Part shown: positions 1 through 64,000 of the stretch, piece by piece
Layout: each line of letters opens with the position of its first letter
Position numbering within the stretch: the stretch's first letter is position 1
Source: Bacteroidales bacterium
GTDB taxonomy: Bacteria > Bacteroidota > Bacteroidia > Bacteroidales > Salinivirgaceae
NCBI GenBank assembly: GCA_012519055.1
Contig: JAAYQU010000023.1
Coordinates: forward strand, 1-64,000
Reading direction: 5' to 3'
DNA length: 64,000 nucleotides
The notes under the pieces: generated by a model
Seen by the model: only the letters and a program-made list of their open reading frames with translations
Database searches by the model: none
Told to the model about the DNA's origin: nothing
Position numbers and translations under genes: made by a program

Positions 1-131
1 TATTTTTAATGTCGCCACTGCATCACCATTATCAGAAAAAGAATATTCATGAATCGAAAATTGTTACTCGATTTTGGATTGTGGGGCTACTATTAGCCGT
101 TCTTACAATTATAACATTGAAAATCAGATAA
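1..131 (+). CDS. mraY: Phospho-MurNAc-pentapeptide transferase MraY, C-terminal end (5' partial)
   Basis: The window opens inside this gene. The readable tail contains MSPLHHHYQ followed by a final hydrophobic helix ([16 protein letters not shown]) and a TAA stop. The histidine-rich MSPLHHH motif is the hallmark of the last cytoplasmic loop of MraY, the membrane enzyme that moves phospho-MurNAc-pentapeptide onto undecaprenyl phosphate to make lipid I. It lies 9 nt upstream of murD, the usual dcw order. Only about 43 codons are present, so nothing can be said about the rest of the protein. Confidence 0.9.
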
Positions 132-140
132 TAACGATAT

Positions 141-1481
141 ATGCAAAAACGATATAACATAGTTGTTCTTGGAGGAGGCGAAAGTGGCGTTGGCGCAGCA
201 TTGCTTGCCAAACGTAATGGCGAGAGTGTGTTTATTTCTGATTTTGGAACGCTTAAAGATAAGTACAAAAAGGAGATTATCGAGGCTGGAATAGATTTCG
301 AGGAGGGGAAACATTCGGTTGAAATAATTACAAACGCAAAAACAATTATCAAAAGCCCGGGAATACCTGATGAGAGTGAAATTGTTGTGCAAGCAAAAAA
401 ATCAGGTGCAGAGATAATTGGCGAAATAGAGTACGGCGCGCGTAATACGAATGCGAAATTTATAGCCATTACAGGCTCGAACGGCAAAACTACAACTACA
501 CTTTTAATCTACCACATATTAAAACAAGCAGGGTTAAAAGTAGGATTAGCCGGCAACGTAGGACAGAGCTTAGCACGACAAATTGTTACAGAAGACCCCG
601 ATTGGTTTGTGGTGGAACTATCAAGTTTTCAGCTTGATACAATGTTCACATTTCACGCACACATTGCAATTTTAATGAACATCACACCCGACCACTTGGA
701 CCGTTACAACTATAATTTCGACAATTATATAAATTCAAAATTCAGGATTTTACAAAATCAAAACCAGTCTGACTATTTCATATATTTTGCAGACGACCCA
801 GTGGTAGAAAAAAAGATGTCAGAACTAAATATTGTTGCTAAAAAGCTAACATTCAGTTTAAAAGACGACACAAAAAGCAATGCTTATATATCAAAGAATC
901 AAATAATAATAAAATATAATAATCAGTTCGCTATGTTTTACGACAAACTTATTATTAAAGGTAAACACAATTTGTGCAATGCCATGGCAGCAAGTTTAGT
1001 AGCCGACATAACTAATATCAAAAATGAAAAGATTAGGGAATCGTTGGCAAGCTTTACTGGAGTTGAACATCGCTTGGAAGAGTACCTGACAATTCATGGA
1101 GTGCTCTATATCAACGATTCAAAAGCCACGAATATCAACTCTACTTGGTATGCTCTTGAAAGTATGACTAAACCAACTGTTTGGATTGTAGGTGGAGTTG
1201 ACAAGGGCAACGACTATTCAGAATTAAACGACGTTGTGGCTAAAACCGTTAAAGCGATTGTATGCTTAGGTACAGACAACAAAAAAATAGTAGACCACTT
1301 TAAAGACAGGGTAAACATTATTGTTGAGACGCAATCGATGAAAGAGGCTGTGTATGCAGCTTATAAGCTCGCCGAACCCAATGATGTGGTTTTGTTAAGC
1401 CCTGCTTGCGCAAGTTTTGACCTGTTTTCAAATTACGAAGAGCGCGGCAAAAAATTTAAAGATGCTGTAAGAGACTTATAA
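141..1481 (+). CDS. murD: UDP-N-acetylmuramoylalanine--D-glutamate ligase
   Basis: Cytoplasmic ATP-dependent Mur ligase that adds D-Glu to UDP-MurNAc-L-Ala. At 446 residues it has the normal family length. Visible: an N-terminal Rossmann-like UDP-binding segment (VVLGGGESGVGAA, about 8-20), the ATP P-loop TGSNGKTTTT (111-120), DHLDRY (184-189), and INSKF with Lys199 in the place of the carbamylated lysine. The C-terminal domain carries NDSKATN and SPACASFD. The ATG at 141 is 9 nt after mraY and fits the family N terminus. It is part of the dcw operon and is followed by ftsW after 13 nt. Confidence 0.97.
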   Translation: MQKRYNIVVLGGGESGVGAALLAKRNGESVFISDFGTLKDKYKKEIIEAGIDFEEGKHSVEIITNAKTIIKSPGIPDESEIVVQAKKSGAEIIGEIEYGARNTNAKFIAITGSNGKTTTTLLIYHILKQAGLKVGLAGNVGQSLARQIVTEDPDWFVVELSSFQLDTMFTFHAHIAILMNITPDHLDRYNYNFDNYINSKFRILQNQNQSDYFIYFADDPVVEKKMSELNIVAKKLTFSLKDDTKSNAYISKNQIIIKYNNQFAMFYDKLIIKGKHNLCNAMAASLVADITNIKNEKIRESLASFTGVEHRLEEYLTIHGVLYINDSKATNINSTWYALESMTKPTVWIVGGVDKGNDYSELNDVVAKTVKAIVCLGTDNKKIVDHFKDRVNIIVETQSMKEAVYAAYKLAEPNDVVLLSPACASFDLFSNYEERGKKFKDAVRDL

Positions 1482-1494
1482 TTAGAACAATAGA

Positions 1495-2703
1495 ATGAAG
1501 ACTGTATTTACATATTTGAAAGGAGACAGAGTAATATGGGTAATTACCATAATGCTCTGCCTTGTATCAATATTGGTAGTTTACAGCTCGACCGGAACAC
1601 TTGCCTACAAACAAGCCGGTGGAAATACATTTTACTATCTGAGTAAACAGCTACTGTTTGTAGGAATTTCATTATTAACAGTTTTTATTACACATCGAAT
1701 AAATTACAAGGCTTTATACACTCTTTCAAAATATTTATATTACGCTTCTATACCATTATTAATATACACATTGGTTCGTGGTGTAAGTATAAATGAAGCT
1801 GCGCGTTGGATAACACTTCCCGGAGGATTCTCTTTTCAAACTTCCGATTTGGCAAAATTGGCGTTAATGATGTATTTGGCAACACAAATATCTCTAAAAC
1901 AGCCCGATATAAAGGATTTTAAAAAGGGTTTCGTTCCGCTGTTGATTCCTATAGGGCTAACATGTATGCTTATTTTGCCTGCCAACTTCTCAACTGCGGC
2001 TTTAATTTTTGTTAGCTCAATGGTATTGCTATATATTGGCAGAGTTCGAATAAAACATCTCTCTCTATTGGCAGGTGTTGGGGTTGTAGGTATCGGCATT
2101 TTTATTTTAGTTGCACTTAACATGCCCGACTCAGGACGCGTTGGAACGTGGAAGCGCAGAATAGAGAATTTTGTCTCTAAAGATGGCGAGAACTTTCAAG
2201 CCGATCAGGCAAAAATAGCTGTCGCCACAGGTGGAATGTTCGGCAAAGGTCCGGGGCAAAGTGTTCAAAGAAATATACTGCCTCACCCCTATTCCGACTT
2301 TATTTTTGCAATTATTATAGAGGAGTACGGGCTTATCACAGGAATATTTATAATGTCGCTATATCTGATACTTCTGTTCAGAAGTGTCGCACTAATAAAG
2401 AAATGTCCAACCACCTTTCCTGCATTTTTAGTTGCGGGGATGGTTATATTAATTGTATTACAGGCTTTTGCACACATAGGAGTAAATACAGGAGTATTTC
2501 CAGTAACCGGGCAAACATTGCCAATGATAAGCATGGGAGGTACTTCTATGATTATCAACGGGATACAGATAGGTATTATACTAAGTGTGAGCAAAGAGAT
2601 ATTGAAACAAAGTTCGGCAAACGCGCCATCTGTACAGACAACAAATGAAACTGATAATGAGGTCGAAGATGAAGGAAATGTCACCGATAAAATTATTGAT
2701 TAG
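1495..2703 (+). CDS. ftsW: Septal peptidoglycan polymerase FtsW (SEDS family)
   Basis: Multispanning SEDS glycosyltransferase that polymerises lipid II at the division septum with its partner class B PBP. The 402 residues form about ten hydrophobic segments. Seen motifs: NEAARWITLPG (about 100-110), LPANFSTAA (161-169), HPYSDFIFA with Asp268 at the position of the catalytic SEDS aspartate, and the C-terminal FPVTGQTLPMISMGGTS. The hydrophilic tail (about 375-402) is acidic. Its position between murD and murG favours FtsW over RodA. Its 3' end overlaps the start of murG. Confidence 0.95.
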   Translation: MKTVFTYLKGDRVIWVITIMLCLVSILVVYSSTGTLAYKQAGGNTFYYLSKQLLFVGISLLTVFITHRINYKALYTLSKYLYYASIPLLIYTLVRGVSINEAARWITLPGGFSFQTSDLAKLALMMYLATQISLKQPDIKDFKKGFVPLLIPIGLTCMLILPANFSTAALIFVSSMVLLYIGRVRIKHLSLLAGVGVVGIGIFILVALNMPDSGRVGTWKRRIENFVSKDGENFQADQAKIAVATGGMFGKGPGQSVQRNILPHPYSDFIFAIIIEEYGLITGIFIMSLYLILLFRSVALIKKCPTTFPAFLVAGMVILIVLQAFAHIGVNTGVFPVTGQTLPMISMGGTSMIINGIQIGIILSVSKEILKQSSANAPSVQTTNETDNEVEDEGNVTDKIID

Positions 2704-3784
2704 TGCCGGAGGAACCGGAGGTCATATTTTTCCGGCATTAGCGGTAGCCAACGAGTTCCGTAGCAAATATCCCGACAGTAAAATACTGTTTGTTGGGGCA
2801 TTGGGCAAAATGGAAATGGAAAAGATACCGCAATCGGGATACGAGATAGTTGGACTGCCTGTAAAAGGTATGCCACGAAAGCTATCGTTTAAAATGATTT
2901 CATTTATTATCTCGTTGATTAAAAGCATGTTAATGGCTCGAAAAGTTGTAAAACGATTTAAGCCAACTGTTGCAGCCGGATTTGGTGGTTTTGCATCGGG
3001 ACCTGTGCTGTATTGGGCTTCACGAATGAAAGTGCCGACACTAATTCAAGAACAAAATAGTTATGCCGGCGTAACAAACAAAATCTTGTCCAAAAAAGCG
3101 AAAACTATTTGCGTTGCGTACGAAGGAATGGAGAAGTTTTTCCCGAAAGATAAGATAGTTTATACGGGAAACCCTGTCCGTAAATCTATGTCTCTCGGCA
3201 GTGTGAAAACTACAGAAGCACTTGAATTTTTCAACGTTACAAGCGACAAGCCGATTGTTCTTGTCTTGGGCGGCAGCTTAGGCGCAAGGTCGGTTAACAA
3301 TCAAATACTTGAATCGTTGCCTTGGTTTATCGAAAACAATATACAGCTGTTGTGGCAAACAGGAAACTTGTATTATAACGAAATGGTCGAGAAATCAAAA
3401 GGTTACGACTTGACAAATATTCGCGTTCTGCGATTTATTGATAAAATGGATTTTGCCTACACCGCAGCAAACATCATTGTTTCGCGTGCAGGAGCAGGCA
3501 CAATTTCGGAGCTTTGCATTGTGGGCAAGCCTGTTGTTTTAATTCCAAGTCCGAACGTGGCTGAAGACCATCAAACATTCAATGCAAAGGCTTTATCGGA
3601 AAAACAGGCTGCGATATTGCTACCTGACAATAAAATCAATGAACTAACAACCGTGTTAAGCAAACTAACTAAAGATAAGGAACTTATAGACGAGTTGTCA
3701 ACAAATATTAAAAAACTTGCGTTGGCAAATGCCGACAGAGATATATCGAACGAAATAGAAAAACTTGCTTTACAAAAGAGATGA
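2669..3784 (+). CDS. murG: Lipid II synthase MurG (GlcNAc transferase)
   Basis: Membrane-associated GT28 glycosyltransferase that converts lipid I to lipid II using UDP-GlcNAc. Motifs in order: SAGGTGGHIFPALAVA at the N terminus, GFGGFASGP, LIQEQNSYAG, TGNPVR, VLGGSLGARSVN, WQTGN, SRAGAGTISEL and EDHQTFNA. Four in-frame ATGs (2645, 2657, 2669, 2678) lie inside the end of ftsW. I chose 2669, giving 371 residues, because GAGG at 2659-2662 sits six bases before it and because MurG proteins begin only a few residues before the GGTGGH loop. The stop overlaps the murC start (ATGA), which suggests coupled translation. Confidence 0.95.
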   Translation: MKEMSPIKLLISAGGTGGHIFPALAVANEFRSKYPDSKILFVGALGKMEMEKIPQSGYEIVGLPVKGMPRKLSFKMISFIISLIKSMLMARKVVKRFKPTVAAGFGGFASGPVLYWASRMKVPTLIQEQNSYAGVTNKILSKKAKTICVAYEGMEKFFPKDKIVYTGNPVRKSMSLGSVKTTEALEFFNVTSDKPIVLVLGGSLGARSVNNQILESLPWFIENNIQLLWQTGNLYYNEMVEKSKGYDLTNIRVLRFIDKMDFAYTAANIIVSRAGAGTISELCIVGKPVVLIPSPNVAEDHQTFNAKALSEKQAAILLPDNKINELTTVLSKLTKDKELIDELSTNIKKLALANADRDISNEIEKLALQKR

Positions 3785-5148
3785 TACAAAATAGTAACCA
3801 TATTAAAAACATTTTTTGCATTGGCATTGGCGGCATTGGCATGAGCGCACTGGCGCGCTATTGGAAGCATGCAGGCAAAAATGTTGCTGGTTACGATTTG
3901 CGTGAAACCAAACTTACGCGCAAGCTTGAAAGCGAGTCGATTAAAGTTTTTTATTCAGACAACACAGAGTTAATTCCATCGCAATTCCTTACAGGAGAGA
4001 CACTTGTGGTTAGGACACCTGCGGTGCCCGATAATCTGTCGGTGCTAAAAATTTGGAGCGATTACGGAAAAACGGTAATGCGCCGTTCGCAGATGTTAGC
4101 TCTGATTGCGTCAAATCATAAAGTTTACGCTGTTTCAGGTACGCACGGGAAAACCTCTATAACAACGCTACTTTCGCACTTGCTAAATCAACGCGAGCAG
4201 GGAGTAAACTCGTTTATGGGAGGAATATCGCGCAACTATGGCACAAATATTTTGTTGTCAAACTCTGCCGAAATGGTTGTCGAGGCTGACGAATACGACA
4301 GAGCTTTTTTACAGCTGAACCCACATGCAGCAATCGTTACATCGGTAGAGGCTGACCATCTTGATATTTACCAAAATTTGGAGAATTTAAAATCGGCATT
4401 TAATCAGTTTGCTGGACAGGTATCGCAAGAGGGATTTATTATTTGTAAAAGGGGAATAGTATTGAAACCCAATAAAAACACCGAACTGCTCACATATCAC
4501 GCCGAAGACGATACAGCCGATATTTTTGCAAACAACATCAAAATTGTTGATGGCTGTTATCAATTCGATCTTGTGACACCGTTTGGCAAGTTTAATTCGT
4601 TGCAAATGGGAGCTCCGGGATATTACAACTTTGAAAATGCGGTGGCAGCATCTTCGTTTGCTATAAAAGTTGGATTGAATGAAGACCTACTAAGAACGGG
4701 GCTTCTGTCATTCAAAGGTGTAGAGAGACGTTTTGAAATGCACAACAAATCTCCCGAAATTTATATCGACGATTATGCACACCATCCGGGCGAAATAGAT
4801 GCTTGCATAAAATCGATACGTAAAATTTTCCCAAATAAGAAAATTACAGTTATTTTCCAACCGCACCTATATTCTCGGACAAGGGATTTAGAGTCTGAAT
4901 TTATAACCTCTTTAAACACAAGCGATTTGGCAATAATAACCGACATTTATCCAGCCCGCGAGCAACCGATTGAAGGAATTACGGGTCAGGCGTTGGCAAA
5001 TAAAGTAAAAAATGGTAAGTACGTGGCTTTTGATGATATAATCGCATTTGTTAAAAACCGACGTTTCGATATTTTGGTAACAATGGGTGCAGGAAGCATT
5101 GGCGATAAAGCGTTGCAAATTAAAGATATTATAAACGACAGAGCATGA
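3781..5148 (+). CDS. murC: UDP-N-acetylmuramate--L-alanine ligase
   Basis: Mur ligase adding L-Ala to UDP-MurNAc, the first peptide-stem step. It has 455 residues. Seen: the UDP-binding loop GIGGIGMSALARYW (15-28), the P-loop SGTHGKTS (119-126), EADEYDRAFL and DDYAHHPGEI, all in MurC order. The start overlaps the murG stop by 4 nt and its own stop overlaps ftsQ in the same way. This chain of ATGA overlaps marks a tightly coupled operon. The small MurC-like ligase Mpl was considered, but the dcw position decides for MurC. Confidence 0.96.
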   Translation: MIQNSNHIKNIFCIGIGGIGMSALARYWKHAGKNVAGYDLRETKLTRKLESESIKVFYSDNTELIPSQFLTGETLVVRTPAVPDNLSVLKIWSDYGKTVMRRSQMLALIASNHKVYAVSGTHGKTSITTLLSHLLNQREQGVNSFMGGISRNYGTNILLSNSAEMVVEADEYDRAFLQLNPHAAIVTSVEADHLDIYQNLENLKSAFNQFAGQVSQEGFIICKRGIVLKPNKNTELLTYHAEDDTADIFANNIKIVDGCYQFDLVTPFGKFNSLQMGAPGYYNFENAVAASSFAIKVGLNEDLLRTGLLSFKGVERRFEMHNKSPEIYIDDYAHHPGEIDACIKSIRKIFPNKKITVIFQPHLYSRTRDLESEFITSLNTSDLAIITDIYPAREQPIEGITGQALANKVKNGKYVAFDDIIAFVKNRRFDILVTMGAGSIGDKALQIKDIINDRA

Positions 5149-5939
5149 GTGTAAAGATGAAATATATTATAGGATATTCTGTTTTAGCACTGTACGTCTT
5201 TATTACGGCTGGTTTTGTCGCTAAAAAGTCGGCTGAGGAAGTTTGCCGTAAAGTTGAGGTTTCACTTAATGATACTGTAAATCAATTGGTTGTGCCACGC
5301 GATATCACAAAACTTATGGAGGATAAAAAGAACTCGGTGTATGGACATCGGTTTTCTAACATAAACAAAATGCAAATTGCTAAACTGATAACTAACAATA
5401 TTGCGTTGGTTAAAAATGTTGGAGTGTATAGGGCAACTGACGGCACTATCTGCATAAATATTGAGCAACGTAAACCAATTCTTCGCGTAATCAACAAATA
5501 TAACCAAAGCTATTATGTCGATACAGAAGGATATTTAATTCCACTGTCAGATCACTGGAGCGCAAGAGTTTTAGTAGCAAATGGAGATATTGCTGAAAAA
5601 TCACAAAAAAACAGGGCTATCCATATCGACTCACTTAACACTAATATTGAAATTAAACAGCGAGAGACACTAAGGGAATTGATAATACTTGCAAAACATA
5701 TTAATGACGACGAGTTTTTAAATGCTCAGATAGAGCAGATATATGTCAACAGAAACGAATACGAAATGATTCCAAAGGTAGGTTCTCACATAATCTATTT
5801 TGGACCTATTGATAACTATGTGGATAAGTTTTTTAATCTTAAAGCAATATATTATAAGGGATTTGCTAACTTGGGCTGGCGAAAATATAAGGCTATAAAT
5901 CTTAAATATCAAAACCAAGTAATTTGCACAAAACGTTAG
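5145..5939 (+). CDS. ftsQ: Cell division protein FtsQ-like
   Basis: Predicted bitopic inner-membrane divisome protein. It has a short cytoplasmic N terminus, one transmembrane helix (about residues 6-24, YIIGYSVLALYVFITAGFVA), then a periplasmic region containing a POTRA-like segment (about 40-110, with NIALVKNVGVYR and a following VxIxQRKPILRVI strand typical of FtsQ). The 264 residues match the usual length. FtsQ sequences are poorly conserved, so the call leans on topology, on IEQRKPILRV and on position between murC and ftsA. Four bases separate it from ftsA. Confidence 0.85.
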   Translation: MSVKMKYIIGYSVLALYVFITAGFVAKKSAEEVCRKVEVSLNDTVNQLVVPRDITKLMEDKKNSVYGHRFSNINKMQIAKLITNNIALVKNVGVYRATDGTICINIEQRKPILRVINKYNQSYYVDTEGYLIPLSDHWSARVLVANGDIAEKSQKNRAIHIDSLNTNIEIKQRETLRELIILAKHINDDEFLNAQIEQIYVNRNEYEMIPKVGSHIIYFGPIDNYVDKFFNLKAIYYKGFANLGWRKYKAINLKYQNQVICTKR

Positions 5940-5943
5940 ATCT

Positions 5944-7275
5944 ATGATAAAAGAGAGAAACATTGTTACGGCTATTGATATCGGAACAACAAAAATTGTT
6001 GCAATCGTTGCTAGAATTCTTGAAAATGGCAAAGTTGAAGTCTTAGGCTATGGACACGAAAAAAGCATTGGAGTAAAACGAGGCGTTGTTCTTAATATCG
6101 ACGAAACCGTCAGAAGCATTAAAAATGCGGTAAAAAAAGCAGAAGCGCAATCGGGATTAACAATTAAAAGCGCATATGTTGGAATGGCTGGTCAACATAT
6201 AAAGTCATTGCGCTCAAGCGGGTATATCACCCGCGAATCATTCGAAGAACCCATTACTGCAAGTGAAGTTGAAAAGCTAGCAGCGACAATGAATAGCATT
6301 TCTGTTGATGTTGGACAGGAAGTAATTCACATTCAACCACAAAGCTATAATGTTGACAAAGAGATGGGTATTATGAATCCTGTAGGCGTGGCAGGCAAAC
6401 GACTTGAAGGGAATTTCCATATAGTAATTGGAGAGATAACCGCTGCAAATCATCTAAAAAGATGTATAACCAAAGCAGGGTTATCGTTGAAAAAAATATT
6501 TTTGGAGCCATTTGCTTCAAGTGCTGCCGTTCTTACTGAAGATGAAAAAACAGTTGGCGTGGCATTGATAGACATTGGAGGTGGAACTACAGACATAGCT
6601 GTTTATTGTGATGGAGTTATACAACACACTGCAGTAATTCCCTTCGGCGGACAGTGCGTTACAGACGACATACGTAAAGAGTTTGCAATATTAGAGCATC
6701 AAGCCGAAAAAATGAAAGTGAATTACGGTTACGCAATTGCAAACGACAAGTCACTTTTAAACAAAAGAGTAACAATACCTGGCATTGGTGACCGCCCGGC
6801 CAGAGAGTTTGAGTTCTACCATATTGCAGGAATAATTGAAGCAAGAATGAGCGAAATTATTGAGCTTATTCGTTTTGAATTAGAATCAACCGGACTGTTA
6901 GATAGATTAGGTGCCGGAATAGTATTGACTGGTGGCGGTTCAATGATAAAGAACCTTAGTCAGTTAATGGCGTTCTATCTTGGAAAAGAGGTACGAGTTA
7001 CAGCTCCCAGGGTTCTAGCATCATCAGAAATAAACAAAAATATCAACTCACCTGTTTACTCAACAAGCATTGGACTAATACTTAATGGGTACGAAGACAA
7101 GTTGTTTAATAAAACCGAGGATGAAGATTTCTCAACAGAAGATTCATCTGAAAACGAATCAAGAAAAAGGGATTCTTCTATATTTAACATTGACAAACTA
7201 ACCTCTATATTTTCAAAATTTAAGGGGATAAGTTTCGATGTGCCAGACCATGAAATGAACACAAAAACGGAATAA
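5944..7275 (+). CDS. ftsA: Cell division protein FtsA
   Basis: Actin-fold ATPase that tethers FtsZ to the membrane and recruits late division proteins. Visible actin-family motifs: phosphate-1 AIDIGTTKIVAIVA (about 9-22), phosphate-2 VALIDIGGGTTDIAVY near residue 205-220, and the adenosine motif GIVLTGGGSMIKN near 320. The 443 residues end in a Ser/Glu-rich linker and a hydrophobic/basic stretch (FNIDKLTSIFSKFKGISF) that could be a membrane-targeting helix, although further polar residues follow it. It is 5 nt upstream of ftsZ. Confidence 0.96.
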   Translation: MIKERNIVTAIDIGTTKIVAIVARILENGKVEVLGYGHEKSIGVKRGVVLNIDETVRSIKNAVKKAEAQSGLTIKSAYVGMAGQHIKSLRSSGYITRESFEEPITASEVEKLAATMNSISVDVGQEVIHIQPQSYNVDKEMGIMNPVGVAGKRLEGNFHIVIGEITAANHLKRCITKAGLSLKKIFLEPFASSAAVLTEDEKTVGVALIDIGGGTTDIAVYCDGVIQHTAVIPFGGQCVTDDIRKEFAILEHQAEKMKVNYGYAIANDKSLLNKRVTIPGIGDRPAREFEFYHIAGIIEARMSEIIELIRFELESTGLLDRLGAGIVLTGGGSMIKNLSQLMAFYLGKEVRVTAPRVLASSEINKNINSPVYSTSIGLILNGYEDKLFNKTEDEDFSTEDSSENESRKRDSSIFNIDKLTSIFSKFKGISFDVPDHEMNTKTE

Positions 7276-7280
7276 CAACC

Positions 7281-8654
7281 ATGAGTGAAACAATAATGAA
7301 ATTCGATTTACCAACAAAAAAATCATCAATAATTAAAGTGATAGGTGTTGGAGGTGGAGGTGGGAATGCGGTAACCCATATGTTTCGTGAAGGGATTACC
7401 AATGTTGATTTTGTAATTTGTAACACCGATGCACAGGCATTAAATTCGAGTCCTGTTCCGGTAAAAATCCACTTAGGTCCCACTATTACAGGAGGATGCG
7501 GAGCTGGGAACAGACCCGAACGAGGAAAACAAGCAGCTATTGAAAGCCTTGACCAAATAACCGAACTCCTCAGCCACAATACCAAAATGGTGTTTATTAC
7601 CGCAGGTATGGGGGGCGGAACAGGAACAGGAGCTGCTCCTATAATTGCACAAGAAGCAAAAAATTTAGGGATACTTACAGTAGGAATTGTAAGTATTCCA
7701 TTCCTTTTTGAAGGCAAAAGACGACTAAAACAAGCTATTGAAGGACTTGAAGAAATGAGAGAAAACGTTGATGCTCTGCTAGTTATCAGCAACGAAAAAA
7801 TCCGGGAGATTCATGGCGACTTAGAATATACAACAGCTTTTGCCAAAGCAGACAATATACTAACAACGGCTGCTAAAGGTATTGCCGAGATTATTACGGT
7901 GCCAGGATTAGTAAATGTCGATTTTGAAGATGTTTACACCGTAATGAATAACTCTGGAGTTGCGCTTATGGGTTCTGCTACTGCGAAGGGGGAGAACAGA
8001 GCTATAGATGCAATCCAAGAGGCCCTTACATCGCCACTGCTAAACAATAACGATATAAACGGAGCTAAAGATATCCTGTTAAATATTACCAGTGGCAAAA
8101 ACGGTATAACTCTTGACGAAATGACAACTATTACCGATTACCTTCAAGATGCAGCAGGTCAAGAAGCAGATATGATTTGGGGCGCAAACACCGACGAATC
8201 TTTAGACGACGAGATAGTTGTAACAGTTATTGCCACAGGATTTAACGCTGAGGCTATACCCGAACTGCACGGGGCTAGCAAACCTAAAGTAATAAAACAC
8301 GACCTAAATGCAAGCAAACCCACAGTAGTTGAAAACTATAGTTTTTCAGAAACAATTACTCCCACACAACCCATTGTTCCTAATGAACTAAATCATAGCA
8401 TAACTACCGGCGAAACAACAGATAACAGTCTTTTTGACTCACAAAAACAATTTACTAACATAGATTATCTAAAAAACGTTCGCAACATCGATGAAATAGA
8501 GAAAATACCAGCTATCAAAAGAAGAAAGATAATGTTTGATGAAAATACCACGTTGGTAAATGACGAGGAGATTAGCCGCTTTTCACTAACAGAAGAAGAT
8601 GGCAATATTAAACTGAGAAAAAACAACTCGTACTTAGATGAAAACGTTGACTAA
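7281..8654 (+). CDS. ftsZ: Cell division GTPase FtsZ
   Basis: Tubulin homologue forming the Z ring. Seen: IGVGGGGGNAVTHM (21-34), the tubulin signature GGGTGTGAAP (111-120), and NVDFEDVYTVM at the domain junction. The GTPase core ends near residue 320. A flexible linker follows, then IEKIPAIKRRKIMF, the likely Bacteroidete form of the FtsA-binding C-terminal peptide. About 40 more acidic residues lie beyond it. The 457 residues are longer than in E. coli because of the linker and tail. It is the last core dcw gene here. Confidence 0.97.
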   Translation: MSETIMKFDLPTKKSSIIKVIGVGGGGGNAVTHMFREGITNVDFVICNTDAQALNSSPVPVKIHLGPTITGGCGAGNRPERGKQAAIESLDQITELLSHNTKMVFITAGMGGGTGTGAAPIIAQEAKNLGILTVGIVSIPFLFEGKRRLKQAIEGLEEMRENVDALLVISNEKIREIHGDLEYTTAFAKADNILTTAAKGIAEIITVPGLVNVDFEDVYTVMNNSGVALMGSATAKGENRAIDAIQEALTSPLLNNNDINGAKDILLNITSGKNGITLDEMTTITDYLQDAAGQEADMIWGANTDESLDDEIVVTVIATGFNAEAIPELHGASKPKVIKHDLNASKPTVVENYSFSETITPTQPIVPNELNHSITTGETTDNSLFDSQKQFTNIDYLKNVRNIDEIEKIPAIKRRKIMFDENTTLVNDEEISRFSLTEEDGNIKLRKNNSYLDENVD

Positions 8655-8661
8655 CATAAGG

Positions 8662-8688
8662 CAAAAGGTGCAAGGAACAAGGTACAAG
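8662..8688. repeat. Purine-rich AAGGTnCAAGG intergenic repeat
   Basis: The ftsZ-yqeY gap holds AAAAGGTGCAAGGAACAAGG followed by TACAAG, a short array of A/G-rich units. Close relatives occur at 27354-27386, 36735-36769 and, reversed, at 59614-59640, always between genes. This looks like an interspersed low-complexity repeat family. I see no coding potential. Confidence 0.6.
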
Positions 8689-8723
8689 TAGTTTTACTTT
8701 ATAAACAATTAACTGAATACATA

Positions 8724-9179
8724 ATGAGTTTTGAAGAAAAAATAAACAACCTGATAAAAGAGGCGATGAAAGCCAAAGAGCGTGAACGACTTGAGGCTTT
8801 GCGCGCCATTAAATCAGCTATCTTGCTTGAACGAACAAAAGAGGGAGCAACAGGAGAGCTATCCGAAGAGGATTTTTTGAAAATGATATCCAAAATGGTT
8901 AAACAACGAGACGACTCGGCTGAAATATACAGGCAACAAAACAGACCCGAACTTGCTGAAAAAGAGGAGTTCGAAGCATCGGTCATACGCGAGTTTTTGC
9001 CAAAACAGCTTACTGTTCAGGAAGTTGAAAAACATATTAAAGCCATAATAGCAAAAACAGGTGCCCAAAGCATGAAAGATATGGGCAAAGTAATGGCACA
9101 AGCCACCGCCGAACTGGCTGGCAAAGCCGAGTCGAAAACTATTGCGGAGATTACGAAGAGGATTTTGTCGGGGAACTAA
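8724..9179 (+). CDS. GatB/YqeY domain protein
   Basis: Small cytoplasmic protein of the YqeY family. The 151-residue length is typical of the family. Its C-terminal half resembles the tRNA-binding tail domain of GatB/GatE amidotransferase subunits. Seen: an N-terminal helical region (EKINNLIKEAMKAKERERLEALRAIKSAI), the middle motif IREFLPKQLTVQEVE, and the glycine-containing end QSMKDMGKVMAQATAELAGKAESKTIAEI. Its cellular role is unproven in most bacteria. It is 69 nt after ftsZ and could be read from the same transcript. Confidence 0.88.
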   Translation: MSFEEKINNLIKEAMKAKERERLEALRAIKSAILLERTKEGATGELSEEDFLKMISKMVKQRDDSAEIYRQQNRPELAEKEEFEASVIREFLPKQLTVQEVEKHIKAIIAKTGAQSMKDMGKVMAQATAELAGKAESKTIAEITKRILSGN

Positions 9180-9197
9180 ATAGAGCGAGAATAAATT

Positions 9198-9243
9198 ATT
9201 TAGGGGTATTCTTTAAGTTTTTACTTAATGGATGTCCCTAAAT
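9198..9243. terminator. Hairpin between convergent yqeY and ribE
   Basis: ATTTAGGG (9198-9205) is the perfect complement of CCCTAAAT (9236-9243), with a second short pairing of ATTC with GGAT inside. It lies between two convergent genes, where a bidirectional terminator is expected. No strong T run follows, so the assignment is tentative. Confidence 0.4.
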
Positions 9244-9352
9244 GTTATAATCCACATATTCAGAGTAGTTTAACAGCAAAAATTATAAAATATTACTGTT
9301 TTTCACTTACACAAAATATTGTATAATCCCTTTACTCAATACTTAACCGTTT

Positions 9353-9952
9353 TTATTTCTCCAAAACCTGACGAACTATTTTTGCAATATATTTCCCGAG
9401 AATATCAAACTCAATATTTACGATAGTGCCGGGCTTATATGTATGAAATATAGTATTTTCGTATGTGTAAGGAATTATTGCTACCTGAAACGAATTGTCG
9501 CGACTGTTAACAACAGTTAAACTAACCCCATCGACAGAAATTGAGCCTTTCTCTACGGTTACGTGGTCGGGGTTTTTAAAATCATACTCAAAAGTGTAAT
9601 ACCAGCTTCCGTCAGCCTCCTCAACTTTTTTACATACAGCAGTTTGATCAACATGACCTTGAACAACATGACCGTCGAAACGACCATTTGCACTTACAGA
9701 ACGCTCTAAGTTTACAAGTGAGCCCACTTGTAGCTGTCCCAAACTACTTTTGTCCAAAGTCTCTTTAATAGCCGTTACTGTATAGCTATCGGCAGTTTTA
9801 CGAACAACCGTAAGACAAACACCATTGTGTGAAACACTTTGGTCAACTTTCAACTCATTAACAAACGAACATGTGATTGTGATATCAATATTTTCCTGTT
9901 TTTTTTCAATGGAAACAACTTTCCCCATTGCTTCTACTATTCCTGAAAACAT
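9353..9952 (-). CDS. ribE: Riboflavin synthase, alpha chain
   Basis: Cytoplasmic enzyme converting two 6,7-dimethyl-8-ribityllumazine molecules to riboflavin, the last step of vitamin B2 synthesis. The 199 residues form two similar lumazine-binding halves. The first begins MFSGIVEAMG and carries VSHNGVCLTVV. The second carries GHVVQGHVD and ISVDGVSLTVV, with the conserved NGV/DGVSLT pair. Length and start match the family. It stands alone and is convergent with the yqeY-like gene. I see no FMN riboswitch within the roughly 100 nt upstream. Confidence 0.96.
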   Translation of the reverse strand: MFSGIVEAMGKVVSIEKKQENIDITITCSFVNELKVDQSVSHNGVCLTVVRKTADSYTVTAIKETLDKSSLGQLQVGSLVNLERSVSANGRFDGHVVQGHVDQTAVCKKVEEADGSWYYTFEYDFKNPDHVTVEKGSISVDGVSLTVVNSRDNSFQVAIIPYTYENTIFHTYKPGTIVNIEFDILGKYIAKIVRQVLEK

Positions 9953-10013
9953 ATGCTTATAGATTTTTTTGATGATTAAATTTTAGTACAAAACTAAAGA
10001 AACTTACAGATAT

Positions 10014-10046
10014 AAAAAAAGCAACAATCAATAAAGAATGCTGCTT
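10014..10046 (-). terminator. Terminator downstream of tRNA-His
   Basis: Read on the minus strand, AAGCAGCA pairs over 8 bp (one G-U) with TGTTGCTT and is followed by a run of seven T residues. It starts a few bases after the tRNA-His 3' end, as expected for an intrinsic terminator. Confidence 0.7.
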
Positions 10047-10049
10047 TTG

Positions 10050-10124
10050 GGTGGAAGATGGGATTCGAACCCACGACCTACGGAACCACAATCCGCCGCT
10101 CTAACCAACTGAGCTACATCCACC
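10050..10124 (-). tRNA. tRNA-His (GTG anticodon)
   Basis: The minus strand reads GTGGATGTAGCTCAGTTGGT and continues as a full cloverleaf. The D arm, the anticodon loop TTGTGGT with anticodon GTG, and the T arm GGGTTCGAATCCC are all present. The base before G1 is G and the discriminator is C73, so the histidine-specific G-1:C73 pair appears to be encoded. The acceptor stem has one U-U mismatch at the sixth pair. CCA is not encoded directly (the next bases are CC). Confidence 0.95.
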
Positions 10125-10287
10125 ATTTTTTGTGGGTGCAAATATAAAACCTTTATTGTTATTTTGCAAAAAAATATTGCATTTAACACTTGAATCTGTG
10201 GCAACGAAAAAAATATTTTTTCTTTTGCTAAGACCAGGATAAATCGAAAACAACATTGTATCTTGCAGAGTTATTAAATATCAACAA

Positions 10288-11619
10288 TTGAAAATATTGT
10301 TTAGAAAATTAACTAAAAATAGAAGCTTTTCCCTTCAGTTTTTTCTTATGGGGCGTTTTGCGGGCACTTTGCTTGTCTCAATATTGCTTGCAAAATCGTA
10401 TTTATGGATGCAAAACCCCTTAGATATAAAAGAGATAGGACAATATGAGTTGTTTGTTTTTATTGCGGGTTTTATAAACTTCTTTTGGGTTAACGCTTTA
10501 GTTCGAGGACTGTTAGGTTTTGTTGACACAGATAACCTCCAAAGCCTTAACAACAAATTGGCACAGGCTTTCTATCTTTTTGGCGCGCTCTCCTTAGTTT
10601 TTGGATTGCTGTTTGCGTTTGGGCAATATTTCTTTAATATTTTCAACAACGTAGGAGTTGTTATATTATCAGGCGCAGTGGTCTATTCCCTATTTTGGAC
10701 TCCTTCAATGCTGTTGGAATATACTTTTGTTTTAAGAAAACAGACATTGCCTTTATATTTAAGTGGTATTATAACACCGCTTTTTTTCCTAATATTCAGC
10801 ATAGCAGGTGCATATACAACTCAATCTGTTGATGGTGTAATATTTGGAACGGTATTATTCGCCTTATTGCGGTTTATTTCAACCTCGGCTATTGTTTTCC
10901 GCAGTGGAGTTCCTAAAATTGATTTACAGTGGATAAAAAAGTTTTTACTTTTTTCTGCACCGCTTGTCTTGTCGGCTGTTATTGCAGAATCTAGTATTTA
11001 TATCGATGGCATTATAGTAAACTCACTATTCGACGAGCGAACATTTGCCATATTCAGATACGGCGCACGCGAATTACCGCTAAATTCAATACTAGCCTTG
11101 GGTTTAAGTAACGCTATGATACCTATGTTTAGCTCAACAACCAACCCTGACGTTGAATTGAGTGAACTGAAAAACAAAACCCGAAGGCTTTTGATACTGC
11201 TTGTTCCCATATCGATACTATTTTTAATTTTTAGCGATTGGCTTTTTGCAAATATTTTTAATGAGGCTTTCAAACAGTCAGCTATTATTTTTGACGTTTA
11301 CCTACTATTAGTTATACCCAGATTGCTACTGCCCCAAACAATTATTGTGGGTTTCAAGCGCAACAATTTGCTTGTTTGGGTTTCAATTGTTGAGATTATT
11401 ACTAACGTTGCTTTAAGTATTTGGTGGGGAATAATTTGGGGAATACTTGGAGTTGCCCTCGCTACGTTAGTTGCTTATATTGTTGAGAAAATAACTATGA
11501 TATACCTTACCAACAAACATATAGATATAAAACCATCGAAATATATTCCAGTAAAAACTTTTACTCTTCTTTCTATTGCAATTACTTCTGTTTTCCTCGC
11601 AAAATATTTTTTATTTTAG
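10288..11619 (+). CDS. Polysaccharide flippase of the MOP/Wzx family
   Basis: Polytopic membrane protein of 443 residues with about 12-14 hydrophobic helices, no signal peptide and few charged loops. This is the pattern of Wzx/MATE-like exporters that flip lipid-linked sugars across the inner membrane. Seen features include an early LMGRFAGTLLVSILLAKSYL helix, FSAPLVLSAVIAESSIYIDGIIV in the second half (typical of polysaccharide_synt folds) and a last helix ending FLAKYFLF. The frame opens with TTG at 10288. An ATG at 10348 would remove 20 residues but would start inside the first helix region, so TTG is preferred with caution. No glycosyltransferases are adjacent, so the substrate is unknown. 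Confidence 0.75.
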   Translation: MKILFRKLTKNRSFSLQFFLMGRFAGTLLVSILLAKSYLWMQNPLDIKEIGQYELFVFIAGFINFFWVNALVRGLLGFVDTDNLQSLNNKLAQAFYLFGALSLVFGLLFAFGQYFFNIFNNVGVVILSGAVVYSLFWTPSMLLEYTFVLRKQTLPLYLSGIITPLFFLIFSIAGAYTTQSVDGVIFGTVLFALLRFISTSAIVFRSGVPKIDLQWIKKFLLFSAPLVLSAVIAESSIYIDGIIVNSLFDERTFAIFRYGARELPLNSILALGLSNAMIPMFSSTTNPDVELSELKNKTRRLLILLVPISILFLIFSDWLFANIFNEAFKQSAIIFDVYLLLVIPRLLLPQTIIVGFKRNNLLVWVSIVEIITNVALSIWWGIIWGILGVALATLVAYIVEKITMIYLTNKHIDIKPSKYIPVKTFTLLSIAITSVFLAKYFLF

Positions 11620-11783
11620 AGTAATTACAATGTTGTCTTAATTTACATGGAAATTTTAAATTATTGATAATCAACACTATTTGTGCGACTTTAGTATAGA
11701 ACCTATTTTCAGTATTTAATCAAATAAAAAAGTCCGTTAATGCTAACATCTTACTTATTAGCCAACTATAATAGCGAAGAATG

Positions 11784-11813
11784 TTTGCTTTCTTAAAAAA
11801 TGTTGTATATTCG
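11784..11813 (+). promoter_or_regulatory. Bacteroidete-type promoter (TTTG-N18-TATATTCG)
   Basis: TTTG at 11784-11787 and TATATTCG at 11806-11813 are separated by 18 bases. This fits the Bacteroidete -33/-7 pattern (TTTG, about 19 nt, TAnnTTTG) with one mismatch in the -7 box. Transcription would begin near 11820. That puts the first possible ATG (11800) upstream of the transcript and supports the start at 11839. Confidence 0.6.
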
Positions 11814-11838
11814 CATACTAATCCCAAATACCCGAAAA

Positions 11839-12591
11839 ATGCCTTATCGCAGATTACCAAACACAGACATAGCACGATTACGCGCTTTGAACGCTGCACT
11901 AAAGATGGGAAGCACTCTGTTTCACACCGATTTAGCCATATCACAATCACTATTGCTAAAACTGCGTGCTTTTTTACCCTTATTCAAACAAACTGTCGAT
12001 CATCAGCGAGAAGCTTTTAGACGACAGACACAGAACAGTAAGACTTATCTTGATATTCAAAAACGCGCCCGACTCTACATCTCACATTTCATTCAAGTTT
12101 TGAATTTAGCCATAGTACGCGGAGAACTTAAACCAGAAACAAGAAAGTATTATGGATTGAAAGTAAACCAAAAAACAGTCCCCGACCTAAATACGGAAGC
12201 AGAAATTATTGAATGGGGAGAAAAATTAATTAAAGGTGAAGCCGAACGATTGGCTACTGGAGTAGCACCAATAACAAACCCCACAATTGCATTGGTAAAA
12301 GTGCGTTATGAAGATTATATTCGAACCCATAGAAACCAAAAAAGCCTACAAGATATTTATGCCAAAGCAACTCTAAAGGTTGCCGAAATGCGCAAAGAAG
12401 CTGACGAATTAATCGTAGAGATATGGAACCAAGTTGAGGCATTTTTTGGAGAATTGCCACCTAAGCAGATGCGCGAAAAAGCAAAAACATACGGTGTTGT
12501 TTACGTCTATCGAAAAGGTGAGCTTGAGGCAGAAGCCGAAGAGGAGGCAAAAAACAGTAACGATTTGGTTAATGAGACGAGCGTTCTTTAA
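11839..12591 (+). CDS. Uncharacterised Bacteroidete protein, helical, acidic tail
   Basis: I do not recognise a named family. The protein has 250 residues from MPYRRLPNTDIARLRALNAAL. An in-frame ATG at 11800 lies inside the predicted promoter and is rejected. It has no signal peptide or membrane helix. The sequence is mostly helical and charged: a central section (ETRKYYGLKVNQKTVPDLNT) is followed by long helices (KATLKVAEMRKEADELIVEIWNQVEAFF) and a glutamate-rich end (ELEAEAEEEAKNSNDLVNE). This suggests a cytoplasmic structural or nucleic-acid/protein-binding role, but no catalytic motif is visible. The stop lies 23 nt inside the end of the convergent CPBP gene. Confidence 0.7.
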   Translation: MPYRRLPNTDIARLRALNAALKMGSTLFHTDLAISQSLLLKLRAFLPLFKQTVDHQREAFRRQTQNSKTYLDIQKRARLYISHFIQVLNLAIVRGELKPETRKYYGLKVNQKTVPDLNTEAEIIEWGEKLIKGEAERLATGVAPITNPTIALVKVRYEDYIRTHRNQKSLQDIYAKATLKVAEMRKEADELIVEIWNQVEAFFGELPPKQMREKAKTYGVVYVYRKGELEAEAEEEAKNSNDLVNETSVL

Positions 12592-13429
12592 GCATTGTTT
12601 TTAACACGTAAAAAAGCAATATCGCTGAAACTATAGAGACAATCCACTGATAACCCCCTAACGTAGCATTTGCCAATTCTTCAAATTTATGCTCGGGGAT
12701 AAATTGGCGAAATAATATACTCGAGAGATTATTTATAAAGTGTAGAATCATTGGTAACCACAATTTCCCAGTTGCGCTAAATGCTACACCTAATAAAATC
12801 CCCAACAAAACTCTCGGCAGAAAAGAGTAAAACTCAAAGTGAAAAACCGAAAAAACTATTGAAGTAATAACTATTGGTGTCCAAATGTTATTGAACATTT
12901 TAGAGATAAGTTGTTGCAACAAACCCCGAAAAAACAGCTCCTCAAATATCGCAGGAAGCAACCCGACAAGCACAATAAGCATAAAGAGATGAAAACCACC
13001 CCGATACTTCATAAACTCGTTAATAAACTGCTCCGACTGGTGTTGAATAGTCTTTAACGTCTGTTCAATACCCGACATAAATTCCGGAAACTGTACCGCT
13101 TTGTTTATTTCCCACAAAGCATTTACAGGGAAATAGCATAAAACCCATGCAACAAAGCCAAGCACTAATATTTTTAAAAATCCCTTTTGGGGATAGATAC
13201 TTATCTCAAATCTCTTGTTAAAGGATTGGAATAACAAAACAGGCAACCCAAAAATCGTAATGGTTTGAATTGCAACTTGAACATAGTTAGACCATTGATT
13301 ATCAGCACTTAGTCCGGCAGGAAAAATCTTTTCAGCAAGAAATATCAACAGAGAGGCAACCAAAGTGCTTATAAGTACATAGGCAAATAGTGCGATTATT
13401 GACTTGAAGTTTGATAGTGAACTTTTCAT
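12569..13429 (-). CDS. CPBP-family intramembrane metalloprotease (CAAX protease-like)
   Basis: Membrane protein of 286 residues with about seven or eight hydrophobic segments. The family motifs are intact: EELFFRG with Glu163, Glu164 and Arg168, then FSVFHFEF with His197, and ILHFINN with His230 and Asn234. These are the residues of Abi/CPBP glutamic-type intramembrane proteases related to Rce1. Members process membrane proteins or peptides, but the substrate here is unknown. The gene overlaps the convergent hypothetical gene by 23 bp and lies 17 nt downstream of the SDR gene, with which it may be co-transcribed. Confidence 0.88.
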   Translation of the reverse strand: MKSSLSNFKSIIALFAYVLISTLVASLLIFLAEKIFPAGLSADNQWSNYVQVAIQTITIFGLPVLLFQSFNKRFEISIYPQKGFLKILVLGFVAWVLCYFPVNALWEINKAVQFPEFMSGIEQTLKTIQHQSEQFINEFMKYRGGFHLFMLIVLVGLLPAIFEELFFRGLLQQLISKMFNNIWTPIVITSIVFSVFHFEFYSFLPRVLLGILLGVAFSATGKLWLPMILHFINNLSSILFRQFIPEHKFEELANATLGGYQWIVSIVSAILLFYVLKTMLKERSSH

Positions 13430-13446
13430 ACAATTATCAATTTAAG

Positions 13447-14340
13447 TTAATTTTTATCAGACCTTTTTATATAATCTAACACAGAATCAATGCTTTGAGG
13501 ATTATATCCAAATACTTCTCGTGCTTTCTGACTTGAAAAACGTGTAATCGGTGGACGAGTTCCCACTTGGGACAACTCTGCTGAACTTACCGGAGTAATT
13601 AATCCCTTATCTAAACCAAATGTTTCTGCAATTTTTACCGCAAACTCATAAACTGAAACAAAATCGACTCCTCCGGCGTGGAAAACTCCTGTTTCAGTAG
13701 AAAAAACTGTTTTAACAATAAATTTCGCTAAATCCAAAACAAATACAGGAGTTCGATATTGGTCTGACACTATTCTCAGAGGTTTACCCTCTTTCGAGTT
13801 CTTCGCAATCATGGTAACAATATTGTAAGCGCCTTGTTGTAAGGGTATTCCGTAAACCAATACAGGTCTTATAATTAAATGGTTAGCGCAATTTTCCACA
13901 ACCTTTTGCTCAGCTGCTACTTTTGTCTCTCCATAAAAGCTTACAGGATTAGTGGCAGACTCTTCGGTCTCGAATTGATTTTGTCCACTAAAAACAAAAT
14001 CAGAGCTAAGAAAAACCATTCGAGCACCGATTTTTGATGCCGTTTTCGCAATTTTTTCGGTAGCTTCAACATTTACTTTCCAAGCCTCTTGACGATTCTC
14101 TTCGCAATAATCCACTCGCGATATTGCAGCCGAATGGACAATTACATCGGGTTTAGCTTGAGCAATGACGTTTTCAAACCCGTCGGTCAGAAAATCAACC
14201 TTAATCCTTTTGGCATACAAACTGTTAAGCCTCTTATCGCCTCTAACACAACCCACAAGCTCCACATCTCTATAATTATCAAGCTCTTGACAAATATAGC
14301 TTCCTATAAAACCTGTTACGCCTGTTACTAAAACCCTCAT
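13447..14340 (-). CDS. NAD(P)-dependent sugar epimerase/reductase (RmlD-like SDR)
   Basis: Extended short-chain dehydrogenase of 297 residues. The N-terminal cofactor loop TGVTGFIGSYI (6-16) is followed by VIVHSAA, SSDFVFSG and the catalytic pair Tyr136-x3-Lys140 in FYGETK. The SSDFVFSG strand and overall length resemble dTDP-4-dehydrorhamnose reductase (RmlD/RfbD). No other rhamnose gene is near, so the exact substrate is uncertain. It lies upstream of the CPBP gene on the same strand, with a 17-nt gap. Confidence 0.8.
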   Translation of the reverse strand: MRVLVTGVTGFIGSYICQELDNYRDVELVGCVRGDKRLNSLYAKRIKVDFLTDGFENVIAQAKPDVIVHSAAISRVDYCEENRQEAWKVNVEATEKIAKTASKIGARMVFLSSDFVFSGQNQFETEESATNPVSFYGETKVAAEQKVVENCANHLIIRPVLVYGIPLQQGAYNIVTMIAKNSKEGKPLRIVSDQYRTPVFVLDLAKFIVKTVFSTETGVFHAGGVDFVSVYEFAVKIAETFGLDKGLITPVSSAELSQVGTRPPITRFSSQKAREVFGYNPQSIDSVLDYIKRSDKN

Positions 14341-14376
14341 CAGAGTTAAAAGTTTATAAAGTTAAAAGTTTGTAAA

Positions 14377-14405
14377 GTACAGACACAATGCAATTGTGTC
14401 TGTAC
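14377..14405. repeat. Palindrome GTACAGACACAAT-gca-ATTGTGTCTGTAC
   Basis: Perfect 13-bp arms (14377-14389 and 14393-14405) around a 3-nt centre. It is flanked by two copies of AAGTTTATAAAGT. The consensus resembles the GTAGAGAC...GTCTCTAC palindromes at 29515 and 59509, so all three may belong to one interspersed family. It sits between the SDR gene and the end of valS. Confidence 0.7.
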
Positions 14406-14497
14406 AAAAAGTTTATAAAGTCAAAAAAATAAGAACACATATTAATTTAGCTGAAAAACAATTAAAAATCAGTAACCCTATTTTAATTGTTCATTGC

Positions 14498-17143
14498 TCA
14501 TTGTTCATTGCTAATTGCTTTAAGTTGATTTTCAATTGCCTCAATTTTCGCCTCTGCATCAGCCTGTTTTTTTCGCTCAGCTTCGACAACCTTTTCTGGT
14601 GCTGAATTAACAAATTTTTCATTGCCCAATTTTTTCATTACTGAGGTTAGAAATCCCTTTGTATAATCCAACTCTGCCTGAAGTTTTTTTATCTCCTCGT
14701 CTTTGTCAATCAATCCAGAGAGGTTAACAAAAAGCTCGTGTGTGCGAACCATCTGGACAACAGCTCCTTCGGGTTTCTCGTTTATCAAGCCAAAATTCTC
14801 AATATTTGTAAGTTTTTCGACTATTGCGCCGTATTCGAGTTTAAAATTGTCGTCCCCCGATTTCAACGATGCCGAAATAGCCTGTTTAAAAGGGATATTT
14901 TTTTCGGTGCGTATAGTTCTGATTGCACTTATAATTTCGCAATGTATATCAAACAAATCAATTTTGGAATCATCATAAGTTTGACACTTAGGCATTTCGC
15001 TTATCATTATTGACTCTCCGGCTTTGCGTTGTTCAAGATTTTGCCAAATTTCTTCGGTAATAAATGGCATAAACGGGTGCAACAAGCGTAACATTTTATC
15101 GAAAAATCCGACAGTTGCACTATATGTTATACTGTCCATTGGGGTTCCGAAAGCAGGTTTGACAATCTCAAGATACCAGCTTGCAAAATCATCCCAAAAT
15201 AGTTTATAAACTGTCATCAGAGCCTCGTTGATACGGTAATTATTGAAATGGTCATCAATTTGAGATATTGCAAGATTCAATTTGTTGTTAAACCAATCAA
15301 TGCCTTGTTTTGCCGAAAGTGGCTGATTTGCAGCATTATCGACATTCCACGATTTTACAAGTCGAAAGGCATTCCAAATTTTGTTTCCAAAATTTCTTCC
15401 CTGTTCGGGTAGCGAATCATCGTAAAGCAAATCGTTTCCGGCAGGTGAACAGAGTAACATGCCAACTCTCACTCCGTCAGCACCATAGATTTTCATTAAC
15501 TCAATGGGGTCGGGCGAATTGCCAAGCGATTTTGACATTTTACGTCTCAGATGGTCGCGCACTATCCCTGTGTAATAGACACTCGAAAAGGGTATCTCTT
15601 TTCGATACTTCAATCCCGCCATAATCATTCGGGCAACCCAGAAAAACATAATCTCGGGAGCGGTAACTAAATCATTTGTAGGATAGTAGTATTTGATATC
15701 GGGATTATCGGGATTATTAATTCCATCAAAAACCGTCATGGGCCACAACCACGATGAAAACCAAGTATCAAGGCAGTCATCGTCTTGACGTAAGTCTTTG
15801 ATTGTAAGACTATTGTTTCCCGTTTTCTCTTTTGCTAACACAAGTGCCTCTTCAATCGTCAGAGCCACAACATAATCTTTACCATCAGGCAAGTAATAAG
15901 CGGGAATACGTTGCCCCCACCACAACTGACGGCTAACACACCAATCCTGAATATTTTCCATCCAATACTTGTATGTGTTCTTGAATTTTGAAGGATAAAA
16001 TTTAACCCTGTCGCTCATAACTGCTTCAAGTGCGGGTTCGGCTAAGTCTTTCATTCGCAAAAACCACTGCAAAGAGAGTTTGGGTTCAATAACAGCATCC
16101 GTGCGTTCCGAAAAACCGACCTTATTTATATAATTCTCTGTTTTTACCAAATTTCCAGCTTTCTCCAAATCGGCAACTATCTCATTTCTAACATCAAAGC
16201 GATCTTTTCCGATATAGAGAATTGCTTTTTCGTTCAGAGTTCCGTTCGGATTGAATATATCTATAAAATCGAGCTCGTGTCGCTTTCCTATTTCATAGTC
16301 GTTGATATCGTGAGCAGGAGTGATTTTCAAGGCTCCTGTTCCAAACTCCATATCAACATACTCATCTTCAATAACTTTCACTGCTCTGTTTATTAGCGGA
16401 ACAAGCACCTCCTTGCCAACAAGATTTTTAAATCTGCTGTCATTAGGGTTAACACAAACGGCTGTATCTCCCAAAATTGTTTCAGGGCGAGTTGTGGCAA
16501 TGGTTATATATTGTGTTGGGTCATCCTTTACAAAATAACGCAGATAGTAAAGTTTCGATTCAACTTCGCGATGAACAACCTCCTCATCGCTAACTGCGGT
16601 CAGTGCTTGCGGATCCCAGTTTACCATTCTTACGCCACGATAGATAAGTCCTTTGTTATATAAATCTACAAAAACCTTTAAAACGCTCTGCGACAAAGGC
16701 TCGTCCATAGTAAATTTTGTTCTTCGCCAATCGCACGAAGCTCCCAATTTCTTTAACTGTTCGAGAATAATTCCGCCATGTTTCTCTTTCCACTCCCAAG
16801 CGTGCTCGAGGAACTGTTCGCGTGTGAGTGATGATTTTTCAATCCCCTCATTTTTAAGTTTTTCCACAACTTTTGCTTCGGTGGCAATAGATGCATGGTC
16901 AGTTCCCGGAACCCAACATGCGTTTTTCCCTTGCATCCGTGCACGACGCACCAAAATATCTTGAATAGTATTATTCAGCATGTGTCCCATATGCAACACA
17001 CCTGTCACGTTTGGTGGCGGAATAACAATGCAATACGGTTCACGATTATCGGGTTCTGAATTAAAAAAGCCATTGTCAAGCCAATATTTATACCATTTGT
17101 CTTCGGTTTCGGCAGGATTATACCTTGATGATATTTCGGTCAT
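14498..17143 (-). CDS. valS: Valyl-tRNA synthetase
   Basis: Class Ia synthetase charging tRNA-Val. It has 881 residues. Seen: [12 protein letters not shown] (43-54, the HIGH motif), the editing-domain [13 protein letters not shown] (about 217-229), the [17 protein letters not shown] zinc-proximal region, KMSKS (535-539), an anticodon-binding helical region, and a C-terminal coiled-coil arm ([16 protein letters not shown] onward) typical of ValRS. These separate it from IleRS and LeuRS. The last codons run into ATTGTTCATTGCTCATTG-like repeats, so the extreme C terminus may have been shaped by repeat insertion. Confidence 0.97.
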
Positions 17144-17244
17144 AATTATATGTTGTTACGATAAAAAAATAGTTGACAAAGATAGTGATTTTAGTTTATT
17201 GATATTTTGCGAAAAAGGGTTTACTGCCACATTTTCAGACTAAA

Positions 17245-18282
17245 CTATAAGTTTTCTAATTTCTTACAACAATTGTCAACCAAATGATTATTCTGTAGTG
17301 GCATATCGCCCCACTCTTGTTTGATATGGTTTAAGATTTCGACAACCTCATCATACGTTGGGGCTGTAACTAACTTCAGTCTTGTCTCTTTAAAGTTCGG
17401 AAGTCCTTTAAAATAGTTGCTAAAATGCTGACGCATCTCCAAAACTCCGTATTTTTCGCCTTTATTCTCAATGCTTTTCAAAAGGTGCATATGAGTTAGT
17501 TCAACCCTTTCGGTTACAGTTAGTGGAGGCAGATGTTCCCCTGTGTCTAAATAGTGTCTTATCTCCTTAAATATCCACGGTTTGCCGATAGCTCCGCGCC
17601 CAATCATTACTCCATCGACACCATATTTATCGAAAGCATTTTTAGCATCTTCAGAACTTTTTATATCGCCATTTCCGATAATAGGTATCTTTATGCGAGG
17701 ATTATTTTTTACTCTGCCAATCGGTTCCCAATCAGCAACACCCCTGTAAAACTGCGACCTTGTTCTTCCGTGAATGGCGAGCATTGCTATACCAACGTCT
17801 TGAAGTTTCTCTGCCAATTCTTCGATAATTATTGAGTTCTCGTCCCAGCCAAGTCGAGTTTTTACGGTAACAGGTAGCTTAACGGCTTTAACTATCGAGC
17901 TTGCGATTTCAACCATTAGCTCGGGTGTGCGCAACATACCTGCGCCTGACCCTTTTGTTGCAATTTTTTTTACAGGACAACCAAAGTTAATATCTATAAA
18001 ATCAGGGTTATATGACTCTGCAACCTTTGCCGCCTCGACCATTGAGTCGTGATTGTTCCCAAAAATTTGAACAGCCATTGGTCGCTCGTAATCGAACATA
18101 ACAAGTTTTTCGGTTGACTTTTTAATTGAGCGTATCAGTGCCTCGGATGCAACAAACTCGGAACACATTACATCAACCCCAAAATGTTTACATATATACC
18201 TGAAAGTAATATCTGTAACATCTTCCATTGGTGCTAAAAAAAGCGGCTTGTCGCGTAACTCGATATTTCCTATTTTAACCAT
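17245..18282 (-). CDS. dusB: tRNA-dihydrouridine synthase (DusB type)
   Basis: FMN-dependent enzyme reducing uridine to dihydrouridine in the tRNA D loop. It has 345 residues. Seen: FLAPMEDVTDITFR near the N terminus, IDINFGCPVKKI with the catalytic cysteine at 102, GSGAGML, VTVKTRLGW, and IHGRTRSQFYRGVADW. The last is the HGRTR phosphate-binding signature. The C-terminal helical domain binds tRNA. DusB is the usual single Dus of Bacteroidetes, but subtype assignment is by overall resemblance. It lies 101 nt upstream of valS on the same strand. Confidence 0.93.
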   Translation of the reverse strand: MVKIGNIELRDKPLFLAPMEDVTDITFRYICKHFGVDVMCSEFVASEALIRSIKKSTEKLVMFDYERPMAVQIFGNNHDSMVEAAKVAESYNPDFIDINFGCPVKKIATKGSGAGMLRTPELMVEIASSIVKAVKLPVTVKTRLGWDENSIIIEELAEKLQDVGIAMLAIHGRTRSQFYRGVADWEPIGRVKNNPRIKIPIIGNGDIKSSEDAKNAFDKYGVDGVMIGRGAIGKPWIFKEIRHYLDTGEHLPPLTVTERVELTHMHLLKSIENKGEKYGVLEMRQHFSNYFKGLPNFKETRLKLVTAPTYDEVVEILNHIKQEWGDMPLQNNHLVDNCCKKLENL

Positions 18283-18364
18283 TCAAAAAGTTTACAATAT
18301 CTTGATTTTAAACTAAGTATAAATATTATAATTTAAACAATAGTGTCTTTAAATAATTCTATGT

Positions 18365-18421
18365 TTGGGCTGAAGCCCAATTTTGTGTGCCTATAACCTC
18401 TCCACGACTTAAAAGTCGTGG
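18365..18421. repeat. Pair of short palindromes (TTGGGCT..AGCCCAA and CCACGACTT..AAGTCGTGG)
   Basis: Two perfect inverted repeats lie 21 nt apart in the dusB-ubiA gap: 7-bp arms at 18365-18380 and 9-bp arms at 18402-18421. GGGCTGAAGCCC and CCACGACTT-AAGTCGTGG elements recur between genes of many Bacteroidetes and look REP-like. They could also act as a processing or termination structure downstream of the ubiA-like gene. Confidence 0.65.
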
Positions 18422-18494
18422 CAATTGATATAAGTCTTTTAATTATTAATTCAGTTTTGTTGTCTCTCGATTTCCGACTTCTAACTTTTAATTT

Positions 18495-19361
18495 CTAATT
18501 TCCAATTTCCAACAGCTCCCATACAGCCAAAATAGCAAAAAGAACAGAAGCCAGACCGTTCAAATTAAAAAATGCAAAATCAACTCGACTTAAATCATCG
18601 GCTTTCACAATTATATGCTGATAGATTAATAATCCACAAAAAACAGATACCGCCAACACATACTTATAACCAAAGCCACCAACAAAGATAGTTGCAATAA
18701 TGAAAGCTGCTGACATACAATGAGTTAACCGTGAAATACATAATGCTCGTTCTACCCCAAAATGAGCGGGTATCGAAAAAAGTCTGTTTTGACGGTCAAA
18801 CTCCTCATCTTGAACAGAATAGATAATATCAAAACCACTTACCCAAGCCCAAACAGCAAAACTTAAAAGTATCGGCAAAATTCTAAATTCGCCCGAAACA
18901 GCCAAAAATGCGCCTATTGGTGCCAATCCCAATCCTATACCTAAAATGTAGTGGCTGATAAATGTAAAACGCTTAGTAAAACTATATCCCAAAACAACAA
19001 GTAAAACTATTGGGCTTAAATAGAAACACAATCTGTTGATAAACCAAGTAACAACAATGAATGCAACAGAATTGATTATAACAAAAATCAGTGCATTCGA
19101 TGGTTTTATAACTCCTTTTGGTATTTCACGACTTGATGTGCGCTCGTTTTCTTTATCAATACGTTTGTCAACGTAGCGATTAAATGCCATAGCAGCATTG
19201 CGGACAAAAACCATACACAGTAAAACATAAATGAGCGTTTTTATATCGAAACCATAATTATAATAGTTGGTTGCCATGAAAAAACCCACTATTGCAAAAG
19301 GCATAGCAAACAACGTGTGGCTAAATTTTACCAACGACAAATAGAGTTTTATTTTACCCAT
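18495..19361 (-). CDS. UbiA-family prenyltransferase (4-hydroxybenzoate polyprenyltransferase-like)
   Basis: Integral membrane enzyme with about eight or nine helices that prenylates an aromatic acid in quinone synthesis. Both Mg-binding aspartate motifs are visible: NRYVDKRIDKENERTSSREI and DIIYSVQDEEFDRQNRLFSI. Bacteroidetes lack ubiquinone, so the substrate is probably a menaquinone precursor; members of this subgroup act as MqnP in the futalosine route. Which route this organism uses cannot be told here. I start at ATG 19361 (288 residues) because MGKIKLYLSLVKFSHTLFAMPFA is the family N terminus. The open frame extends 11 residues further. Confidence 0.87.
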   Translation of the reverse strand: MGKIKLYLSLVKFSHTLFAMPFAIVGFFMATNYYNYGFDIKTLIYVLLCMVFVRNAAMAFNRYVDKRIDKENERTSSREIPKGVIKPSNALIFVIINSVAFIVVTWFINRLCFYLSPIVLLVVLGYSFTKRFTFISHYILGIGLGLAPIGAFLAVSGEFRILPILLSFAVWAWVSGFDIIYSVQDEEFDRQNRLFSIPAHFGVERALCISRLTHCMSAAFIIATIFVGGFGYKYVLAVSVFCGLLIYQHIIVKADDLSRVDFAFFNLNGLASVLFAILAVWELLEIGN

Positions 19362-19457
19362 TTTAAAAATAGTACAAGTGCACAAATTTAGCAAAAAACC
19401 TTGTGTTTCCGAGATTATTATAGTATCATCGTATTGTTTACGTTACAACAATTAAAA

Positions 19458-19472
19458 AATCCCGTAGGGATT
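19458..19472. repeat. Palindrome AATCCCGTAGGGATT
   Basis: Six-base arms AATCCC and GGGATT around GTA, in the divergent gap between the ubiA-like gene and the amidohydrolase. It resembles short intergenic palindromes common in Bacteroidetes. It has no T run and is not an obvious terminator. Confidence 0.45.
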
Positions 19473-19600
19473 ATGGGTTACATAAAACAAATGACAAAAG
19501 CCGAAAAAAAACAATATTAATTAAGAATTGTAATAATTATCTCTTTTATTAATTTCGACTATCTTTACAAATAATTTAGGCTTTTAAATTCAATATAAAC

Positions 19601-20770
19601 ATGGATCAAAATAAGATTAAAGAGCTGGTTGAAGATATTATTCCACAGGTTGAGTCATGGTATAAGTGGTTACATCAAAACCCTGAGCTATCTGGAAAAG
19701 AGTTTAAAACAAATCATTTTATTGTTGATAAGCTAAATAAATTAACACATAAGGGCATTAGAAATATTGCCGGTACAGGCATTGTTTGCGAAATTCAAGG
19801 AAAAGAGCCCGGCAAACATATTGCTTTCAGAGCCGAACTCGATGCACTCCCCATTGAAGAGAAGACCAAAGTAGAATATAAAAGTAAAAACAAAGGCGTT
19901 ATGCATGCCTGCGGACACGATTTTCACATGGCTGCTCTGCTTGGAATTGCTACAATTGTCAGTGAAAACATAAATTCATTAAAAGGTAAAGTTACATTTA
20001 TTTTTCAGCCTTCGGAAGAATCTCTTCCTGGTGGAGCTTTACAAATGATAGAACGAGGATTATTTGCCTCCAAAAAACCCGATTTAATTATAGGACAACA
20101 CGTTTTGCCCGACCTGCCAACAGGATACGTAGGATTTCGTTCGGGAGCATATATGGCTTCAGGAGACGAAATTGAAATTACGATTGAGGGAAAGGGTGGT
20201 CACGGAGCACTGCCACACCTTGCAAACGATGTTGTGTTGGCTTTGTCACAAACAATTGTGTCGTTGCAACAAATAAAATCAAGATTTGTAAATCAAACAG
20301 AACCTTTTGTTCTAAGCTTTGGGAAAATTGAAGCTAACGGCGCCACAAACATATTGCCAGAAACAGCAACTGCGCATGGCACAATGCGAACATTAAACGA
20401 AACGTGGCGCGAAGCTGCCAAAGAACAGATAATCAATATAGTCGAAAAAACAAGTCAAGTGTTTGGCTGCAAAGGTAGCGTTAATATCCGTGACGGTTAT
20501 CCTGTTTTGATTAACGACAAGCACGAAACCGAACAATTAAAACAACTTGCCATAAACATTCTTGGTGAAGAAAAGGTTGTTGATTTACCAATTAGAATGA
20601 CAACTGATGACTTCTCTCGTTTTGCTCAATTGATTCCTGCTGTTTATTATAGGATTGGCGTAACAAACAAAAACAAGAAAGATGTTGGTTTACACTCCCC
20701 TACATTTTTACCTGATATTTCAGCTCTTAAAACAGCAATGTTGCTACCATTAACAGTTATTTTTCAATAG
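19601..20770 (+). CDS. M20-family amidohydrolase/peptidase
   Basis: Zinc-dependent hydrolase of the M20D group (aminoacylase, hippurate hydrolase, IAA-amino acid hydrolase-like) with 389 residues. Seen: RAELDALPI (the aspartate of the first metal motif, about 78-85), MHACGHDFHMAALLG with Cys104 and His106, and FQPSEES with the catalytic/metal glutamate. The dimerisation domain follows (IEGKGGHGALPH). No signal peptide, so it acts in the cytoplasm, cleaving acyl or peptide bonds of unknown substrates. A weak -7 box (TATCTTTA, 19560-19567) lies 33 nt upstream. Confidence 0.9.
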   Translation: MDQNKIKELVEDIIPQVESWYKWLHQNPELSGKEFKTNHFIVDKLNKLTHKGIRNIAGTGIVCEIQGKEPGKHIAFRAELDALPIEEKTKVEYKSKNKGVMHACGHDFHMAALLGIATIVSENINSLKGKVTFIFQPSEESLPGGALQMIERGLFASKKPDLIIGQHVLPDLPTGYVGFRSGAYMASGDEIEITIEGKGGHGALPHLANDVVLALSQTIVSLQQIKSRFVNQTEPFVLSFGKIEANGATNILPETATAHGTMRTLNETWREAAKEQIINIVEKTSQVFGCKGSVNIRDGYPVLINDKHETEQLKQLAINILGEEKVVDLPIRMTTDDFSRFAQLIPAVYYRIGVTNKNKKDVGLHSPTFLPDISALKTAMLLPLTVIFQ

Positions 20771-20817
20771 AAAGCATCTTTGCAGAACTCACATTAATTA
20801 TGGTCACTTGTATAAAA

Positions 20818-20858
20818 GTAAAAAGTACCCTGCTTTTACAACAGCAGAGTACTTTTAC
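20818..20858. terminator. Bidirectional intrinsic terminator
   Basis: AAAAGTAC and CTGCT on the left pair with AGCAG and GTACTTTT on the right, with one C-A mismatch, giving a 13-bp stem with A-rich and T-rich flanks. It sits between the convergent amidohydrolase and the T9SS-cargo gene and can serve both. Confidence 0.75.
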
Positions 20859-20897
20859 CACAAAAATTATGAAAACTTAAAAAACTTATCTTTAAAG

Positions 20898-21599
20898 CTA
20901 CTGCTTAATCAATTTTTTTGTTTCTATTATTTTTCCGTTATCAGTTAATTGAACCATATAAATTCCCGATTTTATAAAACTTAAATCTAATAGTTCTTGA
21001 TCACTATTAAGCTGCTGCGAGAACATAAGCTGACCAATAGCGTTAAATACTTTTACCGTTTTACCGTATCCTCCTGTAATATTTAGCTCACCATTTGTTG
21101 GGTTTGGATAAATTTTCATGTGAACTTTATCAGCTTCTTTGATAGAAGTAAAATAATCGGCAACAACAACAATACGAGTAGAATCACTTGGATTATTACT
21201 ATCAAAGGCTGTCATTGCTATTCTTGCAATACCTTCTTCTGCAGTTTCTGAAAAAATTTCAACACCTAAATTTTCTTCTGAAAACTCACCAGGTTGAATC
21301 GTTACAAATCCGGGGCTCTCATTAATGTGTGGAGGTAAACAAGCACCAGCCCAACAAAACGAGATCTCTATTTCTCCAAATGTTTCTAAAACTTGTTTGC
21401 GGAACTTGACCTCAACAGGATTTTCACTTACGTTTTTCACCTTCAGGTATGTAGCCAAAAAGTCTCCTGCATTTCCTTTTACAACATAATTCTGACCTGC
21501 TGGAATAATATTTCCATCTAAGTCATATATTTCAATACTTTGAGCACCGAGAAAGAATGATGCCAAAACAAAAATTACAAATAGTAGTTGTTTTTTCAT
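20898..21599 (-). CDS. Small T9SS-sorted secreted protein
   Basis: Secreted protein of 233 residues. The Sec signal peptide is MKKQLLFVIFVLASFFLGAQ. A beta-rich middle domain (about 25-150) has one CWAGAC pair. The C-terminal type A sorting domain (about 160-233) carries KIYPNPTNGELNI, VKVFNAIGQLMF, LDLSFIKSGIYMVQL and the final TKKLIKQ. The sorting domain directs export by the type IX system. The middle domain resembles an Ig-like fold, with no enzymatic motif. It is the last gene of a four-gene minus-strand set (tlpA, DUF6029, Omp28-like, this gene), so it may be a partner or client of that redox module. Confidence 0.85.
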   Translation of the reverse strand: MKKQLLFVIFVLASFFLGAQSIEIYDLDGNIIPAGQNYVVKGNAGDFLATYLKVKNVSENPVEVKFRKQVLETFGEIEISFCWAGACLPPHINESPGFVTIQPGEFSEENLGVEIFSETAEEGIARIAMTAFDSNNPSDSTRIVVVADYFTSIKEADKVHMKIYPNPTNGELNITGGYGKTVKVFNAIGQLMFSQQLNSDQELLDLSFIKSGIYMVQLTDNGKIIETKKLIKQ

Positions 21600-21661
21600 A
21601 AGCTTATGTTTTTTAGTTAGTATTATGGCTGCAAAATTCGTGCCTTATATATTGATTTTTA

Positions 21662-22483
21662 TTACTCAATATTTTTGTAATTTGTTTGTAAAACCTCATC
21701 ATCTATGTTAGTAACAAAAACAACGACAGAAAGTTTATTTACCCTCCATTCCCCGTCAATAGACACAGAATATGTAGTATCAAACTCATTTTGGTCATTA
21801 AAAACAAAATTGTTTCCTAAATGACTTGTTGTAAATCCGTGTCTTAACATATGATTATGAACGTAATCGTCTACCGTTTCACCTCCCGGAAAACGTTGTG
21901 CTCCTACAACTGAATCTTCAACTAATAAAGTAAATACTTTTAAATCGTTTAACGCAATTTCAGGTTTAGTGTTTTTTATTTTTATATTTGTCTTGATATC
22001 ACTACTAACAACACTGTTTTCAATTTCTATTGAAAGGCTTGTTGATACCTTTAACGACTCTTCTACCTGTCCTGCCCAATCTGTTGCTGAACTTTGGTTA
22101 GATGATAACAAAGATGATACTATACCGGCAGGGTAACCATTGGGAATAATATGATCATGCAAAGCGGTACCAAAATTGGTTCTATAATCGTATGGCAATG
22201 ATGCAGTAGGTATTGCAAACTTCCCTGCATGAATTGCGATTGGCAACAACTTATCTCCATAAGCATCTTTTAATAAGTTAATTTGAGCGTGTGCCTCCGG
22301 GCAGCTTGTACATAGAAAGCCTGTAAATTCAATTAAAAGCACTCTTTTCGTAACATCAGTAGAAACCGTATCACCATGACCGCCACCACCAACCGCTTCA
22401 TATGGATTTCCTTCTATTATATCACACGAATGCAATATAAATGTTGCAAAAGCAACTGCTAATATCAAATATATTGTCCTCAT
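21662..22483 (-). CDS. Omp28-related lipoprotein with thioredoxin-like CxxC
   Basis: Envelope lipoprotein of 273 residues. The signal peptide ends in the lipobox FILHSC (Cys20). Next comes VLLIEFTGFLCTSCPEAH, a thioredoxin-like strand with a CTSC pair (58-61), then a beta-rich C-terminal half with FPGGETVDDYVHNHMLR. This matches the Omp28 family of Bacteroidetes. The CxxC suggests thiol exchange, or structural use of the fold, in the periplasm or at the surface. It lies 11 nt after the DUF6029 gene and is probably co-transcribed. Confidence 0.85.
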   Translation of the reverse strand: MRTIYLILAVAFATFILHSCDIIEGNPYEAVGGGGHGDTVSTDVTKRVLLIEFTGFLCTSCPEAHAQINLLKDAYGDKLLPIAIHAGKFAIPTASLPYDYRTNFGTALHDHIIPNGYPAGIVSSLLSSNQSSATDWAGQVEESLKVSTSLSIEIENSVVSSDIKTNIKIKNTKPEIALNDLKVFTLLVEDSVVGAQRFPGGETVDDYVHNHMLRHGFTTSHLGNNFVFNDQNEFDTTYSVSIDGEWRVNKLSVVVFVTNIDDEVLQTNYKNIE

Positions 22484-22494
22484 AATCTCTCTTT

Positions 22495-24135
22495 TTAAAA
22501 TGTACTTGATATAGAAAAATTAAATCCCGTTGATGCAGGTACAACTCTACAAACTCCTCCAACACATATTACACCCATACTCTGCCTTCCATATCCTATT
22601 TGAATTCTGTTTGAACCCCTTGTGTAACCCCCACGTACCATAAAGTAGTGCAACTGTTTATCAACTTCTGGATTACCATAATTGTATTGATCAATAAGTG
22701 CGATGAACCAATTAGGCGAGATGGTATATTCCAATGTTCCTGCCAACCAACTTCCGTTTTCCTGTTTTGTTTCAAGATACTGTAATTCAGCTCGTAGAGT
22801 GTGTTTTGGACGTATACGGTATGACAGGTCTCCAACAAAAATAAACGCCTCTATCATACCATCTTTTCCTTCTAAAACTTGTTTATTATAGGCTGTATAT
22901 TGCGCTGTAAAAATACCAGATAGTTTGCTTGTTAGTCTCTTTTGCACCTCTAGGCACAAATCTTCATAGTACCTCTCCTCCCCAACGCTTAGAAACTTGG
23001 TTTCATATCTGTTCCAGTGCGGTCGAAGTGAGTCAAACATTGGTAAATTAGTTGTGTCAATGCTGTTAACCCTGCTGTAACTTAATGTAACAAGTGTTCC
23101 ATATTTACCACCTAATGGTGTATTTCTTTTAAAACGATAAAATATTTCTCCTTTTACACCGGCTTCGCCGTTTAGTGTTGTTGCATAGGGGTACATTGCC
23201 GCCATACTATAAGTATGATTTCTCGATATAGCCGGCAAGTAATTGATAAGCAAGTCATTCTGACGAGCGTTTCTGTCTGACCTAAAACTCATATTATTTA
23301 GCCACTTCCCTCCAACTATTAGTCCAAAGCTTCCTACTGTGTATGATAAATCAGTCATTATTGCTTGTCCAGGCTGATAGTTGTTTTGATTATCAGCAGA
23401 AGGGTCGTTAACTTTGTATGCATATTCAGATACCAATGTAAAACCCCCATTTTGAATATTTAAACGTGATGCAAACAGGGCAACATTTTCAGGTAACTTT
23501 AATAACGGATTTTTATCGGGTTGATATTTAGATACGAAGCTCCCACCAAGGGTTATTTGAGTCTTCATACTGTCAAGTTTAAAAGCTTCGTTTAGTTGAA
23601 ACTCGCCATCTATTCCCCTGACAATACCGGGACCTTGACCAAAAAAGAGTCTCTGTTTTCCGACTAATCCCTTAAAATATATGCCATTATAAGGATTGTG
23701 TTTTACCAAAACTCCCTCAAAAGCATTATCTATACCTAAAGTTTTATCTTCATATGCGCGCAAAGCCATACCGCTTCCAAACTGCTCATAAAAGTTTCCT
23801 ACAGTAAACTCTAATTCGTTATTTTTATAATTGAAAAATTTATACGGAATACCTGTCCCATCATAGTTTTTTGATATTCCTTGCATTGTGTTCAAATAAG
23901 CCTCGAAACGGATCCCTGCTGTAAGCTTTCCGTAATTGTATCTCAAATTACCGTAGGCATTAATTAGAACATCTTCCGGTGCCTCTTCTGCTCCTGTTAA
24001 ACTATCTTTAACATAAGTTTGTCCATCAAGTTGAAAGTTTCCCGAGAACTGACCCCGTATTTCCTCATCTACTTGTGAAAAGCCTGAATATGATAACAAT
24101 AGTGCAATAGCTATTGTCGGTAGTTTTATGCGCAT
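22495..24135 (-). CDS. DUF6029-family outer-membrane beta-barrel protein
   Basis: The 546-residue protein has a Sec signal peptide (MRIKLPTIAIALLLSYSGFSQ) followed by many alternating hydrophobic/polar strands rich in aromatic residues. It ends in FNFSISSTF, a terminal phenylalanine fitting BAM-dependent barrels. I recognise it as DUF6029-like from GNLRYNYGKLTAGIRFEAYLN and FYEQFGSGMALRAYEDK. Function is unknown. It sits between tlpA and the Omp28-like gene, which suggests a barrel coupled to thiol chemistry or T9SS cargo. Confidence 0.78.
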   Translation of the reverse strand: MRIKLPTIAIALLLSYSGFSQVDEEIRGQFSGNFQLDGQTYVKDSLTGAEEAPEDVLINAYGNLRYNYGKLTAGIRFEAYLNTMQGISKNYDGTGIPYKFFNYKNNELEFTVGNFYEQFGSGMALRAYEDKTLGIDNAFEGVLVKHNPYNGIYFKGLVGKQRLFFGQGPGIVRGIDGEFQLNEAFKLDSMKTQITLGGSFVSKYQPDKNPLLKLPENVALFASRLNIQNGGFTLVSEYAYKVNDPSADNQNNYQPGQAIMTDLSYTVGSFGLIVGGKWLNNMSFRSDRNARQNDLLINYLPAISRNHTYSMAAMYPYATTLNGEAGVKGEIFYRFKRNTPLGGKYGTLVTLSYSRVNSIDTTNLPMFDSLRPHWNRYETKFLSVGEERYYEDLCLEVQKRLTSKLSGIFTAQYTAYNKQVLEGKDGMIEAFIFVGDLSYRIRPKHTLRAELQYLETKQENGSWLAGTLEYTISPNWFIALIDQYNYGNPEVDKQLHYFMVRGGYTRGSNRIQIGYGRQSMGVICVGGVCRVVPASTGFNFSISSTF

Positions 24136-24222
24136 TTCGATTCTGTTATTTAATTTAACAGTAGTTGCAAATAGCTATTTGATATTACAACCACAATAAT
24201 AAAATGAAAAGAAGCTTACTAA

Positions 24223-24714
24223 TTACTTTTTAAGCCCCTTTATTTTTTTGTATAGCTCTTCTTCGTCTCCTTCAACATATCCGCTATGCTGCCAAACAAT
24301 ATTACCTGAACCATCAATCAAAAATGTATGGGGAGGGTTTGCTACGTTCATTGCTCTTTTAAAGTCGCCATTTGGATCGCAATAAACCTCAAACTCCCAT
24401 CCTTTAGCGTTAACAAAAGGAGCAACACGAGACATACTTCTGGTATCGTCAATTGAAATTGCGACTATTTTAACTCCCGTCTCTTCTTGCCAGTCAATAT
24501 AATTATCGTGAAAAGCAGAAAGCTCCTTAATACAGGGTTTGCACCAAGTTGCCCAAAAACTTATAACAATTGGTTTCCCTTTATTTGTTATTATTGAAGA
24601 GGTATTGCAAGTTTTACCATTAATGGTTTTTAAATCTACTGATGGTATTTTTTGAGCTGATAGCGAAGTTGCAATTACAATCATTAAAATAGAAAATAGA
24701 ATTTGTTTTTTCAT
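24223..24714 (-). CDS. TlpA-like periplasmic thiol:disulfide oxidoreductase
   Basis: Exported thioredoxin-fold protein of 163 residues. The signal peptide is MKKQILFSILMIVIATSLSA. The redox motif is FWATWCKPCIKEL (Cys58-Lys-Pro-Cys61), and NPPHTFLIDGSGNIVWQHSG carries the cis-proline strand. It most likely reduces disulfides in the periplasm. As first gene of the operon with DUF6029, the Omp28-like protein and a T9SS cargo, it may reduce the CTSC pair of the Omp28-like protein. A possible -7 box on the minus strand (TAGATTTG, 24775-24782) lies about 60 nt upstream. Confidence 0.9.
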   Translation of the reverse strand: MKKQILFSILMIVIATSLSAQKIPSVDLKTINGKTCNTSSIITNKGKPIVISFWATWCKPCIKELSAFHDNYIDWQEETGVKIVAISIDDTRSMSRVAPFVNAKGWEFEVYCDPNGDFKRAMNVANPPHTFLIDGSGNIVWQHSGYVEGDEEELYKKIKGLKK

Positions 24715-24817
24715 TGTTTAATAATTTTATTGGTTTAAAGTTTAACGAAAAATAACGCTTAGATATTATTTACACAAATCTAATCCAAATTTTATTGTTT
24801 ATTACATTACTTTAAAA

Positions 24818-24891
24818 CAAAACGCCCCGTAATTGTCATAAAATGCGCTCAAGTGTAGTGTGACAATATCATAGCGGACCGGGGCATTTTG
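24818..24891. repeat. GC-rich imperfect inverted repeat, possible MITE or small RNA
   Basis: CAAAA-c-GCCCCG (24818-24829) pairs with CGGGGC-a-TTTTG (24880-24891). Inside, TTGTCA (24833-24838) pairs with TGACAA (24861-24866). The 74-nt element is far more GC-rich than the surrounding AT-rich gap. Read on the minus strand it ends GGGGCGTTTTGTTTT, so it could be a terminator-like hairpin; alternatively it is a miniature mobile element or small RNA. Confidence 0.5.
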
Positions 24892-25308
24892 TTGGATAGC
24901 TGAGAAAAAATTCATGCAAGAATACCACCATTTTTTAATACTGTCAACTATTTTACCGCTACAAAACCACTACAACAACATATTATTAAGTCAATAAATT
25001 GCCACGTCAAATATTAAAACTTTAATGTTTTCAACATATTAAAGAATTGAAAACTCACTATAATTAATTCCATTGTAAAAAAAGCATCGGACCTATATTA
25101 TCCAGAAACACAACTACTTGCTTAAAGTAAATTAAATTACACTTCAATGGAAAACATCATCACTGCAAAATATTAAAACAAAAGCTGTTAGAATGGCAAA
25201 ATATCGAATAGGACAAAAAGTTCAGATAGCTTTTACAACTGTAAGCTGATAATTTTCTCCTCTCTAATAAAACTGTGTTACTAAATCTTGTCAATGAGCT
25301 TAAAACGC

Positions 25309-25338
25309 TTGTTAGATTGTTCTTAAATCTTATCTTTG
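25309..25338 (+). promoter_or_regulatory. Bacteroidete promoter of fbp
   Basis: TTG (25309-25311), a 19-base spacer and TATCTTTG (25331-25338) match the -33/-7 consensus of the primary sigma factor of Bacteroidetes. The fbp ATG follows 20 nt after the -7 box, leaving a leader of only about 15 nt. Confidence 0.7.
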
Positions 25339-25357
25339 TAAAAATTAAAAAAAAGCT

Positions 25358-27316
25358 ATGACCGATACTGAACTGAGACTTCTAAAATCATTGTCGCAAA
25401 GGTATCCGACAATTCAAAAAGCAAGTACCGAAATTATTAATTTAAGTGCGATTTTAAACCTGCCAAAAGGCACAGAACACTTTATCTCCGATATTCATGG
25501 AGAATACGAAGCGTTCACACACATACTGAATAATGCATCGGGGGTTATAAAAAGAAAAATTAATGATGTGTTCAAAGATAGTTTGCGACAGTCGGAAAAA
25601 TCACAATTGGCAACATTAATATATTATCCAAAAGAGAAACTCCGATATATCCTCAGAACCGAAGAGAACCCCAAAGAGTGGTATAAAATTACACTACACA
25701 GACTAATAGAAGTTTGTCGCAATGCCAGTGGAAAATATACTCGCTCTAAAGTTAGAAAAATGTTGCCCGCCGATTTTGCTTATGTTATCGAAGAGCTTTT
25801 GCACGAGCACGACTTAGATGTCAACAAATCAGAGTATTACAACTCTATTATAAATGCAATAATCGAAACCGGTAGAGCAGACGCGTTTATATACGAAATT
25901 TGTGTTCTAATAAGAAGACTTACAATAGACCGTTTGCATATTGTTGGGGATATTTATGACAGAGGTCCAAGTCCTGATGTTGTTATAGATACACTTATGC
26001 AGTATCAAGACGTTGATATACAATGGGGCAATCACGATGTTGTTTGGATGGGTGCTGCACTTGGCTCTAAGGCTTGTATAGCCTCTGTAATTAGAATGGC
26101 TGCCAGATACGACAACTTAGCGATAATTGAAGATAATTACGGAATAAATCTGTTGCCCTTAGCCACATTTGCAATAGAAACATACGGAAGTGAGGAGTGT
26201 CTCCCGTTTAAACCAAAAGTCCAAACCAACTACTCGGAATCACAAGAGATGCTTGTAAGGCGAATGCATAAAGCTATTAGCATTATTCAATTTAAACTTG
26301 ACGGACAAATTATTGACAATAATCCATTATTTGATATGGAACATGTCAAACGCATGCATCGTATTGATAAAGAAAAAGGTACAGTTGAAATTGACGGTGA
26401 AATCTATCCACTAAAAGATACGAGTTTCCCAACATTAGATCCTAAAAATCCATATAAGCTGACTGAAGAAGAGACGACTGTGATAGATAGATTGCAAAGT
26501 GCGTTTTTGACATCAGAGAAGTTAAGAAAACACATACAGTATCTTTTCGATAAGGGAAGCATGTATCTGACATACAACTCCAATTTGCTTGTGCACGGAT
26601 GTATTCCCTTAAATGAAGATGGCTCACTGAAAGAGGTTAAGGTTTTGGATAAAAAACTAAAAGGAAAAGCACTGTTCGATGAGCTTGAAAAAATCATGAG
26701 AAGAGCAATGGCTAATGCAAATCAAGGTTTGCCAAACTCATACGAACTTGATTACTTTTGGTATCTGTGGCAGGGACCCGACTCTCCTCTTTTCGGAAAA
26801 AGAAAAATGGCAACTTTTGAAATGTACCTTGTTGAAGATAAAAAAACTCACGAGGAAGAGAAAAATTCATATTTCAAACTACGAGACGACGAAACAGTTT
26901 GCAACAATATTTTAAAAGAATTTGGTCTTAACCCTGATGATAGCCATATTATTAATGGACACACGCCAGTTAAGTTTTCAAGAGGTGAAAACCCTGTTAA
27001 AGCCAACGGAAAGTTAATTGTAATTGACGGTGGAATGTCAAAAGCATATCAACCTGTTACAGGAATAGCTGGTTACACGCTGATATACAACTCTTATGGT
27101 TTGATATTGGTAGCTCATAAATCTTTTGAATCGAAAAAGAAAGCTATCGAAGAGGAGGTTGATATAAGCACCATGCAGACCATATTGAAACGTGTTACAA
27201 GCCGCAAACGTGTTGGCGATACAGATATTGGTATTGAGCTTCAAAAGCAGATTAAAGACTTAGAGTTCTTGTTAAAGGCTTATCGCGAGGGGATTATACG
27301 GGAGCAAAATGTGTAA
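25358..27316 (+). CDS. fbp: Fructose-1,6-bisphosphatase, class III
   Basis: Cytoplasmic gluconeogenic enzyme hydrolysing fructose-1,6-bisphosphate. It has 652 residues, typical of the large class III form of Firmicutes and Bacteroidetes. The metallophosphatase motifs are in order: SDIHGE (44-49), GDIYDRGP (197-204), GNHD (224-227) and INGHTPVK near 530. The N-terminal helical region and long insert between GNHD and the last histidine motif fit the family. It has its own promoter and no close operon partner. The nearest in-frame upstream region has no better start. Confidence 0.96.
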   Translation: MTDTELRLLKSLSQRYPTIQKASTEIINLSAILNLPKGTEHFISDIHGEYEAFTHILNNASGVIKRKINDVFKDSLRQSEKSQLATLIYYPKEKLRYILRTEENPKEWYKITLHRLIEVCRNASGKYTRSKVRKMLPADFAYVIEELLHEHDLDVNKSEYYNSIINAIIETGRADAFIYEICVLIRRLTIDRLHIVGDIYDRGPSPDVVIDTLMQYQDVDIQWGNHDVVWMGAALGSKACIASVIRMAARYDNLAIIEDNYGINLLPLATFAIETYGSEECLPFKPKVQTNYSESQEMLVRRMHKAISIIQFKLDGQIIDNNPLFDMEHVKRMHRIDKEKGTVEIDGEIYPLKDTSFPTLDPKNPYKLTEEETTVIDRLQSAFLTSEKLRKHIQYLFDKGSMYLTYNSNLLVHGCIPLNEDGSLKEVKVLDKKLKGKALFDELEKIMRRAMANANQGLPNSYELDYFWYLWQGPDSPLFGKRKMATFEMYLVEDKKTHEEEKNSYFKLRDDETVCNNILKEFGLNPDDSHIINGHTPVKFSRGENPVKANGKLIVIDGGMSKAYQPVTGIAGYTLIYNSYGLILVAHKSFESKKKAIEEEVDISTMQTILKRVTSRKRVGDTDIGIELQKQIKDLEFLLKAYREGIIREQNV

Positions 27317-27325
27317 GAAAGTATA

Positions 27326-27386
27326 GAACACGGATAACTCAGATGTAATGATTAAAAGGTGAAAGGAGAAAGGTACAAGGTAAAAG
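27326..27386. repeat. Two intergenic repeat units (GAACACGGATAACTC and purine-rich)
   Basis: GAACACGGATAACTCAGATG plus TAA (27326-27348) recurs identically over 23 nt at 29481-29503, on the other side of the neighbouring 674-residue gene. It is followed at 27354-27386 by AAAGGTGAAAGGAGAAAGG plus TACAAGGTAAAAG, one copy of the purine-rich family. Both appear to be dispersed non-coding repeats. Confidence 0.65.
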
Positions 27387-27423
27387 AAATTGACAATTAC
27401 TTTCAACTTTTACTTTTTAATTT

Positions 27424-29448
27424 TTATCTATCTTCAATTTTATCTAATAGTTTTTGAGACTCCACATCTCCCAAATTTATTGCATTCTGAAGGTCTCGCT
27501 TTGCTTTCGGAATATCGTTTAGTTCGATAAAGGCGACAGCTCTGTTGTAATAGATGTCTCTCTTTTGACTGTTATTTGTAGATGTTTCTAAAGCCTTGGT
27601 TAAGTGCAAAATAGCTCCTATATAATCTTTCTTGAGCAGTAGAGCCGTGCCTATATTGTAATCGCTGTCGGCTGAAGTTTCGTTATCCAACACAACTTCT
27701 TTGTATTTGCGAGCAAAAAGAGAGATGTTGTCAATACCTGTTTTTTGAAGATAAGTTCTATTTATCTCTTTTAGTTTTTCAAAATCTCTGCCTCTATCGG
27801 TATGTTTTATAATGTTGATAGTGTTGTTGTTAGCGCGTATGCATGCCTGTTCGACTATTCCTCGGTTAAAAACTGTGTTGTCAACCATTAGCATGGAATC
27901 CATTGTGTTTTTTTCAACATTATTCATATCGAACAAGATGTTTACCAATGCTAAAGTTTTCTCGTCCTTTTCAAGAAAATAGTATGATTTTCTGCGGTTA
28001 AAAAATGTGTTTGAAATATAACGAAAATTCTCTCCCTCGGTTCTAATTGGGTTAACCATAAAGGAAAAATCAATGTTATATAAATCGGCTGGCGTGTAAT
28101 AATTATTTGGAGTATTAATTTTCTTTTCTCTTATACCAAAGTCCTTTGAATTATGGTTAAAGTCGCTCCATTTTATTCTTTGATGTTCACTCCACGGCAT
28201 GAGATTAAAATGTTCTTTATCTTCTATTTTAAACTCTTGGTTGATATCAAAATTTACGGTTGAGCCGTGCTTGACTAAATAATCAAAAGCACTTGCCGTT
28301 TTATCGCTTAGAGGAAGATTATAGTTTGTTTTCCAAAAAACGGAGTCAAATCCTACGGCAAGAATTCTTTCATAATCGTTTGATAAACAGGGATCGCTTG
28401 TGAAAACTGGGTCGATATAAGACGCTCCCTCGTGGAACAGCAAAAACAGAGCTTTTGTATTTATTTTCATCGTCTGCTCCGATGAGAAATAATCGATATC
28501 ATAATTGACAGTTATATATTTAATGTGTTGCAAGTTTTGTGGATTGTAAACAATCTGAATGTCAATGTTTAATAGTTCTAATCTATGTTGTGGGTTTATT
28601 GGCGCGAAAACACTCTTTTGAGGTTTCTCGATTAACAGGGCAACTTTTACTATCTTTTTAGTAGCTATATCGAATGTCAAACTGCCGCTAAAAATATTTT
28701 TGTCTTTTGCCTTAAATGTATATATTATGTAACTATTTGTACCACCAGTTCTTGCAGTTATTATATAGTTCTTTTTGATTGAATTTAGGCTCATCTTTCC
28801 GGGCCACAAAGGTAAATATGTGTTGTCGTCGGTGCTGTACAGTTTGTAGTTTATCAGAATATCAGACGTATTTAAACTATAGAAATAAGAATTTGAATCG
28901 TGACCATATCTGCCCATTTTGAGATTTGCGTTTGCAATACCTGAATTATCAGTATATTCGCAATTATACAAACCCTCGATAATTTCGACTGGCAATATCC
29001 CATTAAAGCTACTTAACGAAAAGAATGTTTTACCAAAATATCCGCTTTTAGATTTTCGATAACTGTCAACGATTGAATAAAAGTTTTTGTAAATCAAATG
29101 CGGGTCTTTTTCGACAACTTTTACTTCGTCTAACATTATGCTTGTAGGCTTTAACTTGATAACGCTGATTTTGCTAAAATCCTGTATGGCAACAGTTTTG
29201 CTTTCAAATCCCATAAATGAGAAAATTACTGAGTCTCCAATGTATTTATTTTCAATAAATAAGGAGAAAAACCCCTCGTAAGATGAAATTGTTCCGTAAC
29301 TTGTGTTTTTAATCTGTATAGAGACGAATGACAGGGCTTCTAAACTTTGTTCTGCAACAACTCTACCTTTAATAGTAAGTTGACTGAATGCCTTCATTTG
29401 AAAAAATGAAACGGCAAACAACGTTAGTGCAAATACCGAGATTCTCAT
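27424..29448 (-). CDS. CarboxypepD-like/TPR envelope protein of unknown function
   Basis: Exported protein of 674 residues with a signal peptide (MRISVFALTLFAVSFFQMKAFSQ). A carboxypeptidase-regulatory-like beta domain follows (about 25-105: LTIKGRVVAEQSLEALSFVS ending at IKLKPTS), of the kind found at the N terminus of TonB-dependent receptors. The middle (about 110-560) is not recognised. The C terminus (about 590-670) holds two TPR-like helix pairs (YNIGTALLLKKDYIGAILHL; YYNRAVAFIELNDIPKAKRD). No beta-barrel is evident after the plug-like domain, so it is not a SusC protein. It is flanked by 23-bp direct repeats. Confidence 0.7.
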   Translation of the reverse strand: MRISVFALTLFAVSFFQMKAFSQLTIKGRVVAEQSLEALSFVSIQIKNTSYGTISSYEGFFSLFIENKYIGDSVIFSFMGFESKTVAIQDFSKISVIKLKPTSIMLDEVKVVEKDPHLIYKNFYSIVDSYRKSKSGYFGKTFFSLSSFNGILPVEIIEGLYNCEYTDNSGIANANLKMGRYGHDSNSYFYSLNTSDILINYKLYSTDDNTYLPLWPGKMSLNSIKKNYIITARTGGTNSYIIYTFKAKDKNIFSGSLTFDIATKKIVKVALLIEKPQKSVFAPINPQHRLELLNIDIQIVYNPQNLQHIKYITVNYDIDYFSSEQTMKINTKALFLLFHEGASYIDPVFTSDPCLSNDYERILAVGFDSVFWKTNYNLPLSDKTASAFDYLVKHGSTVNFDINQEFKIEDKEHFNLMPWSEHQRIKWSDFNHNSKDFGIREKKINTPNNYYTPADLYNIDFSFMVNPIRTEGENFRYISNTFFNRRKSYYFLEKDEKTLALVNILFDMNNVEKNTMDSMLMVDNTVFNRGIVEQACIRANNNTINIIKHTDRGRDFEKLKEINRTYLQKTGIDNISLFARKYKEVVLDNETSADSDYNIGTALLLKKDYIGAILHLTKALETSTNNSQKRDIYYNRAVAFIELNDIPKAKRDLQNAINLGDVESQKLLDKIEDR

Positions 29449-29480
29449 ATTATTAAAATTTGTTTTATGTTCGAGTTTTG

Positions 29481-29503
29481 GAACACGGATAACTCAGATG
29501 TAA
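29481..29503. repeat. Second copy of the GAACACGGATAACTC repeat
   Basis: The 23 bases are identical to 27326-27348, in the same orientation. Together they bracket the CarboxypepD/TPR gene. A looser relative (GGAACACTGATGACACGGATT) follows the ABC transporter gene near 53805. Confidence 0.6.
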
Positions 29504-29514
29504 CGGATTTACAC

Positions 29515-29542
29515 GTAGAGACGGTGCATACTCCGTCTCTAC
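29515..29542. repeat. Palindrome GTAGAGACGG..CCGTCTCTAC
   Basis: Perfect 10-bp arms (29515-29524, 29533-29542) with an 8-nt loop, directly downstream of the mutS stop. It is nearly the same element as 59509-59536. It could end mutS transcription, but there is no T run. Confidence 0.7.
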
Positions 29543-29544
29543 AA

Positions 29545-32157
29545 CTATTTTAGTCCAATTATTTTCTTAATCTCGTTCAGTTTGTTAAGGGCTTCAAGTG
29601 GTGTGATATTGTTGATATCAAGGTTTTTAATTTCGTTACGGATTTGCATCAAAGTTGGATCGTCTAATTGAAAGATGCTCAACTGATAACCTTCGCGCTT
29701 GCTTCCTAAATCTTTTACTGGCTTGGTCAGTTTTTTTTCTCCTGCGCTACCCTCCAATTCTGAAAGAATTTGCTCAGCTCGTTTAACAATTGTAGGCGGC
29801 ATTCCTGCCATTTTTGCAACGTGAATACCAAAACTATGCTCACTACCGCCTCTCACAAGCTTTCTTAAAAATATTATTTTGTTGTTTACCTCCCTAACCG
29901 AAACATTATAGTTTTTTATTCGTTTAAAGGTCGATTCCATTTCGTTAAGCTCGTGATAATGAGTTGCAAACATGGTTTTAGGTCTATGTTTTGTGTGCTC
30001 GTGCAAATACTCAACTATCGACCAAGCTATTGAGATACCGTCGTATGTACTGGTGCCACGTCCTAACTCATCGAAAAGGACTAAACTTCTCTCCGACAGA
30101 TTGTTAAGAATGCTGGCGGCTTCGTTCATCTCAACCATAAATGTCGATTCTCCCAACGAAATATTGTCAGAAGCCCCCACACGAGTAAATATCTTATCAA
30201 CGACACCTATTTTTGCCTCTTTTGCAGGAACATAGCAACCCACTTGTGCCATCAAAGTAATCAGCGCGGTTTGTCTTAAAAGCGCAGATTTACCCGACAT
30301 GTTTGGACCGGTAATGATAATTATTTGCTGATCATCGTTGTTTATAAACACGTCATTAGCCACATATTCTTCGCCTAGTGGCATATGTGTCTCGATAACA
30401 GGATGTCGTCCTTGTTTAATATCTATATCCAAACTATCTGTTACTTCTGGGCGGCAATAATTATTTGATATGGCGACAGTCGCAAATGACTGCAGACAGT
30501 CGAGACGTGCAATTAAGTTTGCATTAAGCTGAATAGAAGCGACATAGTCTGTCAACGATACAATCAAGTCATTAAAAAGCTGCTTTTCTAACTCAATAAT
30601 TTTCTCTTCTGCACCTAAGATTTGCTCCTCATACTCTTTAAGTTCGGGGGTTATGTATCTTTCAGCACTTACGAGGGTTTGTTTACGAATCCATTCTGAC
30701 GGTACTTTATTTTTATGTGTATTCCTAACCTCAATATAATATCCAAAGACATTATTGAATGCTATTTTCAAACTTGGTATTCCTGTTTCGCTCGAATATT
30801 TCTCCTGCAACTGCGACAGATAGTCCTTTCCGGTGAAGGCTATGTTTCTCAATTTATCAAGCTCGGCATTTACGCCATGAGCAATAACATCTCCCTTTGT
30901 AAGATTTGGCGGTGGCGTAGGGTTTATCTCTTTCTCTATCCGTTCTATCATGATTTTACAGAGCTGTATCTGTTCGGCAATACGCTTCAATACAGGCTCG
31001 GAGGCTTTGCCTAGAAGCTCTTTTAGAGGTTCAAGCGCGGTTAATGATTCTCCCAAAGCAACCAGTTCGCGTGGATTTATCCGCAAAACGGCAACCTTTG
31101 TTATCAGTCGCTCTAAATCTCCTACTTTTCTGATATAAGACTGTGCATCTTCCATCGAAGTCCTATTATCTAAGAACCATGAGACAACATTATGCCTGTC
31201 GTTGATTGTCTGAACCTGTTTTAATGGTAACGCAAACCAACGTTTAAACAAACGACTACCCATTGGAGTCAGGGTGTTATCAATAGTCTGAACAAGAGAT
31301 TTTCCCTTTTCGTGAAGAGCCTCAAAAACCTCAAGGTTGCGAATAGTAAATTTATCTAACCATACAAACCTATCCTCATCAATGCGCGAAAGAGAAGTTA
31401 TATTTCCTAAGTTTTTATGATGTGTTAGCTCGAGATAATGCAATATAACCCCAGCCGCGATAACCCCATGCTTAAAGTTTTCGATACCAAAACCCTTTAA
31501 AGATTGGGTTTCAAAACGCTTAGTCAATATATCGTATGCGGTATTATATTCATAAGCCCATTCGTCCATTCCAAAAGGAAACGCCTTAGTATCAAATAGC
31601 TCTTTGAATTTTGCTTTTTGATCTTTTTCGAATAAAATCTCTTTGGGATTAAAACTTTGCAAAAGTTTGTCGATATAATCGACTGTACCCTCTGCAACAA
31701 AAAACTCTCCTGTCGATAAATCTAAAAATGCTACGCTACTTAATTTATTGTCAAAATAGACCGAGGCAAGAAAGTTGTTCTCTCTGCCATTTAAAATATT
31801 TTCGTTTATGGTTGTTCCGGGGGTAACAAGCTCAGTAATACCACGTTTAACTATTGTTTTAGCTTGTTTGGGATCTTCAAGCTGTTCGCATATCGCTACT
31901 CTTTGTCCTGCTCTGACCAGTTTGGGCAGATACGTATCCAAAGCATGATAAGGAAAACCCGCCAACTCGACTGATGAAGCCGCACCATTTGCACGGCGTG
32001 TCAATGTTATTCCAAGTATCTCGGAGGTTTTTATAGCATCTTTTTCAAAGGTTTCATAAAAATCGCCAACACGAAACAGAAGAACAGCATCGGGATGCTT
32101 CTCTTTGATTTTATAATACTGTCTCATCAATGGCGTTTGAACGGCAGAACCTTTCAT
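29545..32157 (-). CDS. mutS: DNA mismatch repair protein MutS
   Basis: Mismatch-recognition ATPase of 870 residues. The N-terminal domain contains VGDFYETF, whose Phe33-Tyr34-Glu35 is the mismatch-intercalating F-x-E motif. Connector, lever and clamp regions follow. Near 615-623 lies the Walker A loop GPNMSGKS, then [23 protein letters not shown] (Walker B/signature) and the switch histidine in FATHYHEL. The C-terminal helices end in [17 protein letters not shown]. The F-x-E motif identifies true MutS1 rather than MutS2. A hairpin lies in its upstream leader. Confidence 0.98.
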
Positions 32158-32188
32158 ATGTCTATAATTTTTTCTTCTAAGATCATAC

Positions 32189-32226
32189 GAAACTTACGTG
32201 CCAAGTTAGGTTGGCATGTTCGTTTC
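32189..32226. repeat. Hairpin upstream of mutS
   Basis: GAAAC, AC and TGCCAA on the left pair with TTGGCA, GT and GTTTC on the right, giving 13 bp with two small internal loops around GTTAGG. It sits 32 nt before the mutS start, in the yqgE-mutS gap. It may be a leader structure or the 3' end of yqgE mRNA. No T run is present. Confidence 0.45.
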
Positions 32227-32322
32227 ATACATTCATTATTTTCCCCAAATTTACTGTTTAGAATTCAGATTTCTCTAAAAAACGGCAAATGATTTTTAAA
32301 GAGTTATTCACAACGGTCCGCT

Positions 32323-32916
32323 TTAGTTCATTGCAGGCTCATCAGGGACGTGTAGCCATGGTTTAAATCGTTGTCCTAACGATTCAATACATTCGTCCCA
32401 AAGATCGCGTGGCGAATTAATTATTTTGTCAGCAGATAATTTTGAAACAACCCATTGTGAACGAGAGAGTTCGTCGTCTAACTGTCCTGGCTCCCAGCCA
32501 CTATATCCAACAAAGAATTTTATTTGTGTTGTGTCAACCGAACCAGCTTTCATCAGCATTTGCATCTGTTCAAAATCCCCTCCCCAGTATAAGTTTGATT
32601 TTAGCTTCTTTGCCTCTCCAAATCTGTCGCCCAATGTGTGAATAAAATGTAGGGAGTTGAGTTCTACCGGACCACCCAAAGAGACATTATCGGGAATACT
32701 GGGAAATTTATCAAAAATTTCTTGCATTGGAAGGAAAAGTGGTTTGTTTAGAACAAAGCCAACTGTCCCTTTTCTATTATGTTCGACTATTAGGACAACC
32801 GATTTTTTAAAAAACATATCACGTCCCAAGGGTTCTGAAATAAGAATAGAACCTTTGCGAACCTTTGCTGAATCATCATTTACAATAAATATGTCGTCAA
32901 ACTCTTCCATAGACAT
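32323..32916 (-). CDS. YqgE/AlgH family protein (UPF0301)
   Basis: Small cytoplasmic protein of about 197 residues. Family motifs: GSILISEPLGRDMFFKKSVV near the N terminus, EHNRKGTVGFVLNKPL, VSLGGPVELNSLHFIHT, and FVGYSGWEPGQLDDEL. The last GWxxGQL signature is highly diagnostic. The function is still unclear, although a regulatory role was proposed for AlgH in Pseudomonas. I begin at ATG 32916 (MSMEEFDDIFIV) because the six residues before it are not family-like. Confidence 0.9.
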   Translation of the reverse strand: MSMEEFDDIFIVNDDSAKVRKGSILISEPLGRDMFFKKSVVLIVEHNRKGTVGFVLNKPLFLPMQEIFDKFPSIPDNVSLGGPVELNSLHFIHTLGDRFGEAKKLKSNLYWGGDFEQMQMLMKAGSVDTTQIKFFVGYSGWEPGQLDDELSRSQWVVSKLSADKIINSPRDLWDECIESLGQRFKPWLHVPDEPAMN

Positions 32917-33002
32917 TGTTTGCAATAATAACAAAGAAACAAAAAAAATCTGTTTTCCCCTGTGTCAATGGTATAAAATTTCGTTAACAACGTGTTAAAC
33001 TT

Positions 33003-33125
33003 GACTATCGGTTGTTTTTCTTTGACCATACATACTACCCACATACAACATTATTCCATAGATAATCTTGTCCCGTATTTATGAACAAGATCAAATAAAC
33101 TGTTGTCATAACTTATATCTATATC
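33003..33125 (-). pseudogene. Degraded 3' end of an exosortase-family gene
   Basis: On the minus strand this stretch encodes SYDNSLFDLVHKYGT, very close to SYDFGLFDFVHKYGT of the intact exosortase at 35157-35675. It then shifts frame into KIIYGIMLYVGSMYGQRK, matching the last helix and end of that protein. At DNA level, TTGTCCCGTATTTATG, ATCAAATAAAC and TCATAACTTATA are shared. The start, the catalytic Cys and Arg regions, and frame continuity are missing. It is a dead remnant of a second copy. Confidence 0.75.
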
Positions 33126-33164
33126 AATTGTGCTTATGCTATTTATTATATATGAGTTTTTTCG

Positions 33165-33172
33165 TAACTTTG
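33165..33172 (+). promoter_or_regulatory. -7 box (TAACTTTG) upstream of lemA
   Basis: A perfect TAnnTTTG box 29 nt before the ATG at 33202. No good -33 TTTG is seen at the usual distance. It implies a transcript starting downstream of the possible early ATGs at 33130-33136 and supports the later lemA start. Confidence 0.5.
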
Positions 33173-33201
33173 GATGGAAATTAATTTTAAAAAATAGAAA
33201 A

Positions 33202-33789
33202 ATGAGAAAAAAAACAGTATGGATAATTGTGATTGTTTTAATCGCACTTATTGCAATTTCGCCCGTAATATCTTATAACGCAATGACTAAAAAAGAAGAA
33301 GCCGTAACAACGCAGTGGAGCAATGTTAAGAACGTTTATCAACGTAGGTTAGACCTGATTCCCAACCTTGTGAACACCGTTAAAGGCTATGCCGACTTTG
33401 AAAAAGAGACTCTAACGGGAGTTGTTGAGGCTCGCTCGAAAGCAACTCAAACAACAATTGATCCAACAAACCTGAGCGAGAGGAATATTGAGCAGTTTCA
33501 GTCTGTACAAAACGAGTTGAGTGGCGCATTATCTCGTTTAATGATTACAGTGGAACGTTATCCGGAATTGAAAGCAAGCCAAAATTTTCTTGAGTTGCAA
33601 GCGCAACTTGAAGGTACTGAAAACCGTATTGCCGTTGAGAGAAGAAAATTTAATGAGGCAGCACAAGATTTTAATTCATATATCAGACGTTTTCCTAAAA
33701 ACATTTGGGCAAATCTTTTTGGTTTCGAGCGAAAAGCTTATTTTGAGGCTGATACAGGTGCAGAAAAGGCACCAACTGTTGAGTTTTAG
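33202..33789 (+). CDS. lemA: LemA-family membrane protein
   Basis: Membrane-anchored protein of 195 residues. One N-terminal helix (MRKKTVWIIVIVLIALIAIS) precedes a long helical domain with the family motif NAMTKKEEAVTTQWSNVKNV and RRLDLIPNLVNTVKGYADFEKE. It ends with FNSYIRRFPKNIWANLFGF. The in-frame extension to 33130 adds 24 residues (MLMLFIIYEFFRNFGW) lying over the promoter box and is rejected. The exact role of LemA is unknown. It is usually, as here, followed by TPM-domain genes. Confidence 0.92.
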   Translation: MRKKTVWIIVIVLIALIAISPVISYNAMTKKEEAVTTQWSNVKNVYQRRLDLIPNLVNTVKGYADFEKETLTGVVEARSKATQTTIDPTNLSERNIEQFQSVQNELSGALSRLMITVERYPELKASQNFLELQAQLEGTENRIAVERRKFNEAAQDFNSYIRRFPKNIWANLFGFERKAYFEADTGAEKAPTVEF

Positions 33790-33833
33790 AACTGTTTTTA
33801 CACATCTATATAAAAATTGTTAAGTTGTTGAAA

Positions 33834-34271
33834 ATGAACTCAAAAGATTTTTTCACTACTGAGCAAAAACAGCAAATTGTTGACGCAATTGGCGAAGCAG
33901 AACTCAACACTTCGGGCGAAATTCGCGTGCATATAGATACGAAATGTAAAACGAAAAACCCAATCGACCGAGCCGTGCAAATATTCAATAAACTCGAAAT
34001 GCACAAAACTGATTTGCAAAACGGTGTTTTAATTTATCTTTCTGTGTTGGATCGCAAGTTTGCGATTATCGGCGATGAGGGGATTGACAAAAAAGTGCCT
34101 GACGATTTTTGGAATAATACCAAAAATTTAATGATTGATCATTTCAAAAAAGGCGAAATGGTAATTGGGCTAACTGAAGGTATAAAACTTGCTGGTTTGC
34201 AACTAAAAGAGTTTTTCCCTTACCAAGCTGACGATGTTGATGAGTTACCCGACAAAATTTCTTTTGGATAA
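33834..34271 (+). CDS. TPM-domain protein without signal peptide
   Basis: A single TPM domain of 145 residues (FTTEQKQQIVDAIGEAELNT, GEIRVHIDTKC, NGVLIYLSVLDRKFAIIGDEGIDKKV, FWNNTKNLMIDHFKKGEMVIGL). TPM domains fold like small alpha/beta phosphatase-like modules and often occur with LemA. There is no signal peptide or transmembrane helix, so this copy should be cytoplasmic, unlike its downstream paralogue. The start ATG at 33834 (MNSKDFF) is chosen over 33825 on N-terminal fit. It lies 44 nt after lemA. Confidence 0.85.
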   Translation: MNSKDFFTTEQKQQIVDAIGEAELNTSGEIRVHIDTKCKTKNPIDRAVQIFNKLEMHKTDLQNGVLIYLSVLDRKFAIIGDEGIDKKVPDDFWNNTKNLMIDHFKKGEMVIGLTEGIKLAGLQLKEFFPYQADDVDELPDKISFG

Positions 34272-34335
34272 ACAGTAGTGTTTATAGATAAATCACTTTT
34301 CAAAGATTATATAACCTGAAACATTGAAATTGATT

Positions 34336-35070
34336 ATGATTCGAAAACTTCTTTTTCTATTAACATACATATTGTTTGCAAACCTCATATTTTCACAGGA
34401 TTTGCCCGATCCAATGTATCCCCCACGACTATTTAACGACTTTGTTGGGATTTTGAACGCAGAGGAAACTCAAGCTTTGGAGCAAAAACTACTCGCATTT
34501 AATAACTCTACGTCAACTCAAATATACGTTATTGTTGTTGCCACAACTGGCGATTATGAGATTGGCGACTATGCCCAACGCATTGGTGAGAAATGGGGCG
34601 TTGGGCAAAAAGGCAAGGACAATGGGGCAGTTATAGTAATTGTGCCTAAAACAAAAAGACGTCACGGAGAAATTTTCATTGCAACAGGCTATGGACTCGA
34701 AGGCGTTATATCTGATGCGATTGCGAAACGCATTGTTGAACATGAATTTATACCCATTCTCAAAAACGATACAATTGAGGGTAATCGCTACGCTATTGGA
34801 ATCAATCGTTCGGTTGATGTTATGATACAACTTGCCTCTCAGGAGTATTCTGCAGATGAATATTACAATTCCACCATTGAAAAAGACAGTAACCTGACTG
34901 CATATATAATATTTGCAATCATCCTGATTATTATGGCAATTCTTAAACCGGCAGGATCGTCAAGTAGTGGTGGCTATAGTGGCGGAGGTGGCGGCTATAG
35001 TAGAGGCGGAGGTTTTAGCGGTGGTGGTGGCGGCAGTTTTGGTGGCGGTGGTGCAGGAGGAAGATGGTAA
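34336..35070 (+). CDS. TPM-domain membrane protein with Gly-rich tail
   Basis: Exported protein of 244 residues. Signal peptide MIRKLLFLLTYILFANLIFSQ, then a TPM domain (about 30-165: FNDFVGILNAEETQALEQKL, VIVVATTGDYEIGDYAQRI, GAVIVIVPKTKRRHGEIFIATGYGLEG). One transmembrane helix follows (about 185-205), then a C terminus of repeated GGGGYSRGGGFSGGGGG units ending GGRW. This is the classic YgcG-like layout. ATG 34336 is preferred to the TTG four codons earlier because it begins the signal peptide. Function unknown. Third gene of the lemA set. Confidence 0.88.
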   Translation: MIRKLLFLLTYILFANLIFSQDLPDPMYPPRLFNDFVGILNAEETQALEQKLLAFNNSTSTQIYVIVVATTGDYEIGDYAQRIGEKWGVGQKGKDNGAVIVIVPKTKRRHGEIFIATGYGLEGVISDAIAKRIVEHEFIPILKNDTIEGNRYAIGINRSVDVMIQLASQEYSADEYYNSTIEKDSNLTAYIIFAIILIIMAILKPAGSSSSGGYSGGGGGYSRGGGFSGGGGGSFGGGGAGGRW

Positions 35071-35156
35071 CTACATTATTTCACAAATCTCCTACTGCCA
35101 CGATTTAACATTGTTATAAGAAAAATAATTTGGACCTTCCAATCCATTAAGTTTAA

Positions 35157-35675
35157 CTATCTATTGTTTATTTTAGACCACACTACCCACAAAAGAAAAA
35201 TCGTTCCATAAACGAAAAAAATTGTCCCGTATTTATGCACAAAATCAAATAAACCGAAATCATAACTTATAACTATGCTAATAAAAGTGACTCGACTTAC
35301 ATTTGCTACCAATAAAACAAAGATGCCTACCAATATATAAAGTAGCTTTTTATAAAATTGTCCAAAATATGTTAAAATAAAGCCTGCAAATCTGACTATG
35401 TTACTAATTCCAAGACAAGCATACGTGAAATAAATACTATTCTCTCCAATAGTAATCATATTGCCGGTCATGAAAGCAGATACCCCTAATAAATTTAAAT
35501 GTTTTGTAGTTAAATACGTCATCAACGTACTAAGATTCAGACTTGTAATAAAGTTTTTTATTGCACTAGATATTATCGGAGAGTAAGTCACTAATAAGTT
35601 CAAGCCTGTTCCAATTGCGAAGCTTAAAACGAATCTGAAAATGGTGTTATCCTTATATTTTGTCCAAATTTTCAC
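35157..35675 (-). CDS. Exosortase/archaeosortase-family transpeptidase
   Basis: Polytopic membrane protein of 172 residues with about five helices. The three catalytic residues of the family are in place: Cys87 in YACLGISN, Arg128 in ANVSRVTF and His147 in DFVHKYGT. Exosortases cleave C-terminal sorting signals of surface proteins and attach them to a carrier. The short length resembles Bacteroidete types such as XrtF. No partner gene or obvious PEP-CTERM-like target is in the window, and the LPXTG-like class is excluded. It faces the lemA/TPM genes tail to tail. A broken copy of its 3' end lies at 33003-33125. Confidence 0.82.
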   Translation of the reverse strand: MKIWTKYKDNTIFRFVLSFAIGTGLNLLVTYSPIISSAIKNFITSLNLSTLMTYLTTKHLNLLGVSAFMTGNMITIGENSIYFTYACLGISNIVRFAGFILTYFGQFYKKLLYILVGIFVLLVANVSRVTFISIVISYDFGLFDFVHKYGTIFFVYGTIFLLWVVWSKINNR

Positions 35676-35733
35676 TTCGAATGCGTATATAGTGTCAAAG
35701 GTAAGAATTAATTGTATTGTTGGGAACGGAGTT

Positions 35734-35768
35734 ATAAAAAAACCCTCACAACTTAATGATTGCGAGGG
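35734..35768 (-). terminator. Terminator downstream of tRNA-Gln
   Basis: On the minus strand CCCTCGCAA pairs with TTGTGAGGG around a short loop, followed directly by a run of seven or more T residues. It begins 8 nt after the tRNA end. Confidence 0.75.
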
Positions 35769-35775
35769 CTCTGAG

Positions 35776-35846
35776 TTGACCCATAAGGATTCGAACCTTA
35801 ACAGGCAGAACCAAAATCTGCAGTGCTACCATTACACCATGGGTCA
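35776..35846 (-). tRNA. tRNA-Gln (TTG anticodon)
   Basis: The minus strand reads TGACCCATGGTGTAATGGTA and on through GCAGATTTTGGTTCTGC, whose seven-base loop carries anticodon TTG. The T arm is AAGGTTCGAATCCTT. The acceptor stem TGACCCA/TGGGTCA pairs fully, with the weak U1-A72 pair typical of glutamine tRNA and discriminator A. CCA is not encoded. Confidence 0.95.
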
Positions 35847-35943
35847 GTGCCATTTTATGTGGGTGCAAAAGTATAATTATTTTTATAAACATCAAAATAA
35901 TATTTAAAAATTTAGCATTTTTGTAAAAACATCATGTAGATTA

Positions 35944-36576
35944 TTGTCCAGCTTATACAAAATAATTGCTTCCCTTTTCCCTTATACTGTTTGGAGAATC
36001 CCAAATAGTAAAAGGGAAGTTTATATTACTTTTGATGATGGCCCAAATCCAGAAACTACTCCTTTTATTTTAGAAACTTTAAAAAATTTTAATGCAAAGG
36101 CAACCTTTTTTTGTATCGGCAAAAATGTAGATAGAAATCCTGAACTTTATCAAAAACTGATTAACGAGGGACACTCTACTGGAAACCACACATATAGCCA
36201 CTTAAAAGGATGGAAAACTAATAACAAAGAGTATTTCGAGGACATTGATTTAGCTTCACACTACATTGACAGCAAACTGTTTAGACCGCCATACGGGCGT
36301 ATAAAGTTGTCGCAGATAAGAAGATTAAGACATGATTATCGTTTAATATTCTGGAATATATTATCGCAAGATTATCTAGAGACAATAACACCCGAAAAAT
36401 GTTTGAACAATGTTATTCCACACGTTAAATCAGGCGACATTATTGTTTTTCATGATTCACTGAAAGCTTTTCCACGCATGAGTTATGCCTTACCAAAGGT
36501 TTTGGAGTTTTTGCAAAAAAACGGATTTGTTTGTTGCCCAATTATACCGATTGGACATCGGTATTTACAATTGTAA
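35944..36576 (+). CDS. NodB-type polysaccharide deacetylase
   Basis: CE4 deacetylase domain protein of 210 residues. Seen: TFDDGPNP with Asp31/Asp32, the metal pair His82 and His86 in GNHTYSH, RPPYG (114-118), and DIIVFHDS near the C terminus. It removes N-acetyl groups from peptidoglycan, chitin-like or other aminosugar polymers. The frame begins with TTG; no in-frame ATG lies before the catalytic motif. No clear signal peptide is present (MSSLYKIIASLFPYTVW is only weakly hydrophobic), so location is uncertain. It is a single gene between two tRNAs. Confidence 0.88.
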   Translation: MSSLYKIIASLFPYTVWRIPNSKREVYITFDDGPNPETTPFILETLKNFNAKATFFCIGKNVDRNPELYQKLINEGHSTGNHTYSHLKGWKTNNKEYFEDIDLASHYIDSKLFRPPYGRIKLSQIRRLRHDYRLIFWNILSQDYLETITPEKCLNNVIPHVKSGDIIVFHDSLKAFPRMSYALPKVLEFLQKNGFVCCPIIPIGHRYLQL

Positions 36577-36612
36577 AATTTTATAAAAGATTAGACTTTT
36601 ATAAAATTACAA

Positions 36613-36639
36613 TTTGTATTAAATAAATTATTAAATTTG
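36613..36639 (+). promoter_or_regulatory. Promoter of tRNA-Ala
   Basis: TTTG (36613-36616) and TAAATTTG (36632-36639) form a -33/-7 pair with a short 15-base spacer, ending 11 nt before the mature tRNA. Confidence 0.5.
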
Positions 36640-36650
36640 CGCACTCTATC

Positions 36651-36724
36651 GGGGATTTAGCTCAGTTGGCTAGAGCGCTTGCCTGGCAGGCAAGAGGTCA
36701 GGGGTTCGACTCCCCTAATCTCCA
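36651..36724 (+). tRNA. tRNA-Ala (GGC anticodon)
   Basis: GGGGATTTAGCTCAGTTGGC opens a complete cloverleaf. The anticodon stem-loop CTTGC-CTGGCAG-GCAAG gives anticodon GGC, and the T arm is GGGGTTCGACTCCCC. The acceptor stem GGGGATT/AATCTCC contains the G3-U70 wobble pair, the main identity element for alanyl-tRNA synthetase. Discriminator A, CCA not encoded. Confidence 0.96.
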
Positions 36725-36734
36725 CACGGCACAG

Positions 36735-36838
36735 TTAAAAGGTGCAAGGTAAAAGGTACAAGGAGAAAGTTTTAAAAAGGAAAGGAGAAAGGTAAAGGTT
36801 TAGTAAACAAACTTTTACCTTTCTCCTTTTCCCTTTTT
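36735..36838. repeat. Purine-rich repeats forming a long inverted repeat
   Basis: TTAAAAGGTGCAAGGTAAAA and following units (36735-36769) belong to the dispersed purine-rich family. A further copy (36774-36796) is nearly perfectly complementary to the pyrimidine-rich copy at 36814-36838, giving a stem of about 19-23 bp. Lying between tRNA-Ala and the convergent sppA stop, it may act as a terminator for both. Confidence 0.6.
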
Positions 36839-36839
36839 G

Positions 36840-38621
36840 TTAGTTGATATCTAAGTCGTACTCCATTCTGGCTTGTATTCCACTCATTTTAAGTGCGCTT
36901 GTGATATGTTGCAAATATTTTGCTGCTACTATTTTATCGCCTGAAATTCTTGCAACCACCTCTGTTTCAAATTCTTCTAAAAGAACCTTGAATGGGTCTT
37001 TAAGCGTTGGTAATTCAACAATTCTATAATCCTCAACTTTTGCTTTCTCGGCTGCAATGCGAACGGCATCGTTTAGTCCACCGAAGAGATCAACAAGTCC
37101 TACGTTTTTGGCATCAATGCCAGTCCATACACGTCCTTCTCCGATTTTATCAACTTCGTCAAAACTCATTTTTCTAGCCTCAGATACGTGTCCAACAAAT
37201 GTTTTATATACTCTCACAATTTGTTGCCTAATAATCTGCTCTTCGGCATGCGTCATCTTTCGCATTTGCGAACCCATATCAGCATATTGATCTGTTTTAA
37301 CGGTATTAACAGTTATTCCCAACTTAGAATTAAGTAGTTTTTCTGCATTAAACATTATCCCGAAAACACCTATAGAGCCTGTTATTGTATTTGGACTAGC
37401 AACAATAGTATCCGCAGCACAAGCAATATAATAACCTCCGGAAGCAGCTACATTACCCATAGATACTATTAATGGTTTTTCCTTTTGTGTCAACTTGGCT
37501 TCACGCAAAATTGTTTCAGATGTAAGGGCACTACCACCTGGGCTATTTATGCGCAAAACAACTGCTTTAACACTTTTATCTTTTCGTGCTTCAGCAAGAG
37601 CTTTTGATATGTTTTCAACGCCTATTTCGGTATTACTACCTTTACCCGTACCTATCTCTCCTTGTGCATAAATAATAGCTATCTTCGATTGGTCGATAAT
37701 TAATTTATCCGACTTCTTGCCCGGCACATTTGTATATTTATATAAACTTATTGTATTAAAATCCTCTGTTGAGTCAGTTTCTGATAACGATTTTATTTCG
37801 TCACAGACCTCATCGTAATATCGCGCTCCATCAATCATTTTGTTGTTTACAGCAACTTCTGGATTGAGCATAGCAAACTGATTTGCATAATCCCGCAGTG
37901 CTGATACTTCAATTGAGCGCGCTTGACCAATACCAGTAAGCATGTGTGTCCACATTGACTCTAGGTATGTTTCAATCTGTAAACGGTTCTCCGGACTGAT
38001 ATTGTCTTGAATAAATGGCTCTACTGCAGATTTGAAACGTCCGTGTCTAATAACTTGTGGCTCAACACCCAATTTGTCAAGAGTGCGCTTATAAAGCATA
38101 ACATTTCCTGCTAATCCGTTAAATTGCATGACCCCTTCGGGGTTAAGATAAATTTTGTCACTAACCGATGCCAAGTAATATGCTTTTTGAGTATAAATAT
38201 CGGCATAACTGATTAAAAATTTCCCCGACTCTTTAAACTCTATCAAAGCATTTCGTATCTCTTCTACAGTAGCCATTCCTGATGAAAGCATATCGGGACG
38301 TAGTAAAACACCCTTAATATTCTCATCATCTTTAGCTTTTTTCAAATTTTCAAGGATTTTGTTTAATCCTACAGAAGATTTGTCTGACTTGCCTGACAAT
38401 TCTCCAAACGAAAAATTTTCAAATGGATTGTCTGATGTTCGGTCTACAATAGAGCGATTTAGCTCAAAAACAATCGTTGTGTTAGGTTTAACTGTAGCTA
38501 CTTTCGGTTTATCAAAAGTCATAAGACTGGCAATAGCACCAACGAAAATAAATATCGATAGAAAAAGTGCTACAATCATTGCAAGTAGCGATGCGAAAAA
38601 ATATTTAAAAAAACTTTTCAT
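36840..38621 (-). CDS. sppA: Signal peptide peptidase SppA, 67K type
   Basis: Membrane-anchored serine protease that degrades cleaved signal peptides. It has 593 residues, the long two-domain form of E. coli type. An N-terminal helix (about 8-36) is followed by two ClpP-like domains. The catalytic dyad is visible: Lys156 in SDKIYLNPEG of the first domain and Ser364 in RINSPGGSALTSE of the second. Length and spacing match active enzymes. It is 153 nt downstream of the TolC-like gene on the same strand. Confidence 0.95.
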   Translation of the reverse strand: MKSFFKYFFASLLAMIVALFLSIFIFVGAIASLMTFDKPKVATVKPNTTIVFELNRSIVDRTSDNPFENFSFGELSGKSDKSSVGLNKILENLKKAKDDENIKGVLLRPDMLSSGMATVEEIRNALIEFKESGKFLISYADIYTQKAYYLASVSDKIYLNPEGVMQFNGLAGNVMLYKRTLDKLGVEPQVIRHGRFKSAVEPFIQDNISPENRLQIETYLESMWTHMLTGIGQARSIEVSALRDYANQFAMLNPEVAVNNKMIDGARYYDEVCDEIKSLSETDSTEDFNTISLYKYTNVPGKKSDKLIIDQSKIAIIYAQGEIGTGKGSNTEIGVENISKALAEARKDKSVKAVVLRINSPGGSALTSETILREAKLTQKEKPLIVSMGNVAASGGYYIACAADTIVASPNTITGSIGVFGIMFNAEKLLNSKLGITVNTVKTDQYADMGSQMRKMTHAEEQIIRQQIVRVYKTFVGHVSEARKMSFDEVDKIGEGRVWTGIDAKNVGLVDLFGGLNDAVRIAAEKAKVEDYRIVELPTLKDPFKVLLEEFETEVVARISGDKIVAAKYLQHITSALKMSGIQARMEYDLDIN

Positions 38622-38774
38622 ATGTGTATGTTTTTATTGATTTATTTACTTAAAAATTATTCTCCGATTGAGACTACTAAATTAAACAATAAGCGACAGT
38701 TTTAAAAGAAAAATCAAAAAATATTTCTTAAAATATTTGAAATACAACATGGTAGAGTGGTGTACGTACTGTTT

Positions 38775-40256
38775 CTACTCTATCTCTAAATCAACTTTTA
38801 TCTCTTCGTTTCTGATAAAATCAAAGGCTGTTAGTCCTCGTAATGCATAATAGTTTAGCCAGTAATCGCGAATTGCACTTACATAGTTTCTTCTGGCTCC
38901 GTCACGTTCGTTTCCAGCGATATTCAGGTCGGTTATGGCTACCTTGCCTACCATAAACCTCTGTTTAGCTACCTCAAAACGCAACTGGCTTATCGTATCT
39001 GCTTTGGCGGCAGTTAAAATCTGGTCTTTTTGCATATTAAACCTAAGAACCTGCAAAAAAATTTGTTGTTCAAAATCGAGCTGTTCCTGTTCTCCAGTAA
39101 TTTTTGTCAAATCAAGGTTAGATAAAGCCATTTTATAACGTCCTTTGCCCCGCCCCCAATCGACTAAAGGTATTGACAATCCAACACTTACCATTTGCTG
39201 GTCAAGCATATCTTTTGTCAACTCTTCTAATTCATTACCTGTTTTCGATAACCCGAATGAGACATACAGGTCAGCATTTAAAATGCGTTCGCTTCTGGTA
39301 CGTGCAACCTCTCTTTCAGCCTCAATCATGTTACGTTGTATCTCCAACATCTTGGGATTATTTTTCAAAGCCAACTCTAATGCTTTATCTGAATCAATGA
39401 CAACGTTTGGTACACTGTCAGGAACAACTATTTTTAAAATAACTGTGTTTGGATATCCCAAAAAAGAGCGTAGCCGAAAATGATAATCCTCGTAATCGTT
39501 AAGAGATTGTTTATAAGCATTTTGCGAATTCAGAAAGGTTAGCTCCATCTGTAAAAGTTCATCTCTTGCAATTGTTCCAATATTATAACGCCCTTGTGCA
39601 ATTTTGTACAAAGTGTCGTTATTCTGGTAGTTAATTCTTGAAATTTCTGTGTTAATTTGCGCCAACACCAAATCAAAAAATTGTTGGACAGCGCGTTGCG
39701 AAATATCCTCCAATCTTGACTGGAACTGTTTTTTTGCCTCTTCGTAACGTATTGGCTCTATTTTTCTTTCCCATTTATAAGGGTTAAATGTAAAAAGTGG
39801 CTGTTTGTACGATATGTTTATTGGGTTCAACATATACGATGTAGCGGTGAGACTATCGGTAAAAAAATCGGTGCGCTGCAATGCCGAGCCAATTGAAAAC
39901 TCGCCTCCTGTAAATGGTACCTTTTGTGCTAAATTTAGTTGTACGGAAGAGTTGTTCCCGCGTCGTTCGATAAAGGTGTCCGAACCGTCGGGCAGAGTGT
40001 ATGAGGTTAACGAACGGTTTATTCCAAGTGGTAACGAGGTAAGCGATAACGAGGGTAAATAACCTGCTCTGTATGAGCGATATTGCCAATAAGAGGCTTT
40101 AAATGTATGGCGTGCCATGGCACTATGTGGCGACTTGTTGCGTGCAATTTCAATTAATTGATCGAAAGTAAGCAGTATAGTGTCTTTTTGTGAATACAAA
40201 GCCTCTCCAAATAGCAATAATGGTACTATAAGAATCAACGACTTAACCTTTTTCAT
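38775..40256 (-). CDS. TolC-family outer-membrane channel protein
   Basis: Outer-membrane efflux protein of 493 residues. Signal peptide MKKVKSLILIVPLLLFGEALYSQ, then two OEP repeats rich in long helices (FDQLIEIARNKSPHSAMARH; IDSDKALELALKNNPKMLEI; KQRFMVGKVAITDLNIAGNERD). This is the TolC fold: barrel plus periplasmic helical tunnel. No membrane-fusion protein or pump is adjacent, so its partner is encoded elsewhere. The start ATG at 40256 is chosen because it begins the signal peptide. The frame runs 11 residues further upstream. Confidence 0.88.
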   Translation of the reverse strand: MKKVKSLILIVPLLLFGEALYSQKDTILLTFDQLIEIARNKSPHSAMARHTFKASYWQYRSYRAGYLPSLSLTSLPLGINRSLTSYTLPDGSDTFIERRGNNSSVQLNLAQKVPFTGGEFSIGSALQRTDFFTDSLTATSYMLNPINISYKQPLFTFNPYKWERKIEPIRYEEAKKQFQSRLEDISQRAVQQFFDLVLAQINTEISRINYQNNDTLYKIAQGRYNIGTIARDELLQMELTFLNSQNAYKQSLNDYEDYHFRLRSFLGYPNTVILKIVVPDSVPNVVIDSDKALELALKNNPKMLEIQRNMIEAEREVARTRSERILNADLYVSFGLSKTGNELEELTKDMLDQQMVSVGLSIPLVDWGRGKGRYKMALSNLDLTKITGEQEQLDFEQQIFLQVLRFNMQKDQILTAAKADTISQLRFEVAKQRFMVGKVAITDLNIAGNERDGARRNYVSAIRDYWLNYYALRGLTAFDFIRNEEIKVDLEIE

Positions 40257-40350
40257 TGGGAGCATTATTAATCCACACAAAGTAAACAAAATATGGTAAA
40301 AATATAAAGGTAAAAGACAAAAGAAATTACAACTTGTTGATGGCTAATAG

Positions 40351-40386
40351 AAAAAAGGCTGCCTCGTTGTGCACCCGAGACAGCCT
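40351..40386 (-). terminator. Intrinsic terminator of the TonB-C lipoprotein gene
   Basis: On the minus strand AGGCTGtCTCG pairs with CGAGgCAGCCT (one mismatch) and is followed by TTTTTT. It lies about 75 nt after the stop of the lipoprotein gene and separates it from the TolC-like gene. Confidence 0.8.
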
Positions 40387-40462
40387 AAAATATTAATTAT
40401 GAAAACAAATTATTCAATAAATATACTCTTTTTATTTTAGATTATAACTGTCAAATTTCTTA

Positions 40463-40924
40463 TTACTCTTCCGGCAAAAATTCAACGGGATAAACAAACG
40501 CGCTTCTAACTATTTCCCCCTCATGAACAGCAGGTGTCCATTTTTCTACAGACTCTACAAGTCTAATGGCTTCTTTGTCAAACTCTTCATTAACTCCTCG
40601 CACAATTCCAATTGAACTTGCTGTACCGTCTTTCTCGATTACAAATTTTACATAAACAACTTGCATTTCAGTAACTTTAAACTTTTTAGGGTCTGGAGTA
40701 AGTTTTTCTAAACGCTCCTCTTCGGTACCAGCCCAACCCGCTGGTTCTTCTGTTACCAAATAAATTGAATCTGACGTTAACTCCTCAATTTGTTGAGGTT
40801 CAGTTTGCGTAGCTTCTTCACTTTGTTGGTCTTGCTGTTTACCTGTGTTTGAACCACATGAAACGATAATGCCACAAACTGCTATTGCGGCAATCAATTT
40901 GATTTTTAAATACTTGATGTTCAT
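40463..40924 (-). CDS. Lipoprotein with TonB C-terminal domain
   Basis: Secreted lipoprotein of 153 residues. The signal sequence ends in the lipobox GIIVSC (Cys23), followed by a Gln/Glu-rich linker (about 25-65). A TonB-C-like domain follows (about 85-150: VVYVKFVIEKDGTASSIGIV, DKEAIRLVESVEKWTPA, RSAFVYPVEF). Unlike true TonB there is no N-terminal transmembrane anchor and no Pro-rich spacer, so it probably does not transmit energy from ExbBD. It could be a periplasmic binding or assembly module. A terminator follows. Confidence 0.82.
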   Translation of the reverse strand: MNIKYLKIKLIAAIAVCGIIVSCGSNTGKQQDQQSEEATQTEPQQIEELTSDSIYLVTEEPAGWAGTEEERLEKLTPDPKKFKVTEMQVVYVKFVIEKDGTASSIGIVRGVNEEFDKEAIRLVESVEKWTPAVHEGEIVRSAFVYPVEFLPEE

Positions 40925-41092
40925 AATTTTGATCTTTTTAGGTTTATATAGTTATTATTTACGTGTTTTAAAATAAAATATTGTGTCTATCTTGTTTTTC
41001 TAAAAAGTTAGATTAAAGAGTTATTCTTAATTTAATGCTATTACTGTAATTATTGACATTATAAAAAACAACTTCACGGCATTAAATCCTGT

Positions 41093-44000
41093 CTATTTAA
41101 TTAACAAAACAGTCGTTCCCTTGTAATTTCCAAATTGATAGTTCAACAAATATACTCCGTTTTGACCTTTATTATTAAATTTTTCAACAATAATTCTTCC
41201 TTGAGCATCACTATTATGATTTCTACTATAAACGATTGCTCCCTTTGTGTCAACAATTGTTATTGTGCCGCTACTTGTAGGAGGTAGTCCATCTAAAACA
41301 AAATAGGTTGATGCCGGATTTGGATAAACTGTAATAGTTTTCAATTCGGTCTCCGACAGAATTATTGTGTTGTCAAAGGTTGTAATTTTTATACTTTTGC
41401 CATCAGCCTGTTTGCCGTCTGTTGCAACTATTTGAAAAATATATTCAATGTCTGGTAAAGCAGGTGCTTTGCCTACTAAATGATATTGACCACTATTTTC
41501 ATTCAATGTAACCCAGTTGGGGTTGTTAAATATATTGACAGTAACAGGATCATTATCGGCATCACTTACTGTAAACGGGATATTAAAGTTATTATCTATT
41601 TGTAATGTAGTGTCGGCTAATCCGCTTATAATTGGTCTTTGATTGATTATTGCCGGAATATCTAAAACCGGCGGAAAAACAATTCTGTCAATCCATGCAG
41701 CATCGGCACCACCAACACCTGAATAATCTTTTTTATATCTCCAGACAAGATTGTGTGTGCCCTCTGTTAATGAGAAAGCTACTTTTGTCCAACTTTCATT
41801 ATTACCCCAAATTCCAAGACGTTGATTATTAACAACAAACTCTAAATAGTCGTATGGGGTAGAAGAGCTTGAAGTTTCGCACGAGACTTTCAACCAAAAG
41901 CTTATAACGTCCGGCTGAGTTAACGTAATTGTTGTTGAGATTTCCGTACTTTGACTATTACCAATGGTTCCTGATTTCATGCAATGTCCGCCATGTAATC
42001 CATCTCCGGAAAAAGTCCATGGGCTTGATGAATTGTTAGTCCATATTGGTAAATCAAATGATGAGTTATTAAAATCTTCAACTGGCAAATTTGCCCTGTT
42101 ATTTACCATTATTCTCTCAGCAAAAGTCCCATCAGACACTATCGCTCTTAAAGAAATGTTGTCTCCGACAGGAGAGTCTTCGTTAATTAATAAAAAACAA
42201 GTTAATGTTGACGATTGTAATGGAGACAATGTGTCTGTTTTGAACTCTGAATTAATAACTGTACAATTGCCTGATAGCAATGTAAAAAAGGCGGTAATAG
42301 AGTCTGTTTTAACACCTCCTAAATTTGACACGGGGATATTTACTGTTACCACCTCACCTTTTTCAGGCAACTGATTGCAGTTACCCCCTTGACAGTCGTC
42401 CCAAGAAGCTTCTCCCAACGACAAAATTGGTGCTAACACAGGAATGTGAAAATAGTCAGTAATAAATATATTATCGGAAATTAAAAAATCTATTTGAAAC
42501 ACAATATTTCCTTCGTTTTGTATTGAAAATGGAACACTAAAACTTATTGTTTCTGTAGTGTTAACAACTTCATTTGGTTCAATATCTCCCAAAATCAGCT
42601 CTTTTGCTTCTACCTGCAATCCATTTGTAATTGCTGAAACAACAGCTATACATTGATTTGCACTTGTAAGACCAATATTTTTAACCTCAATTGTCATTTC
42701 TGAGGTTTTGCCTGATACAGCGTAATTGTGAGGATTCCCTTGAATCTCATACCCATTGTAAACCAAAGTTGGTCCTGTGGGTTGAAGAAAAATAACGGGA
42801 ACCGTGTCAGACAACACATTTCTTCCATGTGAAATCAAAAACAGAGTATCAGGCTCTCTTACCGTAGGGTAAAAACTCATAACTGTCGTATCTGATACAA
42901 TTGATTTATTACCATACAGTTTGCCATTTTTGTCGAGCAATGAGACGTTATAATTTTTTGGACCAGTGGTATTGACGATGGTTATTTGATTGTCTCCTGC
43001 ATATGCATCTCCAACAACCGAAAACGTTGACGATGATGGCTGTGATGTCCATACAGGAAGTAACGGATCTCCTAGAATATTACACGCATAATGCACCCAT
43101 CGTTGAGCACCTGGCTCGTACTCGGACGGAAGATCAACCCATGCTGCTGTACGCAACTGACTTACCTGATGTGCCTTGCCTAAATATTGAGACTCTAATC
43201 CGTATAATCCATGTACAAATTCGCGATGAAGGTGTGTAGAAGGTCCCTCGGTTTGTCCCTCATTAAACCAACCATACCGACTATTTCCCACAAATCCACT
43301 TGCAAAATTTGGCAACAAAATCATTCTTTCTGCAATACATTCATCTTCGTCAAATGCAGCTGCCAAGCAACCGTGCGAATAAACCAGTGGATTCAAATGT
43401 GAAATACCGTCGATAGTTGAGAAGTAAGTCTCTGTCAGGTCTCCTTTGTTAAATCGCATTAAATAGTTTTCATTGGCATGACCCACATGATGAATAAATG
43501 ATGTTCCTTGATTGATTTTATTACGCAATTGCGTAGCACTCCATGTTTGATGCCTATCATATAAACTATCATAAGGGTCTGAAGGTGGTATACCTTGAGT
43601 GGTATAACCATTATCATCATGAAGTCCAACTATCAAGTCAAGATATTGAGCACCCCATGTTAGCGGATTATCCCATAGGTGTTCCCCTGCAAGCAGAGGT
43701 CTGTTTGTGTCAAAAATCACAGGAGAAAAAGCATATCTGGTAATCTTTGACAAAAAGTTGTTTAGCTCAGTTGTATTGCTAAAAGGAATGCGCCCAATGG
43801 CAAGTTCCGGAAGTAAATCTGCTTCTGCAGGTTCGCCATATATTCCATTTTGGTTACTGTCCCAGTTTCCGTCAAGGGCTGAATAATATAAATCTGAGGG
43901 TATGTCTCCGGTATGAACCGATGAAGATTGAACAGATGAACGTAATTTTCGGGTAGGAATTATCTCTGTATCGCCACCCAATACAACAAAATTTATTCTT

Positions 44001-44812
44001 TTCGATTGATAATAATACTTAATACAGTTTCTTATTTTTTCTGCTAAATCGACACCCTGGTACAAACTATTAATCTGTTCAGTTGTAACAATGGCAGATT
44101 TTTTACCACGTGCTCGATAAGCTACTTTGAGGGAATTTAACTCATCGGCAAAAGCACTTGAGGTAACAATTAAAACATCAATTTTATTGTCGATATTTGG
44201 CGTAGATGAAACTTTCGGCAAGTCGTGAGGATTGTCGATAAATGAGTTTAGTAGAAACAGATCGTTTTCTGTTAAAGCCGTTGGAGCTGTTCCGACAGTT
44301 CCATACACCTTAACCTCTATTTTGTTGTGATAAATTAGTTTTGACTCTACAGGATTATATTTAATCGGACACAATCCAAACATAAGCACGGGCGTATTGT
44401 TCAGATAATGAACACTATACTTTATCTCCTCAAAATTTTGACCCATATATACCGACTTGGAGTAAACATGCTCGTTAGGTGTAGGTTCTTCACGGTTTTC
44501 GTAATCTGATAACGGTCTAACGTTTCCTGCCGGTGATATAATTCCCTCTACATTCAAGGTTTTTGCGTGATGAGAAATAATTTCAACTCTTTCAACCTGC
44601 GTTCCTTCAGGAAGCACCAAATTACACGCTCTCCAGGGTAATAGCGGATAGCCATTAATAGCCTTATTTAAACATCCGTCAATCTCTATCAGCTTTTTTT
44701 GACTGTCGCCAACAATGACGGGATTTGAAAAAACATACTCCTGCTTAAGTATCTGCGACTGCAAATTTGCAGCAAGGCTAATAAAATAAAGGGCAATGAC
44801 AAATAGTCTCAT
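41093..44812 (-). CDS. Gingipain-type C25 cysteine protease, T9SS-secreted
   Basis: Large secreted protein of 1239 residues. Signal peptide MRLFVIALYFISLAANLQSQ, an N-terminal pro-domain (about 20-205), then a C25 caspase-like domain (about 210-600). That domain carries FVVLGGDTEIIPTR, LPELAIGRIPFS, FIHHVGHANENY with His445 and VYSHGCLAAAFDEDE with Cys482, the catalytic pair. CARDB/Ig-like modules and a lectin/MAM-like segment with DAAWIDRIVF follow, then a cadherin-like module (VSDADNDPVTVN) and a type A sorting domain (VYPNPASTYFVLDG to TTVLLIK). Related to gingipains and to PorU sortase; repeated adhesive modules suggest a protease-adhesin rather than PorU. Confidence 0.88.
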   Translation of the reverse strand: MRLFVIALYFISLAANLQSQILKQEYVFSNPVIVGDSQKKLIEIDGCLNKAINGYPLLPWRACNLVLPEGTQVERVEIISHHAKTLNVEGIISPAGNVRPLSDYENREEPTPNEHVYSKSVYMGQNFEEIKYSVHYLNNTPVLMFGLCPIKYNPVESKLIYHNKIEVKVYGTVGTAPTALTENDLFLLNSFIDNPHDLPKVSSTPNIDNKIDVLIVTSSAFADELNSLKVAYRARGKKSAIVTTEQINSLYQGVDLAEKIRNCIKYYYQSKRINFVVLGGDTEIIPTRKLRSSVQSSSVHTGDIPSDLYYSALDGNWDSNQNGIYGEPAEADLLPELAIGRIPFSNTTELNNFLSKITRYAFSPVIFDTNRPLLAGEHLWDNPLTWGAQYLDLIVGLHDDNGYTTQGIPPSDPYDSLYDRHQTWSATQLRNKINQGTSFIHHVGHANENYLMRFNKGDLTETYFSTIDGISHLNPLVYSHGCLAAAFDEDECIAERMILLPNFASGFVGNSRYGWFNEGQTEGPSTHLHREFVHGLYGLESQYLGKAHQVSQLRTAAWVDLPSEYEPGAQRWVHYACNILGDPLLPVWTSQPSSSTFSVVGDAYAGDNQITIVNTTGPKNYNVSLLDKNGKLYGNKSIVSDTTVMSFYPTVREPDTLFLISHGRNVLSDTVPVIFLQPTGPTLVYNGYEIQGNPHNYAVSGKTSEMTIEVKNIGLTSANQCIAVVSAITNGLQVEAKELILGDIEPNEVVNTTETISFSVPFSIQNEGNIVFQIDFLISDNIFITDYFHIPVLAPILSLGEASWDDCQGGNCNQLPEKGEVVTVNIPVSNLGGVKTDSITAFFTLLSGNCTVINSEFKTDTLSPLQSSTLTCFLLINEDSPVGDNISLRAIVSDGTFAERIMVNNRANLPVEDFNNSSFDLPIWTNNSSSPWTFSGDGLHGGHCMKSGTIGNSQSTEISTTITLTQPDVISFWLKVSCETSSSSTPYDYLEFVVNNQRLGIWGNNESWTKVAFSLTEGTHNLVWRYKKDYSGVGGADAAWIDRIVFPPVLDIPAIINQRPIISGLADTTLQIDNNFNIPFTVSDADNDPVTVNIFNNPNWVTLNENSGQYHLVGKAPALPDIEYIFQIVATDGKQADGKSIKITTFDNTIILSETELKTITVYPNPASTYFVLDGLPPTSSGTITIVDTKGAIVYSRNHNSDAQGRIIVEKFNNKGQNGVYLLNYQFGNYKGTTVLLIK

Positions 44813-44975
44813 AACAAAATATTTTATCTAGTTGAAAAAACAATATTATCAATTCTCGAGCTTTTAAAAAAACGTTCAAATGTACATAAAAGTTATCACG
44901 AATAAAAACAAAATAATAACGCCAACTATATAAAAAAGAGACAATATTGGATTTCAAAAAAAGCTAAAAATTTCT

Positions 44976-44983
44976 TATCTTTG
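44976..44983 (+). promoter_or_regulatory. -7 box (TATCTTTG) of the GT5-DUF4270-glmS-metG set
   Basis: Perfect TAnnTTTG 33 nt before the ATG at 45017. A TTG at 44947-44949 is 26 bases upstream, longer than the usual spacing, so the -33 element is uncertain. Confidence 0.6.
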
Positions 44984-45016
44984 CAAAACATAACAGATTA
45001 GTACGAATATATTACA

Positions 45017-45829
45017 ATGAAGAAAAAGGGAAATTCAAGAATTCTATATGTTGCTCAAGAAATATTTCCTTACCTACCTGAAAGCAGCATAGCAAACACT
45101 TGCCGATATTTACCGCAAGGTATCCAGGAAAAAGGAAAAGAGATTAGAACTTTTATGCCTAAATATGGCTGTATCAACGAAAGACGAAATCAATTACACG
45201 AAGTTATAAGACTTAGTGGAATGAATCTAGTTATTAACGATACCGATCATCCTCTAATAATAAAAGTTGCCAGTATTCAATCTGCAAGAATGCAGGTCTA
45301 TTTTATTGATAATGAAGACTATTTCCAGCGCAAGGCTGTTCTTGTTGATGATGATGGCAAATTTTTCGCCGATAATGATGAAAGAGCAATTTTGTTTGCC
45401 AATGGAGTTCTCGAAACCGTTAAAAAACTAAGGTGGTCTCCTGATATTGTTCACTGTCATGGATGGTTATCAGCAATTGTAACACTTTATGTCAAACACG
45501 TATATAATCAAAATCCGCTGTATGAGAACTCTAAAACAGTTCTAACGTTATACGATGAAACATTTGAGCACTCTTTAAACAAAGAGTTTTTCAAAAAACT
45601 TACCCGTGAGAATATTCCTGCATCTGCAATCAAATTGTTAGAAAAAGATCCCTCTTACATCAATTTGATGAAAACAGCTCTAGATGCGACAGACGCTATT
45701 ATAATTGGTGATAAAAACATCAATCCCGAGGTTTTAGAGTATGCAAAAAAGTCAGAAAAACCGATTTTGGAATACCACGAGGACGAAAAATGCGTTGATT
45801 TACATAACGAATTTTACGATCAACTTTAA
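45017..45829 (+). CDS. Short glycogen/starch synthase-like protein (GT5 N-terminal domain)
   Basis: Protein of 270 residues matching only the N-terminal Rossmann domain of GT5 glycogen synthases: YVAQEIFPYLPESSIANTCR, LPQGIQEKGKEIRTFMPKYG, LSGMNLVINDTDHPLIIKVA, PDIVHCHGWLSAIV. The C-terminal nucleotide-sugar domain, present in full enzymes near 480 residues, is absent. The usual lysine motif K-x-G-G is also replaced at the start. This compact form is typical of Bacteroidetes, where it sits before DUF4270. Glycogen synthase activity is therefore doubtful. It lies 16 nt upstream of the DUF4270 gene. Confidence 0.82.
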   Translation: MKKKGNSRILYVAQEIFPYLPESSIANTCRYLPQGIQEKGKEIRTFMPKYGCINERRNQLHEVIRLSGMNLVINDTDHPLIIKVASIQSARMQVYFIDNEDYFQRKAVLVDDDGKFFADNDERAILFANGVLETVKKLRWSPDIVHCHGWLSAIVTLYVKHVYNQNPLYENSKTVLTLYDETFEHSLNKEFFKKLTRENIPASAIKLLEKDPSYINLMKTALDATDAIIIGDKNINPEVLEYAKKSEKPILEYHEDEKCVDLHNEFYDQL

Positions 45830-45845
45830 CACCAACTATCACTAA

Positions 45846-47111
45846 ATGCAAAGACTATTTATTATCAGTGCTATCCTCCTCTCAATTTATGCTTGCAAAG
45901 AGGATGATTCAATTATCGGAATCCATTTACAAGATAATAGATTCACGGTTAAGTATGATACCTTACATACTATAAAAACTTCTACCAAATTTGCCGATAG
46001 CTTGTCGCTAGCTGGTGCAACTATTGGATTAATCGGCGATTATAACGATCCCCAATTTGGAAGAACAAGGGCGGCCTTGGCATTGCAGTTAGTTCCAAAA
46101 GCAACGTTAATTAACCTTGGAAACAATCCAGTGGGAGACAGCGTTGTTCTAAAACTTATTGAACGTTCGGGATATTACGGTCTCGATTCTGCAGCTACAC
46201 AAATTGTTAGGGTGTATAGAGTTAATGATGGTATGAGTTTAGATGACTTTGACAGCACAGTTGTCAATTTTTCAACTCTAAACAGCTATAAAGGTGCACT
46301 GCTAGCCGAAAAAGAGATGATATTTAATCCCTCTGACTCCACTCCTTTTGAAATCAAGTTGTCTACACAAGAGTTTGCTGCAACACTACTGAACGATTCT
46401 GTAAATTTCAAAAATGATACTATTTTTAAAAGCTACTTTCCTGGTTTGATAATAGAGGCTGAAAATCAGAGTACTAACGGGAATATTATTAGTATTGATT
46501 TAAGCCAAGCCGATACTCGCATGAGACTGCACTTTAGAAATGATACAGATACAACATACTTCGATTTTCTTCCAAAAAGCACCTCAACAAAAAGTTACTC
46601 TATTTTTGACCACGACTACTCAAGTACAAATATACCAACCTCATTAACTGATACAACAAATCAACCTCTTGCATATATGCAAGGCATGAATGGATTAGGC
46701 ATAAAAATTGACATTAATGGATTAGATTCACTTTTCAGTGACGACATTTGGGCAATAAACTCAGCTCAATTGATATTAAAGATAGCTCCTGAAAGCGATA
46801 TTGATAATTATATTCCACCAACATCAATTATTGTTAAAATGGTTGAAAATTCACAAGAAGTATTTACTCCTGACTATGGAAGACCTGGCGGATTAACAAC
46901 AACTCCGGAGGATTACGACAATAAAATCAACGGTTATAAGATTAGAATTAACAAATTATTGTACAAGGCATTAATTGAAAAACAGTCATCAATTACCCTT
47001 ACTACTTATGCCACAAGTCCTTTAACAAAAGCTAACAGGGCTATCATAGCTGGTCCGGAACATGCCAATGATAGTGTTAGACCTGTTATTCATATCATAA
47101 GATCAAAATAA
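45846..47111 (+). CDS. DUF4270 family lipoprotein
   Basis: Lipoprotein of 421 residues. The signal sequence ends at SIYAC (Cys17), followed by KEDDS. The beta-rich body carries the family features: GDYNDPQFGRTRAALALQLV near the N terminus, FKSYFPGLIIEAE, and NSAQLILKIAPESD late in the protein. DUF4270 proteins are outer-membrane or surface lipoproteins of unknown function in Bacteroidetes. It follows the GT5-like gene and precedes glmS by 49 nt, a conserved neighbourhood hinting at a link to cell-envelope sugars. Confidence 0.85.
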   Translation: MQRLFIISAILLSIYACKEDDSIIGIHLQDNRFTVKYDTLHTIKTSTKFADSLSLAGATIGLIGDYNDPQFGRTRAALALQLVPKATLINLGNNPVGDSVVLKLIERSGYYGLDSAATQIVRVYRVNDGMSLDDFDSTVVNFSTLNSYKGALLAEKEMIFNPSDSTPFEIKLSTQEFAATLLNDSVNFKNDTIFKSYFPGLIIEAENQSTNGNIISIDLSQADTRMRLHFRNDTDTTYFDFLPKSTSTKSYSIFDHDYSSTNIPTSLTDTTNQPLAYMQGMNGLGIKIDINGLDSLFSDDIWAINSAQLILKIAPESDIDNYIPPTSIIVKMVENSQEVFTPDYGRPGGLTTTPEDYDNKINGYKIRINKLLYKALIEKQSSITLTTYATSPLTKANRAIIAGPEHANDSVRPVIHIIRSK

Positions 47112-47160
47112 ACAAATTAAGGCTCAATTGTAAAACAACAATATCATTAATTTACTAAAA

Positions 47161-48996
47161 ATGTGTGGAATAGTTGGATATATCGGAAAAAGACAAGCGT
47201 TTCCAATAGTAATAAATGGGTTAAAACGCCTGGAATACAGGGGCTATGACAGCGCAGGTATTGCCTTATGGAACAACAAACCGTTTGTATATAAAAGCAA
47301 GGGTCGGGTAAGCGACTTAGAAAAACTAGTCGAAAATCGCAACGTGGAAGCCAATATTGCCTTTGGTCACACCCGCTGGGCAACCCACGGTGAGCCTAAC
47401 GACATCAATGCACACCCCCATGTTTCAATGAATGGCAAATTTATATTGATACATAACGGAATAATTGAAAACTACCCAAGGTTAAAAAAACGTTTAGAAG
47501 ACCGCGGTTATGTTTTTAAATCAGATACTGATACCGAAGTTTTAGTAAATCTTATAGAATACGTTTACATAAAAGGAGAAGTTGATGCAGAAACAGCTAT
47601 TAGACTTGCTCTAAACAAGATTATAGGAACATACGGGTTAGTTGTTTTTTGCACCGATGAGCCCGACAAACTCATTGTTGCACGCAAAAGTAGTCCTTTG
47701 GTTATTGGAATTGGAAGTGGCGAATACTTTATAGCATCGGACGCAACGCCAATTGTTGAACATACAAATAGTGTTATTTACCTGAATGACAACGATATGG
47801 CTGTGATAAAAAGCAATGAATTGCAGCTAAAAACCATACAAAACGAAGAACTTACTCCAATTATTCAGAAATTAGATTTAGATATAGGTGATATAGACAA
47901 AATGGGTTTCGACCACTTCATGTTGAAGGAAATTTTCGAACAACCCCGCTCTATAATGGATACATTGCGCGGTAGGATAGCTCCTGACAATACTGATATC
48001 CGACTTGGAGGTCTGTTTGCAGTAATGGACGAGCTTGTTAATGCAAGACGAATTCTGATTATTGGTTGCGGAACATCCTGGCATGCTGGATTAGTTGGCG
48101 AATATTTGATTGAAGACCTTGCTCGTATCTCCGTTGAAGTTGAATACGCATCTGAGTTTCGTTATCGGGATCCCATACTATATCCCGATGATGTAATAAT
48201 AGCCATTAGTCAAAGTGGCGAAACTGCCGATACTTTGGCAGCTATCCGTATGGCTAGGGAAAAAGGTATTACCGTTCTTGGAATATGCAACGTTGTTGGA
48301 AGCTCAATTTCACGCGAAACCGATGCAGGAGTATATACTCACGCAGGTCCTGAGATTGGCGTTGCGTCAACAAAGGCGTTTACCGCACAAGTAGCCGTAT
48401 TAACCATGATGGCTCTGATTATTGGCCATAAAAAGAAAACCATATCAACCGAGCAATTTAATGAAATGGTTGATGAGTTGCGAAATGTTCCAAACATAAT
48501 TGAAGAGATTTTGCAAAGAAACGATGATATTCGCAAAATCGCAGAACATTACAAAGATGCAACAAACTCAATATACTTAGGAAGAGGATATCTGTTCCCT
48601 ATTGCCTTAGAGGGAGCCCTTAAATTAAAGGAAATCAGCTATATACATGCCGAAGGATATCCTGCTGCCGAAATGAAACACGGACCAATTGCACTGATCG
48701 ACGAAAATATGCCAGTCGTATTTATTGCAATAAAAGATAAAAGCCACGATAAGATTGTTTCAAACATTCAGGAAGTTAAAGCACGTAAAGGAAGAATTAT
48801 TGCCGTTATTAACGAGGGAGACGATATCATTAAAAACCTTGCCGACCACGTTATAGAGATCCCACAAACAATGGGCTTTTTGTCACCATTGACGACAGTA
48901 ATTCCATTGCAATTATTATCATATCACGTTGCAACGATGCGAGGCTGCAACGTAGATCAACCACGAAACCTTGCTAAATCAGTAACAGTAGAATAA
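47161..48996 (+). CDS. glmS: Glutamine--fructose-6-phosphate aminotransferase (isomerising)
   Basis: Makes glucosamine-6-phosphate from fructose-6-phosphate and glutamine, the entry step to UDP-GlcNAc. It has 611 residues. The glutaminase domain begins MCGIVGYIG with Cys2 as nucleophile after Met removal, and carries GHTRWATHGEPNDINAHPH. Two SIS isomerase domains follow (GCGTSWHAGLVG; SQSGETADTL; LGRGYLFPIALEGALKLKE; MKHGPIALID) with the C-terminal KSVTVE. No glmS ribozyme-like structure is expected or seen in the 49-nt leader. It is 18 nt upstream of metG. Confidence 0.97.
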   Translation: MCGIVGYIGKRQAFPIVINGLKRLEYRGYDSAGIALWNNKPFVYKSKGRVSDLEKLVENRNVEANIAFGHTRWATHGEPNDINAHPHVSMNGKFILIHNGIIENYPRLKKRLEDRGYVFKSDTDTEVLVNLIEYVYIKGEVDAETAIRLALNKIIGTYGLVVFCTDEPDKLIVARKSSPLVIGIGSGEYFIASDATPIVEHTNSVIYLNDNDMAVIKSNELQLKTIQNEELTPIIQKLDLDIGDIDKMGFDHFMLKEIFEQPRSIMDTLRGRIAPDNTDIRLGGLFAVMDELVNARRILIIGCGTSWHAGLVGEYLIEDLARISVEVEYASEFRYRDPILYPDDVIIAISQSGETADTLAAIRMAREKGITVLGICNVVGSSISRETDAGVYTHAGPEIGVASTKAFTAQVAVLTMMALIIGHKKKTISTEQFNEMVDELRNVPNIIEEILQRNDDIRKIAEHYKDATNSIYLGRGYLFPIALEGALKLKEISYIHAEGYPAAEMKHGPIALIDENMPVVFIAIKDKSHDKIVSNIQEVKARKGRIIAVINEGDDIIKNLADHVIEIPQTMGFLSPLTTVIPLQLLSYHVATMRGCNVDQPRNLAKSVTVE

Positions 48997-49014
48997 ACTA
49001 TACATTTTTCCACA

Positions 49015-51045
49015 ATGGAACCCAAAAGATATTTAATTACCTCTGCCCTGCCGTATGCCAACGGACCTGTTCACATAGGACACCTTGCAGGAGTTTATGT
49101 GCCTGCTGATATTTATGTACGATATCTTCGTTTAAGAGGTCGCGATGTAATTTTTATTGGAGGAAGTGACGAACACGGTGTTCCCATTACCATAAAAGCT
49201 CGCAGCGAGGGAGTAACCCCACAGGACGTAGTTGATAAATATCACGCTATGATTAAAGACTCGTTCAAGCGATTTGGGATATCTTTTGACATCTATTCAC
49301 GTACATCAAATAAAATACATCACGAAACAGCCTCAGAGTTTTTCAAAAAATTGTATGACGAAGGAAAATTCATTACACAAACATCTGAACAATATTACGA
49401 TCCCGAAGCCAAACAGTTTTTAGCTGACAGATATATTACCGGAACTTGTCCAAAGTGTAGCAACGAGGCTGCTTACGGAGATCAATGCGAAAAATGTGGT
49501 TCATCGTTAAATGCGACTGATTTGATTAATCCAAAATCAACAATTTCGGGTGCCAAGCCAATAATGAAAGAGACTACACACTGGTATCTGCCTCTAAATG
49601 AGTATGAACCCTGGCTACGCGAGTGGATTTTGGAGGGTCACAAAGAGTGGAAGTCAAACGTTTACGGACAATGCAAATCGTGGATTGATGGAGGCTTACA
49701 ACCGCGAGCAGTTAGCCGCGATTTAGATTGGGGTGTTCCATTGCCAATTGAAGGAGTAAGCGGTAAAGTTCTATACGTTTGGTTCGATGCACCAATCGGA
49801 TACATTAGTGCTACAAAGGAACTTACTCCAGATTGGGAGAAGTATTGGAAAGATAAAGAGACCAAACTTGTGCATTTCATCGGGAAAGATAATATTGTGT
49901 TTCACTGCATTATATTCCCCTCAATGTTGAAGGCTGAGGGCACTTATATCTTGCCAGACAACGTTCCTGCCAACGAGTTTCTAAATCTTGAAGGCGACAA
50001 AATTTCTACATCAAAAAACTGGGCAGTTTGGCTTCACGAATATTTAGATGACTTTAAAGGCAAAGAAGATGTCCTTAGATACGTGTTGACAGCAAACGCA
50101 CCAGAAACCAAAGATAGCGACTTTACGTGGGCTGATTTTCAGGCACGTAACAACAACGAACTTTTGGCTATCTACGGCAATTTTGTAAACCGCTCATTAG
50201 TTTTAACTCATAAATATTTCGAGGGCGTTGTGCCACCTGTGTTAGAGGTTACCGACTATGATAATGAGATTATCAGAGAGATGGGCGAAGTTCGTGGCAA
50301 GGTTGAACACGCTTTGGAGAACTATCGCTTTAGAGAGGCTTTACAAGAAGCCATGAATTTAGCACGTATTGGAAACAAATATTTGACAGAAGCCGAACCC
50401 TGGAAACTCTTCAAAACGGAACCAAGTCGTGTAGCTACGATACTGAACATATCTCTTCAAATTACTGCCGGATTAACAATTATACTTGAGCCATTTTTGC
50501 CATTTAGCTCCGAAAAACTGCGCAAAATGCTGAACACAGAAAGGCTCTGTTGGGAAAAGGCAGGACTAACCGACCTACTCCCTATCGGTCACAAAATTAA
50601 TGAACCCGAACTGCTATTCGAGAAAATCGAAGATAGCGTAATTGAAGCGCAAATTAACCGTTTGAAAAACATCAAAACGCAAAATCAAGTTCAAAACGCC
50701 ACCGTAGCCGAACAGCTACCAAGCGTAACATTCGACGATTTTACCAAAATGGATATCCGTGTTGGGAAAATCTTACAGGCTGAGAAAGTTGCCAAAACAA
50801 AAAAACTGATGAAACTGCTTATCGATACCGGTGTTGACCAAAGAACGGTTGTATCTGGTATCGCCGAATATTTTGAGCCAGAAGATGTGATTGGCAAACA
50901 GGTTTCCATTTTAATAAACCTTGAGCCTCTCGAAATAAGGGGGATACAATCGCAAGGTATGATTTTAATGGCTGAGAATGCTGACGGAAGACTAACATTT
51001 GTATCTCCTCAGACCGAAGTTAAAAACGGGAGTACTATTAAATAG
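49015..51045 (+). CDS. metG: Methionyl-tRNA synthetase
   Basis: Class Ia synthetase of 676 residues. Seen: [10 protein letters not shown] (18-27, HIGH), a four-cysteine zinc knuckle CPKC...CEKC (about 145-160), KISTS (329-333) standing for KMSKS, an anticodon-binding helical domain, and a C-terminal Trbp111-like tRNA-binding domain (about 575-676: [32 protein letters not shown]). The appended domain enables dimerisation and tRNA binding. It begins 18 nt after glmS and probably shares its transcript. Confidence 0.97.
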
Positions 51046-51146
51046 TATATGAATGTATTTAAGGGAATTGTGCTTTTGATTCGTTAATTCTACATTGTCT
51101 ACATAACAACACAAAAACTATAAATAATAATTTAAAAGAGAACCAG

Positions 51147-51665
51147 ATGAATAAATTAAAGCTTATAGCCATAGGGTTAACTACAATCCTGACTTTTAAT
51201 CATGTATACTCTCAAATTAATTATTCAATAAAAGCCGAGACGGGATTTTTAAAATACCAAAATAATACAATAGAAGTTGACCCAGGTCCAAATTGGAAAG
51301 GTTACAATTTGTACGAACAAAACGGTATAGACTTTAACATTGTAAACGGTATAAATTTAAAAAACAAACTATTTGTGGGAATAGGATTAGGATACTTGAA
51401 TTTTGAGGGGATAGATGGATTTTCGGCATTTGCAGATTTTGAATACTTGCCTTTAAAAACCAAACTAACGCCACTTGTTAATTTAAAATTCGGATACAGT
51501 CACATTTGGAATCAATATAAAAATGGCACTGGCACAGGACTTTGTGAGTTTACCGTTGGACTGAACTATAGACTGACAGAAAAAATAGGTATTTATGCAA
51601 AATCAGGATTTGCCATGACACAACAATCGTTGTTAATTCCGATTAGACTTGGTGTTCGATTTTGA
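51147..51665 (+). CDS. Small outer-membrane beta-barrel protein, uncharacterised
   Basis: Exported protein of 172 residues. Signal peptide MNKLKLIAIGLTTILTFNHVYS, then about eight amphipathic strands with aromatic girdle residues (YSIKAETGFLKYQNN, KLFVGIGLGYLNFEG, TKLTPLVNLKFGYSHIW, CEFTVGLNYRLTEKIGIYAKSG). It ends in IRLGVRF with a terminal Phe, the BAM insertion signal. The size fits an eight-stranded OmpA/OmpX-like barrel. No named family or function is recognised. Confidence 0.72.
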   Translation: MNKLKLIAIGLTTILTFNHVYSQINYSIKAETGFLKYQNNTIEVDPGPNWKGYNLYEQNGIDFNIVNGINLKNKLFVGIGLGYLNFEGIDGFSAFADFEYLPLKTKLTPLVNLKFGYSHIWNQYKNGTGTGLCEFTVGLNYRLTEKIGIYAKSGFAMTQQSLLIPIRLGVRF

Positions 51666-51736
51666 TGAGTTGCGAAGTCAAGATAAATAACGCTGTAGAG
51701 CATTAAAACTACACGTCAGACATCAAACAAATCACA

Positions 51737-52150
51737 TTGGAACAAAAAGACTACATACTCCGTGAAATAGAAAAGATAGGGCTGATATTAAGTTATATAC
51801 GGCAAAAACTATTTGGCGGGAAAGAAAGCTCGTCGTTAACCATTGAAAATAAGTTTGATACGGCTTCCACCATGTTGTTTGAGGAGTCAGAGTTCAATCT
51901 GAATAAATTTTTGTCATTAAATACTGAAGAGTCAAATAAATATATATCAGATTTTAAGGGTTTTAGTAGTGAGAATATTGAATTATTAGCGGATTTAATT
52001 TTTGATATTTGCATTGCTGACACCTCAAATGAGTCAAAAAAACATCTTGAAAAGGCATTACAACTATACGAATTTTGCAACTCGAAAAGTAAGACTTACT
52101 CTTTAAAACGAGAGAATAAGATACAAACAATCAAAAAACAGATAAGGTAA
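51737..52150 (+). CDS. DUF6483-like helical protein
   Basis: Cytoplasmic protein of 137 residues starting at TTG (MEQKDYILREIEKIGLILS). No ATG is available in frame before the conserved beginning. The N terminus (ILREIEKIGLILSYIRQKLF) matches small Bacteroidete proteins annotated DUF6483. The rest is helical (FSSENIELLADLIFDICIA; SKKHLEKALQLYEFCNSK) and TPR-like at the end. Function unknown. It sits 3 nt upstream of the ABC ATPase, so translation is probably coupled and it may serve the transporter or merely share its promoter. Confidence 0.7.
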   Translation: MEQKDYILREIEKIGLILSYIRQKLFGGKESSSLTIENKFDTASTMLFEESEFNLNKFLSLNTEESNKYISDFKGFSSENIELLADLIFDICIADTSNESKKHLEKALQLYEFCNSKSKTYSLKRENKIQTIKKQIR

Positions 52151-52153
52151 ACG

Positions 52154-53800
52154 GTGTTACACATTGAAAATCTAACAGTTAAGTTTGACAATAACACGGT
52201 AATCGACAATCTGACTCTCGATTTGCAGAAGGGTCAAATAGTTGGAATTGTTGGCGAATCCGGCTCAGGCAAATCAATGACGGCACTTAGCATTATGGGG
52301 CTGTTGCAAAAAAATGCGCAGATGTCGGGCGATATTATTTTCGGAGAACAGAAAGTTTATCTGAACAAGCTTACCGAACAAGAGTACAGAAAAATACGCG
52401 GAAACCAAATATCAATGATATTTCAAGATTCGTTGACTGCCTTTAATCCGTCGAAACGGATTGGTAAACAGCTAGTTGAGATAGTGCAAATTCATCAAAA
52501 AACAACGTACAGACAAGCGCAAAACAAAATTTTTGAGCTGTTCGAACAGGTAAAACTCTCGCCGGCTGAACGTATTTTCAACTCATACCCTTTTCAACTC
52601 TCTGGCGGACAGCGACAACGCGCGCTTATTGCAATGGCATTAGCCAACAAACCTCAACTGCTAATTGCTGACGAACCCACAACAGCGCTCGATGTTACTG
52701 TACAGAAAGAGATTGTAGAACTGTTGCTATCACTAACAAAGGAAGAGAATCTCTCAATGATATTTATTTCACACGACTTAGCTTTGGTTTCGCAAATTGC
52801 CGACCAGATTGCCGTAATGTACCAAGGTGTGATAGTCGAACGTGGAGAGACAAAAAATATTATCTATAATCCTCAAAACGAATACACTAAGGCTCTGATA
52901 AAATGCAGACCTACGCTCCAACATCAAAAGTTTAGGCTACCCGAAATATCAGACCTTATTGATAGCAACTCAACTTTACACGAAGACCCCACTTTAATAG
53001 AATCAGATATATCTGATAATAAGATAATTGAGACAAAGGGTGTTAGCGTAGAATATGCCGACCATAAAAGAGAGAAAGTTGTAAAAGCAGTTGACAATGT
53101 ATCGTTTCAACTATTTGAAGGAGAAACACTTGGATTAGTTGGTGAAAGCGGTTGCGGAAAAACAACTCTTAGCCGAACACTTCTGAATCTTATAAAGCTA
53201 TCGTCCGGAGAGATATTTTTTCAAAACAAGCCACTAAAATTAATAGCTGCAAAAAGACTGAAATTCAGTAAAGAGATACAAATTGTTTATCAAGACCCGT
53301 ACTCATCACTGAATCCTGTAATATCTATTGGTGCAGCACTGCACGAAACTATGTCAATACATAGCCCCGAGATGACGCGCAAAGAGATTCGCCTAAAAGT
53401 TATCGATCGGCTAATAAAAGTAGGATTAGATGAGTCGTATTACAAAAGATTACCAAGTGAACTAAGCGGAGGGCAAAGACAAAGAGTAGTAATAGCACGT
53501 GCACTAATCCCGCAACCCAAGATTTTGATATGCGACGAAGCCGTTTCAGCGTTGGATGTCAGCGTCCAAGCGCGTATATTAAATCTGCTTAACGACCTGA
53601 AAAAAGAGTTTGGGCTGACTTATATATTTATTTCTCACGACTTATCAGTCGTTAAATATATGTCTGATCGTATAGCCATAATGCAGAACGGTCGCTTTGT
53701 AGAGATAGGCAATGCTGAGGATATTTACAAAAAACCCGAGACGGAATATACAAAAGAGCTTATTGAAAGCATTCCAAAGTTTTCAGTAGTGAATAATTAA
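52154..53800 (+). CDS. Fused peptide/nickel-type ABC transporter ATPase
   Basis: Two ATP-binding cassettes in one 548-residue chain, as in Opp/Dpp-D-F fusions (YejF, GsiA type). First cassette: Walker A GESGSGKS (34-41), signature LSGGQRQR near 155, Walker B LLIADEPTTALD. Second: GESGCGKT (330-337), LSGGQRQR near 438, ILICDEAVSALD. Start codon GTG at 52154, 3 nt after the previous gene. No permease or binding protein genes are adjacent, so the complete importer (or exporter) must be assembled from elsewhere. It is a cytoplasmic membrane-associated subunit. Confidence 0.92.
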   Translation: MLHIENLTVKFDNNTVIDNLTLDLQKGQIVGIVGESGSGKSMTALSIMGLLQKNAQMSGDIIFGEQKVYLNKLTEQEYRKIRGNQISMIFQDSLTAFNPSKRIGKQLVEIVQIHQKTTYRQAQNKIFELFEQVKLSPAERIFNSYPFQLSGGQRQRALIAMALANKPQLLIADEPTTALDVTVQKEIVELLLSLTKEENLSMIFISHDLALVSQIADQIAVMYQGVIVERGETKNIIYNPQNEYTKALIKCRPTLQHQKFRLPEISDLIDSNSTLHEDPTLIESDISDNKIIETKGVSVEYADHKREKVVKAVDNVSFQLFEGETLGLVGESGCGKTTLSRTLLNLIKLSSGEIFFQNKPLKLIAAKRLKFSKEIQIVYQDPYSSLNPVISIGAALHETMSIHSPEMTRKEIRLKVIDRLIKVGLDESYYKRLPSELSGGQRQRVVIARALIPQPKILICDEAVSALDVSVQARILNLLNDLKKEFGLTYIFISHDLSVVKYMSDRIAIMQNGRFVEIGNAEDIYKKPETEYTKELIESIPKFSVVNN

Positions 53801-53916
53801 CAATTGGAACACTGATGACACGGATTAAACAGATAATCACAGACTGTTGAATTGAATGATAAGTGCCTGTAGATTAGCAATCTATATCAAATAAAATTAA
53901 ACTAATAGAATTAATC

Positions 53917-55076
53917 ATGAAAAAAATATTGTTCAGTTCTACAGTTATCTCAATAATCTCACTGATTTTTGTTATTTACCTTCCGGCAATTGGATTGTAT
54001 GCAACCATTCTGTTTTTTGCTCTTTTTACTTTAGTGATGCCTAATGCTTCCAGCAGAATGCTAAACAATTGGCTATTAATCTATTTACCTTTTTTCGTAC
54101 TACATTCAATCCCCTTGATTATATTCAACTTTACTAAAAGCGAGTACTTATTAAAGCTATTTGCATTTTCCGAAATATCGTTCATATTAAGTGGTTTAGT
54201 CCCTGTGTTTATTTATGCCGCACTAATTATCAAACATCATAAACTTAATGGTTTAATATTAGTTGTTGCATATGCACTGTTTATTGTTACGGGCTTTTAC
54301 AGCTTGCATTTTCAGACATTTATCGCTGGTACTATATTTCTAATATTGAGTATTTACTTGCCGTTAAATCCGAATAATAGCTTTTTCAAAAACTTTTTGT
54401 TTCTATATTTTCCAATATTCGTTGTATATACGTTAAGTCTGCTTTGGGAACCACTTTTCGATGGTTCACATGTAGAAATGAACTGGTACACTTTACCTAT
54501 AAATTTGATAATACCCATCTCTATTCTTATTGGACTAAAGGTACGCCAAAGAAAATATAAGATAATTCGTATAATTCCGTTAGTAATTGTGTTTGCTTTC
54601 ATTGGCTTTATCGTGCATCCCAATTGGTCAACTTTTTTATTAAAAAGAGATGATATAAAAGAGATCCCTTCAATATGCATAATCTCAGATACAAATGATA
54701 CTATTGATATTTCAGAATCCTCGAAAATAGTTGTTCTTAACATTTGGTCTACCTCTTGCGGTGTATGTTTTAGAGAATTTCCAGAATATGAGAAGTTGTT
54801 TAACAAGTATAAAGACAACCCACGCGTGGATATTTATTCAGTTAATGTCCCTTTAAAAAGAGACAGTACCCACAATACTGTGGAACGGGTAAGAGAGAAG
54901 TACTGTTTCCCGATACATTTTGCTGAAAAATCTTTCTGTAGTAAGCTAAATATTCAATCTTCCCCAAAATGATTATTTTTAAAAACAAAGAATTAATTTA
55001 TTCGGGCTCACCTGAATACGAAAACAAAAATTATTGGAATTGTTACCGAATAATCGAAAAAGCAATACAACAGTAA
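53917..55076 (+). CDS. Membrane-anchored thioredoxin-like protein with in-frame break (frameshift)
   Basis: Frame 1 gives 351 residues to TGA at 54970. About seven or eight hydrophobic helices (1-240) are followed by a thioredoxin-like domain with VVLNIWSTSCGVC (Cys281-Gly-Val-Cys284). It stops at IQSSPK, just after the cis-proline. In the -1 frame from 54969 the fold continues (MIIFKNKELIYSG to IIEKAIQQ) to TAA at 55074-55076, exactly the missing last strands and helix. The join is C_CCA_AAA (54963-54969), a canonical -1 slippery heptamer directly before TGA. It is therefore a programmed frameshift, a real one-base deletion or an assembly error. Confidence 0.7.
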
Positions 55077-55207
55077 TGTGTTGAGAATATATTTGATACT
55101 AAGTTAGTTAACAATAAATGTTAGCTTGAGGTAATTAATTATTGAGGTAGATTTAATAAAAATTAAAAAAATTACAAATGTTGTGCTCATAGAATAAATA
55201 AAATTAT

Positions 55208-55215
55208 TATCTTTG
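55208..55215 (+). promoter_or_regulatory. -7 box (TATCTTTG) of rpmE2
   Basis: Perfect TAnnTTTG box 41 nt before the L31 start. A TTG at 55181-55183 is 24 bases upstream, a slightly long spacer. Ribosomal protein genes in Bacteroidetes commonly have such promoters. Confidence 0.6.
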
Positions 55216-55256
55216 CAACCCGAATATAAAAGATTAATTGTAAATATCATATAAAA

Positions 55257-55517
55257 ATGAAAAAAGGTATTCATCCCGAAAATTATCGCTTAGTTGCGTT
55301 CCGCGATATGTCAAATGACACTGTCTTTATTACTAGATCAACGGCTAGCTCGAAAGAGACAATTGAAATTGACGGAGAGACTTATCCTCTTATCAAATTA
55401 GAGATTTCAAACACGTCACATCCGTTCTTTACTGGTAAAATGAAACTTGTTGACACCGCTGGACGCGTTGATAAATTCCGAAGCCGTTACGCTAAGCATC
55501 TCGAAACAAAAAAATAG
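55257..55517 (+). CDS. rpmE2: 50S ribosomal protein bL31, type B (zinc-free)
   Basis: Ribosomal protein of 86 residues. [45 protein letters not shown] and [10 protein letters not shown] are the type B L31 signature, including SHPFFTG. No cysteine is present, so it lacks the CxxC zinc site of type A L31 and should be zinc-independent. It has its own promoter and an intrinsic terminator directly behind it. Confidence 0.97.
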
Positions 55518-55542
55518 AGTAATAAGTTTCTTATATATTTAT

Positions 55543-55571
55543 AGCTCTGTCATAACGGCAGAGCTTTTTTT
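55543..55571 (+). terminator. Intrinsic terminator of rpmE2
   Basis: AGCTCTG (55543-55549) pairs with CAGAGCT (55559-55565) and is followed by TTTTTT. It begins 26 nt after the rpmE2 stop. Confidence 0.88.
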
Positions 55572-55615
55572 ATATGTATACTTACAATATTTACGTATTA
55601 GCCACAAAATATCCT

Positions 55616-55623
55616 TAACTTTG
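55616..55623 (+). promoter_or_regulatory. -7 box (TAACTTTG) of the glmU-like gene
   Basis: Perfect TAnnTTTG 43 nt before ATG 55666. It lies inside the long open frame that starts at 55447, which shows that frame's upstream part is not coding. Confidence 0.5.
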
Positions 55624-55665
55624 CATAAACGAACAGATGATACTAACCCTACAACAAATTTGACA

Positions 55666-56844
55666 ATGAAAACATTTTGCCTACACGACGCACCAAACAG
55701 AGACAATTTATTGCCCTTGACATTTACACGAGGCATTGGAGACATAAGAGTTGGTATTATTACCATTATCGAAAAGTGGGAACATTTCCTTTCACGAAAA
55801 GGTTATCAAATTGTTCCCGAATATCTGCAAAAAAAGTATCCCACAGCACTAGACGGCGAAACCATAGTAATACGTTCAGGTGTTTTGCCAGATAAAAACT
55901 TGGTTAACGCAATAAATAAATTAAATCAAAACCAAGCCTTGTTTCATAAGGGCAAATGGATTGCAGTGGCAACACAATCTAAGAATATTCAGTATAGTAG
56001 TTTTGACACTGAAGCATTCGAGAAATTTGAATATGAGAACAATATTCGCGAAATAGAATACCCTTGGAACATATTCAAACTGAACGACATAGAACTAAAG
56101 TCAGATTTCGACATCGTTACAGAGGGTGCTACTTCTGCTCCTATTTCTGAAACAAACAGAGTAATAGGTAACGGTCGCATTTTTATACACCCAACAGCCA
56201 CTGTAGAAGCATCGATATTAAACACGAATGACGGAGATATTTACATTGGACCAAAAGCTGAGATCATGGAGGGTTGTATGGTACGTGCTCCGTTCGCTTT
56301 GTGTAAGGAATCAACACTAAAAATGGGTGCAAAAGTCTATGGTGCCACAACCATAGGTCCTAATTGTAAGGTTGGTGGAGAGCTAAACAATGTGGTTATA
56401 TTCGGATACAGCAACAAAGCCCACGACGGTTTTTTAGGCAACGCAGTAATCGGAGAGTGGTGCAATTTGGGAGCAGACACAAACAACTCGAACTTAAAAA
56501 ACAATTATGCCGAGGTAAAAGTGTGGAACTATCCCCAACAAAGATTTATAAGAACAGGACTACAGTTTTGCGGTCTGATTATGGGAGACCACTCTAAATG
56601 CGGTATCAATACAATGTTTAACACAGGAACAGTTGTAGGAGTTTCTGCAAATATTTTTGGTTCGGGATTTCCGCGCTCTTTTATCCCGTCTTATAGTTGG
56701 GGCGGTGCTCTTGGTTTTAAAAATTACGATATCAATCAAGCACTCGATACAGCACGGCTTGTTCTTGAACGTAGAGGCTTGATATTAAATGAAATAGATG
56801 AAGATATCTTGAGACATATTTATCAGTTATCACAAGAACAATAG
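55666..56844 (+). CDS. Alternative GlmU-like nucleotidyl/acetyltransferase
   Basis: Protein of 392 residues. The N-terminal half (MKTFCLHDAPNRDNLLPLTF, TRGIGDIRVGIITI) resembles the nucleotidyltransferase-like domain of the alternative bacterial GlmU group. From about 185 a left-handed beta-helix with hexapeptide repeats follows (GRIFIHPTATVEASIL, IYIGPKAEIMEGCMV, AKVYGATTIGPNCKVGGELN, VIFGYSNKAHDGFLGNAVIG). This group is proposed to make UDP-GlcNAc from glucosamine-1-P in Bacteroidetes lacking classical GlmU, so it would act after GlmS. The start at 55666 follows from the promoter box and family N terminus. The open frame extends back into rpmE2. Confidence 0.85.
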   Translation: MKTFCLHDAPNRDNLLPLTFTRGIGDIRVGIITIIEKWEHFLSRKGYQIVPEYLQKKYPTALDGETIVIRSGVLPDKNLVNAINKLNQNQALFHKGKWIAVATQSKNIQYSSFDTEAFEKFEYENNIREIEYPWNIFKLNDIELKSDFDIVTEGATSAPISETNRVIGNGRIFIHPTATVEASILNTNDGDIYIGPKAEIMEGCMVRAPFALCKESTLKMGAKVYGATTIGPNCKVGGELNNVVIFGYSNKAHDGFLGNAVIGEWCNLGADTNNSNLKNNYAEVKVWNYPQQRFIRTGLQFCGLIMGDHSKCGINTMFNTGTVVGVSANIFGSGFPRSFIPSYSWGGALGFKNYDINQALDTARLVLERRGLILNEIDEDILRHIYQLSQEQ

Positions 56845-56870
56845 GAAGCGTAGTAATACAAACAAAACAG

Positions 56871-56996
56871 CAAGGTATTTCAGAAGTGTCCAAATGCAAG
56901 GCACTGAGATTGAGGACGAAGGAGCGTACCTGAAGTACGTGACTGAGTCCGAATATCGAAAGTAACGCAGCAGTTGGATACTTATAAAGCACCTTG
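56871..56996. repeat. 126-nt imperfect-palindromic structured element
   Basis: Outer arms CAAGGT (56871-56876) and ACCTTG (56991-56996), middle arms AAGTGTCC-AA and TT-GGATACTT, and an inner hairpin GGAC...GTCC around CGTACCTGAAGTACG. The nested pairing spans the whole gap between the GlmU-like gene and lon and is more GC-rich than its surroundings. It looks like a MITE or REP-type mobile repeat, or a structured RNA. No open frame. Confidence 0.65.
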
Positions 56997-57071
56997 AAAC
57001 ATGACATTTTAACAGGTTTCTAATCTTTAGTTTACTTTTTGCTATACATTAAAGCCGAAAACTTATTTACT

Positions 57072-59474
57072 ATGACATTTGACGATATTCACAACGAAGA
57101 AGATATGACGTTCCAGCTCGATTCGCCCGGAGCGTACCCAATTATTAATGATGATCAATCAACTTTGGAATATGATGAATCAGTTCCAATGCCCATAATG
57201 CCATTGCGTAATGCTGTCCTGTTTCCGGGGGTTATTATTCCCATTATAGTAGGACGCGCAAAAAGCCGCAGATTAGTTGATACTGTTAATGCAGGAAACC
57301 GCATTTTATGTGCTGTTATGCAAAAAAACGTTAACACAGAAAATCCCGGTTTCGAAGATTTGCATAAATATGGAACTGTTGGAGTTATCCTCAAAATGTT
57401 TGAGATGCCCGACAACTCGGTAACTGTAGTACTACAGGGGAAACATCGCGTGGAAATAAATTCAATTGTAGCAACAGAACCATACCTAACAGGGCATGTA
57501 ACAAAAGCTGAAGAGAAAACCCCCTCGCAACGTGAATTTGAGGCTTTGGCAGGCTCAGTCAAGGATTATGCTCTAAAATTAGTCAAAGAATCTGATAATT
57601 TTCAAAATGAGCTAAGGTTTGCTCTACGCAATATAGAAGACAAACGATATCTGATAAATTTTGTCGCATCGAGCAGCAATCTTAAGCCAGACGACAAACA
57701 GAATTTATTAAATGCACAAAACTACAAAGAGCGAGCTTTAAATCTGTTAGAACTGCTAAACAAGGAGTTACAACTAACGCAGCTAAAAAACGACATTCAG
57801 GGGAAAGTCAGAACAGATCTCAACAAACAACAACGAGAATATTTTCTTAATCAACAGATAAAAACTCTGCAAGACGAGCTTGGAGGCGATCCCGTTCAAA
57901 ATGAGATTGAACAGATGAACGAACGGGTAAAAACAAAAAAATGGTCAAAAGAAGTTGGGGCAACATTCGAAAAAGAGCTTGCAAAGCTACGGAGAATGAA
58001 TCCCATGGCTCCTGACTATTCTGTTCAGTTGAATTATCTGAATACGTTGCTCGAACTGCCTTGGAATGAATATACCAAAGATAACTTTGACCTGAGCAGA
58101 GCGCAAAAAACATTAGACAAAGACCACTACGGACTCGAAAAGGTTAAAGAGCGGATAATGGAACACTTAGCAGTGTTGAAACTTAAAAACGATATGAAAT
58201 CGCCAATTATTTGCCTCTATGGTCCTCCGGGGGTTGGCAAAACATCGTTGGGCAAATCCATTGCAACAGCACTTGGACGTAAATATGTAAGAATGTCACT
58301 CGGCGGACTCCACGACGAGTCGGAGATACGCGGTCACAGAAAAACGTACATTGGCGCAATGCCCGGACGAATAATCCAAAATATCAAAAAAGCTGGGTCG
58401 AGCAATCCTGTGTTTGTTTTAGATGAAATCGACAAATTAAACAAAAACATACACGGCGACCCCGAATCAGCCCTGTTGGAAGTGCTTGATCCTGAGCAAA
58501 ATTCAGCTTTCCATGATAACTTCTTAGAGATAGATTACGATTTATCAAAAGTGATGTTTATCGCCACGGCAAACACTATCAACAACATCCATCCTGCACT
58601 GTTAGACAGAATGGAGCTGATTGAAGTGAGTGGATATCTCCCCGAAGAAAAAGTGGAAATAGCACAACGTCACTTAATTCCAAAACAACTTAAAAACCAT
58701 GGGTTAAAACCCAAAGAGCTTAAATTCTCGAACAGAATAATTATGCAAATTATCGAATCCTATACACGTGAATCTGGTGTAAGGATGTTAGATAAGACTC
58801 TGTCGCAAGTTGTGCGTAAGGTTGCTCTGAAAATTGCTACTTCCGAGGAGTATAATGTCAGCGTAAAGAAAGCCGATATACCTAAATACTTAGGACAACC
58901 AAGGTATGTGCCCGAAAAATACACATATCACGATATGCCTGGAATAGTCACAGGTTTGGCGTGGACTGCCGCAGGAGGCGAGATTTTATTTATCGAAACC
59001 GCTGTTAGCAAAGGCAAAGGAAACCTTACCATGACTGGAAACCTCGGCGATGTGATGAAAGAGAGTGCCGTTCTTGCTTTAGAATATCTGAAATCACACT
59101 CCTACCTGCTTAATCTTGAAGACGATACCATAGACCAATGGAACGTACATATTCATATTCCAGAAGGCGCTATACCAAAAGATGGACCTTCGGCAGGGAT
59201 AACAATGGTTACATCAATAGCCTCTGCACTGACAAAACAAAAAGTGAAATCGAATATTGCGATGACAGGTGAGATAACCCTACGCGGAAAGGTACTTCCG
59301 GTCGGAGGAATAAAAGAAAAAATCTTAGCTGCACGCAGAGCAGGTATTGTCGAGATAATTTTGTCGGAAGAGAATAAAAAAGATCTGTTCGAGATAAAAG
59401 ATGTCTATCTCGATGGCTTAAAGTTTCACTTTGTAAAGACAATTGAGGAAGTTTTGAAATTATCCCTTGTCTAA
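57072..59474 (+). CDS. lon: ATP-dependent protease Lon
   Basis: Cytoplasmic AAA+ serine protease for misfolded and regulatory proteins. It has 800 residues from ATG 57072 ([16 protein letters not shown]). A start at 57039 is possible but adds 11 residues lacking family similarity. Domains: N-terminal LAN region ([20 protein letters not shown]), coiled-coil, AAA+ with Walker A GPPGVGKT (384-391) and VFVLDEIDK, and the protease domain with KDGPSAG (Ser707) and GGIKEK (Lys750) as catalytic dyad. It stands alone. Confidence 0.97.
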
Positions 59475-59796
59475 AGCAATTAACAATATTATGGGTAACG
59501 TTTTCAACGTAGAGACGGAGCATGCTCCGTCTCTACACCCCCAAATACCCACCACTCATTAAATTTCCCAACAATTTATTTATCAATCACCCATTATCAA
59601 TTGTTAATTGCATTTACCTTTCTCCTTATCCCTTGTACCTCTTCTATAAGTAGATTAGTCAGTCTCCCAAAACCCAATTCCTGCTAAATTGTCAGTCAAA
59701 CAGTGCAAAATTGTCGATTTTCCGTATTGGCACAAATTGTGAAATAATCCCAATCGTAGATTAAAAATTAATGTTTAACTTAAAATATTTAAAACA
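59475..59796. other. lon-groES intergenic region with repeats
   Basis: The 322-base gap contains the perfect palindrome 59509-59536 and AT-rich ATTGTTAATTGCATT sequence. A reversed purine-rich repeat (59614-59640, ACCTTTCTCCTT and CCTTGTACCT) is also present. The groES leader region from about 59700 shows no clear TAnnTTTG box and no CIRCE-like inverted repeat that I can see. Confidence 0.6.
59509..59536. repeat. Perfect 28-bp palindrome GTAGAGACGGAGCATGCTCC...
   Basis: GTAGAGACGGAG (59509-59520), CATG, CTCCGTCTCTAC (59525-59536): every base pairs with its mirror. It is almost the same as the element after mutS (29515-29542), including the flanking ACGTAGAG and TCTACA, and marks a dispersed palindrome family. 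Confidence 0.8.
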
Positions 59797-60075
59797 ATGG
59801 CAGAAATAAAAGGAAAAGTTTTGGCAGGGAAAGTACTTGTTAAACCAATGGAAGCCGAAGAAAAAACAGCAAGTGGGATATATATTCCCGACAGCGCAAA
59901 AGAGAAACCACAACAAGGAACAATAATGTTGGTTGGCGCAGCTAAAAAAGACGAACAGGTTGAAGTAAAAGTCGGAGACACTGTTCTTTACGGCAAATAT
60001 TCAGGTACTGAAATAACTATCAATAACGACAAGTATTTATTGATGAACCAAAGCGACATACTGTTTATCATGTAA
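59797..60075 (+). CDS. groES: Co-chaperonin GroES
   Basis: The 10-kDa lid of the GroEL chaperonin, 92 residues: KVLAGKVLVKPMEAEEKTASG (start and mobile loop with GIYIPDSAKEKPQQG), VKVGDTVLYGKYSGTEI, YLLMNQSDILFIM. It is 40 nt upstream of groEL and certainly co-transcribed. Confidence 0.98.
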   Translation: MAEIKGKVLAGKVLVKPMEAEEKTASGIYIPDSAKEKPQQGTIMLVGAAKKDEQVEVKVGDTVLYGKYSGTEITINNDKYLLMNQSDILFIM

Positions 60076-60109
60076 TTATTGAGTAGTAACCAAAAAATTA
60101 AAAATCTAA

Positions 60110-61753
<1,644 letters not shown>

Positions 61754-61785
61754 TCCCAGTTCATTATTAAACTTAAATATATCTC

Positions 61786-61823
61786 AAAAGGGTTGCTCGA
61801 AAAAATAACGGGCAACCTTTTTT
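61786..61823 (+). terminator. Intrinsic terminator of groESL
   Basis: AAAGGGTTGC pairs with GCAACCTTTTTT around TCGAAAAAATAACGG. It begins 33 nt after the groEL stop and ends in six T residues. Confidence 0.88.
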
Positions 61824-61916
61824 ATCCTAACACACGACCTGATACCTAATAAACCAAATTATTATTTTTGAGTTTTAATATAAAACATGTAATTTTGTCA
61901 GTAATAAAATCATTTT

Positions 61917-63164
61917 ATGAGTCGAGAATTATTAAGTGTTAAACAAAGGTTTGGAATTGTTGGAAACAGTCCCGGAATTGACCGTGCTATAAAAACCGCA
62001 TTGCAAGTAGCACCTACCGAAATGTCTGTCCTGATTGTGGGAGAAAGTGGCACAGGAAAAGAGTTTTTTCCAAAAATAATACATCAACACAGTATCCGAA
62101 AACATAAACAATATATTGCTGTCAACTGTGGCGCAATACCCGAAGGCACAATCGATTCCGAACTATTTGGACATGAGAAAGGAGCATTTACCGGAGCAAT
62201 TGATGCGCGAAAAGGATATTTTGAAGTAGCGGACGGAGGAACTATTTTCCTTGATGAAGTTGGAGAACTTCCGGCACAAACCCAAGTAAGACTTCTACGA
62301 ATTTTAGAAACTGGCGAATATATACGTGTAGGCTCTTCTAAAGTACAAAAAACAGATACACGTATTGTTGCTGCCACAAACGTAAACCTTGAAAAAGCCG
62401 TTCAACAGGGAAAGTTCCGCGAAGACCTCTATTACAGACTTAATACTGTACCCATAAGGCTTCCGGCACTGCGGGAAAGGAAGGAAGATATTTTTGCCCT
62501 GTTTACATTCTTTGCAAGTGAAACTGCTGATAAATATAAATTTGATCCCATAAGATTGACCCCCGAAGCACTTCATATGATTGAAAACTATCGTTGGCCA
62601 GGAAATATCAGACAGTTAAAAAACGTTGTGGAGCAAATGTCAATTATTGAAAAAGAGAGACTACTAACTCCAGAAAAAATAGCTAATTATCTCCCTGAGA
62701 TAAACACCACAACCCTACCAACCTTAAGTACACAAGGGCGAGAACCCGAATCACATACCGAACGTGAAATATTGTTTAAAATCTTGTTCGATATGCGAAA
62801 AGAGGTTCACGATCTTAGACAAATGGTTTACTCAATGCTAGACGGCAAAGAGCCTGTCACAAAGCCAACATATGAGCCACAAGCTGAAATTTTTGATACT
62901 CAAATAAGCAAATTGCCTGTTAAACCTATTGAAACACCAATTTTTCAACCAACTCCCCAACCCGAGTCAATTATTCCAAAAGATTCGATAATTGAGGACA
63001 CTTTAGAGGTTGAAGAAGAGTCACTTTCATTAATTGATAAAGAGAAAGAGTTGATACAAAAAGCTCTAAACAGGCATAACGGTAAACGAAAACTTGCCGC
63101 TGAAGAGTTAGGAATATCAGAAAGAACACTCTATAGAAAAATCAAAGAGTATGATATCAAATAA
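61917..63164 (+). CDS. Sigma-54 interaction-domain transcription activator without receiver domain
   Basis: AAA+ activator of 415 residues: Walker A GESGTGKE (42-49), GAFTGA loop (89-94) that contacts sigma-54, Walker B GTIFLDEVGE (108-117), and a sensor-type arginine region. A Pro-rich linker (about 300-365) leads to a C-terminal Fis-type HTH (about 385-415: KRKLAAEELGISERTLYRKI). No receiver, PAS or GAF domain precedes the ATPase, so it is not a standard two-component regulator. It may be controlled by protein interaction or by expression. Its stop overlaps the next gene by 14 nt. Confidence 0.92.
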   Translation: MSRELLSVKQRFGIVGNSPGIDRAIKTALQVAPTEMSVLIVGESGTGKEFFPKIIHQHSIRKHKQYIAVNCGAIPEGTIDSELFGHEKGAFTGAIDARKGYFEVADGGTIFLDEVGELPAQTQVRLLRILETGEYIRVGSSKVQKTDTRIVAATNVNLEKAVQQGKFREDLYYRLNTVPIRLPALRERKEDIFALFTFFASETADKYKFDPIRLTPEALHMIENYRWPGNIRQLKNVVEQMSIIEKERLLTPEKIANYLPEINTTTLPTLSTQGREPESHTEREILFKILFDMRKEVHDLRQMVYSMLDGKEPVTKPTYEPQAEIFDTQISKLPVKPIETPIFQPTPQPESIIPKDSIIEDTLEVEEESLSLIDKEKELIQKALNRHNGKRKLAAEELGISERTLYRKIKEYDIK

Positions 63165-63675
63165 ACGTTTCGTTACTCCAATAGTTACTGTTTTGTGCGC
63201 TGTCTTGTTTTCTACGTGTACAGTAAACTACTCATTTACAGGAGCGTCAATACCTATAGAGGCAAAAACATTTTATATAAAACCATTTTCAAATATGGCT
63301 CCGACTGTAAATCCACAATTGGCGCCACTATTGAGCGAAAAGCTTAATGACCAAATAATGTCGGCAACCTCATTAATTAGTGCAAGAGTTGATGGCGACA
63401 TGCAATTTGAAGGCACCATTGTTGGATACAGCATCTCTCCTGTTGCATTGCAGGGAGGAGAAGTTACTGTAGCAGCTAAAAACAGGCTTACAATTACGAT
63501 AAAGGTAAAATTTCAAAACCGATACGAGCCAAAGAATGATTTTGAAACCAATTTTTCACAATATGAAGATTTCGATTCTGGTGTAGATTTGATATCAGTT
63601 GAGCAGACGTTAACAGAGCAGATTGTCGAAAAGTTAGTAACAGACATATTTAACAAGGCATTTGTTAATTGGTAA
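63151..63675 (+). CDS. LptE-like outer-membrane lipoprotein
   Basis: Lipoprotein of 174 residues. The N-terminal signal ends in LFSTC (Cys23). Body: VNYSFTGASIPIEAKTFYIKPFSN, LAPLLSEKLNDQIMSATSLI, FEGTIVGYSISPVALQGG. This is the LptE family pattern of Bacteroidetes. LptE plugs the LptD barrel that inserts LPS into the outer membrane. The start overlaps the sigma-54 activator end by 14 nt, which implies translational coupling. LptE sequences are divergent, so the identification is good but not absolute. Confidence 0.85.
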   Translation: MISNKRFVTPIVTVLCAVLFSTCTVNYSFTGASIPIEAKTFYIKPFSNMAPTVNPQLAPLLSEKLNDQIMSATSLISARVDGDMQFEGTIVGYSISPVALQGGEVTVAAKNRLTITIKVKFQNRYEPKNDFETNFSQYEDFDSGVDLISVEQTLTEQIVEKLVTDIFNKAFVNW

Positions 63676-63708
63676 TTTGTTATCACAAGTATTAGGAGTA
63701 AAACACAG

Positions 63709-64000
63709 ATGCAAGCAGACCAATTTTTCAGTATTTTACAAAATCCTAACAATATCGAAAACGAATTTGTTTCAGAACTCGATACTGTTTTGGCTGAATA
63801 CCCTTGGTTTCAGGCAGCACATCTGCTAATGGCTAAAACGTTGCATATACGCCACGATATCAGATTTAAAAACAGGCTTCATCTCGCAGCCACACATCTG
63901 CCCGACAGAGAAAAGCTTTACGAAACCCTGCACTCTGTGGTAAGCTTATTAAATCAAAAACAACCACAATCAAAAACAAGCCCTTTACACCCAACTGAAG
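63709..64000 (+). CDS. Uncharacterised protein, 3' truncated by window end
   Basis: ATG 63709 opens a frame of 97 codons to the end: MQADQFFSILQNPNNIENEF, then VLAEYPWFQAAHLLMAKTLH and a helical KNRLHLAATHLPDREKLYETL stretch. It has no signal peptide. The EYPWFQAAHLLMAKT motif is shared with hypothetical proteins that follow LptE in Bacteroidetes. It is 33 nt after the lptE-like gene and likely in the same operon. The function is not recognised. Confidence 0.75.
   Translation, partial: MQADQFFSILQNPNNIENEFVSELDTVLAEYPWFQAAHLLMAKTLHIRHDIRFKNRLHLAATHLPDREKLYETLHSVVSLLNQKQPQSKTSPLHPTE

Follow-up and report, generated by a model that had tools for sequence, protein, structure and literature searches.

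A perfect slippery heptamer, C_CCA_AAA, lies directly before the stop codon of a thioredoxin gene in a 64,000-nucleotide stretch of Bacteroidales DNA (hereafter the window), and the -1 frame past that stop encodes the part of the fold that the 0-frame product lacks. Does this arrangement represent programmed -1 ribosomal frameshifting, which would give a short and a full-length protein, or did the gene lose a base by an ordinary indel or an assembly error? The original prediction had put forward both readings.

The split reading frame

The 0-frame ORF (53917-54972, + strand) encodes 351 residues that comprise N-terminal membrane segments and a thioredoxin/TlpA-like domain with a CGVC motif. 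The gene is, as judged from its sequence, of the membrane-anchored thioredoxin-like, TlpA/ResA type. Residues C281, C284 and P350 are invariant in the first alignment (four sequences), so that both the CxxC active site and the cis-Pro are present, but the 0 frame ends after K351, and the product is truncated just past the cis-Pro. A complete thioredoxin domain is thus not found in one frame, as its tail lies in the -1 frame.

The last 0-frame codons are TCC CCA AAA TGA. The heptamer (54963-54969, + strand) matches X_XXY_YYZ in the 0-frame phase directly 5' of the TGA (54970-54972), and a -1 frame ATG overlaps this stop to form ATGA (54969-54972). The -1 frame tail (54969-55076, + strand) consists of 35 codons plus a stop at 55076; the -1 frame sequence is MIIFKNKELIYSGSPEYENKNYWNCYRIIEKAIQQ, and it encodes the C-terminal end of the thioredoxin fold. 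Joining this tail raises the Pfam scores from 25.4 to 33.1 bits for PF00085 and from 20.6 to 28.3 bits for PF13905. It joins the domain without a gap and aligns to intact homologues, in agreement with the original claim that the -1 frame supplies the missing end of the fold. The frame break observed at 54963-55076, including the heptamer and its phase, is accordingly confirmed. The placement of the stop had been described less accurately: TGA is indeed the 0-frame codon after the heptamer, an arrangement shared by many standard sites, but during slippage the A-site would hold AAA, not the stop.

Upstream of the junction the -1 frame stays open over no more than 8 codons (54945-54968), which places the frame change within about 27 nt. 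It is confined to the overlap that is open in both the 0 and the -1 frame (54945-54972, + strand). We rejected readthrough or recoding of the TGA, because the 0 frame reaches a TAA seven codons on (54994-54996) and agreement with the family is confined to the -1 frame. Phase variation at a homopolymer is unlikely, as the runs are only 4 bases long.

Homologues at the break

A profile search with the window protein and the three first homologues retrieved relatives in Bacteroidales, Flavobacteriaceae and others, and for all loci with a match across the cis-Pro we inspected the nucleotide sequence there. A single continuous frame runs through the cis-Pro in all 35 distinct homologous loci (22-39% identical). 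The stop follows 30-47 residues past the cis-Pro in 34 of them, compared to 36 residues in the window, while the remaining locus (L047) runs off its contig. CCCAAA is present at the cis-Pro site in none of the 35 loci, all of which are distant (39% identity at best), and neither is the combination of motif and frame arrangement conserved in any of these distant relatives. The homologues therefore bridge the break in one frame, as expected for a pseudogene or sequence error caused by a one-base indel. The lost-base reading gains support from this pattern because relatives carry a single intact frame, which the original prediction had itself named as the mark of an indel, albeit for close relatives and not for distant ones such as these.

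Membrane-anchored TlpA/ResA-like thioredoxins of other Bacteroidota (for example Winogradskyella, Lutibacter, Olleya and Candidatus Symbiothrix; loci L030-L036 and L003-L005) likewise possess N-terminal membrane segments, a cis-Pro and a tail of equal length, and share with the window protein a CxxC in the family-conserved position. They differ in their single intact frame and in the lack of a slippery heptamer. Two Flavobacteriaceae contigs (L045, 4001-5496, and L039, 4001-5138) each carry two adjacent copies of a membrane thioredoxin gene, and in one of the two L045 copies the cis-Pro is replaced by Ser.

Position of the frame change

We scored the window protein, with a frame switch after each codon of the overlap, against a profile of 29 homologous domains from which the window was excluded. 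The switch after 54960 scores best with 130.7 bits, whereas a switch at the heptamer reaches 127.1 bits; the best-scoring place accordingly falls at 54958-54962 (+ strand). The upstream switch yields the aromatic residue that the family has before the cis-Pro: each of the 29 profile sequences has Y, V or F in this column (349), and the -1 frame encodes Phe there, whereas the 0 frame, and hence slippage at the heptamer, gives Ser. The upstream switch scores higher because Phe fits this column and Ser does not; a Ser produced by slippage at the heptamer would be an unusual residue beside the cis-Pro. This is suggestive of a frame change upstream of the heptamer, although the difference of 3.6 bits is modest and not conclusive.

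Stimulatory elements and chance occurrence of the heptamer

Stimulators usually begin some 5-9 nt past the heptamer, although some genuine -1 frameshift sites lack them. The sole clear hairpin here, ATTCGGG-CTCA-CCTGAAT (55000-55017, + strand; -8.2 kcal/mol, z -2.9 in RNA folding), lies inside the -1 tail, has no T-run after it and starts 30 nt downstream of the heptamer, which is too far for a usual stimulator. A Shine-Dalgarno-like motif is not visible in the 32 bases upstream of the heptamer (54931-54962). Neither a structure (hairpin or pseudoknot) at about 5-9 nt past the heptamer nor an upstream SD-like element was thus found, and we agree with the original remark that a strong downstream pseudoknot is missing.

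The window's 47 longest non-overlapping ORFs (19,001 codons) provided the background frequency of heptamers. In-frame X_XXY_YYZ occurs 191 times (1.0% of codons), which implies that about 8% (7.8%) of 8-codon overlaps hold such a heptamer by chance. Among the 47 ORFs, the one at 54963 is the sole in-frame occurrence of the exact C_CCA_AAA, so that the precise motif together with its position at the stop is less common than the 8% figure. In the 2.7 Mb genome CCCAAAATGA occurs 13 times, compared to 5 times for a reversed control; among the eight CCCAAAATGA sites that were read out, the thioredoxin site is the only one where a long ORF terminates and the -1 frame extends it.

Gene distribution and genomic surroundings

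A whole-protein relative was not found at 1e-20 in other genomes of the genus or family (G001-G004), and the best matches in G001-G005 reach only 1e-9 to 1e-13 and cover the thioredoxin part. The gene is therefore accessory and dispensable. The flanking genes for an ABC transporter ATPase and rpmE2 lie apart from each other in relatives, which leaves no syntenic interval for comparison. A sample of four conserved genes from the window (metG, lon, groEL and glmS) proved to be full length, and the assembly is consequently not generally indel-ridden; this mildly favours a real mutation over poor assembly, without deciding between them.

Further features were observed in the window. A Bacteroidota-type -7 element, TAnnTTTG, is found at 55208, 49 nt upstream of the start of rpmE2 (ribosomal protein L31 type B) at 55257, and no such element is visible immediately before the thioredoxin ORF. 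A 270-residue ORF at 45017-45829 (+ strand) aligns to glycogen/starch synthase models over their N-terminal part alone, about 230 of 480-490 positions; it may be the short form usual in the group.

Origin of the frame break

Programmed -1 frameshifting at C_CCA_AAA, with a short and a full-length thioredoxin as its products, gains from the exact X_XXY_YYZ match in the right phase with an adjoining stop, from a -1 tail that completes the fold and from the shift-prone nature of C_CCA_AAA in E. coli (PMC4066793). Bacterial programmed -1 sites such as those of dnaX and the IS1/IS3-family transposases likewise combine X_XXY_YYZ with a 0-frame stop shortly after. Unlike these, the window locus has neither a conserved motif nor a stimulator at the usual spacing, and it is not a mobile element. 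The heptamer and the frame break occur in none of the 35 homologues, the -1 frame upstream of the heptamer already provides the fitting residue next to the cis-Pro while slippage would place a Ser where the family has only Y, V or F, and a stimulator at the correct distance is absent. The programmed reading of the original prediction is not supported by these comparisons, and we consider it very unlikely. It is equally improbable that the locus represents a lineage-specific, unstimulated -1 site, which would provide a small share of full-length enzyme and be absent from all distant relatives.

The heptamer could also act without being programmed. In E. coli, C_CC.A_AA.A shifts at above 0.10% without stimulators (PMC4066793), which makes trace slippage at C_CCA_AAA possible, and a little full-length protein might then arise from an indel pseudogene or an erroneously assembled gene. 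This would be compatible with an ordinary indel or error, but we see no evidence that the product is expressed or selected for, only very little of it would be made, and we give such slippage little chance. An even smaller chance falls to translational coupling, in which a restart at the ATGA, where the ATG overlaps the TGA (54969-54972), would produce a separate 35-residue tail peptide that complements the truncated domain: the family members are single chains, and the split falls mid-fold, away from a domain boundary.

In our view the break is with high probability an ordinary one-base indel, and the gene thus a pseudogene, or else an assembly error, in an accessory thioredoxin gene, and the heptamer is best taken as coincidental. 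A single-base change near the 3' end would have broken the frame, most likely at about 54957-54963, where the heptamer begins or just before it. With translation ending after the cis-Pro, the protein would lack the C-terminal portion of the fold and probably be inactive or unstable. The break may be a recent indel or an assembly base error, two origins that look alike in sequence, and the X_XXY_YYZ match would have arisen by chance at the overlap's edge.

According to a survey of frameshifted genes, sequencing errors or indels are the expected cause of unclustered frame breaks that homologues bridge, and frame breaks are enriched near gene 3' ends (PMC3711429). The singleton frameshifted genes and pseudogenes catalogued there with GeneTack (PMC3711429) likewise show a one-base break near the 3' end and intact bridging homologues; we see no difference at our locus except for the coincident heptamer. 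Against an indel or error stand the position of the shift-prone C_CCA_AAA immediately before the stop, and the -1 tail, which lacks decay as if it were still translated. The intact tail would be equally expected if the break were recent or an error. The distance of the homologues (39% identity at best) likewise leaves a small probability for a site particular to this lineage.

If the site were programmed after all, it would be a rare chromosomal frameshift outside mobile elements that controls a redox enzyme. For annotation, the locus calls for caution: a perfect heptamer beside a frame break is insufficient to indicate programmed frameshifting, as about 8% of such overlaps here would contain one by chance.
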